Source: Acholeplasmataceae bacterium (GTDB lineage Bacteria; Bacillota_I; Bacilli_A; Acholeplasmatales; Acholeplasmataceae). Taken from it: 64,000 nucleotides of DNA. This document shows positions 1 to 64,000 of the stretch, one piece after another. Numbering within the stretch: the first letter of the stretch is position 1; every line of letters begins with the position of its first letter. The stretch is taken from positions 1 through 64,000 of the forward strand of contig JAIPGC010000002.1 in assembly GCA_021736335.1 (NCBI GenBank), read 5' to 3'. The translations under genes were made by a program, and so were the position numbers. A model generated the notes under the pieces. That model worked only from the letters and a program-made list of their open reading frames with translations. It was not told the DNA's origin and did no database searches.

Positions 1-876
1 GTCATCTTAGAAATCAATCCTAATTTTCCTAGAACTTTCGGTGATTTGGAAGTTCATTTAAGTGATATTGATTATGTGATTGAAGCTGATTATCCTGCAC
101 CTACACTTCCTGATGCAATTCCAAATGAGAAAGATATAACCATTGGTAAATACATTGCAGATCGTATAGAAGATGGTTCATCGATTCAACTTGGTATTGG
201 TGGGATTCCTAATGCAGTTGCTCAGCAACTTCTCCATAAGAAAGATTTAGGGATTCATACTGAAATGTTAACAACAGGTTTTATGCACTTGATTAAATCA
301 GGTGCAGCAAATGGTAAGAAGAAAACGATTCATCATGGAAAGCATATTTGTTGTTTCGCTTTAGGAACTCAAGAGCTTTATGATTTTATTGATAATAATC
401 CAAGTGTCCAAATTTTAAATGGAAACTATGTCAATGATCCTTACATCATTGGACTTAATGATCATCAGGTATCGATTAATACAACCATCGAAGTTGATTT
501 AACTGGTCAATGTGCCTCAGAATCGATTGGACATAAACAATTTAGTGGTACTGGTGGTCAAGTGGATACAGCAGTTGGTGCACAAAACTCCAAAGGTGGT
601 AAGAGCTTCATCACTTTGTATTCAACAGCAATGGTCAAAAATCCTGAAACAGGTGAAAGAGAAGAAATTTCTAAAATCGTTCCCTTCTTAAAACCTGGTG
701 CAGCTGTGACATTGTCCAGATCTGATGTAGACTATGTTGTAACAGAATATGGTTGTGTCTGCCTTCGTGGTACAACTGTTAAAGAACGGGTTGAATTATT
801 GATTAGCATTGCCCATCCTAAATTTAGAGAAAGCTTAAGAGCTGAGGCTATTCAATTAGGATATATAGGAGCTTAA
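1..876 (+). CDS. Acetyl-CoA hydrolase / 4-hydroxybutyrate-type CoA-transferase, C-terminal part (5' end outside window)
   Basis: The reading frame is open from base 1, so the start lies upstream; the ORF track's TTG at 46 is internal. The protein would move CoA between acyl groups in the cytoplasm. Family signatures are visible: VILEINPNFPRTFGD at the cut edge, a glycine-rich LGIGGIPNAV, SESIG whose Glu is the likely catalytic residue, an FSGTGGQVD loop, and the C-terminal VTEYGCVCLRGTTVKERVELLISIAHP. About 291 residues are present out of the usual 430 or so. It ends one base before the next ATG, so it is probably co-transcribed with the alpha/beta hydrolase downstream. The physiological substrate (acetate, butyrate or 4-hydroxybutyrate) cannot be told from sequence. 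Confidence 0.88.
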   Translation, partial: VILEINPNFPRTFGDLEVHLSDIDYVIEADYPAPTLPDAIPNEKDITIGKYIADRIEDGSSIQLGIGGIPNAVAQQLLHKKDLGIHTEMLTTGFMHLIKSGAANGKKKTIHHGKHICCFALGTQELYDFIDNNPSVQILNGNYVNDPYIIGLNDHQVSINTTIEVDLTGQCASESIGHKQFSGTGGQVDTAVGAQNSKGGKSFITLYSTAMVKNPETGEREEISKIVPFLKPGAAVTLSRSDVDYVVTEYGCVCLRGTTVKERVELLISIAHPKFRESLRAEAIQLGYIGA

Positions 877-877
877 T

Positions 878-1699
878 ATGTCAATTCTTAATTTTAAAGG
901 TAGAAATATATTTTATGAAGTAACAGGAGAAGGCAAACCAATACTTATTCTAAATGGCATCATGATGTCCACTAAAAGTTGGGAACCTTTTGTTAAATCT
1001 TTTACTGCTCAAAATCAATTGATTCGTCTTGATTTTATTGATCAGGGTCAAAGTGATAAATTAGAAAATAGTGCCTATAATCAAGATATTCAAGTTGACA
1101 TCATTGAAGCATTGCTCAAAGAATTAGAAATACATAAAGTAAATCTTGTAGGGATATCTTATGGTGGTGAGGTTGCTACAATGTTTGCTATTAAGTTCCC
1201 ATTTATGGTTGATCGCATGGTCTTATTCAATACGACACCTTACACATCTCCCTGGCTTGCTGAAATTGGTCATCAATGGAATGCTATAGGTAAAACTAGA
1301 GATGGTGCGACTTATTATAAAGCAACCATACCTGTGATTTACTCACCAAGCTATTATGAAGCCAGACTTGATTGGATGAAAAAAAGAGAATCTTATTTAT
1401 TACCAATCTTTTCAAATCCTGTTTTCTTAGATGCTATGGAAAGATTAACTAACAGTGCTGAATCCTATGATGTTAGAAATGAATTGAATCAGATTACAGC
1501 TCCAACATTAATTGTTGCTGCTGATGAAGATTATTTGACACCTATCTCCAATCAAAAAGAACTTCATAAGCAAATCAAGCAATCAGAAATTGTTATTTTA
1601 CCTGGAGTAGGTCATGCATCTATGTATGAAAGACCACTGCTCTTTGTTACATTAGTTCTAGGCTTTATCAATGCCTTAGAAACTGAATATAAAATCTAG
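878..1699 (+). CDS. Alpha/beta hydrolase (first of three in a row)
   Basis: Cytoplasmic serine hydrolase of 273 residues, no signal peptide. The nucleophile elbow is GISYGGE (Ser94); the late ADEDYL supplies an acid candidate and GVGHAS the histidine. The usual oxyanion His-Gly after the first strand is replaced by Asn-Gly (LILNGIMMS), as also in the paralogue at 2637. It resembles that paralogue (LNG, STxSW, YGGEV) much more than the one at 1711. AGGAG lies 7 bases before the ATG, and the gene starts one base after the CoA-transferase stop, so the two are probably translationally linked. The substrate is unknown; esterase, lipase or thioesterase activity is possible, the last suggested only by the CoA-transferase neighbour. 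Confidence 0.85.
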   Translation: MSILNFKGRNIFYEVTGEGKPILILNGIMMSTKSWEPFVKSFTAQNQLIRLDFIDQGQSDKLENSAYNQDIQVDIIEALLKELEIHKVNLVGISYGGEVATMFAIKFPFMVDRMVLFNTTPYTSPWLAEIGHQWNAIGKTRDGATYYKATIPVIYSPSYYEARLDWMKKRESYLLPIFSNPVFLDAMERLTNSAESYDVRNELNQITAPTLIVAADEDYLTPISNQKELHKQIKQSEIVILPGVGHASMYERPLLFVTLVLGFINALETEYKI

Positions 1700-1710
1700 G
1701 AGGCATCAAA

Positions 1711-2598
1711 ATGGAAAAGAAGCATATCACACTTAAGAATGGTGAAGTCATTGCTTATATTGATCAAGGTGAGGGAGAAAAAACGATTGTACTTATTCAT
1801 GGAAATTTTTCATCTTCTCTACATTTTTCTCCACTTCTATCTCGATTACCTAAAAATATGAGAGTTCTAGCTCCAGACCTTCGTGGTTATGGAGATTCAA
1901 GCTACTACCGTAGAATCAGCAGTTTAGCAGAGCTAGCAACTGATGTACATTTATTTATGGAAGCATTAGGGGTTAAAAAGGCTTTTATTGTAGGTTGGTC
2001 ACTTGGTGGAGGTGTCGCATTAGAACTTGCAGCAAGTTATCCTAAAGACGTTTTAAAGCTTGTTTTAATCAACTCAACGACACATAGAGGTTATCCTGTG
2101 TTTAAGAAGAATGAACTAGGTCAACCTTTGGTTGGTCAAGTATATGAATCAGCTGATGAATTAGGCAAAGATCAAGTTCAAGTGGTTCCATTGCTTGAAG
2201 CACAAAAAAATAAGAATTTCGCGATGATGAGTTATATATTTGATTTGACAATCTATACAGTTAAAAAACCTAGTGCAGAAGACAACAAGCTTTGGATTGA
2301 TGAATCATTAAAACAAAAGAATCTAATTGATGCAGACTGGGCACTTGCAAATTTAAATATGTCTGACATCCATAATTTCTATAATGCAGGTACGCAAAAT
2401 ATCAATAAGATCAAATGTCCTGTACTTCACACTTGGGGAAATAAAGATATTGTTGTTCCTGAATACATGGTTAAAGAAAATGTTAAAGCTTTAGAAAAGA
2501 ATTCTACTTTGATAGTGTATGAGAATTGTGGGCATTCTCCTTTGGTCGATGTGCCTGACCAGCTTACAAAAGACATACTCAATTTTATCAATCAATAA
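1711..2598 (+). CDS. Alpha/beta hydrolase (second)
   Basis: Protein of 295 residues with a canonical alpha/beta hydrolase layout: oxyanion HGN after VLI (residues 30-32), PDLRGYGDS, nucleophile elbow GWSLGG (Ser97), acid near GNKDIVVP and the final histidine in ENCGHSPLVDVPDQL. No signal peptide or membrane segment. A strong AGGAGG precedes the ATG by a normal distance, 11 bases after the previous stop, so it belongs to the same operon. Unlike its two neighbours it keeps the normal His-Gly oxyanion motif, so it is probably from a different subfamily rather than a fresh tandem duplicate. The substrate is not predictable. Confidence 0.86.
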   Translation: MEKKHITLKNGEVIAYIDQGEGEKTIVLIHGNFSSSLHFSPLLSRLPKNMRVLAPDLRGYGDSSYYRRISSLAELATDVHLFMEALGVKKAFIVGWSLGGGVALELAASYPKDVLKLVLINSTTHRGYPVFKKNELGQPLVGQVYESADELGKDQVQVVPLLEAQKNKNFAMMSYIFDLTIYTVKKPSAEDNKLWIDESLKQKNLIDADWALANLNMSDIHNFYNAGTQNINKIKCPVLHTWGNKDIVVPEYMVKENVKALEKNSTLIVYENCGHSPLVDVPDQLTKDILNFINQ

Positions 2599-2619
2599 AA
2601 GGGCACTTTGCCCTTTTTA
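2597..2619 (+). terminator. Hairpin plus T-tract between hydrolases 2 and 3
   Basis: AAAAGGGCA, loop CTT, TGCCCTTTT, followed by TTATTTT. It overlaps the stop codon of the second hydrolase. The next gene's AGGAG follows directly, so the terminator probably attenuates rather than isolates the third hydrolase. Confidence 0.75.
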
Positions 2620-2636
2620 TTTTAGGAGCTAAAAAA

Positions 2637-3425
2637 ATGAAAATTAAAGATTTTAATTTATTTGTAGAAGATTTAGGAAACCCTCTTGGTGAAGTGATTG
2701 TATTTTTAAATGGTGTGATGGCATCAACAAATAGTTGGTATACCATCATGAAACCATTTATCGATTTGGGATATCGCGTCGTCTTGCATGATTTTAAAGG
2801 ACAACTCAAATCTGATAAACCTGATGGTCCATATACTTTTTTTGAACATGCAGAAGAAACAATCATGATTCTAAAAAACTTAAATATTAAAAAAGCTCAT
2901 TTTATAGGAACCAGTTATGGTGGTGAGGTTGCTATGAGAATTGGTTTTACATATCCAGATTTTGTCCAATCACTTGTCATCATAGATTCAGTTAGCGAGA
3001 CTGATCAAAAGATGGTTGAAGAGATTAATCATTGGATTGAGTTATGCGAAAAAGGTGATGGGTATGCATTCTTTTGGGGAATGGCAAAAAGCATATATGG
3101 TCCAAAATTCATGAATGAGAATAAAGACTTTTTGGAAAGAAGAGCTCAAGCGACCAGACAAGTTGATCCCAGTTATTTCAAGGGTCAAATCACCTTATAT
3201 AAGACATTTAATGATGATGTCTATATGACCAGTCATTTGAAAGAGATAACAGCACAAACGCTTATTATATGCGGCAAAGATGATATACTCAAACCTCCTA
3301 AATTTTCAAAGATGATTCATGATGAAATTAAGAACAGTCAATTGGTGCTACTAGAGGATTGTGGGCATGTTGCTATTTTTGAAAAGTCAGATGAGATTAT
3401 TGAATTAATTAAAGCATGGATATAA
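2637..3425 (+). CDS. Alpha/beta hydrolase (third; paralogue of the first)
   Basis: Protein of 262 residues with nucleophile elbow GTSYGGE (Ser93), an acid candidate at CGKDDIL and the histidine in EDCGHVAIFEK. As in the hydrolase at 878, the oxyanion position reads Asn-Gly (VFLNGVMAST) instead of His-Gly, and both share the STNSW/STKSW and YGGEV blocks, so these two are close paralogues separated by a third type. AGGAG precedes the ATG at normal spacing. No signal peptide. It stands behind a hairpin terminator, so it may be expressed at a lower level than the first two. The substrate is unknown. Confidence 0.84.
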   Translation: MKIKDFNLFVEDLGNPLGEVIVFLNGVMASTNSWYTIMKPFIDLGYRVVLHDFKGQLKSDKPDGPYTFFEHAEETIMILKNLNIKKAHFIGTSYGGEVAMRIGFTYPDFVQSLVIIDSVSETDQKMVEEINHWIELCEKGDGYAFFWGMAKSIYGPKFMNENKDFLERRAQATRQVDPSYFKGQITLYKTFNDDVYMTSHLKEITAQTLIICGKDDILKPPKFSKMIHDEIKNSQLVLLEDCGHVAIFEKSDEIIELIKAWI

Positions 3426-3450
3426 TGTTCTTACATTTTTCTTAAGTCTC

Positions 3451-3479
3451 TTATATTATTTTGAATATCAAGGTATAAT
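3451..3479 (+). promoter_or_regulatory. Possible promoter of the diguanylate cyclase gene
   Basis: A consensus TATAAT lies at 3474-3479 with a weak TTATAT 17 bases upstream. It sits between the third hydrolase stop and the GGDEF gene. Confidence 0.4.
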
Positions 3480-3530
3480 TAGAATATAGTATAGATGAGT
3501 GTTTTTATTCTAGTAAAGGAGATATCCATA

Positions 3531-5069
3531 ATGAACATTTATATGTGGCTAATACTTATACTTATTAGTTTCTTGTCAGTTACATTTTTAGTGCGACTAC
3601 ATCAAATCAGACAATTCAAGGAATATAGATATTTTCGATTCTATGGATATGTATTAGTAATATGGTCTGTCATCACCATCTTAAGAAATGTTGTTAGTGA
3701 ACCTTTCTTTATTTATCATCTCGGATTTTTAGTTTACCCGATTGTTTTCTTGATTGTCAGTTTCTTATACATGACCATTAAGATATATATTGGTGGACAA
3801 GTAAGTCAATATTTAAAGATCTTTGTTTTGGTTTTCTTTTTGATTGACCTAGCTGTCTCTTTGACGAACAGCTTACACCAATGGGTACTTAAATTGGAAT
3901 ACTCAAGTTCAATATCAACAGAAGCATTTTCAACAGCATCAATTGGTGTGTTTTTCTATATCCATACTATGGTATGTTATCTCTTGATGTTCATGGGACT
4001 TTATTACTTACTTAAATTATTCATTATCAACTTCAAAAGAGAAAAAGACATGTATCCATTCATCATGTTTTTCTCAAGTATATTATTAGGAATTATCTTA
4101 AACATCATTCATGTATTCTTTTTTCCATTCGTCATTGACCCTACCTACATTTTCATGGTCGTTGTTGGAGTAATCATGCTCAATATATTTAGGAATAGAG
4201 ATTTGAGATTGATACTTCATGCTAATGGGAATAAAGATATTCTAGATCATTCAAGGGAGATGCACATCATCTCAACACACCAAGGTATGGTCATCGATTG
4301 CTCAAGGAATTTGAAAGTTAAATATAAAGAATTAATCAGTGCTGGAGTTACTCTAAAAGACTTAAAAGATAAGCTTAAAGAAACATCAATTCTCTATATC
4401 AATGACAGAGAATTAGTAGATGATTTTGATTCAACTAAACGTTATTATCATGTGAAAGAACAACGTATCAAAATGCCTCATTTCAGATACTTTGGAAGAC
4501 TCACTTTACTTTATGAAGAAACAGCAGATATCAAGTTAATTAGTGAAATGGATCGTATCATGTCACACGACCTGATGACTGGATTATATAATAGAAATTA
4601 CTTTGAAAATCAGATTCCAATACTAGAGAATACGAATAATAACTTTGGTGTCATTATCATTGATGTTGATGGACTAAAATTGCATAATGATTATTTAGGA
4701 CATAAATCGGGTGATGAGTTGTTGATTAACTTCTTAAATATGATGTTACAGATATGTAATGAAAATGAAGAGCTTATTCCTATCAGACTTGGTGGAGATG
4801 AATTCTTACTGATACATAAGCATGGCGATTTAGAATTACTAGAAAAAATAGCACAAGACTTGACAACAAAAGGTTTAGCAGAAGATCCAATAAAGAGTAT
4901 TTATTTCTCATATGGCATTTCTATTAGAGATCAAAAAAGAAGCAAGTTCTCAACTGTCTTAAGAGATGCAGATGCAAATCTGTATATAATGAAGGAAAAG
5001 AAGATAGATGCTAAGAAAGTTTTAGAGAAGAAATTTAAAGCCCTTGAAGCTAAAATAACTAATTCTTGA
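3531..5069 (+). CDS. Membrane-bound diguanylate cyclase (7TM region, PAS-like linker, GGDEF)
   Basis: Makes cyclic di-GMP from two GTP at the inner face of the membrane. About seven hydrophobic segments fill residues 1-225, resembling the 7TM sensor region of some histidine kinases. A PAS-like stretch follows, then a GGDEF domain from LMTGLYNR to the C-terminus with an intact GGDEF at residues 421-425 and the IIDVDGLKLHND metal/GTP block. I see no RxxD inhibitory site just upstream of GGDEF, so product feedback may be absent. I chose the ATG at 3531 (512 aa), which has AAAGGAG at good spacing, over the track's 3495, which has none. No EAL or HD-GYP enzyme or PilZ effector is in the window. 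Confidence 0.87.
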   Translation: MNIYMWLILILISFLSVTFLVRLHQIRQFKEYRYFRFYGYVLVIWSVITILRNVVSEPFFIYHLGFLVYPIVFLIVSFLYMTIKIYIGGQVSQYLKIFVLVFFLIDLAVSLTNSLHQWVLKLEYSSSISTEAFSTASIGVFFYIHTMVCYLLMFMGLYYLLKLFIINFKREKDMYPFIMFFSSILLGIILNIIHVFFFPFVIDPTYIFMVVVGVIMLNIFRNRDLRLILHANGNKDILDHSREMHIISTHQGMVIDCSRNLKVKYKELISAGVTLKDLKDKLKETSILYINDRELVDDFDSTKRYYHVKEQRIKMPHFRYFGRLTLLYEETADIKLISEMDRIMSHDLMTGLYNRNYFENQIPILENTNNNFGVIIIDVDGLKLHNDYLGHKSGDELLINFLNMMLQICNENEELIPIRLGGDEFLLIHKHGDLELLEKIAQDLTTKGLAEDPIKSIYFSYGISIRDQKRSKFSTVLRDADANLYIMKEKKIDAKKVLEKKFKALEAKITNS

Positions 5070-5119
5070 TTAAGATATTAAAGTGTTAATGACAGTTTTA
5101 TAAAGACATATTTATAAGA

Positions 5120-5151
5120 AAGGTATAGCGATATGCCTTTTTGTTTTTTTT
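5120..5151 (+). terminator. Terminator after the diguanylate cyclase
   Basis: AAGGTAT, loop AGCGAT, ATGCCTT (one G-U pair), followed by a long T-run. Confidence 0.75.
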
Positions 5152-6167
5152 GTATGTTTAGTATTTATAAACTTATTGGGTATTTTTATCTTTTTATATA
5201 TTTGCTAAATAGATCAATTTGTGTCTTCACTCACAATCAATGACATGATGAGAAAAAATAGAACTTAATATTCTAAGTGGACAGACGAGAAAGAATAGAT
5301 GAAGATCTTTCGTGAATGGATTGTGGTGTCCAGGAGTTCTAACTGCATAGAAAAAAAAGCTTACATCTTTATATAGAAAGAGACAATTTAAAAATGATAA
5401 GGAGAATAGGATAGAAAAACCTTGGTAAAAATTAAGACTCAATCTCTTACATGACTTTAAAAAGAAGAAGAAATAGAAATCATACATCTATATTACTAAG
5501 TATCCATAAAGATATAAAAATGGAAAACAATAAATACAAGTTGCATCTTTTTAAAATTTGAGAGTTTAAAAAAATCATCTCCCAAATGAAAAAGACAAAC
5601 CGGATAAAGAGTAGGTTGATCTGAATCTTGGAAAAACTCAAGATATTGGATTTAACACAATCAGATAAAAAAGTTACTTAGAAGTTAGGTATGTATAATT
5701 CATCAAAAGAAAATGGCTCTAAAAAAAGAGACATACCTATATGAAAAAAGAAGTAGTAGATCAAGCAAGTTTGAATGAAATCTGCAAACCATCAAAAAGT
5801 GCAAAAATACGTGATTTCAGCTTCTGAGAGCATAAGACATACAAATATCCATCTAACGATAGTTCAATCGCTCAAAACGTACTCTCGTATTTAATTATCA
5901 TACTCATTATCAAGTTATTACCTAGTTTAATGACGGTAGAAGTTGTCTTTTATGCAAACAAATATAGCAATTCAAATATTTCAAAGGTCATTAAAGTCTA
6001 TAGAATTAACTTTTCTATTTCATATTTGTGCTTATAATATATATTATGTTAACCTATAGTTGATAACGTAACTGTGCGGTTAATGGGTTTCGTGTGGATA
6101 TGTTGTTTATGTTGTTAACTCAAAACTTCGGCTTCTACGCGGGTTAAAGGCTATGAACTATCGAAAA
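5152..6167. other. Gene-poor interval of about 1 kb
   Basis: No convincing gene on either strand. The minus-strand ORF at 5227-5487 is a low-complexity FFFF/LSFL shadow of purine-rich DNA. The plus strand is purine-rich and broken by stops in all frames. It contains a 9-bp perfect inverted repeat (TAGGTATGT at 5686-5694, ACATACCTA at 5731-5739) and a possible decayed reading frame (listed separately). I recognise no RNA family here. Confidence 0.6.
5741..6037 (+). pseudogene. Possible decayed ORF interrupted by one TGA
   Basis: From the ATG at 5741 the frame runs 28 codons to a TGA at 5825, then stays open another 69 codons to the TAA at 6035. The composition looks protein-like in places (EHKTYKYPSNDSSIAQNVLS, then NKYSNSNISKVIKVY), reminiscent of transposase or helix-turn-helix fossils, but I cannot name a family. 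There is no ribosome binding site before 5741. TGA is a stop elsewhere in this window, so read-through as Trp is not supported. Confidence 0.25.
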
Positions 6168-6225
6168 TTGACAAATACTAAACTTATATTTCTCATATCT
6201 CAAAAAAACGCAAATATGATACAAT
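6168..6225 (+). promoter_or_regulatory. Possible promoter elements for the asparaginase operon
   Basis: A perfect TTGACA at 6168-6173 lacks a good -10 at 17 bases. A good TACAAT at 6220-6225 lacks a -35; if used, it would give a very short leader with GGTGAT as the ribosome binding site. Confidence 0.35.
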
Positions 6226-6240
6226 ATATATGGTGATAAT

Positions 6241-7224
6241 ATGCGGAAAAAAACTATTTTAATCATTTTTACAGGTGGAACAATATCAATGCAGAAACCT
6301 GATGCTTCAAGTAAGGCTGATATTACAGACAATCAAATAGAGTTATTAGCTAACATTTCATCTGAACTGCAAAGCATTGAACTGAGATCACATCAGTTTT
6401 CTTTGAAACCATCGCCCTCTGTAACTCCAAAAGATATGCTCATATTGGCTCAACTGACTGATTCATATCTACTCAATCCTGATATCGATGGGGTAGTAAT
6501 TACTCATGGAACAGACACAATTGAAGAGAGTGCTTACTTCCTAGATTTGTTCTTAGAATCAAAAAAACCAGTTGTTTTCACTGGTTCTATGCGTTCATTC
6601 TCAGAGCTCGGATATGATGGATTAAGCAATCTTGTGTCTTCTATTCGTGTTGCTGCTTCTGATGATTCCATCAAAAAAGGTGTTTTATTAGTGATGAACG
6701 ATGAAATCAACGCGGCTTCTGAAGTAACGAAAACACATACATTGGCACTAGATACTTTTAAATCGATGGAGTTTGGTCCTATCGGTATTGTTGATGAAGA
6801 GAACGTTTTATACTATCATGATGCTCATCATAAACAGATTTCATTAAAGCCTGAATCGTTAAATGCAACTGTTGAAATTGTAAAAGCATATTCAGGTTCA
6901 AGTTCACTTATACTAAACTTACTTATTGAGCATGGTGTAAAAGGTATTGTCATAGAAGCTCTTGGTAGAGGTAATGTTCCTCCACAAATGATCGATGGTA
7001 TCACATTAGCAATAAATCAAGGAATTCCCGTAGTATTAACATCTCGCTGCCCAATGGGTCGTGTATTGGATACTTATGGTTATATAGGTGGAGGTCACCA
7101 CTTAAAACGACTTGGTGTTATTTTTGCTGAAAATCTAAACAGTCAAAAAGCTCGCATCAAATTATTGATTGCGATTAACGCTCTTAAAACTCAACAAGAA
7201 ATAATTTCTTTTTTTAAAGATTAA
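6241..7224 (+). CDS. ansA: L-asparaginase, type I-like (cytoplasmic)
   Basis: Hydrolyses asparagine to aspartate and ammonia. The two asparaginase active-site blocks are present: FTGGTIS with the nucleophilic Thr region at residues 11-14, and VITHGTDTIEES with Thr91-Asp92. The 327-residue length is typical and there is no signal peptide, pointing to the cytoplasmic form. The start is the ATG preceded by GGTGAT, a weak but common binding site in this genome. It is the first gene of a five-gene plus-strand run (asparaginase, membrane protein, Trx-CcdA fusion, small protein, cysteine desulfurase). Glutaminase side activity is possible and cannot be judged. Confidence 0.9.
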   Translation: MRKKTILIIFTGGTISMQKPDASSKADITDNQIELLANISSELQSIELRSHQFSLKPSPSVTPKDMLILAQLTDSYLLNPDIDGVVITHGTDTIEESAYFLDLFLESKKPVVFTGSMRSFSELGYDGLSNLVSSIRVAASDDSIKKGVLLVMNDEINAASEVTKTHTLALDTFKSMEFGPIGIVDEENVLYYHDAHHKQISLKPESLNATVEIVKAYSGSSSLILNLLIEHGVKGIVIEALGRGNVPPQMIDGITLAINQGIPVVLTSRCPMGRVLDTYGYIGGGHHLKRLGVIFAENLNSQKARIKLLIAINALKTQQEIISFFKD

Positions 7225-7238
7225 TATGGAGAGTAGTT

Positions 7239-7919
7239 ATGAAGTTTATTTCAGGTCTTAGAAATAACAAAACATTTGTTTCTTCTTTTTCACTTCTCAC
7301 TTTTCTAATTTCTACTTTGGGTATTGGATTATTGATTGGTCGCATTTTTATTGATGAACTCGCATTCGACAGATTTTTAGTTACAATCTTTTATTTTACA
7401 ACTCAAAGTAATCTTCTGGTGTTTGCAGTTTTGTTTCTATTTCTTCTCAAAAAAAATCACAAGAAATGGTTTAAAATTATTAGCCTCATAGCCTTAATCG
7501 ACATCACAATTACTGGCTTAGTATTTCATATTTTTCTGACAACATTTGTCGCAAATATAAATTTCATGCAGCACCTATTACATACAATAATTCCTCTACT
7601 TTATATTGCATTTTATATTGTCATTTTAGACACCAATTTTAAACTCAATCAATTTTGGATTGGACTGATTCATCCATTCATTTTTCTAGTTTCCGTATTC
7701 ACTTGGATTCATCCTTTTTTTGGAGACAGAATAGAACAGATTATGCTTGATTTTCAAGGTGCGTCTTATGTTTATCCATTCTTAGATCCAGCCACATATA
7801 ACAATGGTTTTGCTGGATTATTACTATTTAATTTGGGATTATTAATGCCATTGATTATACTGATTACGATTGTCATGATATTTCTCAAATCTAAAATTGA
7901 AGGAAAAATTAATCATTAA
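7239..7919 (+). CDS. Pr6Pr / FAR-17a/AIG1-like six-TM membrane protein
   Basis: Protein of 226 residues with about six hydrophobic helices. Recognisable blocks are YFTTQSNLLV in the second helix, HTIIPLLYIAFYIV in the middle and YPFLDPATYNNGF near the end; this pattern fits the Pr6Pr family of predicted integral membrane proteins related to FAR-17a/AIG1. Bacterial members have no assigned reaction that I can support; eukaryotic relatives hydrolyse certain fatty-acid esters, and the conserved Asn and His within the helices would be compatible with that. It lies 14 bases after the asparaginase, with GGAG before the ATG. Confidence 0.7.
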   Translation: MKFISGLRNNKTFVSSFSLLTFLISTLGIGLLIGRIFIDELAFDRFLVTIFYFTTQSNLLVFAVLFLFLLKKNHKKWFKIISLIALIDITITGLVFHIFLTTFVANINFMQHLLHTIIPLLYIAFYIVILDTNFKLNQFWIGLIHPFIFLVSVFTWIHPFFGDRIEQIMLDFQGASYVYPFLDPATYNNGFAGLLLFNLGLLMPLIILITIVMIFLKSKIEGKINH

Positions 7920-7965
7920 CTACTTCTTAAAAATTCAAAAATAACTCATCACATCAGGAGGCAAA

Positions 7966-9126
7966 ATGAAACGACTAACTCATTTTCTTTTTACAATTAT
8001 ATCTCTTTTAGTTATTATTATCTTGTCTTCTACTACTCAAAATATTTTTGCAGCAGATGATACTATAACATATGATGCTGTATATTTTGCATCTCATTGG
8101 TGTTCTGATTGTCAAGGTCTAGAAGATGATGGCGTCATTGAAATGCTAGAAAATCAAGGTTATCTTGTACTTATTTATTATCTTGAGGATGATGAAAATA
8201 TACCTCAATTATTAAGTGATTATCAGTATACTTATGATTTCCCTTTATCTGAAGCTCAAGTCCCTGTGCTGTTTGTTGGTTCAACTTATTTTGCAGGAAG
8301 AACAGCTATTAGAGAAGGTGTTCTAAATAATGAGATTCAACAAATCATGGATACTGAATCTTTATTACCTCTTGAATCGTCTATTCCAAGCAGCTTCTCA
8401 TTAGTTTATTTTATACTTTTAGGAATAGTAGATGGTATCAATCCGTGTGCAATTGCCATGCTGCTACTATTTATTTCACTACTTCGTTTCACCAAAAACA
8501 AACGTATTCTTATTGGTGTTAGCTTAACATTTATTTCTGCAATATTCATTAGTTACTTTTCATTTGGTACATTCCTCTATCAGTTTATGGATCAATTTAA
8601 TTCTGGATCTTTCATTGTAAGAGCAATTCCATGGATCATTGCAGCAATTGCCTTATTCCTATTTTTCCTTAACATGTATGATTTTTTTATTACCTCTAGC
8701 AAGAGGTATGACAAGGTTAAAAATCAATTGCCAAAAGGGATTCAAAAGTTTAACAAAAAGCTCATGGCAGCATTTACCAAGCATATGGATGAAGGTAGTT
8801 GGAGTTTATACTTGATAACTTTTGTCATCGGACTTGTTATTTCTTTAACTGAGTTTTTATGTACAGGGCAAGCATATTTAACCGCCATTTTAACACTCAT
8901 TCATAGTACGGAATATGTTGGTCGAGGTGTCATTTTACTTCTATTTTATAACTTGATATTTGTACTTCCATTAATTATCATTTCTTTGATTGCTGTACTT
9001 TCTCAATCAATAACTCCTATTGCTGCATTCATGAGAGAGCGCTTAAATCTAATTAAACTTTTTAGTGCATTAGTCTTTTTTGCAATATTTGTTTATTATT
9101 TGTTTTTTGTCATTCTAGTGAAATGA
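7966..9126 (+). CDS. Thioredoxin-like domain fused to a CcdA/DsbD-type membrane domain
   Basis: Probable membrane electron carrier. An N-terminal signal or anchor (residues 1-29) precedes an extracellular thioredoxin-like domain with HWCSDC (Cys46, Cys49) and a cis-Pro candidate in AQVPVLF. From residue 143 a six-helix domain carries Cys161 in GINPCAIAML and Cys299 in TEFLCTGQAY, the cysteine pair of CcdA/DsbD transmembrane domains that moves electrons across the membrane. Domain order is thioredoxin first, the reverse of many DsbD arrangements. AGGAGG precedes the ATG. Its likely partner is cytoplasmic thioredoxin (trxA is at 26.5 kb), and its likely task is to keep extracellular thiols reduced; the client is unknown. 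Confidence 0.82.
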   Translation: MKRLTHFLFTIISLLVIIILSSTTQNIFAADDTITYDAVYFASHWCSDCQGLEDDGVIEMLENQGYLVLIYYLEDDENIPQLLSDYQYTYDFPLSEAQVPVLFVGSTYFAGRTAIREGVLNNEIQQIMDTESLLPLESSIPSSFSLVYFILLGIVDGINPCAIAMLLLFISLLRFTKNKRILIGVSLTFISAIFISYFSFGTFLYQFMDQFNSGSFIVRAIPWIIAAIALFLFFLNMYDFFITSSKRYDKVKNQLPKGIQKFNKKLMAAFTKHMDEGSWSLYLITFVIGLVISLTEFLCTGQAYLTAILTLIHSTEYVGRGVILLLFYNLIFVLPLIIISLIAVLSQSITPIAAFMRERLNLIKLFSALVFFAIFVYYLFFVILVK

Positions 9127-9136
9127 GGTTACCTAT

Positions 9137-9436
9137 ATGAAATATAAGATCATCATTAAAAACTCAAAAAACAAAGTTGTTTTTTCTGGTAAGCCAATTG
9201 CACTACCAATCAAAGAAAAAGCAATTATTGAAAAATCAATCGAGTTGTTTAGTGATCCTGAGCCATGTATTATTCATCAATCATATGCTTCCCAAAAACT
9301 TGTAGATGAATTTATGACTTTATTTCCAATATTACCACTTAGTGAATTTGGATTAGTTGACTATAAGCATAAACTTGACTTCATAAAAATCCCTGATATA
9401 GAAAAATGTTTTTTATCAATCGAGGTGAAAAAATGA
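9137..9436 (+). CDS. Small uncharacterised protein (99 aa)
   Basis: I do not recognise a family. It is soluble with no signal peptide, and mixes beta-like segments (KYKIIIKNSKNKVVFSG at the start, FLSIEV at the end) with a central helix. There are two cysteines (EPCII, EKCFL) but no CxxC. It has GAGGT before its ATG, begins 10 bases after the Trx-CcdA gene, and overlaps the cysteine desulfurase start by 4 bases (ATGA), so it is very probably translated in this operon. The position suggests a role near cysteine or sulfur handling, but that is inference only. Confidence 0.7.
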   Translation: MKYKIIIKNSKNKVVFSGKPIALPIKEKAIIEKSIELFSDPEPCIIHQSYASQKLVDEFMTLFPILPLSEFGLVDYKHKLDFIKIPDIEKCFLSIEVKK

Positions 9437-10569
9437 AAGGTATTTATTTAGATTATGCAGCAACAACACCTGTACATCCAGATGTTGTCTTAGCAATGCA
9501 ACCTTATTTAAATATTAAATTTGGTAATCCTTCATCAATGTATCAACTTGGTGTTTCTAATCGAAAAACAATTAATGAGTCCAAAAAAACAATAGCTCAA
9601 TGTCTTAATGTTTTGCAGGAAGAAATCTATTTCACATCAGGTGGAACCGAAGCAACCAACTGGGCAATTAAAGGTTATGCTGAAGCACATCCTGAAAAAA
9701 AAGAAATTATCATAAGTCAAATTGAACATCATGCAACTTTAAATACGTGTAAATACTTAGAGAAAAAAGGTTATAAGATTCATTCTATACCTGTAGATAA
9801 AAAAGGATTCATTAGTCTTAAGAAGCTTGAATCTGCAATGAATGATAACACGTTAATGGTATCTATAATTTGGGCTAATAATGAAATAGGTACCATCCAA
9901 GATATGAAGGCAATATCTGATATCTGTCATAAACATGATGTTGTTTTGCATACTGATGCTGTTCAAGCATTTGGTCAAATTTCTGTGGATTTATCTGAAG
10001 TCAATGTTGATATGCTGACACTTTCAGCTCATAAGTTTTATGGCCCAAAAGGTATAGGATGTCTTTATATTAAAAAAGGAATTGTCATAGAATCACTGAT
10101 TCATGGGGGTTCTCAGGAACAGGGTAAAAGAGCAGGAACTGAGTATCTTTCAGGAATTGTCGGGATGGCAAAGGCAGCTGAGATTGCCTCACAGTATCAA
10201 CAAGTCTATTATGAGAAATTAAATTATTTATCAACGAGACTCCACCAAAGATTGATTCAAAATTTCGACTGTATTTTTAATGGTCCTGAGATTGGTGGTA
10301 GACGCTTGCCTGGTAATATTAATATTTCCTTTAAGGATATTATTGGAACACAATTGAGTTATTGGTTAGATCAAAATGACATTTATGTGTCAACTGGAAG
10401 TGCATGTGATTCTACTTCAATTGAACCCTCTCACGTCATTAAGGCATTGAAAGTACCTGAAGAATATATGAGAGGAACCATTAGATTCTCTTTAGGTAAT
10501 GAGTTCTTAGAATCAGATATTCCAAGAGTCATTGCAAAACTAAAAGATGGCCTAGATTTCATACAATAA
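9433..10569 (+). CDS. Cysteine desulfurase (NifS/IscS family)
   Basis: PLP enzyme that takes sulfur from cysteine, for Fe-S clusters or tRNA thiolation. Using the ATG at 9433 (GAGGTGA six bases upstream, ATGA overlap with the previous gene) gives 378 residues; the track start at 9406 is 27 bases too early. Motifs: LDYAATTPVHP at the start, TSGGTEATN, HTDAVQ for the cofactor, SAHKFYGPKG with the Schiff-base Lys201, and STGSACDS with the catalytic Cys325. No IscU or MnmA is adjacent, so the sulfur acceptor cannot be assigned. It is followed by a strong terminator shared with the convergent deoB. Confidence 0.93.
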   Translation: MKGIYLDYAATTPVHPDVVLAMQPYLNIKFGNPSSMYQLGVSNRKTINESKKTIAQCLNVLQEEIYFTSGGTEATNWAIKGYAEAHPEKKEIIISQIEHHATLNTCKYLEKKGYKIHSIPVDKKGFISLKKLESAMNDNTLMVSIIWANNEIGTIQDMKAISDICHKHDVVLHTDAVQAFGQISVDLSEVNVDMLTLSAHKFYGPKGIGCLYIKKGIVIESLIHGGSQEQGKRAGTEYLSGIVGMAKAAEIASQYQQVYYEKLNYLSTRLHQRLIQNFDCIFNGPEIGGRRLPGNINISFKDIIGTQLSYWLDQNDIYVSTGSACDSTSIEPSHVIKALKVPEEYMRGTIRFSLGNEFLESDIPRVIAKLKDGLDFIQ

Positions 10570-10574
10570 TAAGA

Positions 10575-10603
10575 AAAGCCACATCACTGTGGCTTTTTTT
10601 TTT
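10575..10603. terminator. Terminator between cysteine desulfurase and deoB
   Basis: AAAGCCACA, loop TCAC, TGTGGCTTT with ten or so Ts on the plus side. The stem with AAAA on its left could also stop transcription from deoB. Confidence 0.88.
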
Positions 10604-11786
10604 ATTTACTCTCTAAATATTTTAAGAATGAGGTACCATGTTTTGGCTTTTCAGTTTTAAAATTATCATTAATGGAATACCCGACATCAGCAAATGTTTT
10701 CAATAAAGGAAGTTCTGAACCTTCAAGAAATTTCTTTGAATAAAGAATCAATGGAACATATTCTCTGGTATGATCGGTTCCATCAAAGGTGGGATCATTA
10801 CCGTGGTCAGCTGTTAAAATAAGCAAATCATCTTCATTCAATTCTTTAATTAAATCTGGTAATTGTTGATCAAATTCTTCAATTGCTTTTCCATAACCAA
10901 TAGGATCTCTTCTATGACCATAGAGTGCATCAAAGTCAACCAAATTAAGGAAGCACAAACCTGTGAAATTCTTCTTTGCCATTTCAGTAATCTGCTTCAT
11001 ACCATCAGCATTTGATTTTGTTTTACTATATGCATTGATACCATAACCATCAAAGATATCATTGATTTTACCTAAAGCTATAACATCAAATCCAGCTTCA
11101 CTTAAGAAATTAAGTGTTGTTTTTTCAAATGGTTTTAATGCATAATCATGTCTATTTGAGGTTCTTGTAAAATTTTCTTTGTTAGTGCCTATAAATGGAC
11201 GGGCAATAATTCTACCAACTTTCCATTCTGGTTTCATCATCAGTTCTCTTGCTATTTCACAAATCCTATATTGTTCTTCAATTGGAATAATGCCTTCATG
11301 CATCGCAATCTGAAGCACAGAATCAGCAGATGTATAAACTATAAGATCACCTGTCTTCATATGATGCTCACCTAAATCTTTAATGATTTCAGTACCTGAT
11401 GCAGAAATGTTACCAACGATTTTTCTTCCAGTTCTCTTTTCAAGTTCATCTAACAATTCCTTAGGAAAACCTGTATCAGTAAATGTTTGAAATGGGGTGG
11501 TTGTATAAAGACCCATCAGCTCCCAGTGACCAGTCATGGTATCTTTTCCTTTAGAAGCTTCCTGCATCTTTGTATAAAAAGCTCTAGAATTTTCTACAGA
11601 TGACACATTTCTAATAGGTGCAATGTTACCATAACCGAAAGCTTCTAGATTAGGTATCTTTAAGTTCATTTTTTCTGCAATATGTCCGATCGTGTTCGAA
11701 CCAACATCGTTATAATCTTTAGCGTCAGGTGCCTCTCCGATACCTAGACTATCTAATACAATAAGAAAGATACGTTGATACATCAT
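10602..11786 (-). CDS. deoB: Phosphopentomutase
   Basis: Interconverts ribose-1-phosphate/deoxyribose-1-phosphate and the 5-phosphates, linking nucleoside salvage to the pentose phosphate pathway. The 394-residue length is normal. Alkaline-phosphatase-fold metal and active-site blocks are visible: [13 protein letters not shown] near the start, [11 protein letters not shown] with the phospho-acceptor Thr, and [11 protein letters not shown] near the end. The ATG overlaps the xerD stop by 4 bases (ATGA). xerD next to deoB is also the order in Bacillus. It would use pentose-1-phosphates from the pyrimidine-nucleoside phosphorylase encoded at 52.3 kb. Confidence 0.95.
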
Positions 11787-12682
11787 GATTCCTCCTTCGC
11801 GCGTGGGTGCGCGTTTCTATATATTTCTTTGATTCTTTTTTGACTAATGTGTGTGTAAATCTGAGTGGTTGATATATCTTCATGACCAAGTAATGACTGA
11901 AGTGTCCTTAAATCCATACCATTTTCTAATAAATGTGTAGCAAATGAATGTCTTAATGTATGTGGTGAACACAGAGTTGTAACACCTGCATCATTTGCTA
12001 ATTTCTTTAATAACTTAAAGAATCCTTGTCTTGATAAATGCTGACCATCTTGATTGACAAATAAATAATTAGTTTTTTGATCCTTAATGATGCTTTCTCG
12101 AGATTTAACAATATAGTTTCTAAGAGCAATTGTAGACATATCAGATATGGGGACCATACGCTCTTTATCACCTTTACCTTTAACGATTACATAACCCTGA
12201 TTAAGGTGAATATCTTCCATTTTGATATCAAGTAATTCACTGACTCTTAGTCCAGAACCATAAATAAGTTCTAATAAAGCCATATTTCTTAAACCTAAAG
12301 TCTTTGTTTTATCGACTTGTTCTAGTATAGAAACAACTTCATCAACTGATAAAACCTGAGGTAGAGATTTCTCTACTTTCGGAGCTGAAAATCCTTTTGC
12401 TATATCTTCATCAACTTCTTTTTCTATCGTAAGAAAATGATGAAATGATTTGATAGCAGTCAATTTTCGAGCAAGACTCTTAGCTGAAACTTTCTTTTTT
12501 GTGCTTTTTAAAAACCCTTCAATATGTCTTTTTTCAATCAATTTTGGCTTGCTAATTTGATGATAAGTATCTAAGAATAGAACATATTGTTTGAGGTCAG
12601 TTAAATAAGATGCTATGGTATTTTTGCTTGATCCTTTTTCATTCTTCAAATAGTACTCAAAATCTTTAAGTAAATATTTCAT
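11783..12682 (-). CDS. xerD: Site-specific tyrosine recombinase, XerC/XerD family
   Basis: Resolves chromosome dimers at dif. The protein of 299 residues has an N-terminal SAM-like core-binding domain (1-100) and a C-terminal catalytic domain with the full set: Arg146 in [10 protein letters not shown], Lys170, His241 and Arg244 in [12 protein letters not shown], His267 in LLGHEDI and nucleophile Tyr276 in TTQIYTHIS. Linkage to deoB favours XerD over XerC. It overlaps hemW by 4 bases and deoB by 4 bases, forming a hemW-xerD-deoB unit. No dif site was found in the window. Confidence 0.9.
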
Positions 12683-13770
12683 ATGAACACCATGAAGACC
12701 TGATTACCTAGAAATAGTCCATTTCTAGTCAACATCAGTCTATCGCCTTCTAATTTTAATAAACCTAAATCAATTTTTTCGTAAAGCTGTGGATATTTAG
12801 AAAAGAGATCCACTTGATATTTCTCTTTGATTTCAGACACTGAAATACCAGATATCTTTCTCAATCCGAAAATAAGCTCATCTTGAAGTAATGTCATAGA
12901 ATCCTGTAACTCTTTTTCTTTTTGAGGTGAGACAAGATACTTTTGCATCGATCGATGATTATAAGTCCGGTAATTATCAACAAATCCGTGAGCACCTAAA
13001 CCTACACCAATATAGGTTCCTAATGTCCAATAAATGAGATTATGATATGAATAATTTTGATTTTTTGCAAAGTTTGATATCTCATAGTGCTCAAATCCTT
13101 GATTGATGAGTTCGTCCATCACAAGACCATACATCTCCGCTTCACTATCTTCATTCATTTGTTCAAATTGCCCTTTGAGATATTGATAATAAAAGAATGT
13201 TCTTTCTTCTAGGATTAATGAATAACAAGAAACATGATTAATATCAAGCGCTTTGATTATTGCTAAATCTTCATGAAGATTTTCAATGGTCTGTCCTGGA
13301 ATTGCATAAATCAAATCAATACTGATCTGGGGGATGCCTATTTCTTTCAAATGATTGATGATTTGAAATACTTGATCATTTGTATGTTTTCGGTTTAGAT
13401 ATTTTAACAATTTTTGATTGAATGTTTGTACACCTAAACTAATTCTATTAATGCCAAATTTTTTGAATAATAATCCTTTTTCTTTTGTATAACTTTCAGG
13501 ATTGACTTCAATCGTAAACTCAATAGGATGGATGGATTGTAGCGATTCCAATATAAAGGTTAGTTGCTCAAGATTAAGCATACTTGGTGTTCCACCACCT
13601 ATATATATCGTTTCAATCGAATCAAAATGTTTTTGATATGATTTGATTTCTTGAACTAAAGCTTTCAAGTATAGATCAACTGTATCCTTGTTTTTAGGAA
13701 CACTTTTGACAAAATCACAATAATGACATATATATTCGCAAAATGGAATATGGATATAAAGTCCCTTCAA
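12679..13770 (-). CDS. hemW: HemW-like radical SAM protein (heme chaperone family, related to coproporphyrinogen III dehydrogenase)
   Basis: Radical SAM protein of 363 residues from the TTG at 13770. I prefer that TTG to the track's GTG at 13779 because AAGGGA lies at normal distance from the TTG and abuts the GTG. The 4Fe-4S site is CEYICHYC (CxxxCxxC) in the first 20 residues, followed by IETIYIGGGTPSML and the SLGVQTFNQKLL block; a HemW C-terminal domain follows. The family includes heme-trafficking proteins; true HemN enzymes have CxxxCxxCxC, which is absent here. No heme genes are nearby, so the role in this organism is uncertain. Confidence 0.85.
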   Translation of the reverse strand: MKGLYIHIPFCEYICHYCDFVKSVPKNKDTVDLYLKALVQEIKSYQKHFDSIETIYIGGGTPSMLNLEQLTFILESLQSIHPIEFTIEVNPESYTKEKGLLFKKFGINRISLGVQTFNQKLLKYLNRKHTNDQVFQIINHLKEIGIPQISIDLIYAIPGQTIENLHEDLAIIKALDINHVSCYSLILEERTFFYYQYLKGQFEQMNEDSEAEMYGLVMDELINQGFEHYEISNFAKNQNYSYHNLIYWTLGTYIGVGLGAHGFVDNYRTYNHRSMQKYLVSPQKEKELQDSMTLLQDELIFGLRKISGISVSEIKEKYQVDLFSKYPQLYEKIDLGLLKLEGDRLMLTRNGLFLGNQVFMVFI

Positions 13771-13822
13771 ACAAATCACTTCCCTTATTTCTATTATACA
13801 TGATATGGTTTACATAATAAAG

Positions 13823-13852
13823 AACAGTGATGAGATTTTACTCATCACTGTT
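13823..13852 (-). terminator. Hairpin at the end of lepA
   Basis: A 12-bp perfect stem AACAGTGATGAG/CTCATCACTGTT overlaps the lepA stop. The following T-tract on the minus strand (CTTTATT) is weak. Confidence 0.6.
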
Positions 13853-15670
13853 AGATAATATCGCCATAAATGCTTCTTGAGGAATATCGACTCTACCAAT
13901 CGACTTCATCTTCTTTTTACCTTCTTTTTGTTTTGAAAGTAATTTTTTCTTTCTACTTATATCTCCACCATAGCATTTTGCTAGGACATCTTTACGCATG
14001 GCTTTTATGGTTGTTCTCGCAATAACTTTATTTCCTAGTGATGCTTGAACTGGTATTTCAAACATTTGTCTCGGGATGAGTTGGACCATTTTTTCACAAA
14101 TAGCCTTACCACGATAATAGGCAAAATCACGATGAACAATGAGTGATAAAGCATCTACGATTTCACCATTCAATAAAATATCCATCTTTTGGAGTCTCGA
14201 TTGCTTATATCCTGCCATTTCATAATCAAATGAAGCATAACCTTTTGTAGATGACTTCAATTTATCGAAGAAATCATAAACGATTTCTGATAAAGGTAGA
14301 TCATAGGTGATATGTACGCGATTGGCATCAACATACTTTAAATCCCCAAAGATACCTCGTTTTTTCTGTGATATGTCCATAATTGCACCAACATATTCTT
14401 TTGGTGTCATAATGGAGGCTTTAACATAGGGTTCTTCAATAAAATCTATGCGTTGAGGATCAGGTAATCTTGATGGATTGTCGATAGGAACAACAGTACC
14501 ATCTGTTAGATGAACCTGGTATAAAACAGATGGAGCTGTGGCAATAAGTTCAATATTAAATTCTCGATGGATACGTTCTTGGACAATTTCCATATGCAAT
14601 AATCCTAAGAATCCTGTTCTAAATCCAAACCCCAAAGCTTGAGAGGTTTCGGGTTCATAAATCAAAGAAGCATCATTAAGTTTTAGTTTATCTAATGCAT
14701 CTTTTAAATCATTGAATTGTTCAGTATCAATTGGATATAATCCGCAAAATACTACTGAATTCATTTTTCTGTATCCAGGCAATGCTTGTTTTGTGTGTCT
14801 ATTAGCATAAGTTATGGTATCCCCTACACCAACAGTATTAATATCTCTAATTGAAGCAGTTAAATAACCAACATCTCCAGGACCTAAAATATCGCGTTTT
14901 ACCACCTTTGGAGTATGAACACCAACTTCAATCACTTCATATTTAGCCTTTGATGCCATAAATTCAATCATATCACCTTTTTTAATGGTTCCATTGACAA
15001 CTCTGACATAAGGAATAACACCTTTATACATATCAAAAACTGAGTCAAAAACAAGAGCTTGAAGTGGTTCTTCAGAATCTCCTTTAGGTGCCGGAATATC
15101 TGTTACAATTCTTTCAAGAATCTCATCAATGCCCAATCCTTCTTTTGCAGAAGCTAAAATAGCATGTTGTGCTGGAATTCCAATAACATCTTCTATTTCT
15201 TTGATAACTTTTGCTGGTTCTGCACTTGGTAAATCTATTTTATTAATCACTGGTATGATTTCTAAGTTATTATCAATTGCTAAATAAACATTAGCCAAAG
15301 TTTGGGCTTCAATACCTTGAGCTGCATCGACGACTAAAATTGCGCCTTCGCAAGCAGCTAGTGATCTCGAAACCTCATACGTAAAATCGACATGACCTGG
15401 AGTATCAATCAAATGCATGATATAAGAATCACCATTTTTGGCTTTATATACCATTTCTACTGCATTGAGTTTGATTGTAATACCACGTTCACGTTCTAAA
15501 TCCATGGAGTCAAGAAGTTGTTCCTTCATTTCACGATCGCTTACAGTATCCGTCTTTTGTAATAAACGATCTGCTAATGTGGATTTCCCATGATCGATAT
15601 GCGCAATGATTGAGAAATTTCTAATATTCTTTTGTCTTTCATTCAATGTTGTTTTATTCATATTACACAT
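13838..15670 (-). CDS. lepA: Elongation factor 4 (LepA), back-translocating GTPase
   Basis: Ribosome-binding translational GTPase, 610 residues, near the family's usual 600. G1 is AHIDHGKST, followed by [14 protein letters not shown] and NKIDLP; the C-terminal LepA-specific region is intact ([25 protein letters not shown] and [14 protein letters not shown]). Two starts are possible: the ATG at 15670, close behind GGAAGGA, or the ATG at 15661 three codons later; they change only MCN. An extended -10 (TGATACAAT) lies just upstream. hemW follows behind the lepA hairpin, a gene order common in Firmicutes. Confidence 0.96.
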
Positions 15671-15688
15671 ATATCCTTCCGCTTAATC

Positions 15689-15697
15689 ATTGTATCA
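15689..15697 (-). promoter_or_regulatory. Extended -10 promoter of lepA
   Basis: TGA-TACAAT on the minus strand ends about 19 bases before the lepA start; the -35 is poor. Confidence 0.55.
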
Positions 15698-15798
15698 TTT
15701 TTAGATATAATTTTAAAGTAGTAAATGTACGAATGGTTAGTTTTTCTATCAATGAAATAACGAAAACGTTTTTATCTATTTTTCAGTAAAATGCTACA

Positions 15799-15826
15799 AT
15801 AAGAAAAAAAGAGCCTAAAGGCTCTT
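15799..15826 (-). terminator. Terminator of the CNNM/CorC pair
   Basis: On the minus strand AAGAGCC, TTTA, GGCTCTT is followed by a T-run. It overlaps the stop codon of the downstream CorC-like gene. Confidence 0.85.
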
Positions 15827-17081
15827 AAAAATCTTCATCCATTTCATAAGGAATTACTTCAATCAAGACTTCAAGCACTTTCTTTGTGTCTGCTGCTGTT
15901 ACCCTAACTTTTAGATTCTGGTATGTGAACTCATCACCAATCACAGCTATTCTTCCCAATTCATCAAGGACCCATCCATTAACAGTGGCAAAATCTAATT
16001 CTTCTTTAATTTCCAAAAGTTCGAACAAGTCATCTAAATCAGCGTTGCCTTTAACACGATATGTGCTTTCATCTAACTCAACAATCTGTTCAATAATTTC
16101 ATCATGTTCATCCCAAATATCACCAACAAGCTCTTCCAAAATGTCTTCCATGGAAACGACACCTAATGTGCCTCCAAATTCGTCTTTGACAATTGCCATA
16201 TGTGATTTATTTTGTCTCAATAAATCAAGCAGATGCGAGACTTTCATGTATTCTGTTACATAAACCGGAGGTTTAATGATTGAATCAAGTGGCTGGTTTT
16301 CTAATACGACTAAGTTATAAAAATCTTTATGATTAATAACCCCAATGATATGATCTATATTTTCTTCATATACAGGTAATCTTGAATATCCTGTTTTCTT
16401 GAAAGTGTGGATAATTTTTTTTGTTTCTTCATTCAATGATACACCGATAACATGAACTCTAGGTGTGAAGATTTCTTCAACTTTCAAATCATCAAAGTCA
16501 ATGACACTTCGAATCAATTCACCTTCGTTTTCATTGATTCCACCTTCGTTTTGAACTTCAGAAACATAGGTTAAAAGTTCATCTTCAGTAATCGCTGGAC
16601 CTTTTTCAAATTTGAAGACTCGATTCATTAGTTTTTGCCATAATGAAAACAAAAAATTTAGAGGTGTCAATATCCAAATAAAAGCACGTAGTGCAGGTGT
16701 TATTGCAAGGGCATATGATTCAGGCATTTTCTTAGCTAAACTCTTGGGAGTTATTTCTCCGAATACTAGAACTAATGTTGTCATGACAGCTGTTGATATC
16801 GTAACACCATAATTACCCCAAAATTTCACAAAGAATACTGTAGCTATAGATGCAGATAAAATATTGACTATATTATTACCGATAAGTATGGTTGTTAATA
16901 ACTTCTCAAAGTTTTCTGATAAAACTAAAGTACGCTTAGCTCTCTTATGTCCATTTTGAATTAGATGTTTCAATTTGATCTGATTTAAAGACGAAAAAGC
17001 CATTTCTGCTGAAGAGAAAAAGGCAGACATCAATATAAGAAATGCTAATATAGCTAATGTAATAAAATCCTTACTTTCCAT
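15825..17081 (-). CDS. CNNM/CorC-family (HlyC/CorC) membrane transporter, second copy
   Basis: Protein of 418 residues: an N-terminal CNNM (DUF21) membrane domain with three to four helices, including FFSSAEMAFSS and FGEITPKSLAKK, then a CBS pair (residues about 205-330 with FTPRVHVIGVSL and GTLGVVSMEDILEELVGDIWDEHDE), and a CorC_HlyC domain at the end. Bacterial members are linked to Mg2+ (and Co2+) export; older annotations as hemolysins are misleading. It lies 11 bases downstream of a paralogue of the same layout, so the two may work together or as a heteromer. The metal specificity is not decided by sequence. Confidence 0.86.
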   Translation of the reverse strand: MESKDFITLAILAFLILMSAFFSSAEMAFSSLNQIKLKHLIQNGHKRAKRTLVLSENFEKLLTTILIGNNIVNILSASIATVFFVKFWGNYGVTISTAVMTTLVLVFGEITPKSLAKKMPESYALAITPALRAFIWILTPLNFLFSLWQKLMNRVFKFEKGPAITEDELLTYVSEVQNEGGINENEGELIRSVIDFDDLKVEEIFTPRVHVIGVSLNEETKKIIHTFKKTGYSRLPVYEENIDHIIGVINHKDFYNLVVLENQPLDSIIKPPVYVTEYMKVSHLLDLLRQNKSHMAIVKDEFGGTLGVVSMEDILEELVGDIWDEHDEIIEQIVELDESTYRVKGNADLDDLFELLEIKEELDFATVNGWVLDELGRIAVIGDEFTYQNLKVRVTAADTKKVLEVLIEVIPYEMDEDF

Positions 17082-17092
17082 TAATTAAATCC

Positions 17093-18400
17093 CTACTCAT
17101 CTAAAGAAGCTTGATCGTCTTTATTTATTTTTTTAACTCTAACCTTAGAAATAACCTTATCTTCGGTTTCAAGAACTTCATAATTAAAGCCGTTGTATTC
17201 AATCATGATTGCTTCATTTTCTTCAGGAAAACGTCCTAATTGACCTAATATAAAACCACTTAAGGTATCATAATCTTCTATTGGTAATCCTGCTTCAATA
17301 TTATCTTCTACGTCATTGATATTGCATAAGCCATCTATTTCATAGATGCCTTCTTCAATTTGCTTGATTTCATCATCAATTTCATCATATTCATCAAAAA
17401 TATTACCAACAATTTCTTCAAGTAAATCTTCTATGGTAACAATACCTGCGGTACCACCGTATTCATCTAAAGCAACAGCGATATGATTCTTTGTTTTCTG
17501 CATTTCTTTAAACAATTCGCTTGTCTTTTTTGAATCTGGTATGAAATAAGGTGGTCTAATTAAACTCTTAATTGAAAATTTCTCTTCAACATTATCAATA
17601 TATTTAAGTAAATCTTTAACATGAAGAATTCCTATGATGTGATCGATATCGCCTTCAAAGACAGGATATCTTGTAAATTGTTCATTTTGAACATGTTGAA
17701 TGACCTGGCTTTTTGTAGAACGAACATTTAAAGCTGATATTTCAGTTCTATGGGTCATAATTTCTTCAACATTGGTATCTGAGAAATCGAATATGTTTTG
17801 AATCATTTCACTTTCTTCTTCATCAATATTGCCCATTTTACCACTTGCTTCAACAATAGTTCTGATATCCTCTTCAGTCATTTTTCTTTCGCCATCATTT
17901 GGACTCAAACCAAAGATTCGTCCAATGATACTTGAAATCGATTCTAGTAACCAAACAAGTGGAAAAGTAATCTTTGTCATAAAAGTAATGAATCCGATGA
18001 CACCATATGCTATTTTATCTGGATATTTATGAGCCAATCTTCTTGGTAACATTTGTCCAATAACAACATGAAATACCAACAATATCAAGGTTAGTACAAT
18101 AATAACTAAAGGTTCAATAAAGCTTAGTGAGCTATTAAACCACTGCATAACATTATTACTAAAAACCAAAACCGCAATTGCACCATTGACTAAGGCAATC
18201 AAAATGATCAGCATTTGCATTGTTGCCATATATACTTTGGGGGATTCAGAAAATCTTTGAATTCTGATTGCACGAATATTCCCTTTATCTGCATCCTGGT
18301 TAATCTTGTTATCACTAACAACAACCAATGCAATTTCTGCAGCAGCAAAAATGCCCGACAAAATAATAAGTAGGAGCATGCCAATTACTGGATATATCAT
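17093..18400 (-). CDS. CNNM/CorC-family (HlyC/CorC) membrane transporter, first copy
   Basis: Protein of 435 residues with the same order as its neighbour: CNNM domain (FAAAEIALVVVS, VIGQMLPRRLAHKYP), CBS pair (THRTEISALNV to GTAGIVTIEDLLEEIVGNIFDEYDE) and an acidic C-terminal CorC_HlyC domain. It probably exports divalent cations, most likely Mg2+. The GEITPK motif of the second copy is replaced here by GQMLPR, a possible functional difference. AGGAGGGG precedes the ATG. Upstream lie a TTGACT-17-TATCAT promoter, a 44-codon leader ORF that overlaps this start by ATGA, and a hairpin with T-tract, suggesting attenuation. A Mn2+ riboswitch faces the other way in the same intergenic region. Confidence 0.85.
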   Translation of the reverse strand: MIYPVIGMLLLIILSGIFAAAEIALVVVSDNKINQDADKGNIRAIRIQRFSESPKVYMATMQMLIILIALVNGAIAVLVFSNNVMQWFNSSLSFIEPLVIIVLTLILLVFHVVIGQMLPRRLAHKYPDKIAYGVIGFITFMTKITFPLVWLLESISSIIGRIFGLSPNDGERKMTEEDIRTIVEASGKMGNIDEEESEMIQNIFDFSDTNVEEIMTHRTEISALNVRSTKSQVIQHVQNEQFTRYPVFEGDIDHIIGILHVKDLLKYIDNVEEKFSIKSLIRPPYFIPDSKKTSELFKEMQKTKNHIAVALDEYGGTAGIVTIEDLLEEIVGNIFDEYDEIDDEIKQIEEGIYEIDGLCNINDVEDNIEAGLPIEDYDTLSGFILGQLGRFPEENEAIMIEYNGFNYEVLETEDKVISKVRVKKINKDDQASLDE

Positions 18401-18531
18401 ATTATCCCCTCCTGTTTACAACAAAAAAAGACACCAAAAAAAGCATCATATTTGTTGTCTTTGCTTTTCGGATATGCTGGATCTTCGATCCTACTACTGC
18501 TTTCTTCCATTTCTACTATTATGTCCTCCAT
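18397..18531 (-). CDS. Possible 44-codon leader ORF of the CorC operon
   Basis: From the ATG at 18531 an open frame of 44 codons ends in a TGA that overlaps the CorC ATG (ATGA). It reads MEDIIVEMEESSSRIEDPAY, then a region ending in FFGVFFCCKQEGII. The predicted transcript start (about 18542) is only about 11 bases before it, and no good ribosome binding site is seen. It spans two potential hairpins: GGATC-GAA-GATCC, and AAAGACA paired with TGTCTTT followed by a T-run. It may be a leader peptide controlling attenuation, or chance. I recognise no homologue. Confidence 0.35.
   Translation of the reverse strand: MEDIIVEMEESSSRIEDPAYPKSKDNKYDAFFGVFFCCKQEGII
18421..18462 (-). terminator. Possible attenuator hairpin in the CorC leader
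   Basis: On the minus strand AAAGACA pairs with TGTCTTT across a 26-nt loop that can add ACAAA/TTTGG-type pairs, followed directly by Ts. It lies between the promoter and the CorC ribosome binding site. Confidence 0.45.
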
Positions 18532-18548
18532 CACGATGTGATATATAC

Positions 18549-18577
18549 ATGATACAATTTTTTGAGCAAAAAGTCAA
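18549..18577 (-). promoter_or_regulatory. Promoter of the CNNM/CorC operon
   Basis: TTGACT (18577-18572), 17-base spacer, TATCAT (18554-18549) on the minus strand. This gives a leader of about 142 nt before the first CorC gene. Confidence 0.75.
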
Positions 18578-18622
18578 TGAAATGGGCAGATATCATTAAC
18601 TGTCAATTCTTTAAAGAATAAC

Positions 18623-18651
18623 TTGAATGGTTCTATGTTGTGTGCTACAAT
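18623..18651 (+). promoter_or_regulatory. Promoter of the Mn2+ riboswitch and exchanger transcript
   Basis: TTGAAT (18623-18628), 17-base spacer, TACAAT (18646-18651). The expected transcript start is at about 18658, exactly where riboswitch stem P1 begins. Confidence 0.8.
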
Positions 18652-18658
18652 AGATGCA

Positions 18659-18743
18659 TGAAGGGGAGTAGTTAGCTCTAAATTAATCGTCAGTACGGCT
18701 TATGCCCGGTTAATTTCAAGTATCCCTTGTAACGAGACCTTCA
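18659..18743 (+). ncRNA. yybP-ykoY (Mn2+-sensing) riboswitch aptamer
   Basis: The conserved blocks are present in order: GGGGAGUAG near the 5' end, CGUCAGUAC, the GGCUUAUGCC hairpin and ACGAGACC near the 3' end. P1 forms from UGAAGG (18659-18664) and CCUUCA (18738-18743). The family binds Mn2+ and typically turns on metal exporters. The 3' strand of P1 is also the 5' part of the terminator stem, so aptamer folding and termination exclude each other, consistent with Mn2+ switching the gene on. The downstream gene is a cation exchanger, which fits. Confidence 0.93.
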
Positions 18744-18770
18744 AGACAAGAGTCTTGATGGTTTTTATTA
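18737..18770 (+). terminator. Riboswitch expression platform (terminator)
   Basis: ACC-T-TCAAGAC, loop AAGA, GTCTTGA-T-GGT, then TTTTTATTA. It shares CCUUCA with aptamer stem P1, giving a mutually exclusive switch. Confidence 0.88.
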
Positions 18771-18823
18771 TGATAACGAAACAACTAGATTTTTATAATT
18801 TTTTAGAGAGGGCAAACAACATT

Positions 18824-19819
18824 ATGGATATCGTATTAAATGTCATTATAACATTATTTGGTTTTGTTCTACTCATCAAGGGTGCTGATTATTTTATTGT
18901 TTCTTCAGCTTCAATTGCTAAGAAATTCAATATATCACCATTAATCATCGGTTTGACTTTAGTTGCATTTGGCACAAGTTTACCTGAGCTTGCAGTAAGT
19001 TTCATCGCATCACTTACAGCTCACGCTGCAGGAGAAACTGCTGATATTGCCTTAGGAAACGTGATAGGATCAAATATAGCTAATCTGACCTTGATTTTAG
19101 GATTTTCAGCAATTATGATGCCAATTGCTGTAAAAAAATCAATGAATAAACAGGAATTCCCATTCTTAATCGTACTTACTGTTGTTTTTGGGATTGTTGC
19201 TTTCTTCTTTCAAAGCGATGCTCAAATCGTATGGTGGGAAGCACTCATACTACTTTTATTCTTTGCTTATTACATGTATTTGATGATACATAGTCACAAA
19301 GAAGTTGAACTCGATGAGGAAATTCATTTCGTTAATACCAAGAAAGCTATTTTTCTATTAATTCTTGGTTTAGGTGGTGTGTCATTAGGTGGATATTTAG
19401 TAACCTCTGGTTCTGAATATATTGCTATTGAATTACTTGTTAATGTATTTAGTATGACAGTGACAAGAGCTACCACCCTAGTCGGTTTAAGTATCGTATC
19501 ATTGGGGACATCATTACCAGAATTAGTAACAAGTGTTGTTGCTGCTAAAAAAGGTGAAAATGAAATCGCTCTTGGTAATATCATTGGATCAAATGTATTT
19601 AATACATTACTCATCGTTGGTCTATCTGGATTAGTTACTCCACTTGGAGTTAATGGTGATGTTTTATTTGATATCTTCATCTTAATGGGTATTACTTTAA
19701 TTACAATTGCCTTCTGTATTACAAATCAAAAAATATCAAAATTTGAGGGTTGGATTTTGATAGGTATCTATTTTTCATATATTGCATTCATTATCGTAAG
19801 AGCTTTAGGTCTTCTATAA
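18824..19819 (+). CDS. CaCA-family cation exchanger (Na+/Ca2+-exchanger type, YrbG-like), under Mn2+ riboswitch
   Basis: Integral membrane antiporter of about ten helices in two inverted repeats. Each repeat has its alpha signature: GTSLPELAVSF with GNVIGSNIANL in the first, and GTSLPELVTSVVAA with GNIIGSNVFNTLL in the second. I place the start at the ATG at 18824 (331 aa) because the track start at 18755 lies inside the riboswitch terminator and family members begin just before the first helix. The Mn2+ riboswitch upstream suggests it exports Mn2+ (or Ca2+ with Mn2+ sensing) to prevent overload. A terminator follows the gene. Confidence 0.9.
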   Translation: MDIVLNVIITLFGFVLLIKGADYFIVSSASIAKKFNISPLIIGLTLVAFGTSLPELAVSFIASLTAHAAGETADIALGNVIGSNIANLTLILGFSAIMMPIAVKKSMNKQEFPFLIVLTVVFGIVAFFFQSDAQIVWWEALILLLFFAYYMYLMIHSHKEVELDEEIHFVNTKKAIFLLILGLGGVSLGGYLVTSGSEYIAIELLVNVFSMTVTRATTLVGLSIVSLGTSLPELVTSVVAAKKGENEIALGNIIGSNVFNTLLIVGLSGLVTPLGVNGDVLFDIFILMGITLITIAFCITNQKISKFEGWILIGIYFSYIAFIIVRALGLL

Positions 19820-19824
19820 AAAAC

Positions 19825-19849
19825 AAATCCCAAATTCTGGGATTTTTTT
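19825..19849 (+). terminator. Terminator after the exchanger gene
   Basis: AAATCCCA, loop AATTC, TGGGATTT followed by a T-run. It directly abuts the convergent hydrolase stop. Confidence 0.88.
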
Positions 19850-20503
19850 TTATGCAAAATTTAATATGATTTCTTTAAGATAATAAGTATTCATTATGTA
19901 ACTATCGTGAGTGTGTCCCTTAATAATCAATAGCCTAGAGCCATGAATACCATGATGTATTTGTTTTGTATGTGCATACTTTATGACATCATTTTCACCA
20001 GCTAAAATCAGTGTTGGGCAAATAATTTTATTTAAGTCACTTTGTTTAATATCGGGTTCATTTAACATCAATTCAATTAAAGGATTGTTTGTTTTTTGAT
20101 ACTCTTCTTGCATTCTTATCATCAATTTCTTAGTGACACCAAACGGATTAAGACTACCACCTGCTAAAATCATTTTATCAAATAAATCTGGATATCTGGA
20201 AGCCAAAATCATCGCAATTATCGCTCCATCACTAAAGCCAAAAACAATTGGTTTGCAAAGCTTCAGCTGATGAATAAAATGGTAAATATCTTGTCCCATA
20301 TCTTCATAATGAAGAGGCAAATTTTTTTGCGATTTACCATGATTTCTGGAATCGATTTGATAACATTCATAATACTCACTTAAAGACTTAACAAGGCTGT
20401 TAAATGTTTCATGGTCCTCGCCATTTCCATGCAGAAAAATGAGTGGTTTACCTTTGCCATTTTTCTCATAAAACAATTCAATTCCATTTACTAAAATCTT
20501 CAT
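19850..20503 (-). CDS. Alpha/beta hydrolase
   Basis: Soluble serine hydrolase of 217 residues from the ATG at 20503, which has AGGTGA upstream; the track start at 20554 would run back into the rnpB terminator. Motifs: FLHGNGEDHE oxyanion region, DSRNHGKS, nucleophile elbow GFSDGA (Ser91), acid in LAGENDVI and histidine in KGHTHDSY. It belongs to the broad peptidase/esterase-like group of small alpha/beta hydrolases and is not close to the three hydrolases at the window start, which have YGGE elbows. It sits between a terminator and rnpB; the substrate is unknown. Confidence 0.82.
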   Translation of the reverse strand: MKILVNGIELFYEKNGKGKPLIFLHGNGEDHETFNSLVKSLSEYYECYQIDSRNHGKSQKNLPLHYEDMGQDIYHFIHQLKLCKPIVFGFSDGAIIAMILASRYPDLFDKMILAGGSLNPFGVTKKLMIRMQEEYQKTNNPLIELMLNEPDIKQSDLNKIICPTLILAGENDVIKYAHTKQIHHGIHGSRLLIIKGHTHDSYIMNTYYLKEIILNFA

Positions 20504-20515
20504 ATTTTCACCTAG

Positions 20516-20536
20516 CAAAAAGGTCCCGAGGGACCT
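20516..20536 (-). terminator. Terminator of rnpB
   Basis: AGGTCCC/GGGACCT near-perfect stem with a tiny loop, followed by TTTTTG on the minus strand. Confidence 0.85.
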
Positions 20537-20884
20537 TAATATGTCAATGTGCATAAGCCATGTTCTGTTCCCTAAAAGGGTGTGATCATTTATCTCTACA
20601 TCGTAGCATATATCGACTTTGATTCGTCTTTATACGTGCCCCTACCAAATTTTGGGTTGCTAGCTTGAGGGGTTTACCGCGTTTCATTTGTTCATTTCTG
20701 AACAACTCGTTTCTGTGGCACATTACGTCTAGGTCATAGTTTCCCTTAGACCATCAAACGCCGTTACGATTTCTCGTACCCTAAGTTATTTTTTCCTTAG
20801 GCACAAACACTACATTCATCTCAGAATGTGCTAGCATGGACTTTCCTAACCTAAATGAATAGGCTCGATCACCTTCCACTGACA
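20537..20884 (-). ncRNA. rnpB: RNase P RNA
   Basis: Catalytic RNA that matures tRNA 5' ends. On the minus strand the 5' part reads GTGGAAGGTGATCGAGCC, then GGAAAGTCCATGCTAGCAC (the universal GAAAGUCC core), later GACGTAATGTGCCACAGAAA and AAACCCCTCAAGC, and near the 3' end ACAGAACATGGCTTATG (pairs with the 5' core as P4). The length of about 345-350 nt suits a bacterial RNA, and the layout looks more like the Bacillus (B) type than the A type, but I did not fold it fully. It has its own promoter and terminator. Confidence 0.95.
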
Positions 20885-20890
20885 AAAATC

Positions 20891-20919
20891 ATTATATCAC
20901 AAAGTCAAATATACAACAA
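20891..20919 (-). promoter_or_regulatory. Promoter of rnpB
   Basis: TTGTTG (20919-20914), 17-base spacer, extended TGA-TATAAT (-10 at 20896-20891) on the minus strand. The start would be at about 20884. Confidence 0.75.
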
Positions 20920-20930
20920 GTAATGCTTAA

Positions 20931-21527
20931 TTATTCAGCATCTGCTTCAGTTTCTACTTCAACTTCTTCTTCAACTTCTTCTTCAACTTCTTCAACCTTT
21001 ACATGAACTTCTTTAATTGTTACAATCGTATGTTCAGGATCTTCTAAAAGATGAATATGTTGTTCAAGTTTCAAATCTTTAACCTTTACTGAATCTCCAA
21101 GATGTAATTTGGAAACATCTATTTCAATATGTGATACACCATATCCTGGTAAATATTCAGCATGTATTTCAGTTAATGTTTCTTGAGGATAAAGTTTCGT
21201 TTTGTGGAAAACTTCTTTACCAATAAGTACTACTGGAATCATTGCAGAAACTCTTTCCTTAGCTCCAACACAACGTAAATCAAAATGAATGATATCATTT
21301 GGTTTTAAAACTGTTGTTTCAACATGTTGAATATATGCGAAATGTTGTTTCCCCTCTAATTTAACCTTAAAGGTAAGGTTCTTCCCATGAGCTTTAAGTG
21401 CTTCTTTAAACTCTTTTTCATCAACTTGAATCGATGTTGATTTGAATGATGTTCCATACATCACCCCAGGTATTTTATTTGCATTGCGTACTTTTCGAAT
21501 AGGATCTACTCTTAATTCTAAATTCAT
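20931..21527 (-). CDS. rplY: Ribosomal protein L25, long (CTC/TL5) form
   Basis: Binds 5S rRNA in the 50S subunit. The protein of 198 residues has the N-terminal L25 domain (VRNANKIPGVMYG, HFAYIQHVETTVLKPNDIIHFDLRCV) and the C-terminal beta domain of the CTC form (LPGYGVSHIEIDVSKLHLGDSVKVKDL), ending in an acidic repeat tail of V/E (EEVEEEVEEEVEVETEADAE). AAAGGAG precedes the ATG and an extended -10 (TGGTATAAT) lies upstream. It is a single-gene unit between pnp and rnpB. Confidence 0.94.
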   Translation of the reverse strand: MNLELRVDPIRKVRNANKIPGVMYGTSFKSTSIQVDEKEFKEALKAHGKNLTFKVKLEGKQHFAYIQHVETTVLKPNDIIHFDLRCVGAKERVSAMIPVVLIGKEVFHKTKLYPQETLTEIHAEYLPGYGVSHIEIDVSKLHLGDSVKVKDLKLEQHIHLLEDPEHTIVTIKEVHVKVEEVEEEVEEEVEVETEADAE

Positions 21528-21555
21528 AGTTATTCTCCTTTCATTCTTTATGTCT

Positions 21556-21564
21556 ATTATACCA
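21556..21564 (-). promoter_or_regulatory. Extended -10 promoter of rplY
   Basis: TGG-TATAAT on the minus strand (-10 at 21561-21556), about 30 bases before the start codon. No good -35 is seen. Confidence 0.6.
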
Positions 21565-21592
21565 TTTTTTAAGTATATTATGTTGAGTCGTG

Positions 21593-21622
21593 CGAAAAAA
21601 AATGGAGTTTCTCAACTCCATT
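21593..21622 (-). terminator. Terminator of pnp
   Basis: AATGGAGTT, GAGA, AACTCCATT on the minus strand, followed by a T-run of eight. Confidence 0.9.
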
Positions 21623-21628
21623 TAAATA

Positions 21629-23761
21629 CTATTTTGCTGATAAAGCATCTTTTCTTGATAAATCGACACGACCTTTATCGTCAATACCAATACACTTAAC
21701 TAGGATTTGATCACCAAGTGATACAACTGACTCAACTTTTTCTACACGTTCTTTAGCAAGACGTGAGATATGAACTAATCCTTCAGTTCCTGGCCACAAT
21801 TCTACGAAACAACCAAATTTTTCAATACGTGTAACTTTACCTTCATAAATCTTACCGACTTCAGCTTCACGAACTAAATCCATGATACGTAGTGCAGCAC
21901 TTTCAATCCATTTAGTTTCCATATGCATTAAGATGACTTTTCCGCTTTGATCAATATCAATCTTGACACCATTGTTATCTTCGATAATTTTAGTAATGAT
22001 TTTACCACCAGCCCCAATAACATCTCTGATCTTGTCTGGATTAATCATAATAAGTTTCACTTTTGGTGCATATTTTGATAAATCAGGAGCAACTGTAGGA
22101 ATGGTTTCCAGCATATGCTTTAAGATATGCAATCTGCTTAATCTTGCTTGTTCAAGAGCTTCTTTTAAGATTTGTTCAGTGATACCTGAAATCTTGATAT
22201 CCATTTGTAAAGCTGTAATTCCAGTTTCAGTTCCAGCAACCTTGAAATCCATGTCGCCTTCATGATCTTCCATACCTTGAATATCAGATAGAATAGTATA
22301 GTAATCGCCTTCTTTAATCAGACCCATTGCTATACCTGCAACTGGTGCTTTAATGGGAACACCAGCAGCCATAAGTGCCATTGTACCAGCACAAATTGTT
22401 GCTTGAGAGCTTGATCCATTTGATTCAAGAATTTCTGAAACAATACGAATAGTATATGGGAATTCTTCTTCATTAGGTAGTACTTGCAATAATGCGCGTT
22501 CACCTAATGCTCCATGACCTACTTCACGACGTCCAACAAAACCATAACGTCCTGTTTCACCAACACTAAATGGTGGAAAATTATAATGTAGCATGAATCT
22601 CTTTGAATCATCAAGTCCTAAACCATCAATAATCTGATTTTCACCTAATGCTCCAAGTGTAACGACACCTAATGCTTGAGTTTGACCTCTCGTAAATAAG
22701 CTTGATCCATGAGTTCTAGGTAAAACATCAACACGAGATGATAGTGGTCTGATTTCATCAACCTTACGTCCATCAGGACGAACTTTATCTTGTGTGATCA
22801 AACGTCTAACTTCAGCTGTAACGATACCATCAAGTACTTTTTTAACTTGAGCTAAATAACTCTTTTGAGATTTCTCATCAAATACTTTGACACCATCATA
22901 AACTTTGAAGAATGATTTCTTTTCAAAATGTTCAATTGCTTCTTCTGAGATTGCATCAATCGCATGATATCTTTCAAGCTTATCAAAGATTGAAACTGCT
23001 TGAATTAAACGATCTTTAGCATAAGCATTAACTTCTTTTCTTACGTCTTCATCAACAGCGAAATCATCAAAATCCATTTTAACAATTTCGAAATCTGCTA
23101 GTATTGTTTCTTGAAATTCAATTAATTCTTTGATAATTCCATGTCCAAACATAATCGCTTTTAAAATATCTTCTTCATTAACTTGCTTAGCACCAGCTTC
23201 AACCATATTGATAGCGTCTTTGGTTCCAGTAACAATTAAATCAATATCACTTTCAAGTAGTTGATCAGGTGTTGGGTTGATGATAAATTCATCATTGATT
23301 CTACCAATTTGAACACCTGCGATTGGTCCATTAAACGGAATGTTCGAAAGACCAAGAACGATTGATGACCCTAATAATGATGCCATTTCAGTGGTACATT
23401 CTGGATCACTTGATAAAACTGTATTAATGACTTGAACTTCATTCTTAAATCCTTCTGGAAATAAGGGACGAAGTGGTCTATCAATTAAACGTGATGTTAA
23501 CGTTTCATGTTCTGAAGGTCTACCTTCTCTTCTTAAAAATCCTCCGGGGATCTTTCCAGCTGCATAAAGCTTTTCCTGATATATTACCATTAAAGGGAAG
23601 AAATCTTGAGTGGAAGCTTCGTTTCTAGCTGTTACAACACTAAGTACTGTAGAGTCACCATATGAAATTAAAGCTGAGCCATGTGCTTGCTTCGCCATTT
23701 CACCTGTTTCAACACGTAGAACTCTACCGCCTAGTGTCGTTTCATAAACTTTTTTTTGCAT
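21629..23761 (-). CDS. pnp: Polyribonucleotide nucleotidyltransferase (PNPase)
   Basis: Phosphorolytic 3'-5' exoribonuclease, a trimer in the cytoplasm, 710 residues as expected. The order is first RNase PH domain, helical linker, second RNase PH domain ([25 protein letters not shown]), KH domain ([15 protein letters not shown]) and a C-terminal S1 domain ([31 protein letters not shown]). It lies downstream of rpsO, the classical rpsO-pnp order, but has its own promoter (TGGTATAAT) and a terminator separates it from rpsO. The 60-nt AT-rich leader could be involved in autoregulation; I see no clear hairpin. Confidence 0.97.
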
Positions 23762-23814
23762 GATATAAAATCTCCTTCATTTTATATTTCTTTTCTATTT
23801 TTTTAACCTTATTT

Positions 23815-23823
23815 ATTATACCA
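23815..23823 (-). promoter_or_regulatory. Extended -10 promoter of pnp
   Basis: TGG-TATAAT on the minus strand (-10 at 23820-23815), with TTGATA upstream at short spacing (15). Confidence 0.6.
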
Positions 23824-23951
23824 CAATTTATAATTTATCAACTTAAATTAGATTGTTTGGTAAACAAAGAGATATTTTATCGAATCAATAGAACAAGTCT
23901 TACTGTTTTTAATAATAATCACATCAAAATAACTGATTTATTCAATTATGA

Positions 23952-23980
23952 GTAAAAAAAAAGATTGCATGTGCAATCTT
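23952..23980 (-). terminator. Terminator of rpsO
   Basis: AAGATTGCA and TGCAATCTT around a tiny loop, then a long T-run on the minus strand. The stem begins right after the rpsO stop. Confidence 0.88.
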
Positions 23981-23981
23981 T

Positions 23982-24251
23982 TTAACGACGTAATCCAAGT
24001 TTTTGAATCAATACTTGATAACGTTCTACATCTTTTGTACGTAGATACTTTAACAAGCGACGTCTTAGTCCGATCTTCATATAAAGACCACGACGAGAGT
24101 GAAAATCATGAATATGCTTTTGAAGATGGTCATTCAAATCATTGATTTCTTGTGTAAGAACAGCGATTTGAACTTCTGGTGAACCAGTGTCTCCTTCTTT
24201 TGTTGCATAAGCTTTGATGATTTCAGTCTTTTTTGCCTTATCTAATGCCAT
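23982..24251 (-). CDS. rpsO: Ribosomal protein S15
   Basis: Binds the central domain of 16S rRNA during 30S assembly. It has 89 residues, the standard size, with the family's [31 protein letters not shown] and LRRRLLKYL blocks. AAAGGA sits six bases before the ATG. A 60-nt G/C-richer leader lies between a TTGCAT-16-TACAAT promoter and the start, a plausible autoregulatory site for S15. Confidence 0.97.
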
Positions 24252-24346
24252 AGTGTTTCCTTTCTCGAATAACTAAAGAAGGGGTTGGCGTTCCCACATC
24301 CTTGTTACCGCCTTTTATATTGTAGCATTTTTTTTATAAAATGCAA
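24252..24346 (-). promoter_or_regulatory. rpsO promoter and structured leader (candidate S15 autoregulatory RNA)
   Basis: Promoter TTGCAT (24346-24341), 16-base spacer, TACAAT (24324-24319). The leader contains AAGGCGGTAACAAGG and GGGAACGCC, which can pair GGCG/CGCC across an internal GGATG; it is much richer in G/C than its surroundings. S15 represses its own mRNA in several bacteria with differing leader folds; here it is inference. Confidence 0.5.
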
Positions 24347-24670
24347 CTATATTTTAACAAATTGATCGACGTTGACGACAAATACTGTTGCCCCGCCAAC
24401 TTCTACTTCTATCGGTAAAGCTGAGAATGCTCCAAACTCATTTACAATTGTATTTGGAACGAGTTTTGTTCTCTTTTTACTGTGAGCTTCGATGATTTCA
24501 AGAGCTTGAGGTACCTTTTCATCATTGACACCAATGAGAAATGTGACGTTACCAGCTCTTAAGAATCCTCCAGTGGTTGCAAGTCGTGTTGAAAAAAATC
24601 TATCTTTGACTAAAGCTTTTTGGACTTTGTTCGCATCATCATTAGATACGATAGCCAATATTAATTTCAT
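24347..24670 (-). CDS. darA: Cyclic di-AMP receptor, PII-like (DarA/PstA)
   Basis: Small trimeric PII-like protein that binds c-di-AMP. From the ATG at 24670 (GGTGGGTGG upstream; the track's GTG at 24682 is less likely) it has 107 residues. Diagnostic blocks: MKLILAIVSNDDANKV at the start, FFSTRLATTGGFLRAGN around the ligand loop, FLIGVNDEKV, and the C-terminal VGGATVFVVNVDQF. It follows ribF in the truB-ribF-darA order, 24 bases after its stop. It implies that c-di-AMP signalling exists in this organism; the cyclase is not in the window. Confidence 0.92.
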   Translation of the reverse strand: MKLILAIVSNDDANKVQKALVKDRFFSTRLATTGGFLRAGNVTFLIGVNDEKVPQALEIIEAHSKKRTKLVPNTIVNEFGAFSALPIEVEVGGATVFVVNVDQFVKI

Positions 24671-24694
24671 ATAACCACCCACCTTATAGGATTA

Positions 24695-25600
24695 TTATAA
24701 CATAATTTTAAGATTTGTTAATCTTCTAACAACAATTTCATCTTTCTTAAGTTGCTCGATTAATTCTTTTTTTCCTTTAAATTTAAGCTCATCTCTGAAC
24801 CGTTCAAAAAAGACTATATCCAAGGTTTCACCGTATATATCTTTATTAAAATCAAGGATGTAAACCTCTAGTCTTTTCTCCAAACTAAAGTTTAATGTTG
24901 GGTTGTTTCCGATATTTGCCATTGCATGATACCATTTACCCTTATATAGAACTCTGACATAATAAACACCGCTTTCCGGTAGAAAGTAATGATCATAATC
25001 AATATTAGCTGTTGGAAACCCTAATTTATGTCCAACATGATTCCCATGAACAACCTGTCCTTTAATATGGTAATGTCTATTCAGAAGTTTGCGTGCTGAT
25101 TCTAAATCTCCTGCTAAGAGAAAATCCTTGACATATGTCGTTGAAAGTCTTGTGTTATTGTAAAGCATGTCTTCAACAATATCAACAATAAACCATTTTC
25201 TGAGATCATTAATTGTTCCAACTCCACGATATGCAAATCTAGCATCTCTACCAATAACAAGACGCTTCACTTTAATTCTTCTTAGGAATGCTACAAATTC
25301 TTCAACTGACAAATGTGAGAATTCCATATTAAAATCGACAATAAAGACATAATCTAATCCATAACTAGAAAATAATTCAATTTTATCATTCTTTTGAGTC
25401 AATGTTTTAAACGCGTGTTTTCTTAAAAACGTAGATGGATGAGGATCAAAAGTCATAACAGCATGTCTAGTATCCGTATAAGATATGACACGCTTAATTA
25501 GCTCTTGATGTCCTAAATGAAGACCATCAAAATTACCAATGGTCAAAGTAAGAGGTTCATCATTTTCTATTAAATTATAGTTTGCTGAAATGATTTTCAT
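24695..25600 (-). CDS. ribF: Bifunctional riboflavin kinase / FAD synthetase
   Basis: Makes FMN from riboflavin and then FAD. The protein of 301 residues has an N-terminal nucleotidyltransferase domain with IGNFDGLHLGHQELI (the HxGH motif) and the central FIVDFNMEFSHLSVEEFV block, then a C-terminal riboflavin kinase domain with GKLGFPTANI-like HKLGFPTANIDYDHYFLPESGVYYV and NIGNNPTLN. It starts 8 bases after the truB stop. truB-ribF is a common pairing near rpsO-pnp. No riboflavin synthesis genes are nearby, so riboflavin is probably imported. Confidence 0.95.
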   Translation of the reverse strand: MKIISANYNLIENDEPLTLTIGNFDGLHLGHQELIKRVISYTDTRHAVMTFDPHPSTFLRKHAFKTLTQKNDKIELFSSYGLDYVFIVDFNMEFSHLSVEEFVAFLRRIKVKRLVIGRDARFAYRGVGTINDLRKWFIVDIVEDMLYNNTRLSTTYVKDFLLAGDLESARKLLNRHYHIKGQVVHGNHVGHKLGFPTANIDYDHYFLPESGVYYVRVLYKGKWYHAMANIGNNPTLNFSLEKRLEVYILDFNKDIYGETLDIVFFERFRDELKFKGKKELIEQLKKDEIVVRRLTNLKIML

Positions 25601-25608
25601 TATGACTC

Positions 25609-26457
25609 CTAAAAAATTAAAACTGGTTTATATAGATTTTCGGCTTTAACTTCATAATATGCAATCATCTGTTTGCTTTCATCACAAACAATAAATGGTT
25701 GATCAGTTACAAGTTGTCTGTCATCTAAATAAACTCCATTTTTAACCAATCCAATCATATAATCATTTAAAATGATTTTAGAATGGTCTTTAAAAAATAG
25801 TTCTAAAGATATGATATCATTTTTTGACAAATCTTCAATACTTTTTGATTTTTCTATAGTATAACTACCAATTGATGATCGATTTAATTGTTCAAGTGCT
25901 CCATAAGTATGAAGTTTCTCTGCAAGATCAACTGCGAGACTTCTTATATAGGTTCCCTTGGATACAACTGAAGAAAAAGCATAACGAGTTGAATCAAGTT
26001 GATGTATCAACTTAAAATCATAAATCTGAACCAATCTTGATTCACGTTCAACATCTAACCCTTGTCTTGCAAGTTCATAAAGTTTTTGTCCATTTTGCTT
26101 AATCGCTGAGTACATAGGTGGCATTTGCATATATGAGCCTACCATCTGTTTCATTGCATCGTTTAACTCTTTAAGTCCAAACCCAACGCTTTTAGTTGCT
26201 AATATTGTACCTGTAGTATCATATGTATCATAATGATTTCCAAATGCGATGATTCCCTCATAAGCTTTATCGAGATTGGAAAATAAATAAGCTAATTTAG
26301 TAGCTTTTCCAACACAAAGAATAAGTAGGCCGCTTGCAAAAGGATCTAATGTACCAGTATGACCTATTTTGTCGAGATGAAATTTCTTTTTAATCTTAAA
26401 AACAACATCATGTGATGTCATTCCTTTATCTTTATTAACTAGAAAAAAACCGTCCAT
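25609..26457 (-). CDS. truB: tRNA pseudouridine(55) synthase
   Basis: Makes pseudouridine 55 in the T-loop of tRNAs. The catalytic block GHTGTLDPFASGLL carries the Asp nucleophile; the start FFLVNKDKGMTSHDVV and the later PPMYSAIKQNGQKLYELARQG and SKGTYIRSLAVDLA are family signatures. The 282 residues are slightly short at the C-terminus, with a reduced PUA-like tail. A TATAAT (26474-26479, minus strand) is just upstream. First gene of truB-ribF-darA. Confidence 0.95.
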   Translation of the reverse strand: MDGFFLVNKDKGMTSHDVVFKIKKKFHLDKIGHTGTLDPFASGLLILCVGKATKLAYLFSNLDKAYEGIIAFGNHYDTYDTTGTILATKSVGFGLKELNDAMKQMVGSYMQMPPMYSAIKQNGQKLYELARQGLDVERESRLVQIYDFKLIHQLDSTRYAFSSVVSKGTYIRSLAVDLAEKLHTYGALEQLNRSSIGSYTIEKSKSIEDLSKNDIISLELFFKDHSKIILNDYMIGLVKNGVYLDDRQLVTDQPFIVCDESKQMIAYYEVKAENLYKPVLIF

Positions 26458-26493
26458 ATGATCACCACTTCAAATTATACACTAATTAGATAG

Positions 26494-26517
26494 ATAAAAA
26501 AAGCACTTGCGTGCTCT
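26494..26517 (-). terminator. Terminator of trxA
   Basis: AGCAC-GCAA-GTGCT stem-loop followed by seven Ts on the minus strand. Confidence 0.82.
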
Positions 26518-26519
26518 AA

Positions 26520-26828
26520 TTATTTGAATTGGTTAAACCAAGCTGCGACTCTTTCTTTTGGTTGATAACCGCTTTGACGGTCAACTTCTTCACCATCTTT
26601 GTAAAGTACAACTGTTGGTACACTGCGAATACCGACTTCTACAGCTTGATTTCTGTATAAATCAATGTCTAAGCGATAAAACTTTGTATCTGGCATTTCA
26701 GTGCTTAAAGATTCTAATACTGGTTTTAACATTTTACATGGTCCACACCAAGTTGCGAAATATTGTACGACTACTAAACCTTGTTGCCCTATCACGTCTT
26801 GATAAGGTTGTCCTTGATAATCAATCAT
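26520..26828 (-). CDS. trxA: Thioredoxin
   Basis: Cytoplasmic disulfide reductase with 102 residues, the standard size. The active site is ATWCGPCKM (Cys28, Cys31), and the cis-Pro is in IRSVPTVVLYKDG. It donates electrons to MsrA (encoded at 33.4 kb), and possibly to the Trx-CcdA membrane protein at 8 kb. It has its own near-consensus promoter (TTGATA-17-TATAAT) and terminator, so it is monocistronic. Confidence 0.95.
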   Translation of the reverse strand: MIDYQGQPYQDVIGQQGLVVVQYFATWCGPCKMLKPVLESLSTEMPDTKFYRLDIDLYRNQAVEVGIRSVPTVVLYKDGEEVDRQSGYQPKERVAAWFNQFK

Positions 26829-26865
26829 TAAATTTTCCTCATTTCTTTATCATTTATCAATATTT

Positions 26866-26894
26866 ATTATATGCTGAAAGCTTGAATTTATCAA
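26866..26894 (-). promoter_or_regulatory. Promoter of trxA
   Basis: TTGATA (26894-26889), 17-base spacer, TATAAT (26871-26866) on the minus strand. Confidence 0.78.
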
Positions 26895-26904
26895 GCCATT
26901 TGCA

Positions 26905-29226
26905 CTATTTTAGGGTAATTATGGTAACACCATTCAAGCCTTCTCCTTCACCACCAAAACGATGCGTTTTGATGTATGGTGAGGATTTAATATAATCATA
27001 GACTGCTTTTCTCACTGCTCCACTTCCAAAACCGTGAATAATACGCATGGTCTCTAAACCAGAAAGAATGGCAGAATCTAGTGCTTGATCCATTGCTTCT
27101 TTGACCTCATCAAATCGATATCCTCTGAGATCTAACTCAAATTTTGCAGATCTTGCTGGTGTATCTCCAATACTGATTTTTTCAGTCTTAACAGCCTTAT
27201 TAGGCTCTTTTTTTGGTTCTTCTTTTCTCAAATCGTACGATTTAAATACAAGATCAAACTTTCCAAATACCACTCGACAATCATCATTTTTGATGGATTT
27301 TATTTTGCCATATTGTTGATAAGGCAAAATAAACACAAGATCATCTACTTGTAACTCATCTTCAAATGCAACGAGTTTTTCATTATCTTTTTGTTGATTC
27401 AATTTGTATTTGATAGCAGCTATTTCAGGTTTCGAAATTTCATTTTTCTTCTGAAGCATTACAATCATTTCCCTGACTTCATCTTTCAATTCATTATATG
27501 CTTTTTCTTCTTTAGCTCTTACTTTTTCAATGGTTTTATCTTGTTCAGCTAATAAAAGTTCTTTTGAGCGTTGGAATTCTAGCTTAGCATTTCTACTTTC
27601 TTCAATTTCATCAGCAAGATTTTCCTTCTGCTTTTCTATATAAAGCATCTCATCATTGAGTTTTTCCATCACCTTGGCTAGATCTGTTTGTCTACCTTGA
27701 TAGATTGTTTCAGCATCTTGAACAACTTCTTCTTTGAGTCCTAATCTTCTTGCTATCAAAAATGCATGTGATGATCCTGTGGTTCCCATTTGAAGATAAT
27801 AAAGAGGTTTCAAAGTCTTTTTGTCAAAAGCAACACTTGCTGTTGTCATGTTAGGTTGTTCATAAGCATAGCTTTTTAATTCAGAGTAATGTGTTGTAAC
27901 CATCATTCTGATATCAAATGGTTTAAAAGCATTTAAGATTGCGATAGCTAATGAGACACCTTCATTTGGGTCAGTACCGCTTCCTAGTTCATCAAGCAAT
28001 ACCAATGTATTATCCTTTACACCTTCAATCATTGAAATGATTTTATTTAAATGTGATGAAAAAGTAGAAAGTGATTGTAATATGGATTGCTCATCACCAA
28101 TATCTGCAAAAACTTGATCAAAAACAGCGACATTAGAAGCTTCACTTGCTGGTATCAAGATACCACACTGTGTCATCAAAGTCAGTAATCCAACTGTTTT
28201 TAAAGCAACTGTCTTACCTCCAGTATTTGGACCAGTAATCAATAATGTCTTGATATCTTTATTAAGTTCAAGCGTAATTGGTACTGCAGTTTTTTGATCT
28301 AAGAGTGGATGCTTAGCTTTAATTAATGAAATTGTACCAACATCATTGATTTGAGGTTTCATTGCATTCAATTTTAAGGCATATTGTGCCTTTGATGAAA
28401 TAAAATCTAAACCAAGAAACAAATCGAGATTATCTTTTAAGCTTGCATGTGCATTGTGAACTTCTTCGCTTAATGAAGCTATTATTTTCTGTATTTCTTT
28501 TTCTTCATCAACTTTAAGATGCTCAATTAATGCAGTTATTTGTCTTGTTGCTTCAGGTTCTATATAAACTGTTTGTTTACTTGCTGAAAAATCGTGAACA
28601 ACACCCTTAATTTTATTCTTATATGTGTCTTTGACAGGAATACAAAAACGATCATTTCGTTGAACAATGACCAATTCATTTAAATATGCACTATGGTCTA
28701 TAAGAAATTTTTGCAACTTATCTTGGAGTTGCTTGTCTAATCTGGATTTCTCTTTTCTTATCTTTAATAATTCTGGAGTAGCATCATCAAGAATCTGTCC
28801 ATCTTCATCAATTTTTGATTGAATATAATCTAAAAGACTTCGATGCGTATGCATATTCTGAAAATAAGGTGTGAGTGATCGAGCACTAATTTTCAAGCGA
28901 TCAAGTTCTTTATAGTATTTGATAATATCTCTTTCCATCAATAAAAACAAGCGTACATAGAGAAGTTCCTGGATTGAAAACACTCTATCTAAGCTTGCAT
29001 ATTTAAGTAATTCATGTATATCAAAATCTTCAAGAAAAGGTAAAACACCAGCTCTTAAAATAAGGGCGGTCATATCCATGGTTTCATCTAATGCAAGATG
29101 AATTGATTGAAGATCTGTCATGGGTTCTAAATGAATGATTTCATTTCGTATCGTGTCAGATTTTGCATGTTTTGAAATCAATTCAAGTATTTGATTCAAT
29201 TCTAAAGCTTTCATCATAAATCGCAT
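26905..29226 (-). CDS. mutS2: MutS2: endonuclease / ribosome-collision ATPase with Smr domain
   Basis: From the ATG at 29226 (AGGTGG six bases upstream) it has 773 residues; the track start at 29286 would extend over the rnhC promoter. MutS-like ATPase: Walker A TGPNTGGKTVALKT, Walker B VLLDELGSGTDP and MVTTHYSELK; a long coiled coil between residues about 500 and 600 (EKLNDEMLYIEKQKENLADEIEESRN); a KOW-like segment; and a C-terminal Smr domain (LDLRGYRFDEV, IIHGFGSGAVRKAV). It lacks the mismatch-recognition domain of MutS. The family suppresses recombination and, in Bacillus, acts on collided ribosomes. trxA follows it but has its own promoter. Confidence 0.95.
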   Translation of the reverse strand: MRFMMKALELNQILELISKHAKSDTIRNEIIHLEPMTDLQSIHLALDETMDMTALILRAGVLPFLEDFDIHELLKYASLDRVFSIQELLYVRLFLLMERDIIKYYKELDRLKISARSLTPYFQNMHTHRSLLDYIQSKIDEDGQILDDATPELLKIRKEKSRLDKQLQDKLQKFLIDHSAYLNELVIVQRNDRFCIPVKDTYKNKIKGVVHDFSASKQTVYIEPEATRQITALIEHLKVDEEKEIQKIIASLSEEVHNAHASLKDNLDLFLGLDFISSKAQYALKLNAMKPQINDVGTISLIKAKHPLLDQKTAVPITLELNKDIKTLLITGPNTGGKTVALKTVGLLTLMTQCGILIPASEASNVAVFDQVFADIGDEQSILQSLSTFSSHLNKIISMIEGVKDNTLVLLDELGSGTDPNEGVSLAIAILNAFKPFDIRMMVTTHYSELKSYAYEQPNMTTASVAFDKKTLKPLYYLQMGTTGSSHAFLIARRLGLKEEVVQDAETIYQGRQTDLAKVMEKLNDEMLYIEKQKENLADEIEESRNAKLEFQRSKELLLAEQDKTIEKVRAKEEKAYNELKDEVREMIVMLQKKNEISKPEIAAIKYKLNQQKDNEKLVAFEDELQVDDLVFILPYQQYGKIKSIKNDDCRVVFGKFDLVFKSYDLRKEEPKKEPNKAVKTEKISIGDTPARSAKFELDLRGYRFDEVKEAMDQALDSAILSGLETMRIIHGFGSGAVRKAVYDYIKSSPYIKTHRFGGEGEGLNGVTIITLK

Positions 29227-29253
29227 CGTAGGCCACCTATTTCTTAAAAAATA

Positions 29254-29262
29254 TGGTATAAT
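29254..29262 (+). promoter_or_regulatory. Extended -10 promoter of rnhC
   Basis: TGG-TATAAT with the -10 at 29257-29262, giving a leader of about 15 nt before the rnhC start. It lies in the divergent gap to mutS2. Confidence 0.6.
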
Positions 29263-29284
29263 AGATAAAGAGCAGGAGATGTCC

Positions 29285-30142
29285 ATGAAGCACTATACCA
29301 TTTCAGTTAATGAAATTGAACTAGAAAAATTAAACAAAGTCTATCAATATCACCAAATAGAGGATAAGAATCCCTATTTGCTTTTTCATGCTGAACATAA
29401 TGGTATTGATATTTTAGGATATAAAACCGGCAAAGTTTTACTACAAGGAAAAGAAGTTACACATGAACTAGTTTCAATCAAAAATCACCTAAATCGTGAG
29501 GATTATGAAGCTATAGGTTCTGATGAAGTTGGAACAGGTGATGTTTTTGGTCCAATCGTCGTTTGTGCATCATATGCATCAACAAGTGATATCGCTTTTC
29601 TTGAAAGTCTCAATGTAAGAGATTCAAAAAATATGAATGATAAAGAGATCATATCGATTGCACCAAAGATTGCAAAAAAGTTAATTCACTCTTTATTAAT
29701 CCTTCCACCAAGAAAATATAACGATCTTGTTGCACAAGGGTATAATTTAAATAAAATTAAGGCATTGCTTCATAATCAAGCGATCATCAAGACATCATCC
29801 AAATTAAAAACACCAGTTGCTGTGATTGTCGATCAATTTTGCACACCTCAATTATACTTTAATTATATTAAAGATGAAACCCTTATTTACAGAGACATCG
29901 ATTTTCATGTGAGAGCAGAGCAAATACACTTAAGTGTTGCTGCTGCTTCTATCATCGCTAGATATGCCTTTTTAGTCAAAATGGATGAATATGGAAAAAA
30001 ACTAGATGTTGAGTTGCTAAAAGGGGCTAGTAAAGATGTGGATACAATGGTTAAAGATATATATGATTCAAAAGGACTAAAAACGCTGTCTTTAGTCACT
30101 AAAATGAATTTCAAGAATGTTACGAAACAGAATCTAACGTAA
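29285..30142 (+). CDS. rnhC: Ribonuclease HIII
   Basis: Removes RNA from RNA-DNA hybrids. Start chosen at the second ATG (29285) because AGGAG abuts the first one at 29279; this gives 285 residues. An N-terminal TBP-like substrate-binding domain (residues 1-75) precedes the RNase H fold with AIGSDEVGTGDVFGP (metal-binding Asp/Glu), ESLNVRDSKNM, and AVIVDQF; the HIII arrangement D-E-D-E is consistent. Its 3' end overlaps that of rluD by 23 bases, with no terminator between them. Confidence 0.93.
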   Translation: MKHYTISVNEIELEKLNKVYQYHQIEDKNPYLLFHAEHNGIDILGYKTGKVLLQGKEVTHELVSIKNHLNREDYEAIGSDEVGTGDVFGPIVVCASYASTSDIAFLESLNVRDSKNMNDKEIISIAPKIAKKLIHSLLILPPRKYNDLVAQGYNLNKIKALLHNQAIIKTSSKLKTPVAVIVDQFCTPQLYFNYIKDETLIYRDIDFHVRAEQIHLSVAAASIIARYAFLVKMDEYGKKLDVELLKGASKDVDTMVKDIYDSKGLKTLSLVTKMNFKNVTKQNLT

Positions 30143-31037
30143 GTTTATCCAAAAGTTTTTTAAATTCTTTGGGCATATCGGCAGTAAATGTCATATGCTC
30201 TTTTTTTGTCGGATGGAAAAATGTGATTTTTTGAGCATGTAAGTATTGTCCAGTTTTACCAATAACATCTTTAGGTCCATAGATTGGATCACCAACAATG
30301 GGATGATTGATATATGCCATATGAACGCGAATTTGATGAGTTCTCCCTGTTTCTAATAGACAAGTCAGTAATGTGTAGTGTTCAAAGCGATCAACGACTT
30401 TAAAATGGGTTTTTGCTGGTTTTCCTCCACTTGCTACAGTCATTTTCAATCGATTTTTGGGGTGTCTAGTAATTGGTGCATCTATAGTTCCTTCATTTTC
30501 TGTGAACTTACCATAAACTAATGCTATATATTCTCGTTTTATTTTGTGTTCTGATAAATCGTGACTTAAAGCTTGATGTGTGAAATCATTTTTTGCAACA
30601 ACAAGTAATCCAGATGTATCTTTATCAATACGATGGACAATTCCAGGTCTTGCAATACCATTAATGGAGCTTAATTCATCTACTTGGTACAGTAATCCAT
30701 GCACAAGTGTGGGTTCATGATAACTAGAAGCCGGATGAACTACCATACCTTGTGGTTTATTGATGACAAGCAAATCGTCATCTTCATAGACAATATCCAA
30801 ATGCAAATCAACTGCTTCCAAATCCAAACTTTTGGTCTCAATTGCTTGTAATTGTATATGATCATCTAACTTCAGTGTGTGTCCAGTCTTTACTTTCAAT
30901 CCATTGACGAGTACATATCCCTCTTTAATGGCATGTTGAACATAACTCCTGCTTTTTTCTTTGTAATAATGTTCCAAAAGAAAATGATCTAACCTCAATC
31001 CAACAGATTCATGATTGATCTTGATTGATACTGACAT
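30120..31037 (-). CDS. rluD: RluD-type 23S rRNA pseudouridine synthase
   Basis: Start at the ATG 31037 (AAAGGAG upstream), giving 305 residues; the track start at 31109 is inside lspA. An N-terminal S4 RNA-binding domain (RLDHFLLEHYYKEKSRSYVQHAIKEGYVLVNG) precedes the catalytic domain with VINKPQGMVVHPA, GIVHRIDKDTSGLLVVAKN (Asp nucleophile) and ETGRTHQIRVHMAYINHPIVGD. Which rRNA positions it modifies is not certain; RluD-like in Firmicutes usually follow lspA, as here. It is the last gene of the long T-box operon and overlaps the lspA end by 29 bases. Confidence 0.92.
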   Translation of the reverse strand: MSVSIKINHESVGLRLDHFLLEHYYKEKSRSYVQHAIKEGYVLVNGLKVKTGHTLKLDDHIQLQAIETKSLDLEAVDLHLDIVYEDDDLLVINKPQGMVVHPASSYHEPTLVHGLLYQVDELSSINGIARPGIVHRIDKDTSGLLVVAKNDFTHQALSHDLSEHKIKREYIALVYGKFTENEGTIDAPITRHPKNRLKMTVASGGKPAKTHFKVVDRFEHYTLLTCLLETGRTHQIRVHMAYINHPIVGDPIYGPKDVIGKTGQYLHAQKITFFHPTKKEHMTFTADMPKEFKKLLDKLTLDSVS

Positions 31038-31548
31038 TTTGTTTCTCCTTTTTCTTTCGCTTTGGATCAAGGATGAATAAATCAATTGCGAATAAAACAA
31101 TTGCAGCACTTAAAAAGATGTCTGCGAAATTATTATAAAAATTGCTTATATTTACTAAATCTAAAACTGGTGTTAAAAATGGGAAATGAAGAAAATCGAT
31201 GACATAGCCAAACAATGCCCGATCAATAGCATTTCCTAATGTTCCACCTATGAATAAGGATATCGCAATGCTATATACTTTTTTTGTCTTAAAATTAACA
31301 TCTAGGAAAAGATACCCAAAGATAGCAAGTGCAACAATCGTTATGAGCATAAAAAAGATTTGAGCTCCATCAAATATATTAAAAGATGCTCCTGTATTTT
31401 GATGATAACTCAGCTCAATCAATTTTGGAATCAAAACAATATTTGACTGTTGTTCGCTCAAAATTTGAGGTATATAAGCTTGTGCTAATTGTTTTGTGAC
31501 TTGATCGATTAAAATTGAAAAAATGATAATGATTGATCCTATAAGCAT
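31009..31548 (-). CDS. lspA: Lipoprotein signal peptidase (signal peptidase II)
   Basis: Membrane aspartic protease that removes lipoprotein signal peptides. Of 179 residues with four helices. The catalytic pair is present in GNAIDRALFGYVIDFLHF (first Asp) and FYNNFADIFLSAAI (second Asp), with the NTGASFNIF block between. The basic C-terminal tail (KRKKKEKQ) is on the cytoplasmic side. lspA-rluD is a common Firmicutes pairing. It starts 9 bases after the small membrane protein. Confidence 0.95.
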   Translation of the reverse strand: MLIGSIIIIFSILIDQVTKQLAQAYIPQILSEQQSNIVLIPKLIELSYHQNTGASFNIFDGAQIFFMLITIVALAIFGYLFLDVNFKTKKVYSIAISLFIGGTLGNAIDRALFGYVIDFLHFPFLTPVLDLVNISNFYNNFADIFLSAAIVLFAIDLFILDPKRKKKEKQNVSINQDQS

Positions 31549-31557
31549 AACATCCTC

Positions 31558-31953
31558 CTAAAAGACAAGTGATAACACAACAATGCCTAATATCATAAAA
31601 AATAATGCTACAATAGTACTTTCAACTAGTTGAGGTAATTTTGTGTTGATCTCATTGAGTTCTGGATGATAATTTTTCAGTAATTTATAATAGAAGAAAT
31701 AATACAAATAACTCCATCCCATAATCAATAAAACCAATAAAATAGATAATAAAAATGTAAGTTTAGTATATATAAACATATTAATCATTACCAATGCTGG
31801 AATTAAAATGATTAAAATAGAAATTAACAATGCACCAAACACAGATTTAACAACAAGCTTAACTGATGTTTTTTTATCAATCAGTTTAACCAATTTCCCA
31901 AATCTTCTAAAAAAACGAAATACGGAATCAATAACCTTAGTTATACTCTTCAT
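31558..31953 (-). CDS. Uncharacterised three-TM membrane protein
   Basis: I recognise no family. The 131-residue protein has a basic amphipathic N-terminus (FRFFRRFGKLVKLIDKK) and three hydrophobic helices (about 33-58, 62-87 and 108-131). It overlaps the SepM-like gene by 17 bases and lies 9 bases before lspA, so it is translated with the operon. The position between a membrane protease and the lipoprotein peptidase hints at envelope work, but nothing in the sequence shows it. Confidence 0.65.
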   Translation of the reverse strand: MKSITKVIDSVFRFFRRFGKLVKLIDKKTSVKLVVKSVFGALLISILIILIPALVMINMFIYTKLTFLLSILLVLLIMGWSYLYYFFYYKLLKNYHPELNEINTKLPQLVESTIVALFFMILGIVVLSLVF

Positions 31954-32932
31954 TGAGCCATTGCACCGCCTCTTCTAGTGTACTTACCGGAATGACTAAA
32001 AAGGGATATTCACGGTTAGGAATCTCTAATAAATGTGATGCCGGAATAAACATTATATCAACTTTATTGTAGATTGCTGTATACATTTTTTGTGAAATTC
32101 CACCAATTCTACCTACTTCTCCACTCATTTCAATCGTACCTGTCCCAGCAATTTTGACGTTACCAATGTTTATATTTACTAAACTTACATAAATACTAAG
32201 GGTTTGAATTAACCCTCCACTAGGACCACCAATGATTGTATCAAGACCAGGTAAACTAAAGCTCGGACTCGCAGAATCTATGACATAACAAGGATAGAAA
32301 ATCATATATGGATCATCTTCAGTATATGTATATATGACTGTATGATATGTTACATCTTCTCCTATCGTGCGTTTAATTGCGAATTCAACTTCTGGTTCAT
32401 AAGCTAAAGCTTTGAACTCTTCATGTGTAAAGTCCGAATAATTGTGACTATTAATAGCAACAATTTGATCTCCTATTTCTAAACCTTCAATATGTGAAGG
32501 TCTATAATAGACATATAATCCTTCATAATGATAGCTAATACTGACTTCAAAAATCGTTGCACTTGCTAATTCATAAGCTTGAATGATAGATGTTCTCAAG
32601 GACACCATTTTTGATAATTGCCCTTGTTGAAACTCATCTTTCATGGATAAGTCTTGATCACGCTCAGTAATAGGATAGATCAATATAGAATCGTCATCTG
32701 CTAGAATCCAAGACTGAAAAGGAGTAATCGGTGAGTAGGTATATACATAAATCGTATTAAAATTCTCGACCATATCATATCCATCAATTTCTATGGTTTC
32801 CACAACTTGATTAAGCCCACCAGGAGCAATAACTGCCATCTGTGTTGGAGAAACCAAGATGAAAAGCATGTATATATAAGGGAATATGAGAATAATTAAC
32901 AGTCTTTTATATTGCTTAATTAGTTTTAACAT
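31937..32932 (-). CDS. Membrane-anchored PDZ / Lon-type serine protease (YlbL/SepM-like)
   Basis: Protein of 331 residues with an N-terminal membrane anchor (residues 11-31), a PDZ-like domain ([26 protein letters not shown]), and a C-terminal S16 Lon-protease domain. The Ser-Lys dyad is in [13 protein letters not shown] (usually GPSAG in the family) and [13 protein letters not shown] (Lys). The active site faces outside, and relatives cleave peptides or regulate membrane proteins (SepM processes a competence peptide in Streptococcus). It overlaps the comEB stop by 17 bases and its own successor by 17. Substrate unknown here. Confidence 0.85.
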
Positions 32933-33392
32933 AGCTTAATTCACCAACTTCGATTTGGCGATACTTAACTCCTGATGCATCGAGCATTTTAATTGCTGCT
33001 TTATGTTCTTTTGAATCCTTGTATTTATCTGACTCAAAAACGATTTCCTTAATTCCACTTTGAATGATGAGTTTTGTGCATTCATTGCATGGAAATAGTG
33101 TTACATAAATAGATGACCCTTTTAAATTGGTCGTCGCATTAAGTATAGCATTAGCCTCAGCATGAACAACATATGGATACTTCGTATCCACAAATTCTCC
33201 TTCACTAGCCCATGGAAAAGTTTCGTCACTGCATCCTCTTGGTAAACCATTATATCCTATACCTACTATACGTTTATCAGGGTTGATAATACAAGCTCCA
33301 ACTTGAGTGCTAGGATCTTTACTTCTAAGTGATGATAATTTAGCAACACCCATGAAATATTGGTCCCAGGAAATGTAATCTTTACGCATCAT
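32916..33392 (-). CDS. comEB: dCMP deaminase (ComEB-type)
   Basis: Zinc enzyme converting dCMP to dUMP, feeding thymidylate synthase (thyA at 57 kb). The protein of 158 residues has the zinc-binding [11 protein letters not shown] and PCNECTKLI blocks and the substrate-side [15 protein letters not shown]. It starts 4 bases inside msrA's end (ATGA). Although named from competence operons, the family is metabolic. It is part of the T-box operon. Confidence 0.93.
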
Positions 33393-33886
33393 TTTACCTC
33401 CTGTTTAGTTGCTAATCCCAAATTGACATGACAATAACCACCAGGATTCTTTATTAAATAATCTTGGTGATATGCTTCAGCTAAATCATAATCAAGATTT
33501 GGTTTGACTTTAGTTGCTACACGATCGTAATTTTTACCAAAATATTTTTTCATGAAATCAACAATGAGTGGTTCATCATCACTATCATTAAAGTAGATGC
33601 CACTTCTATATTGATGTCCAATATCATGACCTTGTTTGTTGATGCTAAATGGATTAATTATTCTAAAGAAATGATCTAATATCTGTTCTAATGATATGAC
33701 GCTTTCTTCATAAATGACTTTACATGCTTCTGTATGCTTTGCAATACCTTGACATACCTGCTCATATGTAGGATTTTTCATGTTTCCATCCACATAGCCA
33801 ACAGATGTATCAACGACACCTTTTAGTTGATTAAAATAGGCTTCGACACCCCAAAAACAACCACCAGCTAAAACAATAGTCTTCAT
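33389..33886 (-). CDS. msrA: Peptide methionine sulfoxide reductase A
   Basis: Repairs S-methionine sulfoxide using thioredoxin. The catalytic block [11 protein letters not shown] is at the N-terminus, with [11 protein letters not shown] further on and a C-terminal YCHVNLG that could give a resolving cysteine. It has 165 residues, the normal size. Its ATG overlaps the aspS stop by one base (TAATG). An MsrB partner is not in the window. Confidence 0.95.
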
Positions 33887-35601
33887 TATTTTCCCACCTT
33901 TAATTGTAGTTCATCGAGTTGAATTTGATCAACATCGCTTGGAGCTTGCATCATCATGTCTTTTGCACTTTGAGTTTTTGGAAAAGCAACAACATCTTTG
34001 ATGTTGGATGTATTTGTCATCAGCATGACGACTCTATCAAGCCCTAATGCCAATCCACCATGTGGTGGTGTTCCATACTTTAATGCGTCAACAAAGAAAC
34101 CAAAGCGATGAGCAACATCTTCTTTAGTCAAACCTAAAGTATCAAACATTAATCTTTGAACTTCCTGATTATGGATACGGATTGATCCTCCACCTATTTC
34201 ATAGCCATTTAAGACGATATCATAGGCTTTAGCCATAGCTTCCTTTGGATTGTTTTTTAGAACTTCAGGATCTACAGGAGCTGTAAATGGGTGGTGCTTA
34301 GCATAATATCTTTGTTCTTCCTCATTGTATTCAAGTAGGGGCCAATCAACAACCCATAAAAATTTATAAACATCATTAGGAATCAATTTAAATTCATTTG
34401 CTATAGCTATTCTTAATGCTCCTAATGCTGATGATACTCGATCAAATGAACCAGGAACTAAAAATAAGATATCACCCTGCTTGAGTCCTAATGCATCTTG
34501 TTCTGATTCACTCATGAATTTCACAATACTGCCAGAGATTATACCGTCACTGTTTTTAACATATGCAAGTGCTTCACCATGGTTCTTTTTTACTATGTCG
34601 GTCAGCGCATCAATATTTTTTCTGGTCAGATGACTTCCATTTTCAACAAGTAATCCTTTGACGAAATCTCTATCATTGAAAAAAGGAACATCAATTGTCT
34701 TGAAGAAATGAGAGTAATCCTTAATTAATAATTCATAGCGCATATCAGGTTTATCTGTACCATACTTTTCCATTGCTTCCTGATAAGACATCTGGATGAA
34801 AGGTCTTTGAACTTCGACATTAAGAACCTTTTTGAATGTGTTAACCATAACTTTTTCAACCAATTCTTGAACATCTATTTGTTCAACAAAAGATGCTTCA
34901 ATATCGATTTGAGTAAATTCAGGTTGTCTATCAGCTCTTAAATCTTCATCTCTAAAACAACGGGCAACTTGAAAATACTTTTCAAAACCTGCAATCATGA
35001 AAAGTTGTTTGTAGATTTGAGGTGATTGAGGAAGGGCATAAAATGTACCTGGATATAATCTCGAAGGTACAAGGTAATCTCTAGCACCTTCAGGTGTAGA
35101 TTTACCCAAAATTGGTGTTTCTAATTCATAAAACCCTTCATCAACTAATGTTTGACGAATTGCTTGAGTAATTTGATGTCTTTTAATCATAAAGTTTTGC
35201 ATGACTGGTCTTCTTAAGTCCAGATATCGATATTTTAGTCTTGTATCTTCAAGAGCATCTGTATCATTAGATATAATGATTGGTGGATTTTCTGCAGAAC
35301 TCAAAATAGTGAGTTCAGTAACTTCAACTTCGATATCACCAGTATTTATCCCTTTATTGATGCTTTCTCTTTTTATGACAACACCTTTAGCCTCAATGAC
35401 ATATTCATTTTTAATTTTTAATGCAGTTTCATAATAGGCATTTTCAGGTTTGACAACAAGTTGAGTAATTCCAAATCGGTCTCTTAAGTCAATGAACATG
35501 AGACCACCTAAATTTCTATTTTTAGCAACCCAGCCTTTTAAGTATACTTCTTGATTTAAGTGGCTGCTATTTAATTCATTATTATGATGTGTATATTTCA
35601 T
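33886..35601 (-). CDS. aspS: Aspartyl-tRNA synthetase
   Basis: Class II synthetase, 571 residues, slightly shorter than usual. An N-terminal OB-fold anticodon domain (LKGWVAKNRNLGGLMFIDLRDRFG), motif 2 FRDEDLRADRQPEFTQIDIEAS, a bacterial GAD insertion in the middle, and motif 3 GLALGLDRVVML. It starts 1 base after hisS and shares with it the T-box leader upstream of the GNAT gene. Whether it is discriminating or also charges tRNA-Asn is not decided; no gatCAB is in the window. Confidence 0.96.
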   Translation of the reverse strand: MKYTHHNNELNSSHLNQEVYLKGWVAKNRNLGGLMFIDLRDRFGITQLVVKPENAYYETALKIKNEYVIEAKGVVIKRESINKGINTGDIEVEVTELTILSSAENPPIIISNDTDALEDTRLKYRYLDLRRPVMQNFMIKRHQITQAIRQTLVDEGFYELETPILGKSTPEGARDYLVPSRLYPGTFYALPQSPQIYKQLFMIAGFEKYFQVARCFRDEDLRADRQPEFTQIDIEASFVEQIDVQELVEKVMVNTFKKVLNVEVQRPFIQMSYQEAMEKYGTDKPDMRYELLIKDYSHFFKTIDVPFFNDRDFVKGLLVENGSHLTRKNIDALTDIVKKNHGEALAYVKNSDGIISGSIVKFMSESEQDALGLKQGDILFLVPGSFDRVSSALGALRIAIANEFKLIPNDVYKFLWVVDWPLLEYNEEEQRYYAKHHPFTAPVDPEVLKNNPKEAMAKAYDIVLNGYEIGGGSIRIHNQEVQRLMFDTLGLTKEDVAHRFGFFVDALKYGTPPHGGLALGLDRVVMLMTNTSNIKDVVAFPKTQSAKDMMMQAPSDVDQIQLDELQLKVGK

Positions 35602-35602
35602 G

Positions 35603-36871
35603 TTATTTCTCCAATTTTTCTAATAAATACTTCTTGATTTTTGGTATCAATACTTCTTCTTGAATTTCAGTTTTTGTATCTTTGATAGCAACGACACCTT
35701 TTTGGTATTCTTCTTCACCTAAAATAATCAGATATTTTGCTCCAAGACGAAGTGCTTGCTTGAGTTGTCCCTTAAAGGCTTTTTGTGTGTAGTTGGTATC
35801 TGCTACCAAATTAGCTTTTCTTAATTCATATAAAATTTCAGTTGCAACAGTTCTTAATTCGTCTTTGAATACGATAACGAAAGCATCAAGTTCTCTTTCT
35901 TTTGCAAAACTCACGTTTTCAGCTTCCAAAGCCAGAAGCAATCTTTCCATACCAAAAGCAAATCCGATACCACCTAAATCAGGTCCACCAAGTTCTGAAA
36001 CAAGATTTTGATATCTACCGCCACCACCAAGTACGTTTTGAGCCCCAAAACCTTCGATATCAGCCTCTATTTCAAAAACTGTATGACTATAGTAATCTAA
36101 ACCACGAACGAGCTTAGGTGCGATTTCATAGCTAATTTTAGCAGCATTCAAATGATCAAGAACTTGCTTAAAATATGATCTAGATTCATGGCTTAGATAA
36201 TCTTGAGGTGTTGGTGCATTCTTAACTCTAACATTCTTTTGATCTACTTTGCAATCAAGAATTCTCAGTGGGTTCTTCGTCAATCTAACTTGACAGTCAT
36301 CACAAAGCTCACCAATATATGGAGTGAAATAAGTTTTTAGTGCTTCCTGGTAATTTGCTCTTGATGCTTCATCACCTAAACTATTAATTCTGACTCTAAC
36401 ACCTTTAAGTCCAAGTCTTTTAATAAAATCATAAGCTAAAATAATCATTTCAGCATCTAAAGCAGGATCGATTGCTCCTATTGCTTCAACACCAAATTGA
36501 TAAAATTGGCGATATCTTCCTTTTTGTGGTCTTTCATAACGGAAATTTGGTCCGATATAATAAACTTTTTCAAGTTCTTGGCTTGCATACATTTTGTTTT
36601 CAACATAACTTCTAATAATACCTGCTGTTCCTTCTGGTCTTAATGTCAATTTTCTATCACTACGATCATCAAAATCATAGGTCTCTTTAGTGACCATGTC
36701 AGAAAGTTCAGTGTGACGATGAAAAACATCACTGTATTCCATGATTGGTGTACGCATTTCTTTCATATTGTACAAACACAGTATGCTTCTTATCTTTTCT
36801 TCTAAAGCTTGCCAAAGATATGATTCATTTGGTAAAACATCATAAGTTCCTTTAACTTTGTTGATTGACAT
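35603..36871 (-). CDS. hisS: Histidyl-tRNA synthetase
   Basis: Class II synthetase of 422 residues, a dimer. Motif 1 includes RTPIMEYSDVF; motif 2 is FRYERPQKGRYRQFYQFGVEAIG; the histidine-binding LVRGLDYYSHTVFEI block and motif 3 GGIGFAFGMERLLLAL are intact, and a C-terminal anticodon-binding domain follows. It overlaps the GNAT gene by 20 bases, and both stand behind a T-box whose specifier region contains a His codon (CAC) overlapping an Asp codon (GAC). Confidence 0.96.
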   Translation of the reverse strand: MSINKVKGTYDVLPNESYLWQALEEKIRSILCLYNMKEMRTPIMEYSDVFHRHTELSDMVTKETYDFDDRSDRKLTLRPEGTAGIIRSYVENKMYASQELEKVYYIGPNFRYERPQKGRYRQFYQFGVEAIGAIDPALDAEMIILAYDFIKRLGLKGVRVRINSLGDEASRANYQEALKTYFTPYIGELCDDCQVRLTKNPLRILDCKVDQKNVRVKNAPTPQDYLSHESRSYFKQVLDHLNAAKISYEIAPKLVRGLDYYSHTVFEIEADIEGFGAQNVLGGGGRYQNLVSELGGPDLGGIGFAFGMERLLLALEAENVSFAKERELDAFVIVFKDELRTVATEILYELRKANLVADTNYTQKAFKGQLKQALRLGAKYLIILGEEEYQKGVVAIKDTKTEIQEEVLIPKIKKYLLEKLEK

Positions 36872-37430
36872 GATAGTCCTCCCTAGTTAGCTCATATGTG
36901 AGCAATTCATCTTTTAAAACTTGATCTCTTTTTTCTAATATGTACATCTCGGATTTTATATACTTGAACCCATTTTTTAAAATGACCTTTTGACTGGCTA
37001 CATTTTTCTTCAAATGCTTAATTCGTATCAAATCATAATCAAGATAATCAAAACCGATTTGAATTAATCGATTCAATGCCTTGGACATGATACCTTGATT
37101 CCAATAATCCTTATGGATTACAAATCCAACTTCAGCACCATTTACATTAATTATTTTACTATGAAAATCAATAGTACCTATCATTTTTGATTTTTTTAAA
37201 TCAATGACTGCGTAACCTCTTGGTAATCCTTCTTTTATTCTTGGATAAAAAATGGTCTGAATTGATTTCTTAGCTTCAACGGGCATAATGAATGGACCCC
37301 AATTTAAAAATTGAGTGACTTCTGGATCTTTACCATATTCATACATGTCTTTTGCATCGGATTTTTTGATTGTTCTCAGACAATAATCATCAAAATATAC
37401 CGATGGCATACGCTTATATAACTTTTTCAT
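36852..37430 (-). CDS. GNAT-family N-acetyltransferase (RimJ/RimL-like)
   Basis: From the ATG at 37430 (TTGGAGC upstream) it has 192 residues; the track start at 37526 lies in the T-box. The fold shows LRTIKKSDAKDMYEYGKDPEVTQFLNWGPF at the start and the acetyl-CoA binding NQGIMSKALNRLIQIGF, then NVASQKVILKNGFKYI, as in RimJ/RimL ribosomal-protein acetyltransferases. It is the first gene of the T-box operon, before hisS. Its substrate (ribosomal protein, antibiotic or other amine) is unknown; control by uncharged tRNA suggests a link with translation. Confidence 0.82.
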   Translation of the reverse strand: MKKLYKRMPSVYFDDYCLRTIKKSDAKDMYEYGKDPEVTQFLNWGPFIMPVEAKKSIQTIFYPRIKEGLPRGYAVIDLKKSKMIGTIDFHSKIINVNGAEVGFVIHKDYWNQGIMSKALNRLIQIGFDYLDYDLIRIKHLKKNVASQKVILKNGFKYIKSEMYILEKRDQVLKDELLTYELTREDYHVNQQS

Positions 37431-37444
37431 TTTTTGCTCCAATA

Positions 37445-37477
37445 AAATAAAAACATCCTTAAAATATCTAAGGACGT
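37445..37477 (-). terminator. T-box terminator
   Basis: ACGTCCTTA, loop, TTAAGGATGT followed by TTTTATTTT on the minus strand. It competes with the antiterminator containing the T-box sequence. Confidence 0.88.
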
Positions 37478-37640
37478 AATTGTATACGCGGTACCACCTT
37501 AGTTCTAGAACATTTCTAGCCCTCATTAATATGTTGTCTCAAAAGGTGTCACAATTCATGATATCTTGGCACTTTCACTATCTGCCATCGCTAATAGAAA
37601 TCTATCGAATTCTTCCTTCTTCACAGACGATTCACTTACA
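37478..37640 (-). ncRNA. T-box riboswitch for GNAT-hisS-aspS operon
   Basis: The T-box sequence AAGGTGGTACCGCG (37500-37487) is complete. Stem I is in the preceding part, with a distal GGCA/TGCC hairpin (GATGGCAG..TGCCAAGA). On its descending side lies AATTGTGACACCTT, where GAC (Asp) is followed by A, as usual for specifiers, and CAC (His) overlaps it by one base (GACAC, 37550-37546). Uncharged tRNA would stabilise the antiterminator and let transcription into the synthetase genes. Confidence 0.93.
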
Positions 37641-37645
37641 TAAAC

Positions 37646-37674
37646 ATGATAACTTAATTTGATGTTTTTGTCAA
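37646..37674 (-). promoter_or_regulatory. Promoter of the T-box operon
   Basis: Perfect TTGACA (37674-37669), 17-base spacer, TATCAT (37651-37646). It directly abuts the dtd stop codon. Confidence 0.85.
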
Positions 37675-38109
37675 TTATATTTCGATGATGATTGTCACCG
37701 GTCCATCATTGATGGATTCTATTTTCATGTGTGCACCAAACATACCTTTTTCTACATGACATGAATCTCTTAAATAATCATTAAATAAATCATATAATTT
37801 CATGGCATGATCAGGCTTTGCTGCTTCAATGAATGATGGCCGATTATTCCCTTTAGTATCACCATATAATGTAAATTGAGAAATGGATAAAATCTGACCT
37901 TTTGCTTGTTCCAGATTCAAATTCATTTTCTCATTTTCATCCTCGAATATTCTCAGTGAAATAACTTTATTTGCCATTTTCAATACAGTTTTTTCATCAT
38001 CATTTTGATGAATGCCAACATAGATTAAGTATCCTTTATCAATTGATCCAACCACTTGCTGATCAACAATGACTTGAGCTTCAGTAACTCTTTGAACGAT
38101 ACATCTCAT
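37675..38109 (-). CDS. dtd: D-aminoacyl-tRNA deacylase
   Basis: Removes D-amino acids (and glycine from tRNA-Ala) from mischarged tRNA. The protein of 144 residues has the MRCIVQRVTEAQVIVDQQVVG start, the active-site SQFTLYGDTKGNNRPSF and the C-terminal NDGPVTIIIE (GP cis-Pro gate). It overlaps the rel stop by 4 bases (ATGA), completing an apt-rel-dtd unit. Confidence 0.95.
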   Translation of the reverse strand: MRCIVQRVTEAQVIVDQQVVGSIDKGYLIYVGIHQNDDEKTVLKMANKVISLRIFEDENEKMNLNLEQAKGQILSISQFTLYGDTKGNNRPSFIEAAKPDHAMKLYDLFNDYLRDSCHVEKGMFGAHMKIESINDGPVTIIIEI

Positions 38110-40283
38110 TTGAAATCTCTTTCTACGCTATATAGCTCACTTACTTTTCTTAAATTGACCATTAAAGATTGTAGTGACTGTGCATTATCAATTGACACCT
38201 TGATTCTAATGATGATTTCCATATTATTTGTAGTCATTGCATTTACTTCAGCAATTGAAACACTTGATGCATTAATGACTGTAACAACATCTGCTAGCAT
38301 GGTGGGTCTATTACCACCAACAACTTTAATCCATGTTGGATATTTTCTTGTTATCTTATTTGACCAAAAAGCTTCAATTAATCTTGTATCTTCAAATTGA
38401 CTGCAGTTTGGACAGAAAGTAGCATGTATCACAATACCACTTTGTTTGCTGACGTAACCTATGATTGAGTCACCTGGAATTGGAAGACAGCAATTAGCAA
38501 GTTTTAATTGAGGACTAGATAACCCTTCAATGACAACACCAGTTTCACTGTGTGTTGTTAATTGTCTTGTTGCTTTTTCCATCTGTCTTTGTAGCATCAA
38601 GTCCTTATCTACTTCTTGTCCTAATAACTTAGAAACAACAGTTTTTGGACTGATGATACCTTTACCTATCTCAAGATACAAGTCAGGGACAGATGTAACC
38701 ATGTTCTTTTCGAAATGCTTTTTAGCAAATTGATCATCTAAGGTTTCAGTTATCTTTTGAGATGACATTTCCCTTTCAAGCATTTCTTTACCCATGATGA
38801 TGATTTGATCACGGTTTTGTTTATTTAAAAAGCTCTTAATTTTATGTTTTGCGTGTGCAGATTTAGCGATTTTCATCCAGTCTTCGCTAGGACCGTATGA
38901 GTTTTTATTGATCTTTACACTTACTATATCACCTGTACTCAACGTGTGATCTAGAGTTACAATTCTATTGTTTACTAGTGCACCAACCATTTTATTGCCG
39001 ATATCTGTATGGATTCGATAAGCAAAGTCGATTGGTGTTGACCCCTTAGGTAGTTCAATAACTTCACCTTTAGGAGTAAATACATAAATATTAGCATCTA
39101 AGATGTCACCTTTGATTGTACCAACAAATTCTTCTGCTCCACCATCGGTTTCATCAACATCTTCACTCATCTTTAGCAACTCGCCATACCATTTGAGTTT
39201 TTGTGCAATTTCAAATTGTTCTTTTTCTTTTGAATATGTCTTATTTTCTTTATAAGCCCAATGTGCTGCAATCCCGTATTCAGCTATTTGATCCATTTCT
39301 GATGTTCTAATTTGTACCTCAAAAAGAGTTCCGTCATCTGAAAGAACGGTGGTATGAAGGGATTGATACATGTTAGGCTTAGGAACTGCTATATAGTCTT
39401 TAAATCGTCTTGGGATAGGTGTAAAGTTTGCATGAATGATACCTAAAGCCTGATAGCAAGTTTCAATACGATCAACGATGATTCTAACTGCAAGTAAGTC
39501 GTAGATATCTTCAAAAGCACGACTATCCTTAACCATTTTTTTGTAAATACTGAAAATATTCTTAATACGACCTTTGATTTCAAAATCATGAAGATCACTC
39601 ATAGTAAATAATTCAGTAATATTAGTAATGACATGATCAATAGATGCTTCTCTTTCAGTTCTTTTTGCTTGAATCATGTTGGAGACACGATAATACATCG
39701 GAGGATCAGTATATCTAAGTGAACGATCTTCCAATTCTGCTTTAATTCTGAAAATACCTAATCGATGTGCCAAAGGAGCATAAATATCTAGGGTCTCAGT
39801 CGCTATTTTATATTGTTTTTCTGGTGACATTGAATCAAGTGTTCTCACATTATGAAGTCTATCAGCAATTTTAATCAAAACAACCCTGATATCCTTTGCC
39901 ATTGCAAGCAACATTTTTTGATGATTATCAGCTTGACTTGCAGTAGTTGTAAATGAAAGTTTACCAATCTTAGTGACACCATCGACTAATTGTGCAATAT
40001 CTGAACCAAACATGGTTTCAACTTCTTTAAGAGTCAAAGAAGTATCTTCAACTGTATCATGAAGTAGAGCAGCTATTAATGTTGCTGGTCCAGCAGTTAA
40101 TTCTGCTAGAATTTTAGCAACAGCGATAGGGTGGGTAATATATGGTTCCCCACTTTTTCTCATTTGACCTTCGTGTTTATCCCGTGCTAAAACATAAGCC
40201 TTTTCAATGAGCTTAATGTCTGAGTCTCTTTTGATATAAGAGTCAAAAGATTCAAATAGGGATTGTAACAAAGGGTCATTCAT
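38106..40283 (-). CDS. rel: Bifunctional (p)ppGpp synthetase/hydrolase (Rel/SpoT family)
   Basis: Stringent-response enzyme of 725 residues. The hydrolase HD is intact (LIAALLHDTVEDTSLT, His75-Asp76), and the synthetase domain has RRFKDYIAVPKPNMYQSLHTTVL; RFKD (the RXKD form) is typical for bifunctional enzymes. A TGS domain (IYVFTPKGEVIELPKGSTPIDFAYRIHTDIGNKMVG), a Cys-rich helical/zinc-finger part (LANCCLPIPGD, FCPNC) and a C-terminal ACT domain follow. It ends with a 4-base overlap with dtd. Both activities are predicted functional. Confidence 0.96.
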   Translation of the reverse strand: MNDPLLQSLFESFDSYIKRDSDIKLIEKAYVLARDKHEGQMRKSGEPYITHPIAVAKILAELTAGPATLIAALLHDTVEDTSLTLKEVETMFGSDIAQLVDGVTKIGKLSFTTTASQADNHQKMLLAMAKDIRVVLIKIADRLHNVRTLDSMSPEKQYKIATETLDIYAPLAHRLGIFRIKAELEDRSLRYTDPPMYYRVSNMIQAKRTEREASIDHVITNITELFTMSDLHDFEIKGRIKNIFSIYKKMVKDSRAFEDIYDLLAVRIIVDRIETCYQALGIIHANFTPIPRRFKDYIAVPKPNMYQSLHTTVLSDDGTLFEVQIRTSEMDQIAEYGIAAHWAYKENKTYSKEKEQFEIAQKLKWYGELLKMSEDVDETDGGAEEFVGTIKGDILDANIYVFTPKGEVIELPKGSTPIDFAYRIHTDIGNKMVGALVNNRIVTLDHTLSTGDIVSVKINKNSYGPSEDWMKIAKSAHAKHKIKSFLNKQNRDQIIIMGKEMLEREMSSQKITETLDDQFAKKHFEKNMVTSVPDLYLEIGKGIISPKTVVSKLLGQEVDKDLMLQRQMEKATRQLTTHSETGVVIEGLSSPQLKLANCCLPIPGDSIIGYVSKQSGIVIHATFCPNCSQFEDTRLIEAFWSNKITRKYPTWIKVVGGNRPTMLADVVTVINASSVSIAEVNAMTTNNMEIIIRIKVSIDNAQSLQSLMVNLRKVSELYSVERDFK

Positions 40284-40295
40284 ATATCCACTTCC

Positions 40296-40808
40296 TTAAT
40301 AAGTAATTAGTGTTAATATATCATACTCTCCAAGTTTTTCTCTACCATTTAAATCTGATAGTTCAATCAAAAATGCAAGTCCAACGACTTCTCCTCCAAG
40401 TTTTTCTACCAATTGAATCGCAGCTTGGATGGTACCACCTGTAGCTAATAAGTCATCAACAATAAGGACTTTATCACCTTTTTTAACAGAATCAGCATGC
40501 ATACAAAGTTCATTCTTGCCATATTCTAGCTCATAAGTAACTTTGACCTCTTCTCTTGGAAGCTTACCAGGTTTTCTTACAGGAGCAAACCCAATACCTA
40601 AATTGGTTGCTACTGGGCAACCAAAAATAAATCCTCTTGCTTCAGGACCAACGATTAATGTTGCTTTTTTTTCGACAGCGAACTTTGTAAATTGATCAGC
40701 TGCATACTTGTATGCTTTACCACTGAGCATTAAAGGTGTGATGTCTCTAAATAAAATGCCTTTTATTGGAAAATCAGGTACATCTGCTATATAATCTTTT
40801 AAATTCAT
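40296..40808 (-). CDS. apt: Adenine phosphoribosyltransferase
   Basis: Salvages adenine to AMP with PRPP. The 170-residue protein has the PRPP loop [18 protein letters not shown], the flexible-loop [19 protein letters not shown], and the N-terminal [16 protein letters not shown]. It starts apt-rel-dtd, the usual Firmicutes order; recJ, normally upstream, is replaced here by the divergent rarA. A short hairpin-forming leader (GTCTT/AAGAC) lies upstream of the GGAGG site. Confidence 0.95.
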
Positions 40809-40896
40809 TTCGTTTCCTCCAAAGTGTCTTCTGTTAGAAAAAAGACGTATCTATTATCTATACCATTTTACTCTATTTTATAGTTTTAAGCAAGTA

Positions 40897-40905
40897 TGCT
40901 ATAAT
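40897..40905 (+). promoter_or_regulatory. Extended -10 promoter of rarA
   Basis: TGC-TATAAT with the -10 at 40900-40905, 16 bases before the start codon; the -35 is poor (TTTATA). Confidence 0.55.
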
Positions 40906-40921
40906 GTAAACGGGTGAGATA

Positions 40922-42154
40922 ATGAAGCCTTTAGCATATCGTATGAGACCACAAAAATTTGAAGATGTTTTTGGACAAGACCATCTGGTTGGCAAAGATG
41001 GTATTTTAGTTTCTATGCTTGAAAAAAAGAAACTATTATCGTTTATTCTATATGGTCCTCCTGGGACAGGAAAAACAACCATAGCTCAGTTGTTTGCAGC
41101 TCAATCGGGTCTTGATTACTATTTCTTTAATGCATCTACTGACAGCAAGGCAAAACTCAAAGATATTATAGATACGACTTCATATCATGATATACTGATT
41201 GTCATCGATGAAATCCATCGTATGAAAACTGATATCCAAGATTATTTATTGCCTTACATGGAAAATGGTAATGCAACGATTATTGGTCTTACGACATTAA
41301 ATCCATATCAAAGTATTAACATGGCTATTCGCTCAAGATGTCATCTTTACGAAGTGAAAAATTTAGATGATGAGGCTTTAGAAAAAGCTGTATTAAATGG
41401 CATCAGAGAATTAGATGTCGATATAAAGATTGAAAAAAATGCTTTATCTGCAATCGTCAGATATTCCAATCATGAAGTAAGAACAGCGCTTAACATCCTA
41501 GAAAGCGCATCTTTAGTTTTAAATGATGGGGATACACTGACTCCTCAAATCATTTATAGAATTGCTGGGAAAATCAATCATGATTTAGATGATCATGAAG
41601 ATCATTTTTATGATTTATTGAGTGCGCTTCAAAAATCAATTAGAGGATCTGATGTGGATGCTTCAATCCATTACCTAGCGCGTTTGATTACTTTAGGAGA
41701 TCTTCAAGCCATTATTAGAAGGCTTATAGTTATAGCCTACGAGGATATAGGATTAGCAAACCCTCTCATGGGAGGAAAAGTACTGAATGCTTGTGATAGT
41801 GCAATCAAAGTTGGTTTGCCAGAAGCTAGAATCATATTATCAGCTATAGTGATTGATATGGCAATATCACCAAAATCTAATACTGCTGTTGTTGCAATTG
41901 ATGATGCACTTCATGATTATGAAGAAAATGATTCAGGTTCTGTTCCTGATCATGCAAGCAACAGAAAGATCAAGCTCAATCCTGATATATATCACTATCC
42001 ACATAATGATCCTGATAGTGTCAATGATCAGTCCTATTTACCAGATAAGATCAAGTATAAAACCTATTATCATCCAAAGACAGAATCAAGTTATGAAAAG
42101 GCATTATCTGATCGTCTCAAAATGCTTGATAAAATTAAACATAAAAAAAGATAA
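40922..42154 (+). CDS. rarA: Replication-associated recombination protein A (RarA/MgsA)
   Basis: AAA+ ATPase acting at stalled forks, related to clamp loaders. The protein has 410 residues; Walker A is YGPPGTGKTTIAQL, Walker B VIDEIHRMKT, sensor 1 GLTTLNP. The C-terminal MgsA region is intact (SIHYLARLITLGDLQAIIRRLIVIAYEDIGLANP). GGTGAG serves as ribosome binding site. It is transcribed alone, divergent from apt, and ends in a bidirectional hairpin. Confidence 0.94.
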   Translation: MKPLAYRMRPQKFEDVFGQDHLVGKDGILVSMLEKKKLLSFILYGPPGTGKTTIAQLFAAQSGLDYYFFNASTDSKAKLKDIIDTTSYHDILIVIDEIHRMKTDIQDYLLPYMENGNATIIGLTTLNPYQSINMAIRSRCHLYEVKNLDDEALEKAVLNGIRELDVDIKIEKNALSAIVRYSNHEVRTALNILESASLVLNDGDTLTPQIIYRIAGKINHDLDDHEDHFYDLLSALQKSIRGSDVDASIHYLARLITLGDLQAIIRRLIVIAYEDIGLANPLMGGKVLNACDSAIKVGLPEARIILSAIVIDMAISPKSNTAVVAIDDALHDYEENDSGSVPDHASNRKIKLNPDIYHYPHNDPDSVNDQSYLPDKIKYKTYYHPKTESSYEKALSDRLKMLDKIKHKKR

Positions 42155-42159
42155 AAATA

Positions 42160-42204
42160 AAAAAGGTGAACTGACTTATTTCTAAGTCGTTAATCACCTT
42201 TTTT
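42160..42204. terminator. Bidirectional terminator between rarA and the GNAT gene
   Basis: AAAAAGGTGA ... TCACCTTTTT with an inner stem GACTTA/TAAGTC; A-tract left and T-tract right, so it can serve both converging genes. Confidence 0.88.
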
Positions 42205-43167
42205 TAATTCCTTGCGCATATTAGCCCAAGTCTTAACACATCTAAATCCTTCGGTTTCGTATATATGTCTCGCTTTATTATTCTCACCAGTGAAAATGCT
42301 CATATATTGTGCACCTATTTTTTTAAATGCCATACATAATGATGCAAATAACACAGATCCAGCACCTAATCCTCTTAAAGAAGAATGAACACCAATACCA
42401 GCAAAGTTACCTCTTCCGCTCTTTTGAACTGTCAGTGGCCCAGCAAAGCCGTATATTAACCCATTCTTTTCAACAATCAAGACATCATGCTTCAGCTTTT
42501 CATCTTGATTATTTTGAGTGATCTCTTTTCTCCAATGATCATTTTTTAAATCATCAAAAAGTGCTTCAAATCCTGAATGGATATTTGACTGATATAGTCT
42601 AATCTCAACGCTCAAAGCTTTAAGTTTGTTTCTTTTTTCTTCAATATCTGGACTGAATTGATAATCTTTTAATTTCATATAGTAAGCATTTTGGATAGCA
42701 AAATCAAAATAGGAGTTTTTCTGCAACAACTTATAATATGAACTATTGATCTCTACTCCAGGTACATTGGGATGGTCACTTGATAAAGTGCCTGGAATAA
42801 ACCATTCAAGATGAACAGGATTGAAAAAAGATATGTCAATTCTTTTTATTTGTTCATTTTTGATGAATTCATTTTCCATGAGTTCTAGCAATTTAGTTCC
42901 TATATGCTGTCTTCTACTAAGTATATTGACTAAAATGCAAGTTAAATATGCCACATTTGTATTTTTAACATAGGTACCACTAGCAAATCCTATGATGTCA
43001 TTTTTATCATATGCAATAAAGGAAATGATATCATAGTCATTTGTGCATGTGAAGAACTTGGATTCAATTTCCTTTTCTTCCATTTCTTTAAAAAGACTGT
43101 CTTTATGCTGATTCCAAAAACGATTTAAAGCTAATAAATCTTTATAAAGCATTTTTCTATAGTTCAT
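42190..43167 (-). CDS. Tandem GNAT-domain acetyltransferase-like protein
   Basis: Protein of 325 residues with two GNAT-like halves. The N-terminal half has IIGFASGTYVKNTNVAYLTCILVNILSRRQHIGTKLLELME; the C-terminal half has YGFAGPLTVQKSGRGNFAGIGVHSSLRGLGAGSVLFASLCMAFKKIGAQYMSIFTG and ARHIYETEGFRCVKTW. The acetyl-CoA binding loop (RRQHIG, RGLGAG) is present in both. AGGTGA precedes the ATG. It stands alone between convergent rarA and downstream-facing RNase J. The substrate is unknown. Confidence 0.8.
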   Translation of the reverse strand: MNYRKMLYKDLLALNRFWNQHKDSLFKEMEEKEIESKFFTCTNDYDIISFIAYDKNDIIGFASGTYVKNTNVAYLTCILVNILSRRQHIGTKLLELMENEFIKNEQIKRIDISFFNPVHLEWFIPGTLSSDHPNVPGVEINSSYYKLLQKNSYFDFAIQNAYYMKLKDYQFSPDIEEKRNKLKALSVEIRLYQSNIHSGFEALFDDLKNDHWRKEITQNNQDEKLKHDVLIVEKNGLIYGFAGPLTVQKSGRGNFAGIGVHSSLRGLGAGSVLFASLCMAFKKIGAQYMSIFTGENNKARHIYETEGFRCVKTWANMRKELKKGD

Positions 43168-43200
43168 CGTCTCACCTATAAACTTATTTTATCAAATCAT

Positions 43201-43234
43201 AAACAAAAAGGTGTAGTATAATCTATCACCTTTT
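43201..43234 (-). terminator. Terminator of RNase J gene
   Basis: AAAAGGTG ... CACCTTTT stem around an AT-rich loop, followed by TGTTT on the minus strand, just after the rnj stop. Confidence 0.72.
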
Positions 43235-43241
43235 GATTTTC

Positions 43242-44915
43242 TTATCCTTCTGTTGATATGATGACTGGAATTGTTATTGGACTTCTTCTAGTCTCTTGAT
43301 ATATAAAACGATTGACTTCATTTCTAACATCTCTTTTATATTCATTCCAGTTGATATATTTACCTTCTAAATGTTTCTTGCTGACTTCTAAGAACATCGT
43401 TCTTACTTTTTCTAACAATTCTTCAGATTCTTGAATGTAGACAAATCCACGGGTTACAATTTGCACTTCACCTAAAATAGTCTTAGTTTTAGGACTGACA
43501 TGAGCAACAATCAATAGCGCACCATCTTCAGCAAGTAATTCTCTATCTTTCATAACAAAGTCATTAACATCGCCAACTGCTGTACCATCTATCAGGATTT
43601 CTCCAATACTAATATCATTTCTTGATACATAAGCTTCCTTATCTTTGATGGTTAAAACATCACCATTATCTAATATAAAGACATTTTCTGGGTCATAACC
43701 AATGGCCATAGCTAATTTTTTAACACCATATTGATGTCTAAACTCACCAATTGTAGGAATGATATATTTAGGTTTAAGCAAATTCATCATCATTTTAAGC
43801 TCTTCAGCTGTTGCATGCGCAGATGTAAGCAATCTTTTATTGATCATCTGAACTTGGGCATCACTACGATATAGAGTATCTAATGTTCTAGCTGCCATTT
43901 TTTCAGTACCTGGAACAGGAGGTGTCATCAATATGACTGTATCTGCTTCAGTAATATGAATTAATCTATCTGTTTTTTTACACATTCTTTGTAGCATAAA
44001 GAATGGTTCATGTCTATTTCCGGTTACTAATGCTACAATATCATGATCGTCATTCTTATTTTTCTCGTCAATGTATCTTAAATTAACAAGTGATTCCTTG
44101 GGAATATTCAAATAACCATCCTCAATTGCTATATCAACGATGCGTTGTGCGCGTCTACCAATAATTGCAATTCGTTTATGATGAGACAAAGAAATGTCTA
44201 TGATTCGCTGTATTTTTTGTAAATCCGATGAAAATAACGAAACAATAATTCTACCATCGGCATTGGTATATACACTATTGAGTTTGTGCATGAGTGTATC
44301 ATTAACCCCACCAGTGAGTTCTAAGGTTGAGCCTAATGATTCTGTGAGTAAAGCTAAAACATTTTTTTCAGCCAATTCATTAATCTTTCTGAAATCTGTT
44401 TGATACTTGAGGTCTCCACTTTGATCAAACGTAAAATCACTGGTATAAACAATTGAACCATCTAGAGTATGGACAGCAATACCAACTGACTCAGGTATAG
44501 AATGTGTTGTGCTAAAAAAAGTTACTCTAACATTACCAAACTTGATGATGCTATTTTGAGAAATCGTATTCAATGTCAGATCTTCAAGATTATAATCTTC
44601 ATCTTTTAACATATCCATTACGACTTGCATCGTAAAATTAGTTGCATAAACAGGGACATTTAAATCCTTAAGTATATGAGGTAAAGCACTGATATGATCT
44701 TCGTGTGCATGTGACAGGAAAATACCACGAATGCGGTCCTTTGCACGTATTAAAATTCTATAATCGGGAATGATTTCATCAACCCCATAAAGCTCTGAAC
44801 TTGGATATTTTATACCAGCATCAAGGATGAATAGTTGTTTGTCTACTTCAATAACATACATATTCTTCCCATTTTCACCTAATCCGCCCAAAGCAAAAAA
44901 ACGAATTTCACTCAA
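43242..44915 (-). CDS. rnj: Ribonuclease J (metallo-beta-lactamase / beta-CASP)
   Basis: 5'-3' exo- and endonuclease that starts mRNA decay. It has 557 residues. The metal site is SHAHEDHISALPH (His69, His71, Asp73, His74); most relatives read HGHEDHIGG, so here Gly-to-Ala and GG-to-SA differ but metal ligands are kept. The beta-CASP region contains ALVTGNRHEP and the C-terminal domain ends in TRRSPITIPVI. The start is a TTG at 44915 with AAGGGAAGTGAT upstream, the same binding-site block as hemW. An extended -10 (TGGTATAAT) lies 38 bases upstream. Whether it is J1 or J2 type cannot be told. Confidence 0.92.
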   Translation of the reverse strand: MSEIRFFALGGLGENGKNMYVIEVDKQLFILDAGIKYPSSELYGVDEIIPDYRILIRAKDRIRGIFLSHAHEDHISALPHILKDLNVPVYATNFTMQVVMDMLKDEDYNLEDLTLNTISQNSIIKFGNVRVTFFSTTHSIPESVGIAVHTLDGSIVYTSDFTFDQSGDLKYQTDFRKINELAEKNVLALLTESLGSTLELTGGVNDTLMHKLNSVYTNADGRIIVSLFSSDLQKIQRIIDISLSHHKRIAIIGRRAQRIVDIAIEDGYLNIPKESLVNLRYIDEKNKNDDHDIVALVTGNRHEPFFMLQRMCKKTDRLIHITEADTVILMTPPVPGTEKMAARTLDTLYRSDAQVQMINKRLLTSAHATAEELKMMMNLLKPKYIIPTIGEFRHQYGVKKLAMAIGYDPENVFILDNGDVLTIKDKEAYVSRNDISIGEILIDGTAVGDVNDFVMKDRELLAEDGALLIVAHVSPKTKTILGEVQIVTRGFVYIQESEELLEKVRTMFLEVSKKHLEGKYINWNEYKRDVRNEVNRFIYQETRRSPITIPVIISTEG

Positions 44916-44952
44916 ACTATCACTTCCCTTAGCAACGTTTTTAACTACTGAT

Positions 44953-44961
44953 ATTATACCA
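44953..44961 (-). promoter_or_regulatory. Extended -10 promoter of RNase J gene
   Basis: TGG-TATAAT on the minus strand (-10 at 44958-44953). Confidence 0.6.
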
Positions 44962-45027
44962 TGTTTTTAGAATATAACAATGATTTTGTTCTGGATATAT
45001 GTTATCATGTATATAGGTGAATAATGT

Positions 45028-45612
45028 ATGATAAATTATCCAATAAAACGCAAATCACAGGTGAAAACAACGAGTTATGCCAACCTTGGTATGACTCTAG
45101 AATCAGACATTGAGGCAACTAATGCCTATTATTTAAATATGGGCATTGCTGTCATTCACAAAAAACCTACACCTATTCAGGTGGTAAACGTCAGTTATCC
45201 AGCAAGAAATAAAGCAAAAATCACTGAAGCTTATTATAAAACACCTTCTACAACAGACTTTAATGGTGTCTATAAAGGTAAGTACATTGATTTTGATGCC
45301 AAAGAAACAAATTCGACAACTTCCATGCCTTTAAAGAATGTGCATGAACATCAAATAGATCATTTAAAAAACGTACACAAGCAAGGTGGTATTGCTTTTT
45401 TAATCGTACACTTTAAGAAATATAATCAATACTTTTTACTTCCTGCAGATGTTTTATTCTCTTTTTGGGATATTCAATATGATAAAGAAAAAGGGAGAAA
45501 ATCAATCCCTTATTCAGCATTTAAAGAAAAAGCATTTCTTATCCCATTTGGCTTTCAGCCAAGACTTGATTACATTAAAGTCATCGATCAATTTCTTTCC
45601 AACAGATTTTGA
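45028..45612 (+). CDS. recU: Holliday junction resolvase RecU
   Basis: Cuts four-way junctions during recombination and chromosome segregation. The protein has 194 residues. The nuclease core is visible: GMTLESDIEATNAYY at the start, KPTPIQVV, then TTDFNGVYKGKYIDFDAKETNSTTSMPLKNVHEHQI with the metal-binding Asp/Glu/Lys. AGGTGA lies upstream at 7 bases. In other Firmicutes recU is linked to a PBP gene; here that partner is absent. It converges on thiT with a 25-base overlap. Confidence 0.94.
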   Translation: MINYPIKRKSQVKTTSYANLGMTLESDIEATNAYYLNMGIAVIHKKPTPIQVVNVSYPARNKAKITEAYYKTPSTTDFNGVYKGKYIDFDAKETNSTTSMPLKNVHEHQIDHLKNVHKQGGIAFLIVHFKKYNQYFLLPADVLFSFWDIQYDKEKGRKSIPYSAFKEKAFLIPFGFQPRLDYIKVIDQFLSNRF

Positions 45613-46280
45613 GATAAAACCTGAAGTCGCTTAAAAATCAATAAACCAATTAATATAACAGATAATCCAGTTGTAAATATATAAATGAAATTATAACCAA
45701 AACTATATAACCATAAATTTTCACCAACAAATGAGAATATTCTTGTTGCTAAGTTTTGTGTCTCATTTCCTAATGCAACTTCAGATGCAGCGTATCTTAT
45801 GCTGCTTCCCCATAAGATGACACCACTAAGAGTGCTAGATATCAATCGGATGATACTAACTGATATGACAGCTATCATAAATGTCTTTTTACTTTTCAAT
45901 CCATCCTTAAATAAACCTGATAACCCAAATGACATAAAAGGAATAACATAATCAAGTAAAACTAATAAACCAATCATCCAAAATGTCCATGGTATACCTG
46001 TCCAAGTCTCTAATGTAATTCTTAATGTCTCTAGATAAATAATATAATCAATTCCAAAATTGTAAATTGCAAAAATTAGAGTTGAGATCAATCCATACTT
46101 GAATCCGATTAAAAGTCCTATTAAAATTAAGGGCAACATCGAAATCCCAAAAAATTTTCCACCAAATGGCATACTAAGATTTAATCCTGGTATTGCATTC
46201 GTCAGAACATCCAAAATAATTGCTACTGCTAAAAGATTGACTGCTATTAGCATTTTGAGTGTTTCTTTCTTTAATTTCAT
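45588..46280 (-). CDS. thiT: ECF transporter S component, ThiT-like thiamine transporter
   Basis: Substrate-binding membrane component that works with the shared EcfAA'T module (not in the window). The protein has 230 residues and about six helices. LSMPFGGKFFGISMLPLILIGLLIGFKYGLISTLIFAIYNF matches the S-component pattern of ThiT, as does the GIPWTFWMIGLLVLLDYVIPF block. The TPP riboswitch upstream strongly supports thiamine (or a precursor) as substrate. GGAGAG precedes the ATG. The end overlaps the convergent recU by 25 bases. Confidence 0.87.
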   Translation of the reverse strand: MKLKKETLKMLIAVNLLAVAIILDVLTNAIPGLNLSMPFGGKFFGISMLPLILIGLLIGFKYGLISTLIFAIYNFGIDYIIYLETLRITLETWTGIPWTFWMIGLLVLLDYVIPFMSFGLSGLFKDGLKSKKTFMIAVISVSIIRLISSTLSGVILWGSSIRYAASEVALGNETQNLATRIFSFVGENLWLYSFGYNFIYIFTTGLSVILIGLLIFKRLQVLSQNLLERN

Positions 46281-46295
46281 TTCTTCTCTCCTTAG

Positions 46296-46330
46296 AAAAA
46301 TAAAAAATTTCTATGGATAACCAAGAAATT
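46296..46330 (-). terminator. TPP riboswitch expression platform (terminator)
   Basis: AATTTCT-TGG, loop TTAT, CCA-T-AGAAATT followed by TTTTATTTTT on the minus strand, just before the thiT ribosome binding site. TPP would favour termination. Confidence 0.8.
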
Positions 46331-46357
46331 GATAGTAAATGACAATAAATTATGTCG

Positions 46358-46436
46358 ACTATCCCTCCGCTGGTATGATCCAGATCAGGTTCGCGGGTCG
46401 ACTTTCGTCCTCTCAGCATTTAAGCTCCCCGTAGTG
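46358..46436 (-). ncRNA. TPP riboswitch (THI element)
   Basis: On the minus strand the canonical blocks occur in order: CGGGGAGC, GCTGAGAGGA, ACCC and GAACCTGATCTGGATCATACCAGCG, AGGGA. P1 forms between ACTA near the 5' end and TAGT at the 3' end. It controls the ThiT-like gene by transcription termination. Confidence 0.96.
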
Positions 46437-46445
46437 ATCACTCAT

Positions 46446-46474
46446 ATCATACCATCAAATATGATATTATTCAA
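46446..46474 (-). promoter_or_regulatory. Promoter of the TPP-thiT transcript
   Basis: TTGAAT (46474-46469), 17-base spacer, extended TGG-TATGAT (-10 at 46451-46446) on the minus strand; the start falls at the 5' end of the riboswitch. Confidence 0.75.
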
Positions 46475-46504
46475 TCATAACAGACTAGAAAAGAGGTTTT
46501 AATT

Positions 46505-46951
46505 ATGCCTGATCAATTAGCACTAGCATTCATAGTCATCGCATTTCTTATTTTTCTTATTGTTGGACTCAATTTCAAAATTGCTAGAGAACATGAAGCA
46601 CATGTCGTTGAACGAATTGGTCAATTCTATAAAATAGTCAAAGGTCCAGGAATATTTTTTAATATCCCTTTATTAGATAGAGTGGTTCAAGTTGTTCCAC
46701 TAAAACCACTAGAAAAAAATATCAAATTAGAGAATCACGAAACAGGCGTAGCACATAATCTACATTTAAGATATCAGATAAAAGATATCAAATTATTTGT
46801 CTATTCGACACTAGATGCAGAAAAATCTTTAAAAGATTACATTAGCAACAATCTTTCTATAGAAAATCAATTCACAAAGACTGATGAAAATTTGATTCAA
46901 GATTATGCAGAAATACTTGGTATAGAAATACTTGAGATGCTTTATAAATAA
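46505..46951 (+). CDS. Short SPFH/Band 7-like membrane protein
   Basis: Protein of 148 residues: one N-terminal helix (7-26), then the start of an SPFH domain (EAHVVERIGQFYKIVKGPGIFFNIPLLDRVVQVVPLKPLEKN), like that of stomatin-type proteins, but ending after the first half without the long helical C-terminus. The complete SPFH protein lies at 47.85 kb, so this may be a degenerate or specialised partner. The remaining stretch (NNLSIENQFTKTDENLIQDYAEILG) is not recognisable. AGAGGT precedes the ATG. Probably a membrane-microdomain partner or a decaying paralogue. Confidence 0.68.
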   Translation: MPDQLALAFIVIAFLIFLIVGLNFKIAREHEAHVVERIGQFYKIVKGPGIFFNIPLLDRVVQVVPLKPLEKNIKLENHETGVAHNLHLRYQIKDIKLFVYSTLDAEKSLKDYISNNLSIENQFTKTDENLIQDYAEILGIEILEMLYK

Positions 46952-46977
46952 CATAAAATAATTTATTGTAATTTCTC

Positions 46978-47005
46978 TTGCATTATCAATAATTTAGTGT
47001 ATAAT
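46978..47005 (+). promoter_or_regulatory. Promoter of the unknown-NfeD-SPFH operon
   Basis: TTGCAT (46978-46983), 16-base spacer, TATAAT (47000-47005), followed by AAGGAG at 47014-47019. Confidence 0.65.
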
Positions 47006-47027
47006 AGTAAGTGAAGGAGTGATTGCA

Positions 47028-47402
47028 ATGGAAATAACTTGGTTTAACGAAAAACCAAAAGACTGTATTGTTACTTTAGCAGCTGGAAATTTAACTCTAA
47101 ATAAACCAGCAACACTTTATTTTGAGAATGCATACAGTGTCATGCTTGGTTTTGATAGAGCTAAAAAACTTATTGTAGTGAAACCACTCAATAAAGCAGA
47201 TGCGATTCGTCATGATATTCCTGAAAATCAGAAATACCGAATCACTGTGCGCTCGTCATACAGCAGAGTCACTAATAAGGCATTCATGGAAGAAATCAGT
47301 AATTTTGCCAATTTGAATCTCGAATTTGAGACACATAAATACAAAGCAAATTGGAATAGTAAAGATCAACTCTTAATTGTTGATATGAAGGAGGAATTGT
47401 AA
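47028..47402 (+). CDS. Uncharacterised protein before NfeD (124 aa)
   Basis: I recognise no family. The ATG at 47028 has AAGGAG at good spacing; the track's GTG at 47019 overlaps that site. It is a soluble, beta-rich protein: ITWFNEKPKDCIVTLAAGNLTLNKPATLYFENAYSVMLGFDRAKKLIVVKPL, then YRITVRSSYSRVTNKAFMEEISNFANLNLE. The first part looks like a small DNA-binding or beta-barrel repeat, comparable to AbrB-like or MraZ-like beta structures, but without a diagnostic motif. It ends one base before the NfeD gene, so it probably belongs to that membrane-microdomain operon. Confidence 0.65.
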   Translation: MEITWFNEKPKDCIVTLAAGNLTLNKPATLYFENAYSVMLGFDRAKKLIVVKPLNKADAIRHDIPENQKYRITVRSSYSRVTNKAFMEEISNFANLNLEFETHKYKANWNSKDQLLIVDMKEEL

Positions 47403-47403
47403 T

Positions 47404-47832
47404 ATGGAAGAGTGGATGTTATGGTTGTGGTTAGGTATCTTTGTTGTTGCCTTAATGGTTGAATTTGGTACGGCTAATATGGTTAGTATTTGGTTTGCTT
47501 TGGCGGCAATTCCTAGTTTCATCTTAGCTCTTTTTAATGCGAATATCATTTTGCAAATCGTATTGTTCGTTGTTATTTCCATATTGCTACTTGTAGTAAC
47601 AAGACCACTAGCAATAAAATACTTCAAAACTAATGAGATTAAAACAAATGTTGATTTGTTTATGGGCTCTTCTGGTGTATGTATCTCAGATATAGAACCC
47701 AGTTCTATTGGACGAGTCAAGGTCCGTAATCAAGAATGGTCTGCTATTTCAAGCGAATCAATTCATATTGGTGAAAATGTTCGTGTTTTAGATGTTGAAG
47801 GCGCTAAATTAATTGTAGAAAAAATAGATTAA
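47404..47832 (+). CDS. NfeD-family membrane protein (short form)
   Basis: Protein of 142 residues with three to four helices (MLWLWLGIFVVALMVEFGTANMVSIWFALAAIPSFILALF, ILQIVLFVVISILLLVV) and a C-terminal OB-fold (SSIGRVKVRNQEWSAISSESIHIGENVRVLDVEGAKLIVEKID). This is the short NfeD type lacking the Clp-like protease domain. It lies 18 bases before the SPFH gene; NfeD-stomatin pairs organise membrane microdomains in many bacteria. AGGAGG lies upstream. Confidence 0.9.
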   Translation: MEEWMLWLWLGIFVVALMVEFGTANMVSIWFALAAIPSFILALFNANIILQIVLFVVISILLLVVTRPLAIKYFKTNEIKTNVDLFMGSSGVCISDIEPSSIGRVKVRNQEWSAISSESIHIGENVRVLDVEGAKLIVEKID

Positions 47833-47850
47833 AGAAAAGGAGAATTAAAA

Positions 47851-48795
47851 ATGAATGTATTAGATAGTTTACTAGCACCAGTAGCACTTAGTGTTGGTGG
47901 CATCGTAGGTATTATCTTCGGTGTAATTGTATTTGTAGTTGTTGTTTCTAGTTTTAGATTAGTAACTCAAACAAAGAAAGTCATTGTTGAACGTCTTGGT
48001 GGTTATTATACTACTTGGGGTGTTGGACTTCACTGGTTAGTTCCAATTCTTGATCGTCAAGTTAAAACAGTATCTTTAAAAGAACAAGTTAAGGACTTTG
48101 ATCCTCAACCAGTTATTACAAGAGATAATGTTACAATGCAAATAGATACTGTTGTGTTCTTTGCTATTACAGATCCAAAAGCTTATACTTATGGAACAGA
48201 AAATCCAATGATGGCAATTGAAAACATCTCAGCTACCACATTGCGTAATATTATTGGGGATTTAGATTTAGACCAAACACTTACTTCAAGAGATTTAATT
48301 AATACAAAGATGAGAGTTATTCTTGATGAAGCTACTGACCCATGGGGTATTAAAGTTAACCGTGTTGAAGTTAAGAACATTGTTCCACCTAAAGATATCC
48401 GTGATTCCATGGAAAAACAAATGCGTGCAGAACGTGAAAAACGTCAAACAATTTTGATTGCTGAAGGTGAAAAACGTTCTAAGATTCTAGAAGCTGAAGG
48501 TGAAGCTGAAGCTGTTCTATTAAGAGCTGAAGCAAACAAGCAACAAACCATCTTAAAAGCTGAAGGGGAAGCATCTGCAATCTTTAAGATTAAGGAAGCT
48601 GAAGCACTTGGTATTAAACTGATTAAAGATGCAGGTGCTGATCAAGCTGTTCTGACATTAAAATCACTTGAAGCATTGGCACTTGTTGCTAATGGTCAAG
48701 CTACGAAGATTGTTGTTCCAACAAATATTACAGACATCGCATCAACAGTTTTAATGGCTGCTGAAATTGCAAAAGAAGGAAAAGCAACTAAATAA
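47851..48795 (+). CDS. SPFH/Band 7 (stomatin-like) membrane scaffold protein
   Basis: Protein of 314 residues: an N-terminal helix (12-40), SPFH domain (TKKVIVERLGGYYTTWGVGLHWLVPILDRQVKTVSLKEQVKDFDPQPVITRDNVTMQID), then a coiled coil rich in EKRxxILxAEGE repeats and a C-terminal ITDIASTVLMAAEIAKEG. It would form ring oligomers on the inner membrane, with NfeD as partner. Quality control of membrane proteins is the usual proposed role. AAAGGAG upstream; a strong terminator follows. Confidence 0.92.
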   Translation: MNVLDSLLAPVALSVGGIVGIIFGVIVFVVVVSSFRLVTQTKKVIVERLGGYYTTWGVGLHWLVPILDRQVKTVSLKEQVKDFDPQPVITRDNVTMQIDTVVFFAITDPKAYTYGTENPMMAIENISATTLRNIIGDLDLDQTLTSRDLINTKMRVILDEATDPWGIKVNRVEVKNIVPPKDIRDSMEKQMRAEREKRQTILIAEGEKRSKILEAEGEAEAVLLRAEANKQQTILKAEGEASAIFKIKEAEALGIKLIKDAGADQAVLTLKSLEALALVANGQATKIVVPTNITDIASTVLMAAEIAKEGKATK

Positions 48796-48800
48796 AATGT

Positions 48801-48828
48801 AAAGGCTTAGTTAACCTAAGCCTTTTTC
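48801..48828 (+). terminator. Terminator of the SPFH operon
   Basis: AAAGGCTTAG, loop TTAAC, CTAAGCCTTT followed by TTCTTT. Confidence 0.88.
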
Positions 48829-48831
48829 TTT

Positions 48832-48860
48832 AAAAAAAAGACAACTTATTTGTTGTCTTT
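48832..48860 (-). terminator. Terminator of the phosphodiesterase gene
   Basis: AAAGACAAC, loop AAATAA, GTTGTCTTT followed by eight Ts on the minus strand. The stem includes the stop codon. Confidence 0.85.
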
Positions 48861-49994
48861 ATCTTTATTAAAGATAATAAGAGGAACTTCCATCTCTTCT
48901 TTTGTCAAACCTGCATGATGACCAAGAAATCTTGAATGTTCTTTGAAATTAAACATTTTATTCCCAATTGAGATAGCAACAAAGTCACCTAAGAAATCAT
49001 CTAACAGTGGATGTTTTATGCCATATCCGAGTAATCTTGAATCAAGTAATTCATCTTTCGAATATAGTTGAAATTCTTTCCCATACTTTTCGTTGAATGT
49101 TTTTTTGAACTTCTTTTTCATCAAGGCTTTTACAAAAAAATTAGTTGCTCTGGGTTCCATCGAAGGTTTTCTTCGTAACAACCTCATCATTTTTTGATCA
49201 TCAAATAGATCAATACCAACGACATTTGTCAAGCCATGGTCTGCAATCATTATGATAACTGTATCATGATCTACTTCTTTTGCTAATCGATCTGCTTGAA
49301 CATTTAACGATTTTAAGATACCTTTTACTTCATCAGACTCTGTTCCAAAATCATGTTGAATGAAATCTGGTTGTGTCCAATAGACATAACTAAAATTTCT
49401 TTCATCATTTTTTGATATCTCGATAGCTTGATCGACTTGCTTTTCAAAACTTTCAAATCCATTGAGTCTAAAATTAGGGAATAACTCATATGTGTTGACA
49501 TTTGGACTATGCATTCGAATTTGTTCATATATGGTTGGATAACTTAAATATTTGTCTCGAAGTATTTCATCGAATTTTCTTGATGAATCATAAAAGTCTT
49601 GATTCAAAAATACAATTTGATTTGTCTTTTCTTTTTTAAAATACTGAACCCACCCTAAATATCCACTACAAAAAGGAGGCAACCCTGATAATACCGCATT
49701 GGTTGCAGCAACTGTTGTTGGTGGAAATACAGAGGTTATCGTTTTCTTAATATTTTTTCTTAAAAAATCATCCTTATCCAAGTACCTGTTGATAATATTG
49801 ACACCCATTCCATCAAGTAAAACTAGAATTAGATGTTTTGGATTCTTATCCAAGACTTTTTTTAATTCTTTGATTGACGGATAAATCGATGGTGCATGAT
49901 AACTTTTTAAAATGGTTGCTGTCACATTTAAGATTGAATTTTCATAATTAGGATGCAAGATCATATCTTCTTTTATACTCAAAACTGTAATCAT
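48846..49994 (-). CDS. Alkaline-phosphatase-superfamily nucleotide pyrophosphatase/phosphodiesterase
   Basis: Soluble protein of up to 382 residues. Metal and active-site blocks of type I phosphodiesterases: LVLLDGMGVNII with the first Asp, TTVAATNAVLSGLPPF with the Thr-like nucleophile, TQPDFIQHDFG (Asp and His) and MIADHGLTNVVG. The start is uncertain: the ATG at 49994 has a GGAAG 14 bases upstream, while an internal ATG lies at codon 11. There is no signal peptide, so it probably acts in the cytoplasm. Possible substrates are nucleotides or phosphodiesters; sequence does not decide. It stands alone between two terminators or gaps. Confidence 0.82.
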   Translation of the reverse strand: MITVLSIKEDMILHPNYENSILNVTATILKSYHAPSIYPSIKELKKVLDKNPKHLILVLLDGMGVNIINRYLDKDDFLRKNIKKTITSVFPPTTVAATNAVLSGLPPFCSGYLGWVQYFKKEKTNQIVFLNQDFYDSSRKFDEILRDKYLSYPTIYEQIRMHSPNVNTYELFPNFRLNGFESFEKQVDQAIEISKNDERNFSYVYWTQPDFIQHDFGTESDEVKGILKSLNVQADRLAKEVDHDTVIIMIADHGLTNVVGIDLFDDQKMMRLLRRKPSMEPRATNFFVKALMKKKFKKTFNEKYGKEFQLYSKDELLDSRLLGYGIKHPLLDDFLGDFVAISIGNKMFNFKEHSRFLGHHAGLTKEEMEVPLIIFNKDKDNK

Positions 49995-50141
49995 AAATTG
50001 AGTATAGCTTCCTTTCTTTCTATTGTTATTATATTTTTTAAGCAGTGCACTTCCTCAATAATTTTACCATATGTTCATTATTTAAGGAATTCTACTAAAT
50101 TTAAATAATCAATAGTCAAAAACTTCTATTTCTACAATAAG

Positions 50142-50471
50142 TTACTCCAAGCTTTTCAATCCCGGAGTTTTAATATTAAGAAATGAAAGTGTATGGTCAT
50201 CATTTGCATAAACAGACATTTTCGTGTTAGGTGGACATAAAACAACATCATTCTCATTTACTTCGACAATCTCATCACCAATTTTTATACTTCCATGACC
50301 TTTAAGGATGAAAAATGTCACATCAAATGGAAAACTGTGTTCTGGAATCATTTGTCCTTTTTCCAAAAACAATTCTTTCATGGTAGCATGTTTGTGATCA
50401 ACAAGTGTTCTCGCAAGAATATTGTATTTGTTACAACTTTGAGGTAAATCATAAAGATTTTTTTTAATCAT
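50142..50471 (-). CDS. Cupin-domain protein
   Basis: Single small beta-barrel protein of 109 residues with the cupin core: PEHSFPFDVTFFILKGHGSIKIGDEIVEVNENDVVLCPPN. The first motif keeps one His and Glu-free pattern (HSFPFDVTF), so metal binding is uncertain; the second motif is weak. It may be a sensor or small-molecule binder rather than an enzyme. The upstream region holds a 28-bp inverted repeat over the -10. It stands alone, with 215 bases to the Crp/Fnr gene. Confidence 0.78.
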   Translation of the reverse strand: MIKKNLYDLPQSCNKYNILARTLVDHKHATMKELFLEKGQMIPEHSFPFDVTFFILKGHGSIKIGDEIVEVNENDVVLCPPNTKMSVYANDDHTLSFLNIKTPGLKSLE

Positions 50472-50487
50472 ATTTTCTCACTTTCTT

Positions 50488-50515
50488 ATATAATGAAAAA
50501 CTAAATTCATTATAT
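50488..50515 (-). promoter_or_regulatory. Inverted repeat over the cupin promoter
   Basis: ATATAATGAA (50488-50497), 8-base spacer, TTCATTATAT (50506-50515): perfect 10-bp arms. On the minus strand the right arm is the -10 (TGATATAAT extended form). It may be an operator. Confidence 0.5.
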
Positions 50516-50686
50516 CAATCTTTTTTTGTATCCAGATTCATGATATTTGAGTACCTTGATATTCCTGAATAAATTAAATAAGAATTTTGAAGACGATCTC
50601 CATCATGAAACAGAATACTGTTTTATTATAAATTTGTCAGCTGAAAAGGTAAAACTTCATAGATGCATGTCGTGCAATTTTTTTCA
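50516..50686. other. Intergenic gap between cupin and Crp/Fnr genes
   Basis: AT-rich with no ORF and no recognisable RNA or terminator beyond the T-run at its left edge. Confidence 0.5.
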
Positions 50687-51334
50687 TCATTTGCTTTTGT
50701 TTTGATTGATGAGTGTGATGGTTAACCGATCATATTCAATCAATCCTTCCTCATTCATTTTTTTAAGTTCTCTTGACAAACTTGTTCTTTCCACTCCGAA
50801 TTGTTTTGATAAATAAGTTTTTGAAGACTTCAATCTCACTTGATTAGATTGAGTGAAGTGACTTTCGGTTTCCAGGTACTTTAATATTTTTTGTCTGAGT
50901 GACGTACGATATTGATGTTTGATATGTCTTCCAAGAAAAATGCTGTTATCACTGATCAAATTGATGAAGCGTTCTCTGAAAGAGGCAAAATTCAAAAGAG
51001 ATTCAATCACGTGTTTGGGTATTCTATAAATGAGTGTATCAACATCTGCAACAACACTTAACATATATTTGTTTTCAGATGAAAACAGCATGTTCATCCC
51101 AATGTAACTTTTCTTGTCATAGTCTCGAATAACCAGAGTATTGCCCATATCATCTATTTGTTCAACATGAATTTTACCACTGACAATCAATTCTAAGAAA
51201 ATACATTCATCTTGTTCAAAATGGAGAATCTCCCCCTTTCGAACAGAAAGCAATTGTGATTCTTTATCTATTTCCCCATATTTATTGATATTCAATTTAG
51301 AAAACAAGTCATATTCATAAAGATTAATTTTCAT
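50687..51334 (-). CDS. Crp/Fnr-family transcriptional regulator
   Basis: Protein of 215 residues: an N-terminal cyclic-nucleotide-binding-like beta-roll (ELIVSGKIHVEQIDDMGNTLVIRDYDKKSYIGMNMLFS), a dimer helix and a C-terminal Crp-type winged helix (SSKTYLSKQFGVERTSLSRELKKMNEEGLIEYD). It lacks the Cys set for an Fnr [4Fe-4S] cluster (a single Cys, in DECIFLE) and the usual Arg/Ser cAMP contacts, so its signal is unknown. It is divergent from the membrane protein at 51.4 kb; a perfect palindrome in between probably is its operator. A TGGTATACT promoter overlaps that operator, suggesting autoregulation. GGTGAA serves as ribosome binding site. Confidence 0.87.
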   Translation of the reverse strand: MKINLYEYDLFSKLNINKYGEIDKESQLLSVRKGEILHFEQDECIFLELIVSGKIHVEQIDDMGNTLVIRDYDKKSYIGMNMLFSSENKYMLSVVADVDTLIYRIPKHVIESLLNFASFRERFINLISDNSIFLGRHIKHQYRTSLRQKILKYLETESHFTQSNQVRLKSSKTYLSKQFGVERTSLSRELKKMNEEGLIEYDRLTITLINQNKSK

Positions 51335-51346
51335 TTCTTCACCTAG

Positions 51347-51367
51347 TGTTACCTATGTAACAGTATA
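51347..51367. promoter_or_regulatory. Perfect palindrome, candidate Crp/Fnr operator
   Basis: TGTTAC-CTAT-GTAACA at 51347-51362, between divergent crp-like and membrane-protein genes. The crp-like gene's extended -10 (TGGTATACT; -10 at 51367-51362 on minus) overlaps its right end. The centre (51354.5) lies at -41.5 relative to the predicted start of the plus-strand gene (about 51396). Confidence 0.65.
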
Positions 51368-51380
51368 CCATATGAAATGA

Positions 51381-51389
51381 TGATATAAT
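51381..51389 (+). promoter_or_regulatory. Extended -10 promoter of the membrane-protein gene
   Basis: TGA-TATAAT with the -10 at 51384-51389 and a poor -35 (CAGTAT), as expected for a promoter activated by a regulator bound at about -41.5. Confidence 0.6.
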
Positions 51390-51419
51390 AATGAAAAATA
51401 TTTGTCTTGGAGGTTCATC

Positions 51420-52034
51420 ATGTTGACGTTGCCTTTGATTTTGTTATTATTTTTAGTTGTTTGGAAATTTAAAAGCATATTTCAAAAATATAGTATCGTT
51501 TTGTATGTTTCTTTTACAATCATTTCCATTGTTTCAGTTTTCTTCATCAACGTTTCGATTTTTCTACCATTTAAAATGGGATATCTTGGTTTAGCTTTCA
51601 TTTATGTTGTAATGCTCGTTGGTGCCTTACCAAAAAAGAGCAAGCAAACTAAAGAAAACCCAATAAGAAGAGATTATTCAATCCTAGGGTTTATCACGAT
51701 AACACCTCATGCCCTGTATTATATACTTCAGAATGCTTCAGGTGAACAAAATCCTATTATCTTTGGTGTGATTGCTTATGTTGTTATGATTCCTTTATTC
51801 ATTACATCTTTTAGAACAGTTAGACATAAGATGAAAGAGAGTAATTGGAAGAAACTTCAAAAACTTGCCTATGTTGTATATATTTCACTCTTTATTCATT
51901 TAATCATGAATTCATCAGGAATTAATTTGATATTATATGTTGTTCTATTTTCTTTCTATTTTGTTTTAAAGATCCTTGACATATATAAAAAAACAAGAGT
52001 TAAGATTTCTTTCAATCAAGAGTTACCATCATAA
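51420..52034 (+). CDS. Membrane protein resembling ferric-reductase/YedZ-type heme-binding subunits
   Basis: Start at the ATG 51420 (GGAGG six bases upstream); the track TTG at 51402 is upstream of that site. Protein of 204 residues with about six helices. The helix containing ITPHALYYIL and the later SFRTVRHKMKESNWKKLQKLAYVVYISLFIHLI resemble the His-bearing helices and the WxxLHRLxY segment of ferric-reductase-like domains, so heme-linked electron transfer is possible. The predicted promoter and operator suggest activation by the divergent Crp/Fnr regulator. A perfect-palindrome terminator follows. Confidence 0.62.
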   Translation: MLTLPLILLLFLVVWKFKSIFQKYSIVLYVSFTIISIVSVFFINVSIFLPFKMGYLGLAFIYVVMLVGALPKKSKQTKENPIRRDYSILGFITITPHALYYILQNASGEQNPIIFGVIAYVVMIPLFITSFRTVRHKMKESNWKKLQKLAYVVYISLFIHLIMNSSGINLILYVVLFSFYFVLKILDIYKKTRVKISFNQELPS

Positions 52035-52050
52035 ATCTCATTGAGTATCT

Positions 52051-52084
52051 AACAAAAAGACAGAAAATTTTCTGTCTTTTTGTT
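52051..52084. terminator. 34-bp perfect palindrome terminator
   Basis: AACAAAAAGACAGAAAA followed directly by its exact reverse complement TTTTCTGTCTTTTTGTT. It ends the plus-strand gene and can also stop transcription from the minus-strand pdp side. Confidence 0.82.
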
Positions 52085-52123
52085 ATACCAAATATGATGG
52101 CTTCTTTAATAATCAATGTGTAA

Positions 52124-52321
52124 CTAATCAAATTTATTAGTTAATATACTAAGTTGACTCATTTTGTTCTTAATAGTACCTTCGATAATCATCATATATG
52201 TAATGCTTCTTGCATCAAGACAAGTTCCACAAAGATAGACAGAACCATTCTTTTTGATGATAGCTTTAATCATTCTTTTATGAATTTTTAAATCATTATA
52301 GCTACATGAATCATAATACAC
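52124..52321 (-). pseudogene. DsrE/DsrF-like fragment (C-terminal half only)
   Basis: ORF of 65 codons with a GTG start behind AAAGGTGGG, 10 bases after the pdp stop. The core VYLCGTCLDARSITYMMIIEGTIKNKMSQLSIL matches the C-terminal half of DsrE-like sulfur-relay proteins (CGTCLDARG, then the TM..L block), but the N-terminal half of the usual 110-120 residues is missing. It also stops shortly after the helix. I take it to be a truncated remnant, though expression as a small protein is possible because its start and position are good. Confidence 0.5.
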
Positions 52322-52331
52322 TTTCCCACCT

Positions 52332-53627
52332 TTATTTGATGGTTTGCTTTATCAAAACAATTTTCTTTTCTTCTTTACCTATTGTTATCGCATCCAAAAT
52401 CAATTGCTTAGCTTCATCAATACCTTTATCTCTTACATAAAGTGTTGCGATTGGTTCACCCTTCTTAACAAAGGATCCAATTTTCTTATGCAAGTCTAGA
52501 CCAACATCGAGATATACCTCATCATCTTTGGTTTCTCTTCCTGCACCTAATCTCATAGCTGCTTTGCCAATATCTAATGCATTGATATCCATCACAAATC
52601 CTTCTTTTTCAGATAAGATTTCAACAGTTTTCTTTGATAGTAATAAACCTGGATCAAGCAAACTATTTACATCTCCTCCTTGAGCTTCTACAAGTTCAAG
52701 AAATTTCTGATAAGCCATACCATTTTGAAGAGCTTCTTGTAGTTGAATCTTTGCAACTTCGAAATCACTTTCTATTTGTGCATCTAGCAATAGATGTGCT
52801 CCAATTTCAACAGTGACTTCTACTAAATCTTTGGGACCTTGTCCATTCAAGGTTTCTATCGCTTCATATACTTCTAGTGCATTTCCAATCTTGTGTCCAA
52901 GAGGTTCATCCATACCTGTCAATAAGGCAGTCATCTTTTTCCCAGCTAATTTTCCAATACCTACCATAAGCTGAGCAAGTTTCACAGCATCCTCTTCAGT
53001 TTTCATGAATGCTCCATGACCAACCTTAACGTCTAAAACAATGGCATCAGCACCACTTGCTAGTTTCTTTGACATAATACTCGAAGCTATCAATGGGATC
53101 GTGTCTACAGTCGCTGTGACATCTCTTAGTGCATATAACTTTTTATCTGCAGGTGCAACATCTCCACTTTGACCTACAATTGAAATGCCAATCTTATTCA
53201 CTTGGCTAATAAAGTCTTTAACTGGAATGACAACCTTGAATCCCGGTATGCTCTCTAGTTTATCAATCGTACCTCCAGTATGACCAAGACCTCTTCCGCT
53301 CATCTTAGCAAATTTAACTCCTAAACTAGCTAATAATGGACCTAAAACTAGTGTGACTTTATCACCAACACCACCAGTTGAGTGCTTATCTACTTTGATT
53401 CCAGGAATATCTGATAAATCAATGGAATCACCTGAATCTCTCATGGCTAATGCTAAATATGTTGATTCCTCATCATTCATATTCTGAAAATAAATAGCCA
53501 TCAATAAAGCACTGATCTGATAATCAGGAATTTTACCTTCAGTATAGCCTTTAATAAAAAAATCAATTTCGTTTTTAGTTAATACTTTGCCATCTCTTTT
53601 TTTGGCGATTATATCTACAATGTGCAT
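52332..53627 (-). CDS. pdp: Pyrimidine-nucleoside phosphorylase
   Basis: Cleaves uridine and thymidine to base plus (deoxy)ribose-1-phosphate, which phosphopentomutase (deoB, 10.6 kb) converts further. Of 431 residues. Signatures: KHSTGGVGDKVTLVLGPLLA, the phosphate/base site SGRGLGHTGGTIDKLESIPGF, ASSIMSKKLASGADAIVLDVKVG and the C-terminal domain KIGSFVKKGEPIATLY. An extended -10 (TGATAAAAT) and AAGGAGGCGAG precede the ATG. It is divergent from the phosphatase gene. Confidence 0.95.
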   Translation of the reverse strand: MHIVDIIAKKRDGKVLTKNEIDFFIKGYTEGKIPDYQISALLMAIYFQNMNDEESTYLALAMRDSGDSIDLSDIPGIKVDKHSTGGVGDKVTLVLGPLLASLGVKFAKMSGRGLGHTGGTIDKLESIPGFKVVIPVKDFISQVNKIGISIVGQSGDVAPADKKLYALRDVTATVDTIPLIASSIMSKKLASGADAIVLDVKVGHGAFMKTEEDAVKLAQLMVGIGKLAGKKMTALLTGMDEPLGHKIGNALEVYEAIETLNGQGPKDLVEVTVEIGAHLLLDAQIESDFEVAKIQLQEALQNGMAYQKFLELVEAQGGDVNSLLDPGLLLSKKTVEILSEKEGFVMDINALDIGKAAMRLGAGRETKDDEVYLDVGLDLHKKIGSFVKKGEPIATLYVRDKGIDEAKQLILDAITIGKEEKKIVLIKQTIK

Positions 53628-53672
53628 CGTCTCGCCTCCTTGTTAATATTTTATCATATTTCTAGCTCATTA

Positions 53673-53681
53673 TGTTATAAT
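53673..53681 (+). promoter_or_regulatory. Extended -10 promoter of the phosphatase gene
   Basis: TGT-TATAAT with the -10 at 53676-53681, followed closely by AAAGGTG. Confidence 0.55.
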
Positions 53682-53693
53682 GAGAAAGGTGAA

Positions 53694-54263
53694 ATGAGGG
53701 ATATGATGATTATAGCAATGGTAAGGCATGGGCAAACAGACTACAATGCTAATGGTATTGTGCAAGGTAGAGTCAATATACCTTTAAATGAAGTTGGTAA
53801 AAAGCAATCAATTGAACTTGCAAATATTTTTTCAAAACAACAAAATAAATTTGATGTTATTGTTTCATCACCTTTATCAAGAGCTTTAGAAACTGCATAT
53901 ATTATTTCAAAAAAATTAGGCTATACACAACCTATTCGTGTTGAACATCAATTCGTCGAACGTGATTTCTTCCATTTAGATGAGCTTCCTGTTGGTGATG
54001 CTATGCCACTTGTTAGACAAAAAAATTATACCTATGAAGGTTATGAAAATGACCAGTTACTCATAAATAGGGTTGTCAAGGCAACTCTTAAATTAGCTAA
54101 GATCTATACTGATAAGCAAATTTTATTAATTACCCATTCACATGTGATTAAAGCTTTAAGAGTATATGTTGATCCAACAAAGTATGCGTTTACTGATATT
54201 GTCAATAATACAGATATTATATATTTTGAAATCAATAAAAATCTAATCAATATATCAAAATAA
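53694..54263 (+). CDS. Histidine phosphatase (phosphoglycerate-mutase family)
   Basis: Protein of 189 residues from the ATG at 53694 (AAAGGTG upstream) or 186 from the ATG at 53703 (GAGGGAT upstream). The catalytic VRHGQTDYNANGIVQGRVNIPLN has the phospho-His; the second Arg is in SSPLSRALETA, and the second His in LLITHSHVIKALRVYV. The track start at 53622 is upstream of the promoter. It could be a cofactor-dependent mutase, a phosphatase like CobC or PhoE, or another small-metabolite phosphatase; the length favours a phosphatase. Confidence 0.85.
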   Translation: MRDMMIIAMVRHGQTDYNANGIVQGRVNIPLNEVGKKQSIELANIFSKQQNKFDVIVSSPLSRALETAYIISKKLGYTQPIRVEHQFVERDFFHLDELPVGDAMPLVRQKNYTYEGYENDQLLINRVVKATLKLAKIYTDKQILLITHSHVIKALRVYVDPTKYAFTDIVNNTDIIYFEINKNLINISK

Positions 54264-54294
54264 AAAAGGCTATCATTTCATATCAGCCTTTTTT
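54262..54294. terminator. Bidirectional terminator
   Basis: AAAAAAGGCT ... AGCCTTTTTT around an AT-rich loop; A- and T-tracts allow use in both directions between the phosphatase and DUF1576 genes. Confidence 0.85.
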
Positions 54295-55580
54295 CTTTCA
54301 ATATTTAATGGCAGAAGCACATTCCATCTTTGATGTTCATCTCTTTTCTTAAAGATGACACTATAGATTGGTGCCAAAAGAGCACATACAAACCCAGCAG
54401 CAAATCCATTGTTATAAAGATCAAAACCTCCTTGAAAGTTTAAGGCAAGAGGTGTAATCATTAAATGAATAAATCCTGCAAGGATACCTGCAACGATGCC
54501 AAACTGACCAGCAATCGGAGCAAGTCCTGTAACAAATATCACTGATAATGATGATCCAATTGTCCACTCTAAAGGAGTTAATTCTATCGCTAAAATTGCC
54601 CCAATAATGACTGGGATGGAATTCAAAGGATGCTTTCCAAAGGCTGAAAATCCAATAACCGTAAGAATTGCTCCCATAACAGGACCATTAATTTGTATAC
54701 CCATAACATAAATTAAAATAGAAATGATTAGTCCCATAAATCCAAGGTTCAATAAAGTAACATCTTTTCCATAAGAAAGTGTAAAATCTGTCATTAATTT
54801 TCCTGAAGATTTAAAAATTGATGTATAATTTCTTAAAACATTTTTGTTTTCAACAAAAGCAAACATGATGAATAATGTAGAAATGATAATAACAGTCAAA
54901 TACAACTCAAAATGATATGAATTATTTAATTCTGAACTTCTGATAATATCGACACCAAAAGATCCTAAGACACCTGTCAGTATCATCGATATAACACCCA
55001 TAGAAAACCCTGTATTATATAGGTTATAACCTTGATGGAATTTCATTGAAAATACATTAAATGCCGGTAAAATAAATCCTACAATAATACCAACACTAAT
55101 GCCAAAGATTAATCCATACACAAGTTGAAAACCTGCACCAAATATTAAGAAACTTGTGATTGGAGAGATACCTGAAGAAAGTAAAAAGACCAACACATGA
55201 TCTTTGCAAGGGGTTCTGGTAGCTTTACAATATAAAAAGATACCAAGATATACAGGAAGTGCATTATAAAGATTTTTGCCAAAAAATGCAAAACCAGCAA
55301 TAGTGAGCATACAGGCGAAAATGGCACCATTCATTTTAACTCTCAATGCTTTAAGAATGAGTAGATTCAAGCCCGTCGTTAAAAGAACATTAATGATTGT
55401 TGCTGATAATCCACCTATATAAAGATAATCCGATAACAAAACTGATGAGCTTGTTAAAATACGCTGATAATTACTGAATATATCTGAAATAGGTTCAAGT
55501 GAAAAAGCAATGAGAAAACCAACAATAAATAATACGAGAAAACCAAATTTTTGAATGATTTTTTGCAGTTTTAGTGTCAT
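54273..55580 (-). CDS. DUF1576 membrane protein
   Basis: Protein of 435 residues, about twelve helices, built from two similar halves: ARVKMNGAIFACMLTIAGFAFFGKNLYNALPVYLGIFLYC in the first and QINGPVMGAILTVIGFSAFGKHPLNSIPVIIGAILAI in the second, each with a following GFNLYNTGFSMG-like or GFDLYNNGFAAGFV block. This is the DUF1576 pattern. The symmetric build suggests a transporter, but no substrate is known. AAGGACATG precedes the ATG; the upstream 200 bases are gene-free. Confidence 0.85.
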   Translation of the reverse strand: MTLKLQKIIQKFGFLVLFIVGFLIAFSLEPISDIFSNYQRILTSSSVLLSDYLYIGGLSATIINVLLTTGLNLLILKALRVKMNGAIFACMLTIAGFAFFGKNLYNALPVYLGIFLYCKATRTPCKDHVLVFLLSSGISPITSFLIFGAGFQLVYGLIFGISVGIIVGFILPAFNVFSMKFHQGYNLYNTGFSMGVISMILTGVLGSFGVDIIRSSELNNSYHFELYLTVIIISTLFIMFAFVENKNVLRNYTSIFKSSGKLMTDFTLSYGKDVTLLNLGFMGLIISILIYVMGIQINGPVMGAILTVIGFSAFGKHPLNSIPVIIGAILAIELTPLEWTIGSSLSVIFVTGLAPIAGQFGIVAGILAGFIHLMITPLALNFQGGFDLYNNGFAAGFVCALLAPIYSVIFKKRDEHQRWNVLLPLNIERKKADMK

Positions 55581-55746
55581 GGTTCATGTCCTTTCAAAAT
55601 GATAGTAAATTTTGGAAGAGATATAAAGAATGGCAGAGCTGTAAAATTCATTTGATTTTACTTAATTATACATGAAAAGATATCATTTTTCATGTTTTTT
55701 TGTGGATATTTACTGATTTAGAATGCTAAAGAGATAAAATAATCAC

Positions 55747-55779
55747 AAAAAAAAAAAAAATCAGACTTTAAAAAGTCTG
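55747..55779 (-). terminator. Terminator of the plsC operon
   Basis: CAGACTTT, TT, AAAGTCTG on the minus strand followed by a T-run of about thirteen. Confidence 0.85.
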
Positions 55780-55803
55780 GATGGTTCAATTGTTTAGATT
55801 TAA

Positions 55804-56595
55804 TTACTTATCAAATAAATGATCATTGATAACATGAAATATTCGATCAGCTATTTCTGCAGTTTGTAGATGTTTAATATCTTCATAATGAATCACAGGA
55901 TGAATAACCACTTTGACATGCGTAGATCTAAAAGGAGCTCTATATTTAATATTTGTCGTATTTTGTAAACTGATAGGTAACATATCAGCACCAGCCTTCA
56001 TGGCTACTCGATATGCACCTGCTCTCATAGCTACCATTTTCTCAGCATTACGATCTTTGATACCACCCTCTGGAAATATCAACATCCCCATGCCTTCTTT
56101 GACAACTTTGATTGCATCCACCATCGCTCTTGCTGTATTTCTATCACTTGATCGATCAATAGGAAAAGCACCTAAATATTTTAACCATAAGCCAATTAAT
56201 GGGAGTTTATATACACTCATTTTAGGTGTAACAGTCATTGGAAAATTAACAACATCCATAATAATAAATGGATCTGCATACGACTTATGATTAGCATAAA
56301 TCGTTAACTTGCCATCTTTAGGAACATTTTCAAGCCCTTGAACACTTATTTTTAATCTCATAACAAAGTGATTCATAAAAGCCGCCATACTTCTTGTGAC
56401 GTAAACCTTATAGGGATTATTAACCTTTGTATATTTCATAATTGGCAAATTGATATAAAGGAATAAAACTGTGCTGAAAAGTCCGATGATATAAGATAAA
56501 ATCATCCAAACTGGAATGAGATAATAATTGCCAACTAAAATTGTTAGAAAATATGTGCTTGATAACCATACGAGTGTAAAAATAATTGAAATCAT
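55804..56595 (-). CDS. plsC: 1-acyl-glycerol-3-phosphate acyltransferase (PlsC family)
   Basis: Adds the second acyl chain to lysophosphatidic acid at the membrane. The protein of 263 residues has two N-terminal helices, then the catalytic ANHKSYADPFI (His-x4-Asp), FPIDRSSDRN and FPEGGIKDRNAEK (acceptor-phosphate site). Its ATG overlaps the folA stop by one base (TAATG). The folA-thyA neighbours have an unrelated function; co-transcription appears due to packing. Confidence 0.92.
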   Translation of the reverse strand: MISIIFTLVWLSSTYFLTILVGNYYLIPVWMILSYIIGLFSTVLFLYINLPIMKYTKVNNPYKVYVTRSMAAFMNHFVMRLKISVQGLENVPKDGKLTIYANHKSYADPFIIMDVVNFPMTVTPKMSVYKLPLIGLWLKYLGAFPIDRSSDRNTARAMVDAIKVVKEGMGMLIFPEGGIKDRNAEKMVAMRAGAYRVAMKAGADMLPISLQNTTNIKYRAPFRSTHVKVVIHPVIHYEDIKHLQTAEIADRIFHVINDHLFDK

Positions 56596-57065
56596 TATGA
56601 TTTCCTTTCATAGACAGCAAAAATCAAGCCATCTTCGATATTTTTTTCAATCAGTTTAAATGCATTCAAATCAAACTTAGGAAAATAAACATTTCCATTG
56701 TGAGTTTTTAGTACATATGTAATATAGAGTCTTTGTGCATAGGGTAAAGACAATTGGTAAATTGTTTTTCCACCAATAATCATAATATCCTCATCTGTGG
56801 TTTTAAGGAAATGAAACAGATCCTTCACAAGAAGACCATCTGGGTAAACTTTATCTTCAATATTAGCTATATAAACTTTTTTAAATGGTAAAGGCTTACT
56901 GACATAATATGTCTTAAGTGATTGATAGGTCATATCACCCATAAGAACAGCACAGTCTTTTGTGTGCCTTTTAAAATATGCTAAATCCTTAGGATAATGC
57001 CAAGGTAGCATATTGTCTTTACCAATTAACCAGTTTTCATCCATCGCCCATATCATTGAAATCAT
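56595..57065 (-). CDS. folA: Dihydrofolate reductase
   Basis: Regenerates tetrahydrofolate after thymidylate synthase. The protein of 156 residues has the [32 protein letters not shown] block with the active-site acid in [15 protein letters not shown], and [17 protein letters not shown] (NADPH site). Its start overlaps the thyA stop by 4 bases (ATGA). Trimethoprim sensitivity is typical but not decided by sequence. Confidence 0.94.
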
Positions 57066-57928
57066 ACTGCCACCTTACCTTTAATTCCAGCATGGGGATT
57101 ATAATTGATTAACTCAAAATCTTCAAATTTAAAATCAAATAAAGAAATCACATGAGGATTGATTTTCATCGTTGGTTTTTGTCTAACTTCTCTTGATAAT
57201 TGAAGATTAATCTGATCAAAATGATTTTGATAAATGTGTGCGTCTCCTAAAGTGTGAATAAATTCACCTACTTCAAGATTTGAAACTTGAGCAACCATCA
57301 TGAGAAGTAATGCATAAGATGCTATGTTGAATGGGACACCTAAAAAGATATCAGCACTTCTTTGATAGAGTTGTAAAGACAGCTTTTGATCTCTTACATA
57401 AAATTGAATGAGTGTATGACATGGTGGTAATGCCATATCTTTGATCTCGGCAGGATTCCATGCACTCAATATCATGCGTCTTGAATCAGGATTGTTTTTG
57501 ATTTCATCTAAAATATATTGAAGCTGATCAACACCATTAAAATTACGCCATTGAGCTCCATAAACTGGGCCAAGCTCACCATATTTTTGAGAAAATTCAG
57601 GATCGCTTTTTATCTTTTGAACATACTCCTCCATGGTTTCACCATGGAAATCTGAGCTATTTTTAAATGTCTGATAAGGCCAATCATTCCATATTTTAAC
57701 ATCATGATCAACAAGATACTTGATGTTGGTATCACCCTTGATAAACCATAGCAACTCATGAATGATTGATTTTAGGTGTACTTTTTTAGTCGTCAAAAGA
57801 GGAAAACCTTCACCTAAATCAAAGCGCATTTGATATCCAAAAACACTTTTGGTTCCGGTTCCAGTTCTATCCATTTTAAAACTGCCATTTTCCATGACAT
57901 GACGACATAAATCAAGATAAGGTTTCAT
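57062..57928 (-). CDS. thyA: Thymidylate synthase
   Basis: Makes dTMP from dUMP with methylene-tetrahydrofolate. The ATG at 57928 (TTGGAGG six bases upstream) gives 288 residues; the track TTG at 57940 is inside the binding site. Signatures: [17 protein letters not shown], the catalytic Cys in [34 protein letters not shown] and the C-terminal [10 protein letters not shown]. The insert after DWPYQTF suggests the longer Gram-positive form. It works with folA and with dCMP deaminase (comEB). Confidence 0.95.
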
Positions 57929-57943
57929 GGTTGCCTCCAAATT

Positions 57944-59323
57944 CTATTTTGCTAATTCGTAAAGTGCCTCTGTATAAATGGCTGTTGCCAACAGCAAATC
58001 TTCAATGTTAATAAATTCATTTTTTTGATGAATGAATGTTGGTTTATCTAAAAAATGTGGACCGAACGCAACACAATTAGGCATTGCTCTAGCAAAGGTT
58101 CCTCCACCTATATTGATGGGTTTTGCATTGACATCATTGGTGTGTTTTTTATATACATCCATAAGTGTTTTCACAAGTGGTGAATTTGGATCTTTATAAA
58201 GCAGTTTTTGATGTGAATCAACTTTAACAGTTGTATGAAACTCTGCAAACTGTTTGGTAAGCTTAGCAACGACTTCATCAAAGACAACACCATTAGGATA
58301 TCTTAAATTCAAACTAATGGTATATTGACCATTTTCAGATTTAATGACACCAAAATTATTCGTTAGATATCCCATTTCTTCATCATGATAAGCAACATCT
58401 AATTTTGTCCCGTGAATATCATGGATCAAGAATTTTTCTACAAGTTTGACTACTGGAGATTTAATACCTTGCTCTATTAAGAACTCAAATAATCGATCGA
58501 TAGCATTTTCGCCAAAAGCAGGGGTTGATCCATGTGCACTCTTGCCAACAACACGGATAATGACTTGATTATTTTCTATTGAAGCACTACCCACATAATT
58601 CTTTTCTTTTAAGAATTTAGTGAATAAAGCAACAAAATCCTTTGTAGGGTTTAACTTTGCTGATGCATAATCTGGTACCATATTATCTCTAAATCCACCA
58701 TCAACAGAAATTAGCACATCAGAATCAAGTTTTCCAGTCACTAAAATTCTAGAAATACCTTTTTCAGCATATATTAAAGGGAAATCTGCATCAGGGATGA
58801 ACCCTGAAACTGGAGCTTCTGGGTAAACACTAAAATAATGTCTTACACCTCTCCATGCAGTTTCTTCATCAGTACCAAGTATAAGTTTAACCCTCTTAGA
58901 AAGAGGAACTTTTAGTTCTTTTAAAATCTTTAAAGCATAATATGCAGCAATTGTAGGTCCTTTATCATCTTCAGTGCCACGTCCATACATGTTTCCATCA
59001 TGAATTTCAGCACCATATGGAGCATAAGTCCAATCATTACCCGCTGGAACAACATCTAAATGCCCTATGGTACCAACAAATTCTTTTTGGTTTCCATATT
59101 CAATGTGACCTGCATAACCATCTAAATTAACAACTTCAAAACCATCTCTTTGCCCAATAGCAAGCATTGTATCCAAAGCTTCTTTGATTCCAAGACCAAA
59201 TGGTGCATGCTTACGATTTGGATCAAATGTGGTCAATTCTGAGTTTATCTTAATAATCTTTGTTAAATCAGCAATCAATTGATCTTTTCTTTTAAATACT
59301 TCTTCTTTAAAATTAATAGACAT
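57944..59323 (-). CDS. pepV: M20 dipeptidase, PepV-like
   Basis: Cytoplasmic di-zinc dipeptidase of 459 residues from the ATG at 59323; AGAGGAG lies nine bases upstream, whereas the track start at 59353 overlaps the -10. Zinc ligands: GHLDVVPAGN with the first His/Asp, GRGTEDDKGPTIAAYYAL, LILGTDEETAWRG, GFIPDADFP and the final FIHQKNEF. The dimerisation (lid) domain lies in between. It degrades short peptides to feed amino acids. An extended -10 (TGCTACAAT) is upstream. Confidence 0.92.
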   Translation of the reverse strand: MSINFKEEVFKRKDQLIADLTKIIKINSELTTFDPNRKHAPFGLGIKEALDTMLAIGQRDGFEVVNLDGYAGHIEYGNQKEFVGTIGHLDVVPAGNDWTYAPYGAEIHDGNMYGRGTEDDKGPTIAAYYALKILKELKVPLSKRVKLILGTDEETAWRGVRHYFSVYPEAPVSGFIPDADFPLIYAEKGISRILVTGKLDSDVLISVDGGFRDNMVPDYASAKLNPTKDFVALFTKFLKEKNYVGSASIENNQVIIRVVGKSAHGSTPAFGENAIDRLFEFLIEQGIKSPVVKLVEKFLIHDIHGTKLDVAYHDEEMGYLTNNFGVIKSENGQYTISLNLRYPNGVVFDEVVAKLTKQFAEFHTTVKVDSHQKLLYKDPNSPLVKTLMDVYKKHTNDVNAKPINIGGGTFARAMPNCVAFGPHFLDKPTFIHQKNEFINIEDLLLATAIYTEALYELAK

Positions 59324-59343
59324 AGTTATCATCTCCTCTTTAC

Positions 59344-59352
59344 ATTGTAGCA
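59344..59352 (-). promoter_or_regulatory. Extended -10 promoter of pepV
   Basis: TGC-TACAAT on the minus strand (-10 at 59349-59344), leader about 20 nt. Confidence 0.55.
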
Positions 59353-59400
59353 TAAATCATAAAGGGAATAAAGTAACTGATTTTTAAATTTTATTTATAA

Positions 59401-59433
59401 ATAAAAAAAATGTACAAGACTTAGTCCTGTACA
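59401..59433 (-). terminator. Terminator of the padR-DUF1700-DUF4097 operon
   Basis: TGTACAGGACTAAGTCTTGTACA hairpin on the minus strand followed by TTTTTTTTATTT; it overlaps the stop codon. Confidence 0.88.
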
Positions 59434-60434
59434 CTTACTGTGATATTTCCAGTACTTACTCTTACTTTGAGTAATATAGTTCCTGTTGATGTTGAATGCT
59501 TGGTTCCTTGATCATCGCCGTTAACTAAAATATTACCTACAGAAGTATCTAAATCATATCGAAGATCCATATGTGTTGCACTTGTAAATCTAACGCTTCC
59601 AGTACTTGAAGATAAATCAAAGCCCGTAGCCACACTATCTGTTACTGTAACATTACCTGTAGAAGTTGATAGTTCAACTAAACCTAATATGGTCGAATCA
59701 TTCATTTCAATTCTTCCAGTGTCAGATTGTGCATCTACCTGATTTGCAGAAACCTGATTCAATTCAACTCTTCCTGTATCAGTATCTAGTAAAAGTTCAT
59801 CAGTACTCAAGTTTGTAAGTTCAATCGTTCCAGTATCAGTTTTAGCATCAACATCACCATTAATCACTAAGTCTGATAGATTGATAGATCCAGTGTTCAC
59901 TCTAACTATGAGTTGATCGATTTCTGCATTTTCAATTCTTACATCACCAGTATTAGAATTTGCATAGAAATCATGTGTTAGTTCTGGAGCTTCTATATAG
60001 ACAATGTCACCAACATCACTACTTAAAGAATAATCTAAAACCAAATCTTCTGGAATCTCAATATACACTGTCATAACTTCATATGATGCCATCTTAAAAT
60101 TGAACCAATTGAAAAATACAGGTTTTGTTTCTTGTGTTATTGTGAATGTCCCACCAGTTTCAGAAAGCGACCAAGTATCTTTTTCGTGCTCATGATAGGT
60201 TACAATGATATCATCACCTGTTGTTATAGTGACAACGATATTTCTATTATCGAGATCGACATCCAAAGTGTCAATAGGATCTGACATAACAAATTCAATA
60301 GGATCACCATAATCTTCATCATCAACAAAATAATCACCAATATTACCTAAGTTAACACCACCAAAGAATGCAACTGCAGTTAATATTAATCCTACAAAAA
60401 ATATAAGTAAAACCAGTTTAATTAAAAATTTCAT
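59421..60434 (-). CDS. DUF4097 beta-repeat surface protein
   Basis: Protein of 337 residues: an N-terminal membrane anchor (5-27, KLVLLIFFVGLILTAVAFFGG), then extracellular beta-helix repeats in which a short unit recurs (GSINLSDL, GTIELTNL, GRVELNQV, GRIEMNDS, GNVTVTDS, GSVRFTSA, GNILVNG, GNITVSV). The repeat makes a right-handed beta structure typical for DUF4097 proteins. Together with DUF1700 and PadR it forms a common Firmicutes envelope-stress-type operon. Its start overlaps the DUF1700 stop by 4 bases. Confidence 0.88.
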   Translation of the reverse strand: MKFLIKLVLLIFFVGLILTAVAFFGGVNLGNIGDYFVDDEDYGDPIEFVMSDPIDTLDVDLDNRNIVVTITTGDDIIVTYHEHEKDTWSLSETGGTFTITQETKPVFFNWFNFKMASYEVMTVYIEIPEDLVLDYSLSSDVGDIVYIEAPELTHDFYANSNTGDVRIENAEIDQLIVRVNTGSINLSDLVINGDVDAKTDTGTIELTNLSTDELLLDTDTGRVELNQVSANQVDAQSDTGRIEMNDSTILGLVELSTSTGNVTVTDSVATGFDLSSSTGSVRFTSATHMDLRYDLDTSVGNILVNGDDQGTKHSTSTGTILLKVRVSTGNITVSVQD

Positions 60435-60994
60435 TTTCTTTCCCCTTTATTCTTAGCTAGTTTGCTAAATATATATAACAATTTTTTGGCAAGCTGTTGA
60501 ACCGCTTGATAAAGCCATATCGAGACAAGTATTAAGAATGAGAATGCCATCAGTCCTATACCAACAAATCCAATTATTTCATTTTGTCCGAGTCCTGATT
60601 GGTACATGTTAATAAATAGACCTGCCATACCAACGATACTTGCAAAGATAGTTACAACCAATGAAAATAATAAAGATACAGCAACAATCATAATGATCAC
60701 ATAAGCAAATCCTAAAGGAATAAGCAAAGGTGAAGATAATAGAAATACCATCAGCTGTTTAGAGCTTTTAGCAATTGATTTATATGTGTCATTTGCTCTT
60801 TTCATAACAACATCAGCTGTCATCGATTTGGCGATTTCTTTTGGATCATAATCACTTAGAATTTCATCTATTGACTCACCATTATCTAATCGTTCTTGTA
60901 TCATTTCTTCATAATACGAAATGATATCGTCAACTTCAGTCAAGTAAAATCTTTTCTTTAATTCTCTTTCGAGTTCTTTAAGCCATGTTTTCAT
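60431..60994 (-). CDS. DUF1700 (HAAS-domain) membrane protein
   Basis: Protein of 187 residues: a cytoplasmic helical HAAS domain (residues 1-65, LERELKKRFYLTEVDDIISYYEEMIQERLDNGESIDEILSDYDPKEIAKSM), then three or four helices. Such proteins sit between a PadR regulator and a DUF4097 protein and are thought to sense or transmit envelope signals. It starts 7 bases after the padR stop and overlaps the DUF4097 gene by 4 bases (ATGA). Confidence 0.9.
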   Translation of the reverse strand: MKTWLKELERELKKRFYLTEVDDIISYYEEMIQERLDNGESIDEILSDYDPKEIAKSMTADVVMKRANDTYKSIAKSSKQLMVFLLSSPLLIPLGFAYVIIMIVAVSLLFSLVVTIFASIVGMAGLFINMYQSGLGQNEIIGFVGIGLMAFSFLILVSIWLYQAVQQLAKKLLYIFSKLAKNKGERK

Positions 60995-61001
60995 ATGATC
61001 C

Positions 61002-61304
61002 TCATTTCATTAAGATATCGTAGATCTTGCGAATGTCTTCCCATTCAAGCAAAAATTCATCGATATGCTTCTTTCCAGTTTTTGTAATCTTGTAATACTT
61101 TCTGTTTCTGCCTTGAAACAATACATTATAAGTTTCTAACTCATTAGCCTTTTCTAGACGTCTTAGAATCGGATAAAGTGTTGACTCACTTATATCAATA
61201 TACTGAATCAAGTCACTTACAATTTTGTAACCATAGGAATCGCTTCTCATCAGGATAGCTAACACGAATATCTCAAGCACTCCTTTTTTGACTTGTTCCT
61301 TCAT
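61002..61304 (-). CDS. PadR-family transcriptional regulator
   Basis: Small winged-helix regulator of 100 residues. KGVLEIFVLAILMRSDSYGYKIVSDL is the DNA-binding helix region, followed by the typical SESTLYPILRRLEKANELE recognition helix and wing (NRKYYKITKTGKKHIDEF). It heads the operon PadR-DUF1700-DUF4097 and probably autoregulates it. GAGGTGA precedes the ATG, and a near-consensus promoter (TTGACA-17-TATAAT) is present. Confidence 0.93.
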   Translation of the reverse strand: MKEQVKKGVLEIFVLAILMRSDSYGYKIVSDLIQYIDISESTLYPILRRLEKANELETYNVLFQGRNRKYYKITKTGKKHIDEFLLEWEDIRKIYDILMK

Positions 61305-61334
61305 AATATCACCTCATACTGCCTTATGTCTTAT

Positions 61335-61363
61335 ATTATACATTGCATAGTATGGTTTGTCAA
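61335..61363 (-). promoter_or_regulatory. Promoter of the padR operon
   Basis: Perfect TTGACA (61363-61358), 17-base spacer, TATAAT (61340-61335) on the minus strand, the strongest sigma-A promoter in the window. CATACT in the spacer and AGTATG in the leader are candidate operator halves. Confidence 0.85.
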
Positions 61364-61373
61364 CAAAAAAAGT

Positions 61374-61736
61374 TCATTTTTCTGAACTTTCTTCATTTAC
61401 CTTAAAATCATTCTTTCCAGATGGTGATAAATAACTGATTCTTTCAGCTATGACTTCAAGCATGTTGAGCTTTCGATCATCTGGTAAATCATACTTCCAA
61501 CTTTGTAATCTTGCTTTGACAGCAACCATAACACCTTTTTTACAATACGCTTCAATCGCTGTAGCTAATCCCTCCCAAACCGTTACTTTGATGAAGTCTG
61601 TGTCATAATTGCCATCCATGTTCTTGAAAGTTCTTTGGACAGCTAGTGTAATATCACTGACTTTTCTTCCATCTTCAAGTATTTTTGTTTCTGGATCGTA
61701 GGTCAAACGACCAATGATGATGAGTTGATTTAACAT
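61374..61736 (-). CDS. ssb: Small single-stranded DNA-binding protein
   Basis: Start at the ATG 61736 with CAAGGAGG upstream, giving 120 residues; the track start at 61775 is upstream of that site. The OB-fold is complete: LIIIGRLTYDPETKILEDGRKVSDITLAVQRTFKNMDGNYDTDFIKVTVWEGLATAIEAYCKKGVMVAVKARLQSW. The acidic DDDIPF tip that recruits partner proteins is missing (ends NDFKVNEESSEK), so it may be an accessory SSB, with the main ssb elsewhere near rpsF-rpsR. Confidence 0.88.
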   Translation of the reverse strand: MLNQLIIIGRLTYDPETKILEDGRKVSDITLAVQRTFKNMDGNYDTDFIKVTVWEGLATAIEAYCKKGVMVAVKARLQSWKYDLPDDRKLNMLEVIAERISYLSPSGKNDFKVNEESSEK

Positions 61737-61891
61737 ATATCCTCCTTGTTTTCTTTTTAGTATATATAACTCCAAAGGATATCTGAAATTGCCAAATTAA
61801 ATTTATTTGTGCATATACGCATGTATTATATATAGAAAACGAGATTTCTCACGCCAACCTATAATCACTAAATGATTGAACTGTCATAAAA

Positions 61892-61917
61892 TAAAAAAAA
61901 GACCGATTTAGGCCTTT
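61892..61917 (-). terminator. Terminator of the M16 peptidase pair
   Basis: AAAGGCC, loop, GGTCTTT (with a G-U pair) on the minus strand, then a T-run. It overlaps the stop codon. Confidence 0.72.
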
Positions 61918-63182
61918 TTATGAATTAGAACAGAAATATATTTTTTCTGAATGCCTTGAATTTCTAAAAGGATATTATCATAGTCAATTTCTTTTAGAAT
62001 ATCAACAACTTCAAACAAAGATGATCCCATATGAAAGTATTTACCATAAAGATATGCTTTTGTTTCAAGGTTGTTTAAGGCGAATATGAACTGACCCAAA
62101 TAAACTTTTTTATATCGATCAAAAGCTTCTTTAGTTACCAATTCCAAAGCTTTGACTGTGAGAACCTCAACTAAAATCTTCTTCAATTTTTGAATTCTTT
62201 TTGTCTCAGCAAAGATCACAATATTTTCTGCTTGTTTTTCAAATGTTGTATTGATTGAAAAACTTTGATTGATTAATTTTTGTTCAAGAAGCTCAGCATA
62301 CACTAAAGATGATGGTCCTAAAAGAATATTGAGCAACATAGAGATTGCCATCTCTTTTTTAATTTGTTCTCTATTTGATTTTTTCGCAGGAGATAGTTTA
62401 ACCCCTATCATCAGTTTATCGATTCCAATATCCTTGGTTTCAACAATATATTTTGATACCAAGCGTTTAGGTTCTTTAGGATATATGGTTCTTGGTTTTT
62501 TATCCTTTATTGGATATTTATCATCATAATCCTTGAAGAAGGCTTTAAGTGCTTTTAGATCAACTTTTCCTGCAATGGTCACCAATCTGTTTGATGGTAG
62601 ATAAAATCTTTTGTATACATCTAGCAAAATCTCAGATGTAACATCCATAATCGATTCCAAAGTACCACCAATATCGTACTTAAGGGGATGGACATGATAC
62701 ATCATCTCCATGATTTGGTTTTGCATCACAACATTTGGATCATCTAAATACATTTTCAATTCTTCAGCAATGATATGCTTTTCTTGTTCAACATTCTCAT
62801 CATTGAAATAAGGTGTATCGATCATATGAAACAAATGTTCTAAAGCAGGTATGACATTTTCTGTTGCTGTGTAAAGATATGATGTCTGATTGTATGATGT
62901 CATCGCATTCGCATCAACACCTAAAATAGAAAATTGAGAAAATGCATCACCATCTGGCATTGCAAAAATCTTATGCTCCAAGAAGTGTGCTGTTCCATAT
63001 GGTGTCAGTACAGATCCATTTTCACTCTTATAGTTTAAATCAAGAGCACCAAAAGGTATGCTTAATTCAACATATGTCGTAAAATAGGGTTCTTCTTTAG
63101 GTAATATATGAACCTTCATCCCATTTTTTAACTTGATTTCATAGACTGTTTCGCCAAATCTTTCATACACTTTTTTAATCAT
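61908..63182 (-). CDS. M16 peptidase, catalytic YmfH-like
   Basis: Zinc peptidase of 424 residues from the ATG at 63182 (GGAGG upstream; the track start at 63203 precedes that site). The inverted zinc motif is HFLEHKIF (HxxEH), and the downstream Glu is in EQEKHIIAEELKMY. YPIKDKKPRTIYPKEP and later blocks match the YmfH type. It overlaps the upstream M16 gene by 8 bases; the two paralogues (this one active, the other inactive) probably form a heterodimer. Role in Firmicutes is uncertain (peptide processing). Confidence 0.9.
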   Translation of the reverse strand: MIKKVYERFGETVYEIKLKNGMKVHILPKEEPYFTTYVELSIPFGALDLNYKSENGSVLTPYGTAHFLEHKIFAMPDGDAFSQFSILGVDANAMTSYNQTSYLYTATENVIPALEHLFHMIDTPYFNDENVEQEKHIIAEELKMYLDDPNVVMQNQIMEMMYHVHPLKYDIGGTLESIMDVTSEILLDVYKRFYLPSNRLVTIAGKVDLKALKAFFKDYDDKYPIKDKKPRTIYPKEPKRLVSKYIVETKDIGIDKLMIGVKLSPAKKSNREQIKKEMAISMLLNILLGPSSLVYAELLEQKLINQSFSINTTFEKQAENIVIFAETKRIQKLKKILVEVLTVKALELVTKEAFDRYKKVYLGQFIFALNNLETKAYLYGKYFHMGSSLFEVVDILKEIDYDNILLEIQGIQKKYISVLIHKKA

Positions 63183-64000
63183 TTTGGCCTCCATGAAGCA
63201 CATAGATGGTATCTAGTGTGATTTTGTTCAAAGTCTTTTTTACATCATCTACTGTCACTTGACGTATAGCTTCTAGTCTTTCTTCAAAAGTGTCTTCATG
63301 ATTAAGCAATTCTCTAATGAATGCACGCTTTGTTAAAAACGATTGGCTATCAAGGCTACTTTTTATCTGATGAGCATAGTATGCTTTAGCATGTTCTAGC
63401 TCTTTTGGAGTTATGCCTTCATCAATCATATCAATCACTAATTGCTTAATTGCTTCAAGTGCATGCTCTTTTTGTTTCACATCAACACCACTACTAATCA
63501 TGATGACGCCTTTATAATAGTCATAAGTTGATGAAACATCATAACACAATCCTTGATTCTCTCTGATTTCTTTAAATAATCTACTTTCAGGGTATCCACC
63601 TAATATAATATCTAATAAAACTGCAGCATGGTAAAGCTCATCTGTTCTAAATATTGGAAAGTGATATCCTAATTTCAGGATGGCTTGTTTCATTTGTGTT
63701 TCTTCTTCAATGACTAACACCGATCGAGAAGGTCTAAATGTTGATACAAATGGATGATTAAGATGCATATCATGTTTCACGATACTTTCAATCTTTTTTT
63801 CATCGCTTTCAGTAATTCTTCCATTTGCTACAAACTTTTTGGTATTGTTTAAGAACACATCATGGTAATAGGTTTCGAGTTTTTCAACAGTCAGCTTTTT
63901 GATATCTTTTAGGCTACCACTCAGTGGTGTGCCATAGGCATCACCTTCAAAGAAATGTTCATAGAACTTAGTTTGTGCATATAACCGTTTCTTATCATAA
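63175..64000 (-). CDS. M16 peptidase, YmfF-like (5' end outside window)
   Basis: The frame stays open upstream of the track's GTG at 63858 to the window end (first full codon at 63999-63997), adding FEGDAYGTPLSGSLKDIKKLTVEKLETYY, an M16 signature. At least 274 residues of a usual 420 are present. No HxxEH motif is visible in the part seen (it would lie in the missing N-terminus). The C-terminal half has GGYPESRLFKEIRENQGLCYDVSSTYDYYKGV, typical for the family. It is the partner of the downstream YmfH-like gene. Confidence 0.88.
   Translation of the reverse strand, partial: YDKKRLYAQTKFYEHFFEGDAYGTPLSGSLKDIKKLTVEKLETYYHDVFLNNTKKFVANGRITESDEKKIESIVKHDMHLNHPFVSTFRPSRSVLVIEEETQMKQAILKLGYHFPIFRTDELYHAAVLLDIILGGYPESRLFKEIRENQGLCYDVSSTYDYYKGVIMISSGVDVKQKEHALEAIKQLVIDMIDEGITPKELEHAKAYYAHQIKSSLDSQSFLTKRAFIRELLNHEDTFEERLEAIRQVTVDDVKKTLNKITLDTIYVLHGGQND

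Follow-up and report, generated by a model that had tools for sequence, protein, structure and literature searches.

A T-box leader, probably specific for tRNA-Asp, before a GNAT-hisS-aspS operon in an Acholeplasmataceae bacterium

The operon and its leader

The window analysed here is a stretch of 64,000 nucleotides from an Acholeplasmataceae bacterium (contig JAIPGC010000002.1, positions 1 to 64,000). Its minus strand contains, in this order, a promoter, a T-box leader, an intrinsic terminator, a gene for a GNAT acetyltransferase (36852-37430; Acetyltransf_3, RimL-like), hisS for histidine--tRNA ligase (35603-36871; TIGR00442) and aspS for a bacterial-type aspartate--tRNA ligase (33886-35601; TIGR00459 / PRK00476). 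The leader sits between dtd (37675-38109) and the GNAT gene. An earlier reading of the DNA, referred to below as the original prediction, had described an operon of HisRS and AspRS behind a GNAT gene, and the domain matches bear this out. The terminator that it described is also present, as an intrinsic hairpin at 37477-37453 with the sequence ACGTCCTTAGATATTTTAAGGATGT followed by TTTTATTTTA. The sigma-70-type promoter (37646-37674), TTGACA-17-TATCAT, agrees with 11 of 12 consensus bases, which is a consensus match and not expression data; its description as perfect holds for the -35 box, but the -10 box has one mismatch.

In many relatives, too, a RimL-like GNAT gene separates hisS-aspS from the T-box, and these orthologues are 38-66% identical. 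A distant paralogue (27-33%) lies between a T-box and valS in the three genomes examined (L001; L189, L194). NCBIfam also includes an IleRS with a GNAT domain. Because RimL and MccE acetylate aminoacyl-adenylates broadly (PMC3817062), it is a plausible guess that the GNAT protein of the operon detoxifies synthetase inhibitors of the adenylate type. Elsewhere in the window, the Rfam scan identified an RNase P RNA of bacterial class B (20549-20880, minus strand, 255.9 bits) and a TPP riboswitch aptamer (46345-46441, minus strand, 62.3 bits).

The leader matches the T-box model RF00230 at 37633-37467 with 65.8 bits in a targeted scan by E-value (E 2.6e-14 for the stretch). This score is below the RF00230 gathering score of 93, which is a cut-off set by the curators and not a biological feature, so a default Rfam scan misses this T-box. 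The T-box proposed in the original prediction is therefore real, but the span given for it, 37487-37560, lies inside the leader and covers its 3' half only. A weak SAM/SAH match over the terminator (14.8 bits, E 0.63) was attributed to chance. Folding the leader as a whole without constraints was not informative in that it mixed Stem I with the terminator.

Stem I extends from 37628 to 37536. Its base helix, which is seen in the sequence and the fold and is conserved in relatives, is formed by GTCT (37625-37628) and AGAC (37539-37536), and a K-turn-like element lies between it and the lower helix, where AAGG (37615-37618) pairs with CCTT (37546-37543). The distal part of Stem I (37567-37592) carries a sequence motif like the tRNA-elbow platform of interdigitated T-loops, AGCGA-UGGCA-GAUAGUGAAAG-UGCCA, and the platform signature itself is found as AGCGA...AGUGAAAG at 37592-37572. 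The 3' strand of the specifier loop, GU-GAC-A, occupies 37547-37552 according to the sequence and the Rfam alignment. It belongs to the Stem I strand quoted in the original prediction, AATTGTGACACCTT, which is present at 37556-37543 with GACAC at 37550-37546.

Stem III is the hairpin CTAGAA-ATG-TTCTAG (37505-37519). In the antiterminator (37468-37502), CTAAGG (37502-37497) pairs with CCTTAG (37473-37468), and the T-box bulge is UGGUACC (37490-37496); both follow from the Rfam alignment. The leader is a genuine T-box, with a codon and purine in the specifier loop, a UGGNACC bulge and a competing intrinsic terminator, as is characteristic of RF00230. It has neither Stem II nor the Stem IIA/B pseudoknot, which are optional elements, and the RF00230 alignment skips that part of the model. 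From GAC to GGTGG, that is, from the specifier to the T-box core, there are 52 nucleotides, whereas most leaders from families with Stem II and Stem IIA/B have at least 64 and as many as 108.

Specifier register and tRNA 3' end

Ten other T-boxes are present in the same genome, and the register of the specifier was read from those with a known target. In the leaders of valS (GUC-A-CC), metS (AUG-G-UU), alaS (GCU-A-UC) and trpS (UGG-G-CC) the specifier triplet precedes a single purine, after which comes the 3' strand of the lower helix of Stem I. When the same rule is applied to the window leader, with AAGG paired to CCTT, it gives GAC-A-CC. The specifier in the canonical register is consequently the aspartate codon GAC (37548-37550) followed by A at 37547, just as originally predicted.

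It had further been proposed that the histidine codon CAC, which overlaps GAC in GACAC, is a second functional specifier, and that the leader could respond to tRNA-Asp through GAC or to tRNA-His through CAC by a register shift, so that starvation for either amino acid would induce both synthetase genes. The presence of GACAC before an operon that encodes exactly HisRS and AspRS is in favour of this reading. However, CAC (37546-37548) is two bases out of register; it lacks a purine on its 3' side, and the lower helix starts with its last C, a base that the helix would lose if CAC were the specifier. Placement by the Rfam T-box model, suggested with the original prediction as a check, sets CAC and not GAC under the specifier columns (consensus uuc), though only with a gap at the conserved a that follows. 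The alignment could also be taken to mean that CAC is the true specifier of a leader responding to histidine alone, with GAC as an incidental triplet. CAC was rejected as the specifier on this ground because it needs the gap at the conserved purine and conflicts with the register of the T-boxes with known targets, which gives GAC.

The overlap itself has a simpler origin. C is preferred as the third specifier base in T-boxes (review PMC7583486; TBDB), A is common as the base after the specifier and the helix often opens with C, and any sequence of the form NNC-A-C contains CAC. The RF00230 consensus is itself uucaCC. In the same genome the overlapping CAC occurs equally in leaders that are not connected with histidine: valS (GUCAC), asnS (AACAC), tyrS (UACAC) and ileS (AUCAC). 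In two relatives with near-complete genomes it is found in both asnS leaders, one tyrS leader and one ileS leader, while the other tyrS (UACGU) and the other ileS (AUCAU) are without it, and asnS-type leaders in the phylum sample repeatedly show AACAC. The CAC of the window leader thus appears to be a structural by-product, with its first C supplied by the specifier, its A by the conserved purine and its last C by the start of the helix, and as such would be largely dictated by T-box architecture. Overlapping codons in the specifier loop are to be expected from the consensus, and GACAC before hisS-aspS is not by itself evidence of a sensor for two tRNAs.

The T-box bulge points in the same direction. 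In this genome tRNA-Asp ends in GCCA and tRNA-His in CCCA, and UGGU of the window bulge can pair with the former, with a G73-U wobble, but does not fit C73 of the latter. Among 155 hisS leaders the fourth base of the bulge is U in 72, C in 79, A in 4 and G in none; U and C pair with G73 (by wobble and Watson-Crick pairing, respectively), whereas only G would pair with C73. The fourth base thus never matches tRNA-His, and neither UGGU nor UGGC agrees with a leader that responds to histidine alone. Both solutions for a G73 tRNA occur in the same genome, with UGGC before trpS (G73) and UGGU before serS (tRNA-Ser G73). The authors of TBDB ignore the discriminator test for histidine, given that mature tRNA-His may have its C73 paired, and for that reason the bulge is given less weight here than register and conservation.

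Leaders of hisS in relatives

Regions upstream of hisS were taken from relatives, many of which are metagenome assemblies, and the states of the leaders were sorted by eye from printed sequences; all of the evidence comes from sequence. Of the 74 readable orthologues of the leader within the order, 57 have GACAC, as do almost all leaders read from the class sample, which can be counted in favour of two codons in use. In 15 of the 74, GAC and the purine are kept but CAC is lost (GACAA, GACGC, GACAG), and this persistence of GAC also speaks against a leader with CAC as its true specifier. The reverse, loss of GAC with CAC kept, is seen in two of the 74, both GGCAC (L060 in G026 and L139 in G137). 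Those two could represent an aspartate specifier that tolerates G-U pairing, a switched specificity or a sequencing error.

A HisRS tree of 51 genomes requires at least two changes for GAC and six for CAC, and hisS is still in the operon where CAC has changed. The losses of CAC include Acholeplasma laidlawii and its relatives (GACAA; L224), where the leader is intact, and in the one relative with such a loss that was checked (G042, L163) aspS follows hisS. As to conservation of GACAC, the other check put forward with the original prediction, GAC is conserved across relatives and in this respect goes beyond chance, whereas CAC is lost repeatedly. In these leaders CAC is not conserved independently of GAC and of the T-box consensus, considering the 15 losses and its occurrence before valS, asnS, tyrS and ileS.

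Six short leaders do retain CAC although its last C is unpaired (L050-L052, L063, L066, L069), and there is a report of a natural T-box binding two tRNAs, going by the title of Saad et al. 2013 as cited in PMC7778990. The likeness to that T-box consists of two overlapping specifier-like triplets; the difference is that the second triplet here is a consequence of the T-box consensus and is sometimes lost while the specifier stays.

In leaders before hisS of Bacillaceae and Planococcaceae the canonical register reads the asparagine codon AAC within AACAC (L215, L229, L238, L240, L247, L255, L259, L263, L269, L276, L281); several of these leaders have the bulge UGGC, and four have UGGA. The specificity of T-boxes before hisS would accordingly not be aspartate everywhere. 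No triplet but CAC in the AACAC leaders of Bacillaceae corresponds to an enzyme of the operon, which could be taken as an argument for a use of CAC, with or without a second codon. In Bacillus, tRNA-Asn and tRNA-Asp have G73 and tRNA-His has C73. These leaders are not clear support for a functional CAC, in that the UGGC of several matches a tRNA with G73 (Asn or Asp) and not C73 of tRNA-His, and asnS leaders also have AACAC. A pattern able to catch canonical histidine specifiers (CAC-A-C) found only asparagine and aspartate specifiers in the sampled genomes of the phylum, and histidine T-boxes were for this reason of no use as a control.

The gene after hisS is not the same throughout. In G137, which belongs to a related family (f3), an archaeal-type AspRS (aspartate--tRNA(Asn) ligase; L181:1317-2618), possibly non-discriminating, takes the place of the bacterial AspRS, and five other loci of that family have a similarly weak AspRS match after hisS. 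Most relatives with reduced genomes, in a genus of small genomes (g7), have no leader match, and at least one of them (G047) keeps hisS and aspS adjacent.

With CAC out of register, present in leaders unrelated to histidine, lost in relatives and mismatched at the bulge, the two-tRNA response of the original prediction is unsupported. Dual use of the window leader for Asp and His is unlikely, and an improbable explanation of GACAC as a whole. A response to histidine alone is less probable still, even with the CAC retained in the two GGCAC leaders and in the AACAC leaders of Bacillaceae.

The leader is, with high probability, a transcriptional T-box riboswitch specific for tRNA-Asp. Against this reading are the Rfam score, the fact that UGGU pairs with G73 only by wobble whereas trpS of the same genome has the exact UGGC, the two GGCAC leaders and the AAC register in Bacillaceae and Planococcaceae. 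The elements of the leader, their register and conservation and the matching tRNA ends are read directly from the DNA; binding of tRNA and antitermination would be as in the T-box family in general. During a shortage of Asp-tRNA, the anticodon GUC of uncharged tRNA-Asp would pair with GAC (37550-37548) in the specifier loop of Stem I and the GCCA end of the tRNA with UGGU of the bulge, and the antiterminator would thereby be stabilised so that RNA polymerase reads through into GNAT-hisS-aspS. Charged tRNA-Asp would be unable to stabilise the antiterminator, and the terminator (37477-37453) would form instead. In such a mechanism hisS would be co-transcribed as a passenger of the aspartate signal.

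Reduced leaders and known T-boxes

Among the relatives, 31 orthologous leaders from nine genera of the family are also without the elbow platform (AGNGA...GGUGNAA). Stem I of these leaders is mostly 44-54 nucleotides long and consists of the base helix, the K-turn-like element, the lower helix, the specifier loop and a small hairpin. In G030 the specifier is in the terminal loop of a Stem I of 36 nucleotides, and G023 may be similar. In two genomes (G004, G044) the hisS leader is the only T-box reduced in this way, and the other T-boxes examined there keep a full-length Stem I. The clade of the window (G000, G013, G009, G018) has kept the platform and is nested among relatives with short stems on the HisRS tree. 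Because a similar motif is present in G026, this suggests that the platform has been retained here and repeatedly lost elsewhere rather than regained.

The small hairpin varies in sequence but its pairing is kept, with a summed helix length of 149 compared with 78 (sd 6.7) in shuffles. The automatic helix parser misplaced Stem I in six leaders (L109, L118, L124, L126, L133, L159), which were read by eye or parsed again, and two of them (L118, L126) are still misplaced in the repeated parse behind this comparison. Single short stems are not exceptionally stable in energy; it is the conserved pairing that argues for a short Stem I. These data also bear on the reading of the leader as a decaying, non-functional T-box, which the score below gathering, the loss of Stem II in the window leader and the loss of the platform in many relatives might suggest. 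Decay is nevertheless very improbable, since promoter, specifier, Stem III, T-box and terminator are all intact, the short apical helix of Stem I is maintained despite differing sequence and the leader is held in place across genera.

Compared with known systems, the window leader resembles Asp-specific transcriptional T-boxes (RF00230) in Stem I with its K-turn-like element and specifier loop, Stem III, the UGGN antiterminator, the terminator and the synthetase operon downstream. It differs in the absence of Stem II and Stem IIA/B and in having a small loop (AAG / GUGACA) in place of the usual AGUA/GAA specifier loop. Glycine T-boxes of the glyQS type are similar in that they have no Stem II and that Stem I is joined directly to Stem III and the antiterminator, but the specifier here is GAC and not GGC. 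They are named as T-boxes naturally without Stem II, a property tied to the strong GGC codon (review PMC7583486). The ileS (L010) and tyrS (L008) T-boxes of the same genome also appear to be without Stem II, despite their A-U rich codons, and so do the ileS and tyrS T-boxes of two relatives (L191, L190, L201, L202).

The ultrashort Stem I T-boxes of Actinobacteria (ileS; PMC7583486) are like those relatives of the window that have no platform, including G030, and apparently G023, with the specifier in or near the terminal loop. The actinobacterial T-boxes are translational and depend on Stem II, whereas the relatives have a terminator and no Stem II and the window leader still has its platform. 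Neither the window leader nor its relatives therefore belong to the ultrashort class, in which Stem II compensates for the missing platform.

The elbow platform of Stem I is regarded as a general necessity for transcriptional T-boxes (review PMC7583486). The balance of the sequence evidence leans slightly towards the view that the 31 leaders of the relatives work as "double-minus" transcriptional T-boxes, with no platform and no Stem II, which would select tRNA-Asp by its anticodon and NCCA end alone; the window leader would be a relative of this form in which only Stem II is missing. If functional, the double-minus orthologues would rank with the smallest transcriptional T-boxes found in nature and provide a useful minimal model.
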